A stretch of 20,631 nucleotides of DNA, taken from an uncultured Planctomycetaceae bacterium. Lineage in GTDB: Bacteria; Planctomycetota; Planctomycetia; Pirellulales; Pirellulaceae. Under the pieces are notes generated by a model that worked only from the letters and a program-made list of their open reading frames with translations, made no database searches and was not told the DNA's origin. Below are positions 1-20,631 of the stretch, piece after piece. The stretch is from NCBI GenBank assembly GCA_903927685.1, contig CAIYOB010000160.1, positions 1 to 20,631 of the forward strand, written 5' to 3'. A program made the position numbers and the translations under genes. Positions within the stretch are counted from its first letter, which is position 1; every line of letters starts with the position of its first letter.

Positions 1-438
1 ATCGCCGTCGTGAAACTCGAGGAACTTTGGTACGACGAGAACGAATGGGATGTCTACTTGCCGGAGGGTCGATATCGGCTGAGTCTGGCCACGCGCCGCA
101 TCGATGATCGCGGCCTGGCCCCGGCGTCCAGCACGGGCCTGCTGGAAAGCGGGACGCATCGCCTGGTCCTCGACCAGCACCGTCGCGGTGACGGCTGGCA
201 GATCGCCGTCACGGCGGACGGAAGGCCGCTGTGCGCCGCCGACGAACCGAACGACTGGAACCTGGGCCACGGCTCGACGGGCGGGGGCGAGTACTCGCTC
301 TGCCAGCAACTGCCTCGCGATCAGCCGGTGATCCTGTTTCGCCGGCGTTTCCACCACCCTGACGCCACGGGAGGCAGCACGACTCCCCAGGGGCCCACCG
401 AGGGCCTCCTGCTGTGGCTCGAGCCGGCGGGGCCGTGA
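1..438 (+). CDS. C-terminal part of an unrecognised protein (5' end off the window)
   Basis: The frame is open from the first base (IAVVKLEELWYDENEW...) and ends at TGA 436-438, so the gene almost certainly begins before the window. A GTG at position 10 is an internal in-frame codon with no visible ribosome site. The visible 145 residues have no membrane segment. They read as a compact beta-rich domain: a stretch beginning VYLPEGRYRLSLAT, a later GWQIAVTADGRPL, and a glycine-rich GSTGGGEYSLCQQL. The tail carries RRRFHHP and ends in a proline/glycine-rich LWLEPAGP. From memory this resembles C-terminal extracytoplasmic domains of planctomycete membrane-anchored proteins, but I cannot name a family. 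No function is assigned. A strong stem-loop begins 13 bases after the stop. Confidence 0.6.
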   Translation: MAVVKLEELWYDENEWDVYLPEGRYRLSLATRRIDDRGLAPASSTGLLESGTHRLVLDQHRRGDGWQIAVTADGRPLCAADEPNDWNLGHGSTGGGEYSLCQQLPRDQPVILFRRRFHHPDATGGSTTPQGPTEGLLLWLEPAGP

Positions 439-450
439 ACCGGCTCGCGG

Positions 451-531
451 GCGGTGTGGCACGGCTTACTCGCACACCGCTGCAGACGGTAGGCTTGAGG
501 TAGAGTCCTTACCGGTGTGCGAGTCAGCCGT
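451..531 (+). terminator. Large stem-loop with alternative pairings after the left-edge gene
   Basis: Bases 461-479 and 513-531 form an inverted repeat of 19 positions with one mismatch, separated by a 33-base loop. A competing hairpin exists: gcggtgtg at 451-458 pairs perfectly with cacaccgc at 473-480, which lies inside the left arm. There is no T-run after the right arm, so this is not a textbook intrinsic terminator. Its place just behind a stop codon makes transcription termination or mRNA 3'-end protection the simplest reading. A mobile REP-like repeat is the alternative. Confidence 0.35.
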
Positions 532-635
532 GCGAGGTGCGCGGGGCGGCGAGGCGCAGCGTTCAACCTGGGAGCTGGTTCGCAGAGCATCGGCACTGCT
601 GACTCGCCCGCCGGCCACGATGCACGGTTGTGCCG

Positions 636-760
636 CCACTCCGCCTTCCGGTAGTAGTGTTTGGGCAACCCGCCCAGCCGCTTTGGGCAGCGAATCTCGG
701 AGATCCGGACCACCTCCGGTTCGTCGGCTTTCGTCGCATCGGCAGGCGGAACCAAGCTGG
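636..760 (-). pseudogene. Possible remnant of a transposase C-terminus
   Basis: On the minus strand one phase reads EPEVVRISEIRCPKRLGG followed by LPKHYYRKAEW. This is far more protein-like than the surrounding translation. From memory it resembles the last residues of planctomycete integrase-type transposases, which often end in a conserved Arg-Leu-Gly-Gly-Leu...Tyr motif. The sequence on both sides is not protein-like, no start or ribosome site is present, and no terminal repeats could be matched. If real, it is a short leftover of a decayed insertion sequence. Recognition is uncertain. Confidence 0.2.
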
Positions 761-817
761 TCGTCGTCCTGGGTTGGGTGCGGCAGTGACTCATGGTAGA
801 ACGCCAGCCACCAGATG

Positions 818-852
818 CCCCCCCGCAGCTTAGAAAGTTGCTTTCGGGGGGG
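818..852 (-). terminator. GC stem-loop downstream of the DUF1559 mosaic gene
   Basis: cccccccg at 818-825 pairs perfectly with cggggggg at 845-852, with a 19-base loop. It sits about 50 bases beyond the stop codon of the minus-strand gene ending at 904. There is no U-tract after the stem, so it is a putative factor-assisted terminator or 3' stabilising hairpin only. Confidence 0.35.
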
Positions 853-903
853 TGGAATTGGCCTCGGCTTCTGAGGAACCGGTGCACACCGCCGTCCCCG
901 CAC

Positions 904-3507
904 TCACTCCTTCCAGCGAACCTCCTCGCCGTCATTGCGGCGAAACATCCGGAGGAATTCCTCGCTGGAATAGCTGGCCGCCGACAGCAATCGCACCCTG
1001 CCGTCGACGGCCAAGGCGTAGAATCCGTCCCTGGGCAAATTCCCCAGTCCTGTCACTGGATCGGCCGGGTCAAAGGCGTAGTCCTCCGGTTGGGTCCAAA
1101 TAACCGCCCGCTGGACGTTGGCTTCGACGACAGCGATGGTGTTGCTTGTGCCGTCGACGACCTGCGCCATGCTGGGCCGCGGTCCGCTCCATGCCGTGTC
1201 GGGGCCGGTCACCGCCAAATAGTTTGTTCTGCCTTCGCCAGGGTCCGAGTTTGGCACGCGGAAGTAGGCTGGCATGTACGGGACGAGCTGTCGATTGTGT
1301 TCGCTATCGAAAGGCTCGTCGTGCCGAAACAACGCGTACAGTTCCTTCGCGCCGAGGTATGGCAACAGCTGGACGCGCCAGGACAGCTGGGACGGCCCCT
1401 TGCTGTTCTGCGGATTGGGCGAAGGAAATTGCCGGACGGCGTCGTGAAAACGCTGCAGGGCCGCGCCCAGGCCGGCCAGCACCAGGGGCGGTTCGAACTG
1501 ACCCCGCGCCAATTGTTCCTGGGCCACGCGGAGCGTTTCCTGGTGGGCGCGGCGCTGCTGGGAGAACTCGGTCAAGCATCGCTGATCCTCGGCGCTCAGG
1601 CGGACCCTGGGCACGATCAAGGTTTCATTCGACAGCTCCTTCCGCAGGTAGGCCACACCGCCAAAGTACTCGGTCAGACGCGCCTCGACGGTGTTGCCGT
1701 CGGTATCCGTCCAGGTGCGCACCAGCGGCGGCAGGTTGCGGCGGAACTGGGAACTCGCGGCGGCCGTCTGTTGAAAGGCCGTTTCCGCTTGCTGCCTGGC
1801 TTGTTGGGCCTGCTGGGCGAGCGTCTTCGGGTCAACCGTGGGCGGACGGGGCGGTGCCGGCATGTCGGGGGTACCGGAGGCGGCCCGCAGCAGGGCCTCC
1901 TGGCGGGCACGAGCGCCGGCGACGGCGGTGTCGCGTCGCTCCGTTTCCTCAGCCGTCTTGCGTTGTTGCGATTCGGCCACGTCGGGCAGCGAGATACGAA
2001 ACGTGTGGAAGATCTCCTGACCCGAAGCATCCTTGACGGAAACAACCACCGTCTCTTCCGCGCGAGCGAAATCCGCCGGAACGGCCCAATCCAGCTGGCC
2101 CTCGGGCGAGATGGTCATCCCCGTAGGTCCCGATGCGATCTGAAACCTTGGGTTCCCCCGCTTGGACTTCACGGTCAACTGGTACCGGTATCCCGAGCCA
2201 AGCTTGGCCGTGCGCGAGGGCCTAGAGGCGACGAACAGGTAGTCCACCTCGGATTTCCCCAAGGCCTGTTCGAGGTCGATCCTCCGCAACGACAGCATGT
2301 CGCGCGACGGAGGAATCGTCACCAGCAAGTGAGCAGCGGGAATGAACCACACCGCCTTGTCGATCTGCGGCCTGGTCTGGCTGGACCGCGAGCCCAATTC
2401 CACGACCACGTCGGACAACGTCAACAGCGGGCGAGAATCGCCCTCGACGTAAATGCCGACGCCCTCTGCTTTCTTGAGGCGGGACGAGGTGAAGTCCTCG
2501 CGCGGCAGGACGACGTAGTAATTGCCCTGCACGGCAGGAATCGGATGGCCCGCCGGCTGCTGCGTCCCCAACGGTTTGCCTTCATAGCTGTACAGGCCGC
2601 CGTACGTGTAAATCAGCGATCCGTCGACGTTGGGCCTCAGGTAGCCCAGCGACTCGTGCTCGTAGTAGGACTGGATCCGGTTGCCTTGCAGCACGAAGGT
2701 GATGAAGCCGGTAGGCGAACTGGTTTCGCGCCAGGCTGCGAAGACCCGTCCATCGGCCGACGCGCGAACGAGATGCCCCAGGCCGGGGCTTTCGCGGATC
2801 CAGGTCGTCGACATCTGATGCGGGATCAGTTGCATCGTGTTCGGGTCCAGCAGTCTCAGATTCGTCGCCGAGTACCGCGTGTCTTGGGTGCCCAACAGGG
2901 CAGGCCCCTCGGCGGCGCAGCCCATCGTCACCGACGAAACCGCCTCGCCGTCGGGGACCGGCACCGCGACTTCCCGTTCCAGCGTCTTCAGGTTCCAACG
3001 CTGGATCACTTTCTGGTCGCGGAGCACGACGATCAGTTTTTCGGTGCCGGCCGCGTACCCGACGTCGTCAGACGAAAGCGATACGAAACCTGTGATTCTG
3101 GCGGCCACGACGTCGAAGATGCCCAGCTTGCCCAACGTAGGGAAGTGGAAGATCAAGAACCGGCCGTCGGCCCCGGCGACCACGTCTTCGCACACAGCCG
3201 GCAGCTTGTAAGCGGCGGATTCGGCCGCCATCCGAACCGGCTGAAGGTCGAGCGTTGCATACGGCGGACCCGGGGGCTCGTCGTCCGTCGCAGAGGCTTG
3301 CGTCGCGGAAGCTTGCTCGCCGGGCGGCGTGACGATGCGAAACGGGTTGTCGTCCGGAGTGGATTTTGCCTGAGCCTGATCCGTGCCCGCAGATGGCGGC
3401 TGCGGTTCGGCGGCTCCTGCGGCGAGGATGCCGCCCAAGACCAACGCGACGCCGCTCAGGAGTGGATGGATCCGACTGGCCGGGTTTGTCCGAAGTGTTG
3501 CGGTCAT
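904..3507 (-). CDS. Exported mosaic protein: propeller-like region, Ig-like, coiled coil, SHD1 and DUF1559 domains
   Basis: This protein has 867 residues. A Sec-type signal peptide spans roughly residues 1-33 (hydrophobic HPLLSGVALVLGGILAAGAA). Residues ~75-425 have the spacing of WD40/YVTN-like propeller blades. Residues ~429-508 look like a putative-Ig domain (motif GMTISPEGQLDW). An Ala/Gln/Arg-rich coiled coil spans ~512-590. An SHD1-like domain lies at ~595-650 (RTWTDTDGN). The C-terminus from ~670 is a DUF1559 domain, with SWRVQLLPYLG at 709 and TNYLAVTGP, VVDGTSNTIAVVE following. DUF1559 proteins usually begin with a type IV pilin-like methylation helix, which is absent here. The ATG overlaps the stop of the upstream SHD1 lipoprotein gene (ATGA, 3504-3507), so the two should be translationally coupled. 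The likely location is periplasmic or cell-surface; the biochemical role is unknown. Confidence 0.85.
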   Translation of the reverse strand: MTATLRTNPASRIHPLLSGVALVLGGILAAGAAEPQPPSAGTDQAQAKSTPDDNPFRIVTPPGEQASATQASATDDEPPGPPYATLDLQPVRMAAESAAYKLPAVCEDVVAGADGRFLIFHFPTLGKLGIFDVVAARITGFVSLSSDDVGYAAGTEKLIVVLRDQKVIQRWNLKTLEREVAVPVPDGEAVSSVTMGCAAEGPALLGTQDTRYSATNLRLLDPNTMQLIPHQMSTTWIRESPGLGHLVRASADGRVFAAWRETSSPTGFITFVLQGNRIQSYYEHESLGYLRPNVDGSLIYTYGGLYSYEGKPLGTQQPAGHPIPAVQGNYYVVLPREDFTSSRLKKAEGVGIYVEGDSRPLLTLSDVVVELGSRSSQTRPQIDKAVWFIPAAHLLVTIPPSRDMLSLRRIDLEQALGKSEVDYLFVASRPSRTAKLGSGYRYQLTVKSKRGNPRFQIASGPTGMTISPEGQLDWAVPADFARAEETVVVSVKDASGQEIFHTFRISLPDVAESQQRKTAEETERRDTAVAGARARQEALLRAASGTPDMPAPPRPPTVDPKTLAQQAQQARQQAETAFQQTAAASSQFRRNLPPLVRTWTDTDGNTVEARLTEYFGGVAYLRKELSNETLIVPRVRLSAEDQRCLTEFSQQRRAHQETLRVAQEQLARGQFEPPLVLAGLGAALQRFHDAVRQFPSPNPQNSKGPSQLSWRVQLLPYLGAKELYALFRHDEPFDSEHNRQLVPYMPAYFRVPNSDPGEGRTNYLAVTGPDTAWSGPRPSMAQVVDGTSNTIAVVEANVQRAVIWTQPEDYAFDPADPVTGLGNLPRDGFYALAVDGRVRLLSAASYSSEEFLRMFRRNDGEEVRWKE

Positions 3508-5402
3508 GGCTTCGCTTCCCCCGTGGGTAACCTGTTCAAGTCGCGCACGTACTGCTGATCCGCTTCGCTCAAGTGGTCCAGCGAAATCTCTCGCTCGCGG
3601 CGTTCCTCGTCCAGCAAATGCACGGACTCGCCTTCCACTCGAAGAAGGCTCGCTTGGATGCGGTACTTGCCGCTGCGGTCGGTCCAGACCCGCACGGCCG
3701 GGGTTGAGCCGGCTGGTGAGGCCGGCGGAACCGCCTCCGCGTTGGCGTTCGGCGGCGGCGTGTCGGGCTTCGTTTGCGGCGCGGCCGGCGGGCGCGGCGA
3801 AGTCGAAACCGCTGCTGGGTGCGGTTGGCGTGGCTTCTCCGTGTCGGCGGCCGCATTCAGCTCGTTCTTGCCTAACGTTGCAGCCGAGGCCTCCGGCGGT
3901 GGTTTTTCGCCGGCCCGGCGGTCATCCGGCGCTGCCGCTGGGGCGGGCTTGTCGTTGTGGGCCAGCGGGGGCGGCGCGGCGGCCTGCAAGCGACTCGCGG
4001 ACTCCGCCGTCAAATGCATGCGGTGGACGGTAACCCCTGCCGCTCCGTGCAAGGACAATCCAAAGCGCAGCGGATCGGCCGTCTGCTGGCCGCCCAAGAA
4101 GACGCCGTTGGAGAACAACGCGATCTGTCCGCCCGCGCGAACCAGCTCCAGACAGGCCACCCCGTCCTGGCTAGGTCTGATCGGCGAATCGCAAGACGCC
4201 ATGCTGTTCTGGACGGATCCGAGATGAAACCAAACTCGGCTCGCGGTTGGTGCGACGCCGACGGTTGGCGGCGCAGCATCGGTCCTTCTCATAGAAATCA
4301 CCGCCACTAGGTACAGGTCGCCGTTAAGTTGTTCGAGGTAGTTGAGCCGTGCCCCGCCTTGGTCGATGCGGCTGTCGACCACCAGACCCTCCGCGCTCAT
4401 CTCCAAGGACAGGTCTTCGCGACGGACGCTGCTCGCCCCGCTGACGGAGACGTCCCAGTGAACTGCATCGACGGAGCGTTCCGCCATGAGCGGCGGCGCG
4501 AAGTCCTCCGAGACTCCGACCCCTTCGATCTCGCAACGCTGGATCCAAAACGGTTGCGGTCCTTCGATCCGGATGGCCACGTGCCCGTCGCTGACCGCGG
4601 CACCGTCAGAACCGGAAGGACGAGGCCCACCGAATGCGGGAACACTGCCCGGCGCCGTCATGGAATCGGCAGGCAGGAAGGCTCCAGCGGGCGGAAAAGG
4701 GCCGGCGGGAGGCAGGACGCCGGGCGGGACGAACGCCCCCGGCGGCACAACGTTGGCCGGCGGCGGCAACGCGGGGCCGGTGACATGCGACGAGAACGCA
4801 CCGCCGTGTCGCGAAAGGACGATTTCTATGGCCTGCTCTTCAGACGCCGGAATCAGCGGAATCGTGACTCCCCGCTGCCGCCTGTCGAGCGGACGAAAGC
4901 CGACGACCAGGGAAGGAGTCAGCGGCGATGCGACCGGCGATCGGGATTCCCCCGACGGCATCACGATCTGCAGGCGGGCGAGGAAGTCGCCTCGAAGCCG
5001 TTTTCGATACACCAACTCGGTGGGCCCGAATTCAGTCGGAACGGCCACGCGGAGTCCGATTTCGTCCGTTTTCAACGATCCCGGCGGCGGCATCCGCACG
5101 CAGGCCGCGACGTGGGGTGGTGCGAACTTGGCCGACATGACAAACGCCCAGTCTGCGCCAGATAACTCAGCTCTGGCATCCGCACCGGTCGGGACGACAG
5201 CGGTCGTCACGCGTGACGGCTGCGTGCCGGGCGAGGGCGAGGACGGGGGCGCCGATGCTGAGGGCGCCGCAGGCGAGCCCGGCGCCGGCGAATCGTGCTG
5301 AGTTTCGGCAGGCGGCGTGGATTTCTGCGTGCCGCATCCCCACGCCCCGAGAAACAAGCACAGGCAGAGTCCAAGACACTTCGCAGAAGTGGCGGAATTC
5401 AT
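3504..5402 (-). CDS. SHD1-domain lipoprotein with proline-rich linkers
   Basis: This protein has 632 residues. I chose ATG 5402 because it is preceded by GGAG at a 9-base spacing and opens a lipoprotein-like signal, MNSATSAKCLGLCLCLFLGA, with the likely lipidated Cys23. An upstream in-frame ATG at 5501 would bury this signal. Residues ~30-65 are a Pro/Ser linker. Two beta-rich regions (~78-200 and ~272-465) are separated by a repeated PPGAF/PPAGPF segment (~213-257). The second ends with features of a jelly-roll domain (GGQIALFSNGVFLGG). A long Ala/Pro/Lys linker (~470-570) leads to an SHD1 domain at 571-623 (VWTDRSGKYRIQASLL...LSEADQQYVRDL). SHD1 (Sla1 homology domain 1) is a small beta module abundant in planctomycetes, with unknown bacterial ligands. 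The gene is first in an operon with the coupled DUF1559 mosaic gene. Envelope anchoring is inferred. Confidence 0.8.
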   Translation of the reverse strand: MNSATSAKCLGLCLCLFLGAWGCGTQKSTPPAETQHDSPAPGSPAAPSASAPPSSPSPGTQPSRVTTAVVPTGADARAELSGADWAFVMSAKFAPPHVAACVRMPPPGSLKTDEIGLRVAVPTEFGPTELVYRKRLRGDFLARLQIVMPSGESRSPVASPLTPSLVVGFRPLDRRQRGVTIPLIPASEEQAIEIVLSRHGGAFSSHVTGPALPPPANVVPPGAFVPPGVLPPAGPFPPAGAFLPADSMTAPGSVPAFGGPRPSGSDGAAVSDGHVAIRIEGPQPFWIQRCEIEGVGVSEDFAPPLMAERSVDAVHWDVSVSGASSVRREDLSLEMSAEGLVVDSRIDQGGARLNYLEQLNGDLYLVAVISMRRTDAAPPTVGVAPTASRVWFHLGSVQNSMASCDSPIRPSQDGVACLELVRAGGQIALFSNGVFLGGQQTADPLRFGLSLHGAAGVTVHRMHLTAESASRLQAAAPPPLAHNDKPAPAAAPDDRRAGEKPPPEASAATLGKNELNAAADTEKPRQPHPAAVSTSPRPPAAPQTKPDTPPPNANAEAVPPASPAGSTPAVRVWTDRSGKYRIQASLLRVEGESVHLLDEERREREISLDHLSEADQQYVRDLNRLPTGEAKP

Positions 5403-5508
5403 GGCAAGCCGCTCCGTGGGCTTCGTTCGGTTCGGCCAGCGAGGTCTCCAAACTGCCCGAGCCGACGCCGCAAGTTCCCGGCAGATTCCTCGAAGCCGCA
5501 CCCAGGTG

Positions 5509-5537
5509 AAGATATGCGATTCCCCTCAGGGTCACAA
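5509..5537 (-). promoter_or_regulatory. Putative promoter of the SHD1/DUF1559 operon
   Basis: On the minus strand TTGTGA (5537-5532) and TATCTT (5514-5509) are separated by exactly 17 bases. Each matches the housekeeping -35 or -10 consensus at four of six positions. Transcription would begin near 5502 and leave a leader of about 100 bases before ATG 5402. Planctomycete promoters are poorly defined, so this is tentative. Confidence 0.3.
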
Positions 5538-5620
5538 CGGGGGCGGACGGCAGGAAAGGTCGTCGCCCAAACAGGGTCGATTTAGGTCGCCTTAAACGAC
5601 TCAAAGATCCTGGCGAACGG

Positions 5621-5683
5621 TGAGGGCGCAAGCCCACCGGTGTGTCGTCTCTGCCGGTGCCACACCGGTCACTCGCGGCAGAG
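5621..5683. repeat. Interleaved inverted repeats with a pseudoknot-capable layout
   Basis: accggtgtg at 5636-5644 pairs with cacaccggt at 5661-5669 (9 bases). ctctgccg at 5649-5656 pairs with cggcagag at 5676-5683 (8 bases). The arms alternate A-B-A'-B', so they are either mutually exclusive or form a pseudoknot. Just before them tgagggcgcaagcccacc (5621-5638) is a small bulged hairpin around a gcaa loop. This looks like a REP-like intergenic element; similar GGGCGCAAGCCC hairpins are, from memory, common in planctomycete gaps. Confidence 0.4.
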
Positions 5684-5706
5684 CGAAGCGCGGTACCGTT
5701 CTTTGG

Positions 5707-5755
5707 TGGACGAGTTGCCGCGGGCGGCATTTCAGTACTGTAACACGTCCACCGC
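5707..5755 (-). terminator. Stem-loop downstream of the FAD oxidoreductase gene
   Basis: ggtggacg at 5707-5714 pairs perfectly with cgtccacc at 5748-5755 across 33 bases. Inside the loop gccgc/gcggc forms a second hairpin, and the palindrome cagtactg follows. It starts 24 bases after the stop codon of the minus-strand gene ending at 5780. No U-run is present, so a terminator role is inferred from position alone. Confidence 0.3.
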
Positions 5756-5779
5756 GTTCTGAAGCCGTTCCGCACTCCC

Positions 5780-7180
5780 TCACGCCAGCAGTTTCTGTAC
5801 CGACTGGACGTCGACAGCCGCGGGAGAGATCGCTCCTTGAGCCGCGATGGCGGCGGCGGCTCCGGCGGCGGCGCCGATCGCCAGGGCGATGCATTGGACG
5901 CGGTACGAGGCGTGGGCGTCGTGGCTGCCGCTGATGCAGCGGCCGGCCAGCAGCAGGCCATCGGTGTCCCGCGGGACCAGGCAGCCGTAGGGAATGCCGT
6001 AGGGCTTGACGGCGGCGGCGGCGCCTTGTACGCCGTGGGCCTGGCCTTCCGCCTGGCCGCTGCCGGCCGGGTTGTGGATGTCGATCGGGAAGCTGGCGTT
6101 GCGGACCACGGCAGCGGGCCAGGACTTGCCTGCCAGCAAGTCGTCGCGGGTCAGATACGCGCGGCCCAGAAACCGCCGCGTCTCGCGGACGCCGATCACG
6201 GCCGGCATGATGGCGATGTGCGCCGCCTCGTACCCCGGCGCGTGTTTGTGGAGGAAGTCCAGCACCAGGTAGGCCTGCCGCCGCCCGTCCAGTTCGGCCC
6301 GCGTCAAGTCATCCGCGTTCGTGCCGTCGACGGCGTTGACTTGCGTCGCGTTGACGATTCGCTCGCCCGGCCGCTGGGTGCGGTACAAGCGGATCACGCC
6401 GATTGTCGTCGCCAGTTCGCCCGTCTGCTGGCCGCGGGTCACGACTTCCTCCCAAGTGCCTTCCGGCACCCGGATCTTGCGCGCTTCCTGTTCGCTGCCG
6501 CAGGCCAAGGCCCGGGTTTCGTCGACGCCGGCCAGCCGGTACATGATCGAGACCGGCTGGACCAGTCCGTCGCCGGGCCGACCCTGCTCGAACGCGGCGC
6601 CAGCCGACAGAGCCACGTCGCCGTCGCCGGTCGCATCGACGGTCACCGAGGCCTGGACCGGCAGCGGGCCGCCCTTGGTCAACAGCGTCGCACCGGTCAC
6701 GCATTGGCCTTCCCGGGTCGCCGACACCGCCCAAGCGTGCAGCAGCAGTTCGGCGCCCGACTCCTGGACCAGATCGGCGTACTCCAAGTCCAGGCGATTC
6801 GGGTCGGCCTGGCGGCCGCCGATTCGACGCAGTACCTCGGCGACGAAGGGACTGTCCGAGTGGCCCAGCAGCGGACCGACCAGCCCGTGGACGGCCATCC
6901 CGCCCAAGCGGCCGTAGCGTTCCACCAACAGCACTTTGGCTCCTTGGCGCGCGGCCAGCACCGCGGCCGCCACGCCGGCGGGACCGCCACCGCAAACCAG
7001 GACGTCGACGCGGCGCGTTTTCAGGGCCGCGCCGGCGACGTGGCTGACGTCCTGCGGGGTGGGTTCGGCGGGCTCCGCCCCTGCGGCCGCGCCGGCGCAG
7101 CCAGCCGCGAGAACGCCCGCTCCCTGGAGAAACCGCCGGCGCGTTGGCAGCATCAGACGCTGAACATTGGGAATGCTCAT
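5780..7180 (-). CDS. Tat-exported FAD-dependent oxidoreductase
   Basis: This protein has 466 residues. The N-terminus carries a twin-arginine signal (TRRRFLQGAG, residues 13-22) followed by an Ala-rich hydrophobic stretch, so the folded flavoprotein should be exported. The FAD-binding Rossmann motif is DVLVCGGGPAG (59-69), with the strand-two acidic end VERYGRLGG at 86-94. The middle holds DATGDGD (182-188), GVRETR (330-335) and LLLAGRCIS (409-417) followed by SYRVQ. These are the hallmarks of the PF12831 FAD_oxidored family, common in planctomycetes. Its substrates are mostly unknown, but members are often linked to sugar or polyol oxidation. ATG 7180 has AAGGA about 11 bases upstream; an alternative ATG at residue 10 would also keep the Tat motif. 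The gene is monocistronic and divergent from the propeller/TPR gene. The true substrate cannot be read from the sequence. Confidence 0.88.
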   Translation of the reverse strand: MSIPNVQRLMLPTRRRFLQGAGVLAAGCAGAAAGAEPAEPTPQDVSHVAGAALKTRRVDVLVCGGGPAGVAAAVLAARQGAKVLLVERYGRLGGMAVHGLVGPLLGHSDSPFVAEVLRRIGGRQADPNRLDLEYADLVQESGAELLLHAWAVSATREGQCVTGATLLTKGGPLPVQASVTVDATGDGDVALSAGAAFEQGRPGDGLVQPVSIMYRLAGVDETRALACGSEQEARKIRVPEGTWEEVVTRGQQTGELATTIGVIRLYRTQRPGERIVNATQVNAVDGTNADDLTRAELDGRRQAYLVLDFLHKHAPGYEAAHIAIMPAVIGVRETRRFLGRAYLTRDDLLAGKSWPAAVVRNASFPIDIHNPAGSGQAEGQAHGVQGAAAAVKPYGIPYGCLVPRDTDGLLLAGRCISGSHDAHASYRVQCIALAIGAAAGAAAAIAAQGAISPAAVDVQSVQKLLA

Positions 7181-7379
7181 AGGCGTGACTGTCCTTCAGG
7201 TCCTGGGTACTCGGCACGGATTCGTTCCCCCAGTGGACTGTGCCCACTGGGCGTCGTCAAGGGACGTGGTCAGCCCCGCTTCCGATCGCTTGCCCCCATC
7301 CCGGCTAGGCCTTAAGATACAGGGGCTATCCACGGGACCAGGCGTCCCTCGCAACGTTACATCCATCAGGGAACATCGC
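7181..7379. promoter_or_regulatory. Divergent intergenic region between FAD oxidoreductase and propeller/TPR gene
   Basis: These 199 bases separate two divergent starts. They contain an 8-base perfect inverted repeat, cccagtgg (7229-7236) and ccactggg (7244-7251), with a 7-base spacer. That could be an operator for either gene or an mRNA hairpin in the oxidoreductase leader. No RNA gene or small ORF with a ribosome site was seen. Confidence 0.4.
7290..7318 (+). promoter_or_regulatory. Putative promoter of the propeller/TPR - voltage-sensor operon
   Basis: TTGCCC (7290-7295) and TAAGAT (7313-7318) are spaced by 17 bases. Each matches the -35 or -10 consensus at four of six positions. Transcription would begin near 7325, leaving a leader of about 55 bases that includes AGGGA seven bases before ATG 7380. 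Confidence 0.3.
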
Positions 7380-10300
7380 ATGAAAGTCGCCCATGCCGCC
7401 AGCCGGGACCGGGTCCGACGGAGCCTCTGCGGGGCTTGGCTGGTGATCATCAGCGGGACCTGCAGCGTGTGGGGGCAAGCGGACCGCGAGTCCGCGTTGC
7501 AGAACGTCTTTCAGTCCGCTCCCAGCGACGTGCGGCGGCCGTTGATGTACGCGGAAAAGGCGATCGAGGAGGGGCGGTACAGCGACGCGGCGCAGAAGCT
7601 GGGCCAGTTGTTGATGAACGAATCGCTGGAGGACCCCGAGGCGCAGGACTACTTCTTGATCGAGGGCGAGGAAGGTCAGGCGGCTCTGGTCACCGAACGG
7701 CTGAAGGCCAAGGCCCAGCGGATGATCGCCGACCTGCCGCCGCAGGGCCGGCAGGCCTACGAGCTGCAGTTCGGCGCACAGGCCCGGGCGTTGCTGGAGG
7801 AAGCCCTGGCCCAGGGCGACGAGCAGAAGTTGGGCGACGTCATCCGGCGGTTCTTTCACACCCGGGCGGGCTATGATGCCTGCCTGCTGGCGGGACGCAG
7901 CGAATTGGCCCAGGGCCGTCCCCTAGCCGCCGCTTTGCATCTGCAGCGATTGGCCGAAGCCCCGGCCGCGGTCGCGGCCTTCGATCCGGAATTGTCGCTG
8001 TTGCTGGCGACCTGCTGGTGGTACGGCCGGGCGCCAGAGCAGGCGCGCGCAGTCCTGCTGGGACTCAAGTCGCGTCTGCCGCGGGCGGCCGTGCGGGTGG
8101 GCGGCCGCGAGGTGACCTTGTTTCCGGACGACAGCCAGGCCCTGACGTGGCTCGCAGGACTCGTCGGTCCCGCGGGCGGTTTGCCGGCCCCGGAGATCCA
8201 GCAGTGGACGCTGTTTCGAGGCAATTCGCAGCGTAATGCCAAGACGCGCGGCAGCCTGCCGATGATGAACTATCGCTGGCTGGTGCCGACCACCATCGAT
8301 CGGGAGGACGAGAAGGTCGTCGAGCGGCTGGCGCGCCAGTACCGCGACGAGGGCCGGGCGGCGATCCCGGCGCTGCAGCCCCTGGCGGTGGGCAATGTCG
8401 TGGTTATGCGGACGCCCGGCAAGCTGCTGGGCGTCGACTTTGCCAGCGGCAAGCGGATCTGGGTTTGGCCGCCGTGGGAGGATGACTCGGGCGACATGGT
8501 CCAGGGCGAAATGAGCCGCTTTCGCCTGGCCGTGCTGGGGGACCGCGACCAGGAGTTGCAGCAGCGGATCTGGGACGACGCCCTGTACGGTCAGATCAGC
8601 AGCGACGGCCAGTCGGTGTTCGTCTTGCACGAGTTGGGCTTTGCCCTCAGTTCGAGCGTTGCCGCGCGGCAGCTGATTATCGCCCAGGGCGGGCTCGCTT
8701 TGCGGCAGCCGGGCCTGCCGCAGTCCAGCAACCAGCTGGTCTCGCTGAGCCTGGCGCGGGAAAGCGCGGCGCAGTGGATCGTGGGTGGCGAGAGCGGCGA
8801 GGATGAGCCCAAGCTGAAGGACGCTTTCTTCCTGGGCCCGCCGCTGCCGGTGCAGGGCAGCCTGTATGCGATCGCGGAATTCAGCGGCGAGATCCGCCTG
8901 GTCGTGCTGGAGGCCAAGACGGGGCGGTTGCAGTGGCAGCAACAGCTGGCGAACGCGGAGAACCGCACGATCCAGACGGATCCCTCGCGGCGACTGAACG
9001 GTGCGACGCCTTCGTACGCCGGCGGCGTGCTGGTCTGCCCCACCTCGGCCGGGGCCGTGGTGGCCGTCGACGTCGTCACGCGGTCGCTGCTGTGGGGATT
9101 CCAGTTTGACGAACAGCCGGAGGGCCAGCGGCAACAGCTGTTCTTCGGCATGTCGCCCCTGGCGGGTTTGCCGTTGCGGCCGGTCGGGGCGCGGTGGGCC
9201 GATACGACGGTCACAATCGCCGACGGCCGCGTACTGGTCACGGCGGCCGAGTCCGATCGGCTGTACTGCCTGGACGTCCGCACGGGACAACTGGCTTGGC
9301 CGGCACAGGAGCGGGACGGCCGCCTGTACCTGGCGTGCGTTCACGAGGGGCAAGCCGTTTTTGCCGGAGTCAACGGTGTGTCGGCGATCCGCCTGTCGGA
9401 CGGCCAGCCGGCTTGGCCTGGTCCGGTGGAACTGAGCGATCCGCCCAGCGGCCGAGGGTTTTACAGCGACCAGTTTTATTACCTGCCCACCCTGGGCGCC
9501 GAGCTGCTGAAGATCGATCTGGCCAAGGGCGAGATTGTCCAGCGGACGCCCACGTCGCTGGTGCTCGGCAACCTGATCTCCTTTCGCGACGAGATCCTGT
9601 CGCAAGGACCGGAGTGCCTGTCCGTGTTCTGGCAAAGCGAGCCGTTGCGGCGGCTCGTCGAAAAGACGTTGGCCGAGAAACCCGACGACGTCACGGCGCT
9701 GGCCCGCCACGGCGAACTGCTGTTGCAGGACGGGAAGCGTCCGCAAGCGATCGAGACCTTCCGCAAGGCCCGCCAGTTGGCACCCGACGACGAGACCGTG
9801 CGGCTCCTGTTCAGCAACGCGCTCCTGGCGGCGCTGCGGGAGGATTTTGCCGGTTCGCAGGCTTGCATCCCGGAACTCGAACAGCTGCTCGATCGCCCGT
9901 CCCAGCAGAGCGAGTACCTGCGCATCATGGCCAGCGGCTGGCAACGTCAAGGCGCCTATCCGCAGGCCTTTGCCGCGTATCTGGAATTGGCCAAGTTGCG
10001 AGCCGATCTGCAACACAGCGGAGGCGGCGGGGAGATCGAACTGGAGCGGGTGGAGCGCAATTGGAGCATCCGCGCGGACCTGTGGCTGCAGGCCCGCATC
10101 GGCGAGCTGCTGCAGGCGGCTGGCGGCGAGGACCGGGCGGCGATGGACCACACGATCCAGCAGGCCTTGGACCAGGCGCTGGCCGGCGACGACGTGTCGG
10201 CGTTGCGCCGCGCGGAACGTCTGTTCGGGACACACACCCGGGCTGACGAAGTCCGTCTGGCGCTGGCGCGGCGACTGGTCAAGACCGGCGAATTCCTGGA

Positions 10301-12053
10301 GGCGGAACTGCTGCTCAGCCGGCTGGAGGAATCCGGCCAGCCAACCCTGCGGGCCGCGGCGGTGGCCGAGTTGGCGGACCTGCTGGTACAGGCGCGGCAG
10401 TACGACGTGGCCTGGCGCTACTATCGCACGCTGGCCGAGCAATACGGGGACACGGTCTGCCGCGATGGCCAGACCGGCCGGCAGCTGTCGGCGCAGGCAC
10501 TCGAGACGCCGGCGCTCCGCGCAGCCAGCGCGCTGACCCGGCCTTGGCCGTACGGCAAGTCCGAAGTCAGCGAATCGCAGGACGGCGCCCGCCAGAGTAT
10601 CAGCTACCGCCGGGTCCACGCTTTTGCGGAACGGCAGAAGTGCGGCGCGTATCCGACAGGCTTGACGGTGTTCTACGACCAGACCCGGAATGCCATCCTG
10701 ATCCAGGACGGCGGCGGCAACGGAATCCTGAACGTCAGCCTGGGCAGCCACAAGGTGACCGCGACCGATTTCAGTCCCCTGCATTTCCGCGTGCGCGGTC
10801 ACCTGCTGTTGGTCTCGTTGGGTGCAGAGGTGGTGGCGGTGGATTTGCTGCAGACCGTCGGGGCCGCCGGTCGGCCGGCGGAGGCCGTGCTCTGGCGTCG
10901 CGATCTGGTGCGGGCCAATGTGGCCAGCAGCATGTACCAGATCCAACTGCAGGTCCAGCCGCTGCTGCACCCTTGGGGCCGGAGCCGGCAGGCGTTTGCC
11001 ACTCCGCAGAAGGAACTGGTAGGCGCGACCGGGCCGCTGCTGGCATCGGCCACGTATTTCATCGAGGGCCGCGCGCTGATCTGCGCCGATCCGCTGACCG
11101 GCGAGACGCTGTGGTCCCGCGAGGGCCTGCCCGCCGGATCCGACGTGTTCGGCGATGGCGAGTGGATCTTTGTCGTGCCGCCGGGCGGTGCCCAGGCGCT
11201 GGTCTTTCACGCCTTGGACGGTGCTCAGGCCGAGTCCCGGCCCAGCGAACCGCTGGCCAACCGCTGGACGACGCAGGGCCGCCTTGTGCTGGCGTGGAAG
11301 CCGAAGGCCGCGGTCAGCCAGCCTGGAGCGGACGCGGCCGACCCGACGGCCAATGCCGCCCCGCCACAGTTGCCGCACGAGTTGTGGCTGTACGATGCGC
11401 TGACGGGTCAAGAGATCTGGCGCGAGGCGTTGCCCTCCGGCACCCGTGGCATGCTGGTCGACAGCGACGCAGTCGCCTTGCTGCAGCCCGACGGGCGACT
11501 GGCCGTGCGTTCGCTGTCCGCAGCGGAGCCGGTCTTCGAGGCCAAGCTGAACCCGGAAGAGAACCTGCGCTCGGTGCACGTCCTGCGGTCGCAGGACCAG
11601 TATCTGGTCGCCACCAATCGCATCGACCCGCTGCCGGCCAATCACCCGCCGATCCAGATCCGCTCGATCACCAGCGGCGGCGAGGTTCCCCTGGTGACCG
11701 GCCTGCTGTACGCGTTCGACCGCCGCACCGGTCAGCCCAGCTGGCCCGCCCCCGTGGCCGTCGAACAGTTCGGCCTGCCCATGGACCAGCCGCGCGAGAC
11801 GCCGGTCCTGTTGCTGCTGCGGCAGTTCGCTCCGGCGGCGGCGCAAGGACCGCGCCGCGAACAGACGTCGGTCCTGTGCCTGGACCGGCGGGATGGCAAG
11901 CCGCTGTTGGACAAGCCCGATGTGCCGTCCCAGGCCAACGTGTTTGAGCTGCTCGCCGACCGCAGCAAGCAGACGGTGACGATCAACCTGCCGGCCCAAA
12001 CGTTCGTGATCACGCTCAGCGACGCGACTTCGCCGACTGCGACCAACGAATAG
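7380..12053 (+). CDS. Exported PQQ-like beta-propeller and TPR protein, 1557 residues
   Basis: ATG 7380 was chosen because AGGGA lies seven bases upstream and the start opens a signal peptide (basic MKVAHAASRDRVRRS, then hydrophobic LCGAWLVIISGTCSVWG). Residues ~49-90 look like a TPR (MYAEKAIEEGRYSDAAQKL). A first propeller spans ~290-745 and shows the PQQ/quinoprotein repeat signature: GVDFASGKRIWVW (from residue 350), LEAKTGRLQWQQQ, VVTRSLLWGF, LDVRTGQLAW. Clear TPRs follow at ~760-830, continuing as helical repeats to ~1060. A second propeller lies at ~1085-1540 (CADPLTGETLW, YDALTGQEIW, FDRRTGQPSW). The Trp-docking repeats are those of BamB-like and PQQ-enzyme folds, but none of the PQQ-dehydrogenase catalytic residues can be pointed out. 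A scaffold or sensor role is more likely than catalysis. It is followed after 7 nt by the voltage-sensor-like gene, so the two are probably co-transcribed. Confidence 0.88.
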   Translation: MKVAHAASRDRVRRSLCGAWLVIISGTCSVWGQADRESALQNVFQSAPSDVRRPLMYAEKAIEEGRYSDAAQKLGQLLMNESLEDPEAQDYFLIEGEEGQAALVTERLKAKAQRMIADLPPQGRQAYELQFGAQARALLEEALAQGDEQKLGDVIRRFFHTRAGYDACLLAGRSELAQGRPLAAALHLQRLAEAPAAVAAFDPELSLLLATCWWYGRAPEQARAVLLGLKSRLPRAAVRVGGREVTLFPDDSQALTWLAGLVGPAGGLPAPEIQQWTLFRGNSQRNAKTRGSLPMMNYRWLVPTTIDREDEKVVERLARQYRDEGRAAIPALQPLAVGNVVVMRTPGKLLGVDFASGKRIWVWPPWEDDSGDMVQGEMSRFRLAVLGDRDQELQQRIWDDALYGQISSDGQSVFVLHELGFALSSSVAARQLIIAQGGLALRQPGLPQSSNQLVSLSLARESAAQWIVGGESGEDEPKLKDAFFLGPPLPVQGSLYAIAEFSGEIRLVVLEAKTGRLQWQQQLANAENRTIQTDPSRRLNGATPSYAGGVLVCPTSAGAVVAVDVVTRSLLWGFQFDEQPEGQRQQLFFGMSPLAGLPLRPVGARWADTTVTIADGRVLVTAAESDRLYCLDVRTGQLAWPAQERDGRLYLACVHEGQAVFAGVNGVSAIRLSDGQPAWPGPVELSDPPSGRGFYSDQFYYLPTLGAELLKIDLAKGEIVQRTPTSLVLGNLISFRDEILSQGPECLSVFWQSEPLRRLVEKTLAEKPDDVTALARHGELLLQDGKRPQAIETFRKARQLAPDDETVRLLFSNALLAALREDFAGSQACIPELEQLLDRPSQQSEYLRIMASGWQRQGAYPQAFAAYLELAKLRADLQHSGGGGEIELERVERNWSIRADLWLQARIGELLQAAGGEDRAAMDHTIQQALDQALAGDDVSALRRAERLFGTHTRADEVRLALARRLVKTGEFLEAELLLSRLEESGQPTLRAAAVAELADLLVQARQYDVAWRYYRTLAEQYGDTVCRDGQTGRQLSAQALETPALRAASALTRPWPYGKSEVSESQDGARQSISYRRVHAFAERQKCGAYPTGLTVFYDQTRNAILIQDGGGNGILNVSLGSHKVTATDFSPLHFRVRGHLLLVSLGAEVVAVDLLQTVGAAGRPAEAVLWRRDLVRANVASSMYQIQLQVQPLLHPWGRSRQAFATPQKELVGATGPLLASATYFIEGRALICADPLTGETLWSREGLPAGSDVFGDGEWIFVVPPGGAQALVFHALDGAQAESRPSEPLANRWTTQGRLVLAWKPKAAVSQPGADAADPTANAAPPQLPHELWLYDALTGQEIWREALPSGTRGMLVDSDAVALLQPDGRLAVRSLSAAEPVFEAKLNPEENLRSVHVLRSQDQYLVATNRIDPLPANHPPIQIRSITSGGEVPLVTGLLYAFDRRTGQPSWPAPVAVEQFGLPMDQPRETPVLLLLRQFAPAAAQGPRREQTSVLCLDRRDGKPLLDKPDVPSQANVFELLADRSKQTVTINLPAQTFVITLSDATSPTATNE

Positions 12054-12060
12054 AGCGACG

Positions 12061-13113
12061 ATGGCTCCGACTCGACCGTCTGACTCGCAGGTGCGCGTGA
12101 CCCGGCTGGACCGCCGGACGGGGCCGTGCATGTTTTGGGTTTCGTTCGCGTTCCTGGCCATCCTGGCGGGCATGCTCTGTTCATTCTCGATCGAAGTCAC
12201 CGCCCTGGCGCGATTTGTTCCCGGGGCGGCGACCGCGGGGCCTGGCCAGGCCCCGGCCCCAAGTGGACGCTCGCCCGCCAGCGTCGCTCCGCCGGCCACC
12301 GAGGACGAGCACGAGATCCCGATCGACCACGCGGTGCGCCCGCTGCAACGGTTTGCCGGCTGGCTGGCGCTGCTGTACGCGGCGATCCTGACGGAGACCG
12401 TGGCCCAGGCCTGGGCCAACGCCTACGGCTGGCGGCGGCATCTGTGGTATTGCTTGATCCCGCCCCTGCGGATGGGCGGCCGCGACCACGTCGACGGCAC
12501 CGCCATCTGGCTGCCTCACCTCGGCTGGCATTGCGTCGACCGCCATCTGCAGACCCGGCTGGAAAAGGCGTTCAGCGGGCCGATGATCCTGATCGCCTTG
12601 GCCGTGCTGCCCCTGTTCGCATTAGATTGGCATTGGCATAACCAGGCGGTGTCACCCAGTTGGTCCATGCTGATCTTCCTGTGGGGCAGCGAGAGCCTGA
12701 TCTGGCTGGCCTTTGCACTCGAGTTCGTGATCATGTTTTCCGTCTCGCCGAAGAAACTCCGCTATTGCCGCGACCATTGGGTGGATCTGGTCATCATCTT
12801 GGCGCCGTTGGCCGGCTTTCTGCGACTGCTCCGCGTGGCCCGTGCGATGCGGTTGTCGACGGTCACCCGCGCGGCGCGGGCGTATCGGCTGCGGGGCCTG
12901 AGCCAGAGGATGTTCCGCGGCCTGCTGCTGGTCAACCTGGTCCGGCAGTTCATGGAGGGCGATCCGGCCAAGCGACTGGTCAAACTGCGGGAAGAGCTGC
13001 GGGACCGGGAGCAGGATCTGGAACAATTGCGGGCCGAGATCGCCAACCTGGAGGCGCGGCTGGCCGCCGAGGAACAGGATCCGCCGGGCGCGAAAAGTCA
13101 GCCCGGTGATTAG
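12061..13113 (+). CDS. Pore-less voltage-sensor-like membrane protein with C-terminal coiled coil
   Basis: This protein has 350 residues. Two N-terminal hydrophobic helices (~22-45 and ~98-120) flank an Ala/Pro linker (52-80). Four further segments resemble a voltage-sensing domain. S1 is ~174-192 with D189. S2 is ~203-227 with E211, F218 and E221 at the Shaker E283/F290/E293 spacing. S3 is ~240-252 with D242. S4 has R255, R258, R261 and R264 (FLRLLRVARAMRL), then R270, R273, R276 and R278. No K+-filter motif or pore helix follows. Instead ~303-338 is a heptad coiled coil (L306, L309, L313, L320, L323, I327, L330, L334). VSD plus coiled coil without a pore is the plan of Hv1 proton channels, but the RxWRxxRxxN signature is not present. 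D242 and R255 are only 13 residues apart, so the S3-S4 turn would be extremely tight. It could also be a pore-deleted relative of a bacterial K+ channel. The ATG lies 7 nt after the upstream stop, with only weak Shine-Dalgarno matching. Confidence 0.7.
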   Translation: MAPTRPSDSQVRVTRLDRRTGPCMFWVSFAFLAILAGMLCSFSIEVTALARFVPGAATAGPGQAPAPSGRSPASVAPPATEDEHEIPIDHAVRPLQRFAGWLALLYAAILTETVAQAWANAYGWRRHLWYCLIPPLRMGGRDHVDGTAIWLPHLGWHCVDRHLQTRLEKAFSGPMILIALAVLPLFALDWHWHNQAVSPSWSMLIFLWGSESLIWLAFALEFVIMFSVSPKKLRYCRDHWVDLVIILAPLAGFLRLLRVARAMRLSTVTRAARAYRLRGLSQRMFRGLLLVNLVRQFMEGDPAKRLVKLREELRDREQDLEQLRAEIANLEARLAAEEQDPPGAKSQPGD

Positions 13114-13128
13114 CTCCCGGCGCGGGCC

Positions 13129-14085
13129 TCAGCCGCCGGGCGGCTTCAGGAAGAAGCGTGCTTTGGACGGCGGGAGCACCGGCGGATCGTACAGCAGCTT
13201 CGCCACCTGAATCGGCAAGTCGGCTTCGAGCAGATCGATACCGAAGTCCAATCTTGAACGGTATTCGCGGGCCAGCGCGCGGCGAGCCTCGTCGCCGGCG
13301 CTGCGCAGCTGCAGATCCAGATTCCGCGAGGTACCCGCCAGGCAGCACGCGCCCCGGGCGTGGATCCGCTCCAGCAGTTGCCTGTCCGCGGGCGGTTCGT
13401 GCCCCACGAAGGCCACCACGCGATTCCACGGGACTCCGCTCTGGTCGAACCCGCGAAACCGCTCGGCGTTGCCGATCATCACTTCCAGCATGATGTCCGG
13501 GTCCAGCTTGTGACAGGTCTGAATATCCTGGATGCTGTAGGCCATGATCATTGCGTAGCTTTGAGCCTGATGCTCTTGGATCTTCTTGACGCACACGGCA
13601 ACCGGGACATCCTTCTTGTCGAGGATCACGATGGTCTTGCCGCGGGCCCACCGCAGAGCCTCGTCCAGCGTCGGGATGCGGTACTCAGTGGCGTTGCCGT
13701 CCGGGTCCTTCAGGCGGAGTTCCTGGAGTTCTTTCCATGTCCGGTCGGCCAGGCGCCCGGTACCGGTCGTGGTGCGGTTCAAGATGGGGTCGTGATGCAA
13801 GACCAGCTGACCGTCCCGCGTGGCTTGCAGGTCGATCTCCAGAATCGAGAAGGTGCGGCGGAGTGTGTGCTCGAACGTGGCGATGCAGTTCTCCGGATAT
13901 CCCGGCAGCGCGCCGCCGCGATGTGCGCTAACGACCGGCATCGCGGCCCCCTCGTAGTGAAACAGCTCACGCAAGCCGTCCGGGGTCTGCGCATCAATCC
14001 GATAGAGCGGGGATGCTGCCTGGCAGTTACCCAATCCACCTGCCAGCAGGACGCCAACCCAAACAATCAACGCGGGTCTGGTCAT
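13129..14085 (-). CDS. Exported glycerophosphodiester phosphodiesterase family protein
   Basis: This protein has 318 residues. ATG 14085 was chosen because it follows AGGAG at 8 bases and opens a signal peptide (MTRPALIVWVGVLLAGGLGN, cleavage near CQA-AS). The GDPD-type TIM barrel begins with SAHRGG (H55, R56) and PENCIATFEHTL, then LEIDLQATRDG (E83, D85) and VLHHDP (H98). These are the catalytic and metal-binding positions of PF03009. Members hydrolyse glycerophosphodiesters to glycerol-3-phosphate and an alcohol; some bacterial relatives act on other phosphodiesters. Later sections IPTLDEAL and IVILDKKDV fit the family, although the usual L-E-I/V-K strand is replaced by ILDKK. The C-terminus (FGIDLLEADLPIQVAKLL) matches the last barrel strand. 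The gene is convergent with the voltage-sensor gene (15 nt apart) and divergent from the zinc-repeat gene. Confidence 0.85.
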   Translation of the reverse strand: MTRPALIVWVGVLLAGGLGNCQAASPLYRIDAQTPDGLRELFHYEGAAMPVVSAHRGGALPGYPENCIATFEHTLRRTFSILEIDLQATRDGQLVLHHDPILNRTTTGTGRLADRTWKELQELRLKDPDGNATEYRIPTLDEALRWARGKTIVILDKKDVPVAVCVKKIQEHQAQSYAMIMAYSIQDIQTCHKLDPDIMLEVMIGNAERFRGFDQSGVPWNRVVAFVGHEPPADRQLLERIHARGACCLAGTSRNLDLQLRSAGDEARRALAREYRSRLDFGIDLLEADLPIQVAKLLYDPPVLPPSKARFFLKPPGG

Positions 14086-14148
14086 GGTCTCGTCTCCTTC
14101 GTAACCTCTCCACTTGTACCCGGACGCAAAGCCTCCGTCCAGGGTGGC

Positions 14149-14171
14149 GTTTGGGGAGGTCGTCCCCAAAC
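14149..14171. repeat. Perfect 9-base inverted repeat in a divergent promoter region
   Basis: gtttgggga (14149-14157) and tccccaaac (14163-14171) are perfect complements around a 5-base loop. They lie 64 bases upstream of the GDPD start and about 100 upstream of the zinc-repeat gene start, in the 185-base divergent gap 14086-14270. It could be an operator, a leader hairpin or a short dispersed intergenic repeat. No other gene is visible in this gap. Confidence 0.5.
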
Positions 14172-14270
14172 CCCGCTCTCAGGGACCGACAGCCATTCCC
14201 CCCAAGCCATTCGCCCAAGCCCGCTTGCAATTCGCCTGGCGACGGGCCAACATAAGGACCAACCCACACT

Positions 14271-15644
14271 TTGCGAGCCCAGACGTTGAACGAACCCCAA
14301 CCGACGCCCCCTGCCGTCCGCGGCTCCCGGCCGCTGGAAGCGCCAGCCGCGGCGCAGCGCTTCTGGCTGTGGGTGCTGGCAACGCTGCAGTTTCCCGTCC
14401 GGCAGCCAGCTGCCGGCAGCTACGAATTCAGCGTGCCGTTGGACCAGCGGGACGATTTCGGCGGGCGGGAAGTGGTGAGCTTCACCTGGGGGCCGGCCGT
14501 CGGTCAAGCGGCTGCGGGGACGGACAACCGTGCCGAAGTCCTGACCGCGGGTGCGCCGCTGGGCGCGCAATTGCTGGCGTGCCTCAAGCGGCTGGGGATG
14601 GTGGTCCACGCAGCGCCGCGAGGTCAGCCCGTCAGTATTCACGAGCTGGCGCCGCACCTGTTCACGCCTTACCGGGTGGAAGGCGGCTCGGTGCGGCTGA
14701 GCGGCTGCAGCTTGGAGGACCGGCCGCTGCTGCGCTTCTCGTACGCGGTCCACAGCGGCGGCGAGAGCGGCCTGCGGGTGGAGCACGTCTACGCTTCGGC
14801 CCAGCAACAGCCCCTCGAGGACGAACTGCTGGCCGCGTTGCGGGTCGAGGACTTGATCCCCTTCGAAGGCCGGCCGCCGCGAGTTGCCGAGGCGGACGTG
14901 GCCAGTTGGCTGGCGCTGGGCGAGCGGCAGGGGGCGCTGTTGGGCGGTGAGCGCCGCGCGGACTTCATGCTCACGACGGCCATCTGGTGCAAGCGGGCCA
15001 CCGGCAAGCTGTTGTTCGAATTGGGCGACAGTACGGCCGAACGCAGTTTCGACCTGTGGGCCCAGCAGCTGGTGGACGGCGCCGTCCCGCCTCCGCCGTT
15101 CCGCTGTGCGGCGACCGGCCGCGAGTCGTATCATCTGGCAACCACAGACGACGGCCGGATTACGGTCGCCGAGTCGTTGGCTCGCTGTGCTCAGTCGGGG
15201 CGGCGCGTGCTGGATTCCGAATTGGAGACCTGCGCCGTCACGGGCCAATGCGTGCTGAGCGAGTTCCTGAGCACGTGTTCAGTCTGCGGCGAGCGCGTTT
15301 TGGCCGGCGAACTGGTGACTTGCGTCCAGTGCCGCCAGCAGGTCAGTCCGCACGCCGTAACCGGCGGCCTATGCCGAGCCTGCCGATCGCTCCAGCCGGC
15401 AACGCCGGACGATCCGCGGCTGGCGCGGATCCTGGGCGAGTATCCCAAGCTGGACCGGTGGCGCCGCTGGCAGTTAGCCGAGACGGGCCGGGTCTACGTC
15501 TTGACGGCCCGCTCGTTGATGCGGCAATTGCTGTTAGTGCTGGACAAAGAAACCCTTCAGGCGGCGCGAATCGCCGAAGGTCTCCGCCTGGCCCGCGACT
15601 GGCCGGAGATTCCGCCAGCGCGGTGGGACGAATTCCTGGGGTGA
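14271..15644 (+). CDS. Unrecognised cytoplasmic protein with a tandem cysteine (zinc-ribbon-like) repeat
   Basis: This protein has 457 residues from TTG 14271, which has AAGGA 12 bases upstream. A second TTG at 14286 is possible; no ATG fits. There is no signal peptide or clear membrane segment. Residues ~30-275 form an unrecognised alpha/beta region. Residues ~277-372 carry cysteines at 279, 306, 321, 336, 339, 351, 354, 368 and 371. From C306 the spacing is exactly 15 residues three times, with consensus C-x-x-[STC]-G-x-x-V-L-x-x-E-[LF]-x-T. The last units gain CxxC pairs (CSVC, CVQC, CRAC), so zinc binding is likely. The tail (~385-457) is a conserved-looking helical domain. I cannot name the family. 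It is followed after 13 nt by the SDR gene, so the two form a probable operon. Confidence 0.75.
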   Translation: MRAQTLNEPQPTPPAVRGSRPLEAPAAAQRFWLWVLATLQFPVRQPAAGSYEFSVPLDQRDDFGGREVVSFTWGPAVGQAAAGTDNRAEVLTAGAPLGAQLLACLKRLGMVVHAAPRGQPVSIHELAPHLFTPYRVEGGSVRLSGCSLEDRPLLRFSYAVHSGGESGLRVEHVYASAQQQPLEDELLAALRVEDLIPFEGRPPRVAEADVASWLALGERQGALLGGERRADFMLTTAIWCKRATGKLLFELGDSTAERSFDLWAQQLVDGAVPPPPFRCAATGRESYHLATTDDGRITVAESLARCAQSGRRVLDSELETCAVTGQCVLSEFLSTCSVCGERVLAGELVTCVQCRQQVSPHAVTGGLCRACRSLQPATPDDPRLARILGEYPKLDRWRRWQLAETGRVYVLTARSLMRQLLLVLDKETLQAARIAEGLRLARDWPEIPPARWDEFLG

Positions 15645-15657
15645 TACTCAAGTAACC

Positions 15658-16377
15658 ATGAAACAGGCAATCGTGATTGGCGCGTCGTCGGGCATCGGTC
15701 GCGCGTTGGCCCAGGTGCTCGTCCGCGAAGGCTATGTCGTCGGGCTCGCCGCCCGCCGCGTGCCCCTGTTGCACGAACTCCAGCAGGAACTCGGGGACCG
15801 GGCTTGGGTCAAGTTCATGGACGTCGCCGATGTGCCGCGGGCGAGGGCCGACATGACGGCTTGGCTCGAGGAACTGGGGGACGTCGAGCTGGTGGTGCTG
15901 AACTCCGGACTGGGGCACACGAATCCCGATCTGCGCTGGGACTGGGAAGACGAGACGATTCGCGTGAACGTGCACGGGATCGCGGCCTTGGCCAATGTGG
16001 CCATGCGGTATTTCATCTCCCGCGGCGCGGGACACCTGGTGGGCATTTCGTCGGTGGCGGGAGTGCGAGCCAGCAGTCGGGCTCCGGCCTATTGCGCCTC
16101 GAAAGCGTTCCTGTCGACCTACCTCGACAGCCTGCGGTACCGGGCCTGGCGTCTGGGGCTGCCCATCGCCGTCACCGACGTCCGGCCGGGCTTCGTGGAC
16201 ACCGCCATGGGCCAGGCACCCGAGCGGTTTTGGGTGTCCTCGCCCGAGTTGGCGGCGGAACAGATCTACACGGCCATTCGCCGCCGCCGGCACCGAGCCT
16301 ACATCACGCGTCGCTGGATTCTCGTCGCGTGGCTCATGCGGTGGCTGCCCGATTGGCTGTACCGGCGGCTGGCGTGA
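15658..16377 (+). CDS. Short-chain dehydrogenase/reductase (SDR)
   Basis: This protein has 239 residues. It is a classical SDR: the NAD(P)-binding motif is GASSGIG at 8-14, MDVAD follows at ~54-58, the strand-four motif is LNSG (81-84, NSG in place of the usual NAG), the structural N is N104 (VNVHG), and the catalytic Ser lies in GISSVAG (~131/132). The YxxxK pair is Y145 and K149, and PGFVDT follows at 177-182. AARR at 31-34 favours NADPH. The C-terminus has a basic patch (RRRRHR) and a hydrophobic aromatic end (ILVAWLMRWLPDWLYRRL), suggesting membrane association. Family members reduce or oxidise carbonyls and alcohols; the substrate cannot be told. The ATG lies 13 nt after the zinc-repeat gene's stop, with no strong ribosome site, which fits expression from the shared transcript. 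Confidence 0.9.
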   Translation: MKQAIVIGASSGIGRALAQVLVREGYVVGLAARRVPLLHELQQELGDRAWVKFMDVADVPRARADMTAWLEELGDVELVVLNSGLGHTNPDLRWDWEDETIRVNVHGIAALANVAMRYFISRGAGHLVGISSVAGVRASSRAPAYCASKAFLSTYLDSLRYRAWRLGLPIAVTDVRPGFVDTAMGQAPERFWVSSPELAAEQIYTAIRRRRHRAYITRRWILVAWLMRWLPDWLYRRLA

Positions 16378-16402
16378 ACTCCGACCAGGATGTCGCTGCG
16401 GT

Positions 16403-16993
16403 CTACAGCTGTCCGCAATCGGCGATCACGATCTTGGCTCGCGTCCGGCCCGATTCCGTCCCCAGGCTTTCCATTTTCTTGACAACGTCCAGGCCCTCGA
16501 CCACGGCCCCGAAGACGACATGGCGGCCATCCAGCCACGGCGTCTGGACCGTGCACAGGAAGAACTGCGAGCCGTTGGTGTTCGGGCCCGAATTGGCCAT
16601 GCTCAACACGCCCGGGCCGGTGTGCTTCAACTTGAAGTTCTCGTCCGGGAACTTGGCGCCGTAGATCGACTTGCCGCCGGTGCCGTTCTGAGCGGTAAAG
16701 TCGCCGCCTTGGCACATGAACTCGGGGATCACACGGTGGAACGGGCAGCCTTTGTAGCCGAATCCCTTCTCGCCGGTGCACAGCGCGCGGAAGTTCTCCG
16801 CCGTCTTGGGCACCACGTCCGTGCGGAGTTCGATCACGATCCGCCCCAGGGGCTTCCCGTCCGCAGTGATATCCAGGAAGCACCGCGGCAGTTTCTCCGC
16901 AGCCAGAACCGATTCTTGCCCGGCCGGGGCGGTCAGCAAGCTAAACAGGGCGACGGCTGCCAGCATCCAAATCTTCGAGCACAAGGTCCGCAT
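16403..16993 (-). CDS. Secreted cyclophilin-type peptidyl-prolyl isomerase, eukaryote-like
   Basis: This protein has 196 residues. ATG 16993 was chosen because GAGGAG lies 9 bases upstream and a Sec signal follows (~1-32, [16 protein letters not shown] core). The mature part aligns with human cyclophilin A without gaps by a constant offset of 32 from the active site on: R87, F92 and Q95 (R55, F60, Q63), N134 (N102), W153 (W121) and H158 (H126). The divergent-loop segment GEKGFGYKG and the terminal IADCGQL are also those of eukaryotic cyclophilins. It catalyses cis-trans isomerisation of Xaa-Pro bonds in exported proteins. W153 predicts cyclosporin A binding, unlike E. coli PpiA, which has Phe there. 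It is convergent with the SDR gene (25 nt). The preceding gap (16994-17130) holds its promoter. Confidence 0.93.
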
Positions 16994-17077
16994 TTCAGGT
17001 AACTCCTCGTCCGTGGGGTGGTTTTCGCGGGGGCGAGAACGCCCGTTCCCGCCGCGCTGGTAACAAATCACGGGCGG

Positions 17078-17083
17078 ATTATA
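17078..17083 (-). promoter_or_regulatory. Putative -10 box of the cyclophilin gene
   Basis: A perfect TATAAT on the minus strand (17083-17078) lies about 85 bases upstream of the cyclophilin ATG in an otherwise GC-rich gap. The -35 region at the usual distance is poor (TGGCCT-like). The implied leader contains a hairpin: cgccc/gggcg around a 4-base loop (17031-17044), extended by gcgg/ccgc at 17027-17030 and 17049-17052. Confidence 0.4.
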
Positions 17084-17130
17084 GGCGATTGCAGCCACCT
17101 GAGGCCAGCCCCTGTGCGTCGCCCGAGCGA

Positions 17131-20100
17131 TCAGCGGCTGTTCGCGTCCGCCAGATTGGCAGCCAGCAGGGAAAGCAATTCTTCTGCGACGTCGTCCTCG
17201 GCAGCGAACAGCTGGTCCGCCCCGGCGAGATCGGGGCGGCGCGACCAGGCTGGCCGGAAGCGGCGGGCAGGCAGCGGGTCGGACGCGCCTGCCAGATTCG
17301 AGGGCACCGGAGTTTCAGTGGACCGGCTCCGCCACAGTCCAGCTGCGTCATCCGCATCTGCCGCCCGGTCCCAACTCAGCGGCTGCTGCCGTTCCGACTG
17401 GCCGCCTGCAGCCAGCACCGCGGCGGCGCCGCCTTCGCCTTCACCGGCTGCCGCACTCTGATTCAGAACGTTGATGATGATCAGCAGGTCCACGGGCTGT
17501 AACCGGTTGTTCCCGTCGACGTCGTAGTAGTACTCGGGCACGGCGGGCGGGATCGGGTCGGGCGGCAGTTGGCTGCCCACGGCGTTGATCCGGTTGACGC
17601 CGATCAGGACGTCCAGCGGCGTGACGGCCCCCGACCGGTTGACGTCTTCGCGACGTTCCGGATTCTGATAGTCGGGCACCTCGGTGACGGTGATCGTCAC
17701 CGTGGCCGTGTCGGATTCGAATCCGAGCACGTCGCGGACGGAATAACGGAACGAGTCGCTGCCCGAAAAGTTGACGGCGGGCGTGTAGACGATCAAGCCG
17801 TTGTGGACCAGCGCCGTTCCCAGGGCGGGCGCGACGACGATCGCCAACGTGGCGGGGTCCACCGGCCGGCCGATGCCCAAGTCATTGCCGAGGACATTGA
17901 CATTGGCGATGGTGTCCTCCGGCGTCGTTGCGGCGTCGTCCAAGGCGAGCGGGCCCACCGTCGTAAAATCCCAGTCCTCCGGGCCGCTGATGCCGGCCGT
18001 GGGGTTGCCGCTGAGGTCCTCGAAGGCCCCCGGCGCGACCTCCACATAGTAACCCATGCGGCGTTCCAGCAGTGGAGCCGGATGGATGGCGACCGTTGGT
18101 CCGGAAACCGTTACCCGCGCGTCCGCCACGGGGAACGTCTGGAAGATCGAATGGTCGCCGGACCGCTTGATCACAATGTCACCCGAGCCCTTCTGGAGCG
18201 GTTGGTCGAACGTCAGCAACAGGCTGGCTTCGAGGACCACCCCGGACGCCTCGTCCGGCGGCGACAGGGCCAGCAGCGTCGGCGGCAAATCGGCGGCCGA
18301 AAAGTTCCAGGCGGACGCTCCGCTGATTCCGGCAAAGGCGTTCCCGGACACATCCTCGATCGCGCCGCTGCCGACTTCCACATAATAGGTCGTGTTGTCG
18401 GCCAGCACCGCGGACAGGTCCAGGGTGACCGTCGTCCCGGATACCGCCACGCGGCTACCGGGCACGGAGACGGTCTCCAGCGTCGCTCCGTCGCTGACGC
18501 TCTTGATCGTGACCTGGCCCGTGCCCGCCCGCACGGCCTCGTCAAAGACCAGCACCAGGTTCGCGTCCCAGGCGACCGCGGTCGCGTTATCGGCGGGCGC
18601 CAGACTGACCAACGTGGGCGGCGTGAAATCGCCGGTGGTGAAATTCCACGCCGTCGCGCCGCTGACCCCGGCATAAGCGTTGCCGGCCTGATCCTGAAAA
18701 GCTCCCGCAGCGACTTCGACATAGTAGCCGGTGCTCTCCAGCAGCGGCGCGACCGGATCGATCGTCGCGGTCATCCCCGCGACAGTCACGCGAGCGCTCG
18801 AGACGAGGATCGTCTCGACGACGGAGCCGTCGCTCGACCGCTTGATGACAATCGAGCCGGCGCCTTTCTGGATCGGCTCGCCAAACGCCAGGAGCAGATT
18901 CGCGGTCGGGGAGGTTCCGGTGGCGTTGTCGCGCGGCGTGAGCACCGTCACCAGCGGATTCAGCATGTCGATGCTGAACTCGGCTTGAGGCGTGTAGACC
19001 TGCTGCAGATTGCCCGCCAAGTCCCTGGCCCCCGTGACGCCGATCGTGATGTTCGCCGCGTCCAGGCCGCGGTCCGTGACGTCGTAGGTTACGGTCAGCG
19101 TATCGTTGGTGACCGTGGCTGCCGACCAGCTGACGGACGAATTGGACAGCGTCGGCGCCAGCCCGCCGGCGACCGCCGAGTTGCCGAAGACGAGCGTGGG
19201 CACGGTGGCTGTGGCCATCGTCTCGTTGAACACGACCGTGACAGCAAAGCTCGCCGTGCCGGCATCGAGATCGCTCACCAGCAGATCGCTGACCGCGACG
19301 CTCTGCACGACAGGCGGCTGGGCATCTTGCAGGTCCAGCGTGTATTCCGGCGCCTTGCCGCGACTGACCAACTCCGCCTGGGTGTGCGTATAGTCGCGGT
19401 CGTAGACCTGGATCACGTAGGTCCCGGCCTGGGTCACCGTCAAGGACTTGGTGTCACCCGCATCCAGTTCCTGGCCGACGGTTTCGCCGTTGGGCGCGTA
19501 CACGCGGGCCCGCGGTTTGTAGTCGACCGTGGTCTCGGAAGCCAGGGACAAACGGGCCGGGAACTGGCCTCCGCCTGCGGCCAAGCCGGCGGCCGAGACG
19601 GTCCAGGAGAACGTGTCGACCTCGCTCGCCAAGCCGATCGTCCCCGTCTTCGGCTGGCCCACGGCGAGCGTCACAGCATCCAGACTGGGCGGGCTGATGC
19701 CCTCCAGAGTCACGCCATAGTCCTCGCTGTTCGAATAATCGTAATCGTAGACCTGGATGACGTAGGTTCCCGTTTCGGCGGGCAGCTTGTAAATGACCTT
19801 GTTGCCGTTCTCGACCTCGTCCGACCCGCTCGTGCCCGGCAGCTTGGCGACTTTCTGGCCCGACGGCGAGTACAGTTCGGCCCACAATTCGGTACTCGAC
19901 CCCGGAACCAGGTCCGACAGACTTATCGTCACGATCCCGCCGCCCGCGGCGATGAACTTGTAGGCGTCCACGTCGCCGACCGCGATGTCGCCGGTCTTGG
20001 TGTCACCGATCGTCGCCAGCACGGCGTCGGTGCTGGCGGGGACCAAGCCTTCGAGCGCCAATTCGTAGTCGCCGACGGACGTGTAGTTCGCGTCGTAGAC

Positions 20101-20631
20101 CTGGATCACGTACTTGCCGGCGCCGAGCGATTCGGTCAGGACCTTGCTCCCCGCCGTGACCTGGCTGACCCGATTGCCGGTCGTGGCCGAATACAATTTG
20201 ACCTTGTCGCCGGCGGGCGAATACAGAACTGCGCGGCTGCCCGAGTGGGTCTCGGACAACGACAACGTGACAATGTTCCCCGCCGTCGCCGTGAAGGCGT
20301 ACTCGTCGACCTCTCCCAGCACGTCCAGCGACGCCGCTTTGCGTTCTCCCAAGGTGATCGCCTGGGCGTCCGCACTGGGCGGATTGATCCCTTCCAGCGC
20401 CAGGGCATACGTTCCCGTGTCCTGGTTGTCGTTGTCGCGGACGACGACGGCGTAGGTGCCGGCCGCCGTCAACGTGAACGTCTGCGAAGACCCTGCGTCA
20501 ATCTCGCTGCCCAGCCAGCTGCCGGAGGGCGCCTGGATCCGAGCCAGCGGCTGGAAGCCGCCCAGACCGGCGGACAATGACAAGGTGGCCACGTACTCGC
20601 CACCAGCGTCGGTCAAGTCCTGCGAGGTGAG
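17131..20631 (-). CDS. C-terminal 1166 residues of a giant secreted dockerin protein
   Basis: The frame runs open through the right edge, so the start is outside the window; an internal TTG at 20616 is not a credible start. In protein order there are four pre-peptidase-C-like beta domains (20631-~19320; the first is cut), each with VDxYxF-type and YVIQVYDxDY/LALEG motifs. An Ig-like domain (~19315-18970) begins [18 protein letters not shown]. Three SbsA-type Ig-like repeats (Big_5; ~18965-18625, ~18624-18290, ~18289-17955) start [18 protein letters not shown] and end AWNFTT. A cadherin/VCBS-like domain carries [20 protein letters not shown] (~17960-17690). A type I dockerin has [12 protein letters not shown] and [12 protein letters not shown] calcium loops (17646-17462). 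After an Ala/Gly-rich linker comes a short acidic tail ([17 protein letters not shown]). Dockerin-ended giants are typical planctomycete surface proteins; the catalytic or adhesive part, if any, lies off the window. Confidence 0.88.

Follow-up and report, generated by a model that had tools for sequence, protein, structure and literature searches.

What is a putative voltage sensor without a channel pore doing in a planctomycete? The question is raised by an ATG-initiated open reading frame that encodes 350 amino acids at 12061..13113 (+) of the window, by which we mean the whole 20,631-nucleotide stretch of DNA analysed here, from an uncultured Planctomycetaceae bacterium. Judged from its sequence, the product is a K+-channel-type voltage-sensor domain (VSD) that lacks a pore and carries a C-terminal coiled coil (Table 1). 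An earlier note on this DNA had proposed a coiled coil at this place and two additional N-terminal helices, and all three elements return in the AlphaFold model. For the coiled coil, the leucine zipper of PKG-1 and other coiled coils also match the family profiles, albeit weakly (E 0.015 to 0.09).

Table 1. Position of the sensor gene and its predicted elements in the window.
Feature	Position	Strand	Basis or remark
Pore-less voltage-sensor protein, whole gene	12061..13113	+	350 aa; 159 full-length members in all
N-terminal helix 1, residues 15-52	12103..12216	+	AlphaFold model
N-terminal helix 2, residues 89-118	12325..12414	+	AlphaFold model
Conserved loop PPLRxGGRDH...IWLPxxGW...FSGP, residues 134-172	12460..12576	+	Conservation, model; predicted cytosolic
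S1 hydrophobic core, residues 174-192	12580..12636	+	Conservation; model helix spans 161-195
S2, residues 201-228	12661..12744	+	AlphaFold model
W215-x2-F218-x2-E221, S2 half of charge-transfer centre	12703..12723	+	Conservation; aligns with Shaker IIWFTFE
S3, residues 235-251, contains D242 and P249	12763..12813	+	Conservation, Shaker alignment
S4, residues 253-276	12817..12888	+	Conservation, charge phase; low-confidence model continues S3
RAYRLRGL motif and amphipathic helix after it, residues 273-298	12877..12954	+	Conservation, model
C-terminal coiled coil, residues 302-339	12964..13077	+	Confident AlphaFold helix

The pore-less VSD family to which the protein belongs is real, conserved and recurs across planctomycetes. 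A phmmer search of the protein database with the window protein returned 82 proteins, its own entry included; seven of these (P0076-P0082) carry an Ion_trans_2 pore, and the match to P0075 covers a short stretch only. The nearest named genome is that of Candidatus Anammoximicrobium (Pirellulaceae), with about 70% identity. In profile searches, strong full-length matches (E <= 1e-70) were obtained for 27 out of 392 genomes from the phylum, for 54 out of 396 from the order to which the nearest genome belongs and for 39 out of 170 from a second order. For these last 39, the sequences read were those already in our set and nine more, which were inspected as sequence and stand outside all counts. 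The set consists of 159 full-length members, the window protein among them; 72 stem from planctomycete genomes, and the protein database contributed 87. The members are not independent, and conservation is given for the 87 sequences left after reduction at 80% identity. To reach the 159, 44 of 203 pooled matches were dropped, namely fragments, pore-bearing channels, the shorter type represented by L059 and L060, two paralogues at L066 and a stop-broken gene. The latter (L049:8286-9194 (+), genome G206) is a family gene cut by a TAA codon between S3 and S4, and may be a pseudogene or an assembly error. With the shorter relative L059 as query, 60 proteins were found, which comprise a second pore-less group of 59 and one pore-bearing channel (P0168); the named members of this group are two Planctomycetota and one Phycisphaerales.

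The lack of a pore, as claimed in the earlier note, holds throughout the family. None of the 159 members contains a GYG-type selectivity filter, and a transmembrane-like hydrophobic 19-mer after S4 was seen in just four of them, in each case single and borderline. The second group gave one borderline 19-mer after S4 among 59 members. Behind R276 a median of 82 residues follows in the 159 members. The hydropathy test is insensitive, as in three control channels it detects between 3 and 5 helices out of 6, but in each of these controls it found at least one transmembrane-like segment after S4. A pore encoded separately downstream in the window was rejected, since a minus-strand glycerophosphodiesterase (GDPD) gene begins at once behind the sensor gene. 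Many database members are labelled 'voltage-gated potassium channel' by one source; without a pore, however, they cannot be voltage-gated K+ channels on their own.

The predicted VSD is nevertheless demonstrably homologous to bacterial K+ channels. The family profile over S1-S4 aligned with a profile of 24 pore-bearing channels over 104 columns (HHalign, probability 99.4, E 4.8e-21). As these channels had entered the comparison for being weak matches of the family, the independent support comes from phmmer and Ion_trans. In a search of 5.8 billion sequences the window protein alone reached Ion_trans/Ion_trans_2 channels at E 8.8e-6 to 3e-4. Pfam Ion_trans matched 12 of 29 members at E <= 0.01; the best match covers the sensor half only (profile 3-124 of 241) and, at 24.7 bits, stays just below the cut-off of 25. 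Neither Pfam nor NCBIfam gave a noteworthy match to the window protein alone. Among solved structures, phmmer found eight Shaker sequences (E 0.075-0.37, residues 206-297), and the alignment puts F218, E221 and D242 on S2 and S3 of Shaker. Family profiles matched solved Kv channels weakly (E 0.031 and about 2); for profile A4 mostly coiled coils were on top, with Kv at E 2. Thus, the description as a pore-less K+-channel relative, one of three readings offered in the earlier note, is borne out by single-sequence, domain and profile-profile matches alike.

The closest relatives in architecture are bacterial short-linker K+-channel-like proteins with Ion_trans and Ion_trans_2 matches, such as P0082 and P0076. 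Like the family, they have S1-S4 with an IW-x2-F motif, only a short connection to S4 behind the proline of S3, an arginine ladder in three-residue steps and a short C-terminal coiled-coil-like tail. They differ in having S5-P-S6, as seen from the Ion_trans_2 match, whereas the family lacks these elements and adds the two N-terminal helices and the conserved cytosolic loop. Compared with Shaker, the family is without the outer half of S3 and without the linker, and its S3 proline follows the aspartate by 7 residues rather than 6, as aligned. Some channel-like relatives (P0076, P0079, L065, L124, L125) have a filter that reads like T-x-x-G-S-x-YWP, not TVGYG. Six others (L062, L064, L067, L068, L070, L071) are six-helix channel-like proteins with a filter region lacking TVGYG (e.g. 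LQPTLGEP or VATEPMI) and with a C-terminal nucleotide-binding part that looks RCK/TrkA-like by eye.

All residues that had been singled out in the window protein, i.e. E211-x6-F218-x2-E221, D242, R255, R258, R261, R264 and the stretch LRLLRVAR, are found at these positions, with 21 residues from E221 to D242 and 13 from D242 to R255. Homologues show which of them matter to the family. W215, F218 and P249 are present in 87/87 non-redundant members, and E221 and D242 in 86/87. In N-terminal helix 2, residue 112 is E in 83/87 and D in 4/87. In the second group, E221, D242, W240, P249, R261 and R264 occur in 59/59 and F218 in 57/59. E211, in contrast, had been regarded as part of the charge-transfer centre but is not conserved, being E in 17/87 and T in 45/87. 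The expectation of a conserved centre facing a conserved ladder was therefore correct for E221 and D242, for F218 and for the greater part of the ladder, and wrong for E211 and for some members that have lost most charges.

The ladder itself is characterized by its phase. In the window protein R255, R258, R261 and R264 are followed by a gap at 267 and then by R270, R273 and R276, so that all 7 charges of residues 250-276 share one phase of three, which only 11 of 100,000 shuffles reach. Across the family, S4 Arg and Lys residues lie almost exclusively at multiples of three from R276, and likewise from P249. One phase is shared by 581 of 598 charges, and in 77 of the 87 sequences no charge falls outside it. 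The spacing from P249 to R276 is 18, 21, 24, 27, 30 or 33 residues in 82 members; the five out-of-phase lengths are 28, 31, 34, 37 and 38. On a quick tree with many weak branches at least 16 length changes were counted, 5 of which break the phase; 11 of 16 in phase corresponds to P of about 0.004 if one third is expected. Between P249 and residue 266 the number of charges ranges from 1 to 7, with 3 or 4 in 58/87 members, two or fewer in 5, and four in the lineage of the window. R261, the third position of the ladder, is R in just 6 of 26 genome-derived members.

Such variation could also be expected from a degenerate VSD that serves as a structural anchor or docking scaffold, in which the centre and the arginines form salt bridges for folding and sense no voltage. 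The range from 1 to 7 charges would fit, as would L057 and L058 with one ladder arginine left. The cytosolic loop is conserved as strongly as the sensor (P134 and R137 in 87/87, W150 and W156 in 86/87). In addition, one genome (G284) has, beside a full copy, two adjacent divergent paralogues (L066:766-1719 (-) and L066:1811-2611 (+)) which lost F218, D242 and the ladder, and thus the sensor residues, whereas the N-terminal module is still present in them, as is the coiled coil. As far as their residues tell, these paralogues are a natural control that the N-terminal module can exist without a sensor. However, the strict three-residue phase and the mostly in-phase length changes are difficult to account for unless the ladder slides or is stacked, and 53/87 members have four or more S4 charges. 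A mere scaffold is consequently improbable.

AlphaFold models of two members draw S3 and S4 as one continuous helix, an arrangement that the earlier note had named as refuting its proposal. Formally the models thus contradict it, but pLDDT falls from about 89 to about 50 in the S4 region, and the drawing conflicts with the charge bias of the flanks. The loops on the cytosolic side are net positive, the region 267-300 in 87/87 members and the flanks of the hairpin in 86/87 and 87/87. Since this bias places the C-terminus in the cytosol, S4 should turn back. If both models were taken literally, the protein would not have a VSD fold at all, but five helices with S3-S4 as one long helix and the coiled coil across the membrane. 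We regard this as very improbable, because model confidence is low in exactly the S4 region, the flanks are charged as described, and homologous pore-bearing channels (A3) are about as short between S3 and S4, with HHalign aligning through this segment. In structure comparison the models of the two members match VSDs best over S1-S3; Foldseek gave no match at E <= 0.001. Rows for Hv1 or voltage-sensing phosphatases are absent from the structure-match lists, but these lists re-examine Foldseek's own matches and hence are no test.

Hv1 (TC 1.A.51) is similar in anatomy, since it is a four-helix sensor without a pore, with a charge-transfer centre and a C-terminal coiled coil, as the family is predicted to be. 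In the earlier note, E153 and D174 of human Hv1 are given as 21 residues apart like E221 and D242, and the stretch LRLLRVAR as differing by one residue from LRLWRVAR of Hv1. Nevertheless, the family is closer in sequence to Kv channels than to Hv1, it has no S3b/linker and it has two extra N-terminal helices. As already noticed for the window protein, the Hv1 S4 signature RxWRxxRxxN is lacking; it occurs in 0 of 159 members. The selectivity-filter aspartate of Hv1 is D112 of the human protein, in S1. Among the common residues listed for S1 positions 174-188 of the family none is acidic, and an acid is found in 80/87 members at position 189, at the outer end of S1. According to excerpts of a 2023 review, the W of the Hv S4 signature is conserved in eukaryotic Hv and there are no Hv channels in bacteria or archaea (PMC10377628); parts of another article place the origin of VSD-based proton channels in eukarya (PMC13095418).

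The main rival of a pure sensor is nevertheless a current through the sensor itself. In this case, movement of S4 would open up a path, filled with water, between the ladder arginines and the acidic residues, and the protein would be a voltage-gated conductance for protons or other cations, as are Hv1 and Shaker truncated after S4. The truncated Shaker (Shaker-iVSD, an engineered construct) is a precedent in the available text of PMC5092046; like the family it is a Kv-type VSD minus the pore, and the family would be its anatomically natural version, with an N-terminal module and a coiled coil added. A polar gap interrupts the ladder at position 267, which is Q in 59/87 members, and many members have Q, N or G in place of ladder arginines; replacements of this kind open gating-pore leaks, as stated in a part of PMC13095418 and as generally known. 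Such a conductance is still rather unlikely, because neither the Hv1 signature nor an acid in the middle of S1 is present, the acid at 189 being the sole conserved one in S1, and because much of the conservation is cytosolic (P134, R137, W150, W156, R276), which a simple proton pore would not need. R276, for instance, is kept in 84/87 members. Of the three readings in the earlier note, i.e. bacterial proton channel, stand-alone voltage sensor and pore-less K+-channel relative, the last thus stands by homology, and no Hv1-specific feature tested supports the first.

Consequently, we favor a VSD that derives from a K+ channel, has lost the pore and would work as a stand-alone sensor of the membrane potential, probably as a coiled-coil dimer; this is the most likely reading, at about even odds. 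S4 would turn back at P249-F253, and upon a change in voltage its arginines would slide past F218, E221 and D242. Via the invariant RxYRLRG helix, this movement could be passed on to the coiled coil as well as to the conserved loop PPLR...IWLPxxGW, predicted to be cytosolic, and thence to a putative partner.

TMEM266 is also among the closest known systems. Voltage-sensing phosphatases carry a phosphatase domain, whereas in the family the coiled coil is followed by the stop (Pfam shows no phosphatase domain at E <= 1), and the exchanger domain of SLC9C1 is lacking as well. In a search of the open-licence literature, preprints excluded, no description of a VSD without a pore from a prokaryote came up in the text available. 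Since all known prokaryotic VSDs accompany a pore in the excerpts of the 2023 review (PMC10377628), a pore-less bacterial VSD looks new. Tentatively, it is quite possible that planctomycetes have the first family of stand-alone voltage sensors known from prokaryotes, their S4 having grown and shrunk mostly in steps of one charge and three residues (1-7 charges), and that these proteins possibly act as voltage-gated proton channels. If this is true, the family would be a natural series relating S4 charge to voltage sensing, and would supply small bacterial proteins for VSD biophysics. Pore-less voltage sensors such as Hv1 and the voltage-sensing phosphatases have been described as eukaryotic, a picture that a large planctomycete family would change. 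It also raises the question of which membrane-potential signal planctomycetes read.

The surroundings of the gene are consistent with a sensor that stands alone. When the window was compared with 30 genome regions, no family of neighbouring genes was shared by more than 9/31, and those nine have one local gene order in common. This speaks against a protein tied as an obligate subunit to a single complex encoded in an operon, and the gene is best regarded as standing alone. Directly upstream, a 1628-aa protein with a PQQ beta-propeller and TPR is encoded at 7167-12053 (+), ending 8 bp before the start codon of the sensor. It was rejected as a conserved operon partner, since it is absent within 8 kb upstream in L001, the region of Ca. 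Anammoximicrobium, and neighbours vary by lineage. A fusion to a giant protein in genome G903 was likewise rejected, because the 3,368-aa frame turned out to be a run of N next to the gene. Beyond the GDPD gene, which lies directly downstream on the minus strand, a 457-aa ORF without a confident Pfam match is found at 14271-15644 (+). It gave no tblastn match in the 1.5-kb flanks of L003-L031, but it adjoins the copy in L001, too, with 61% identity. Further downstream, 17131-20616 (-) is occupied by a large ORF that resembles surface proteins and contains Big_5 repeats, Big_9, PPC and a dockerin domain.
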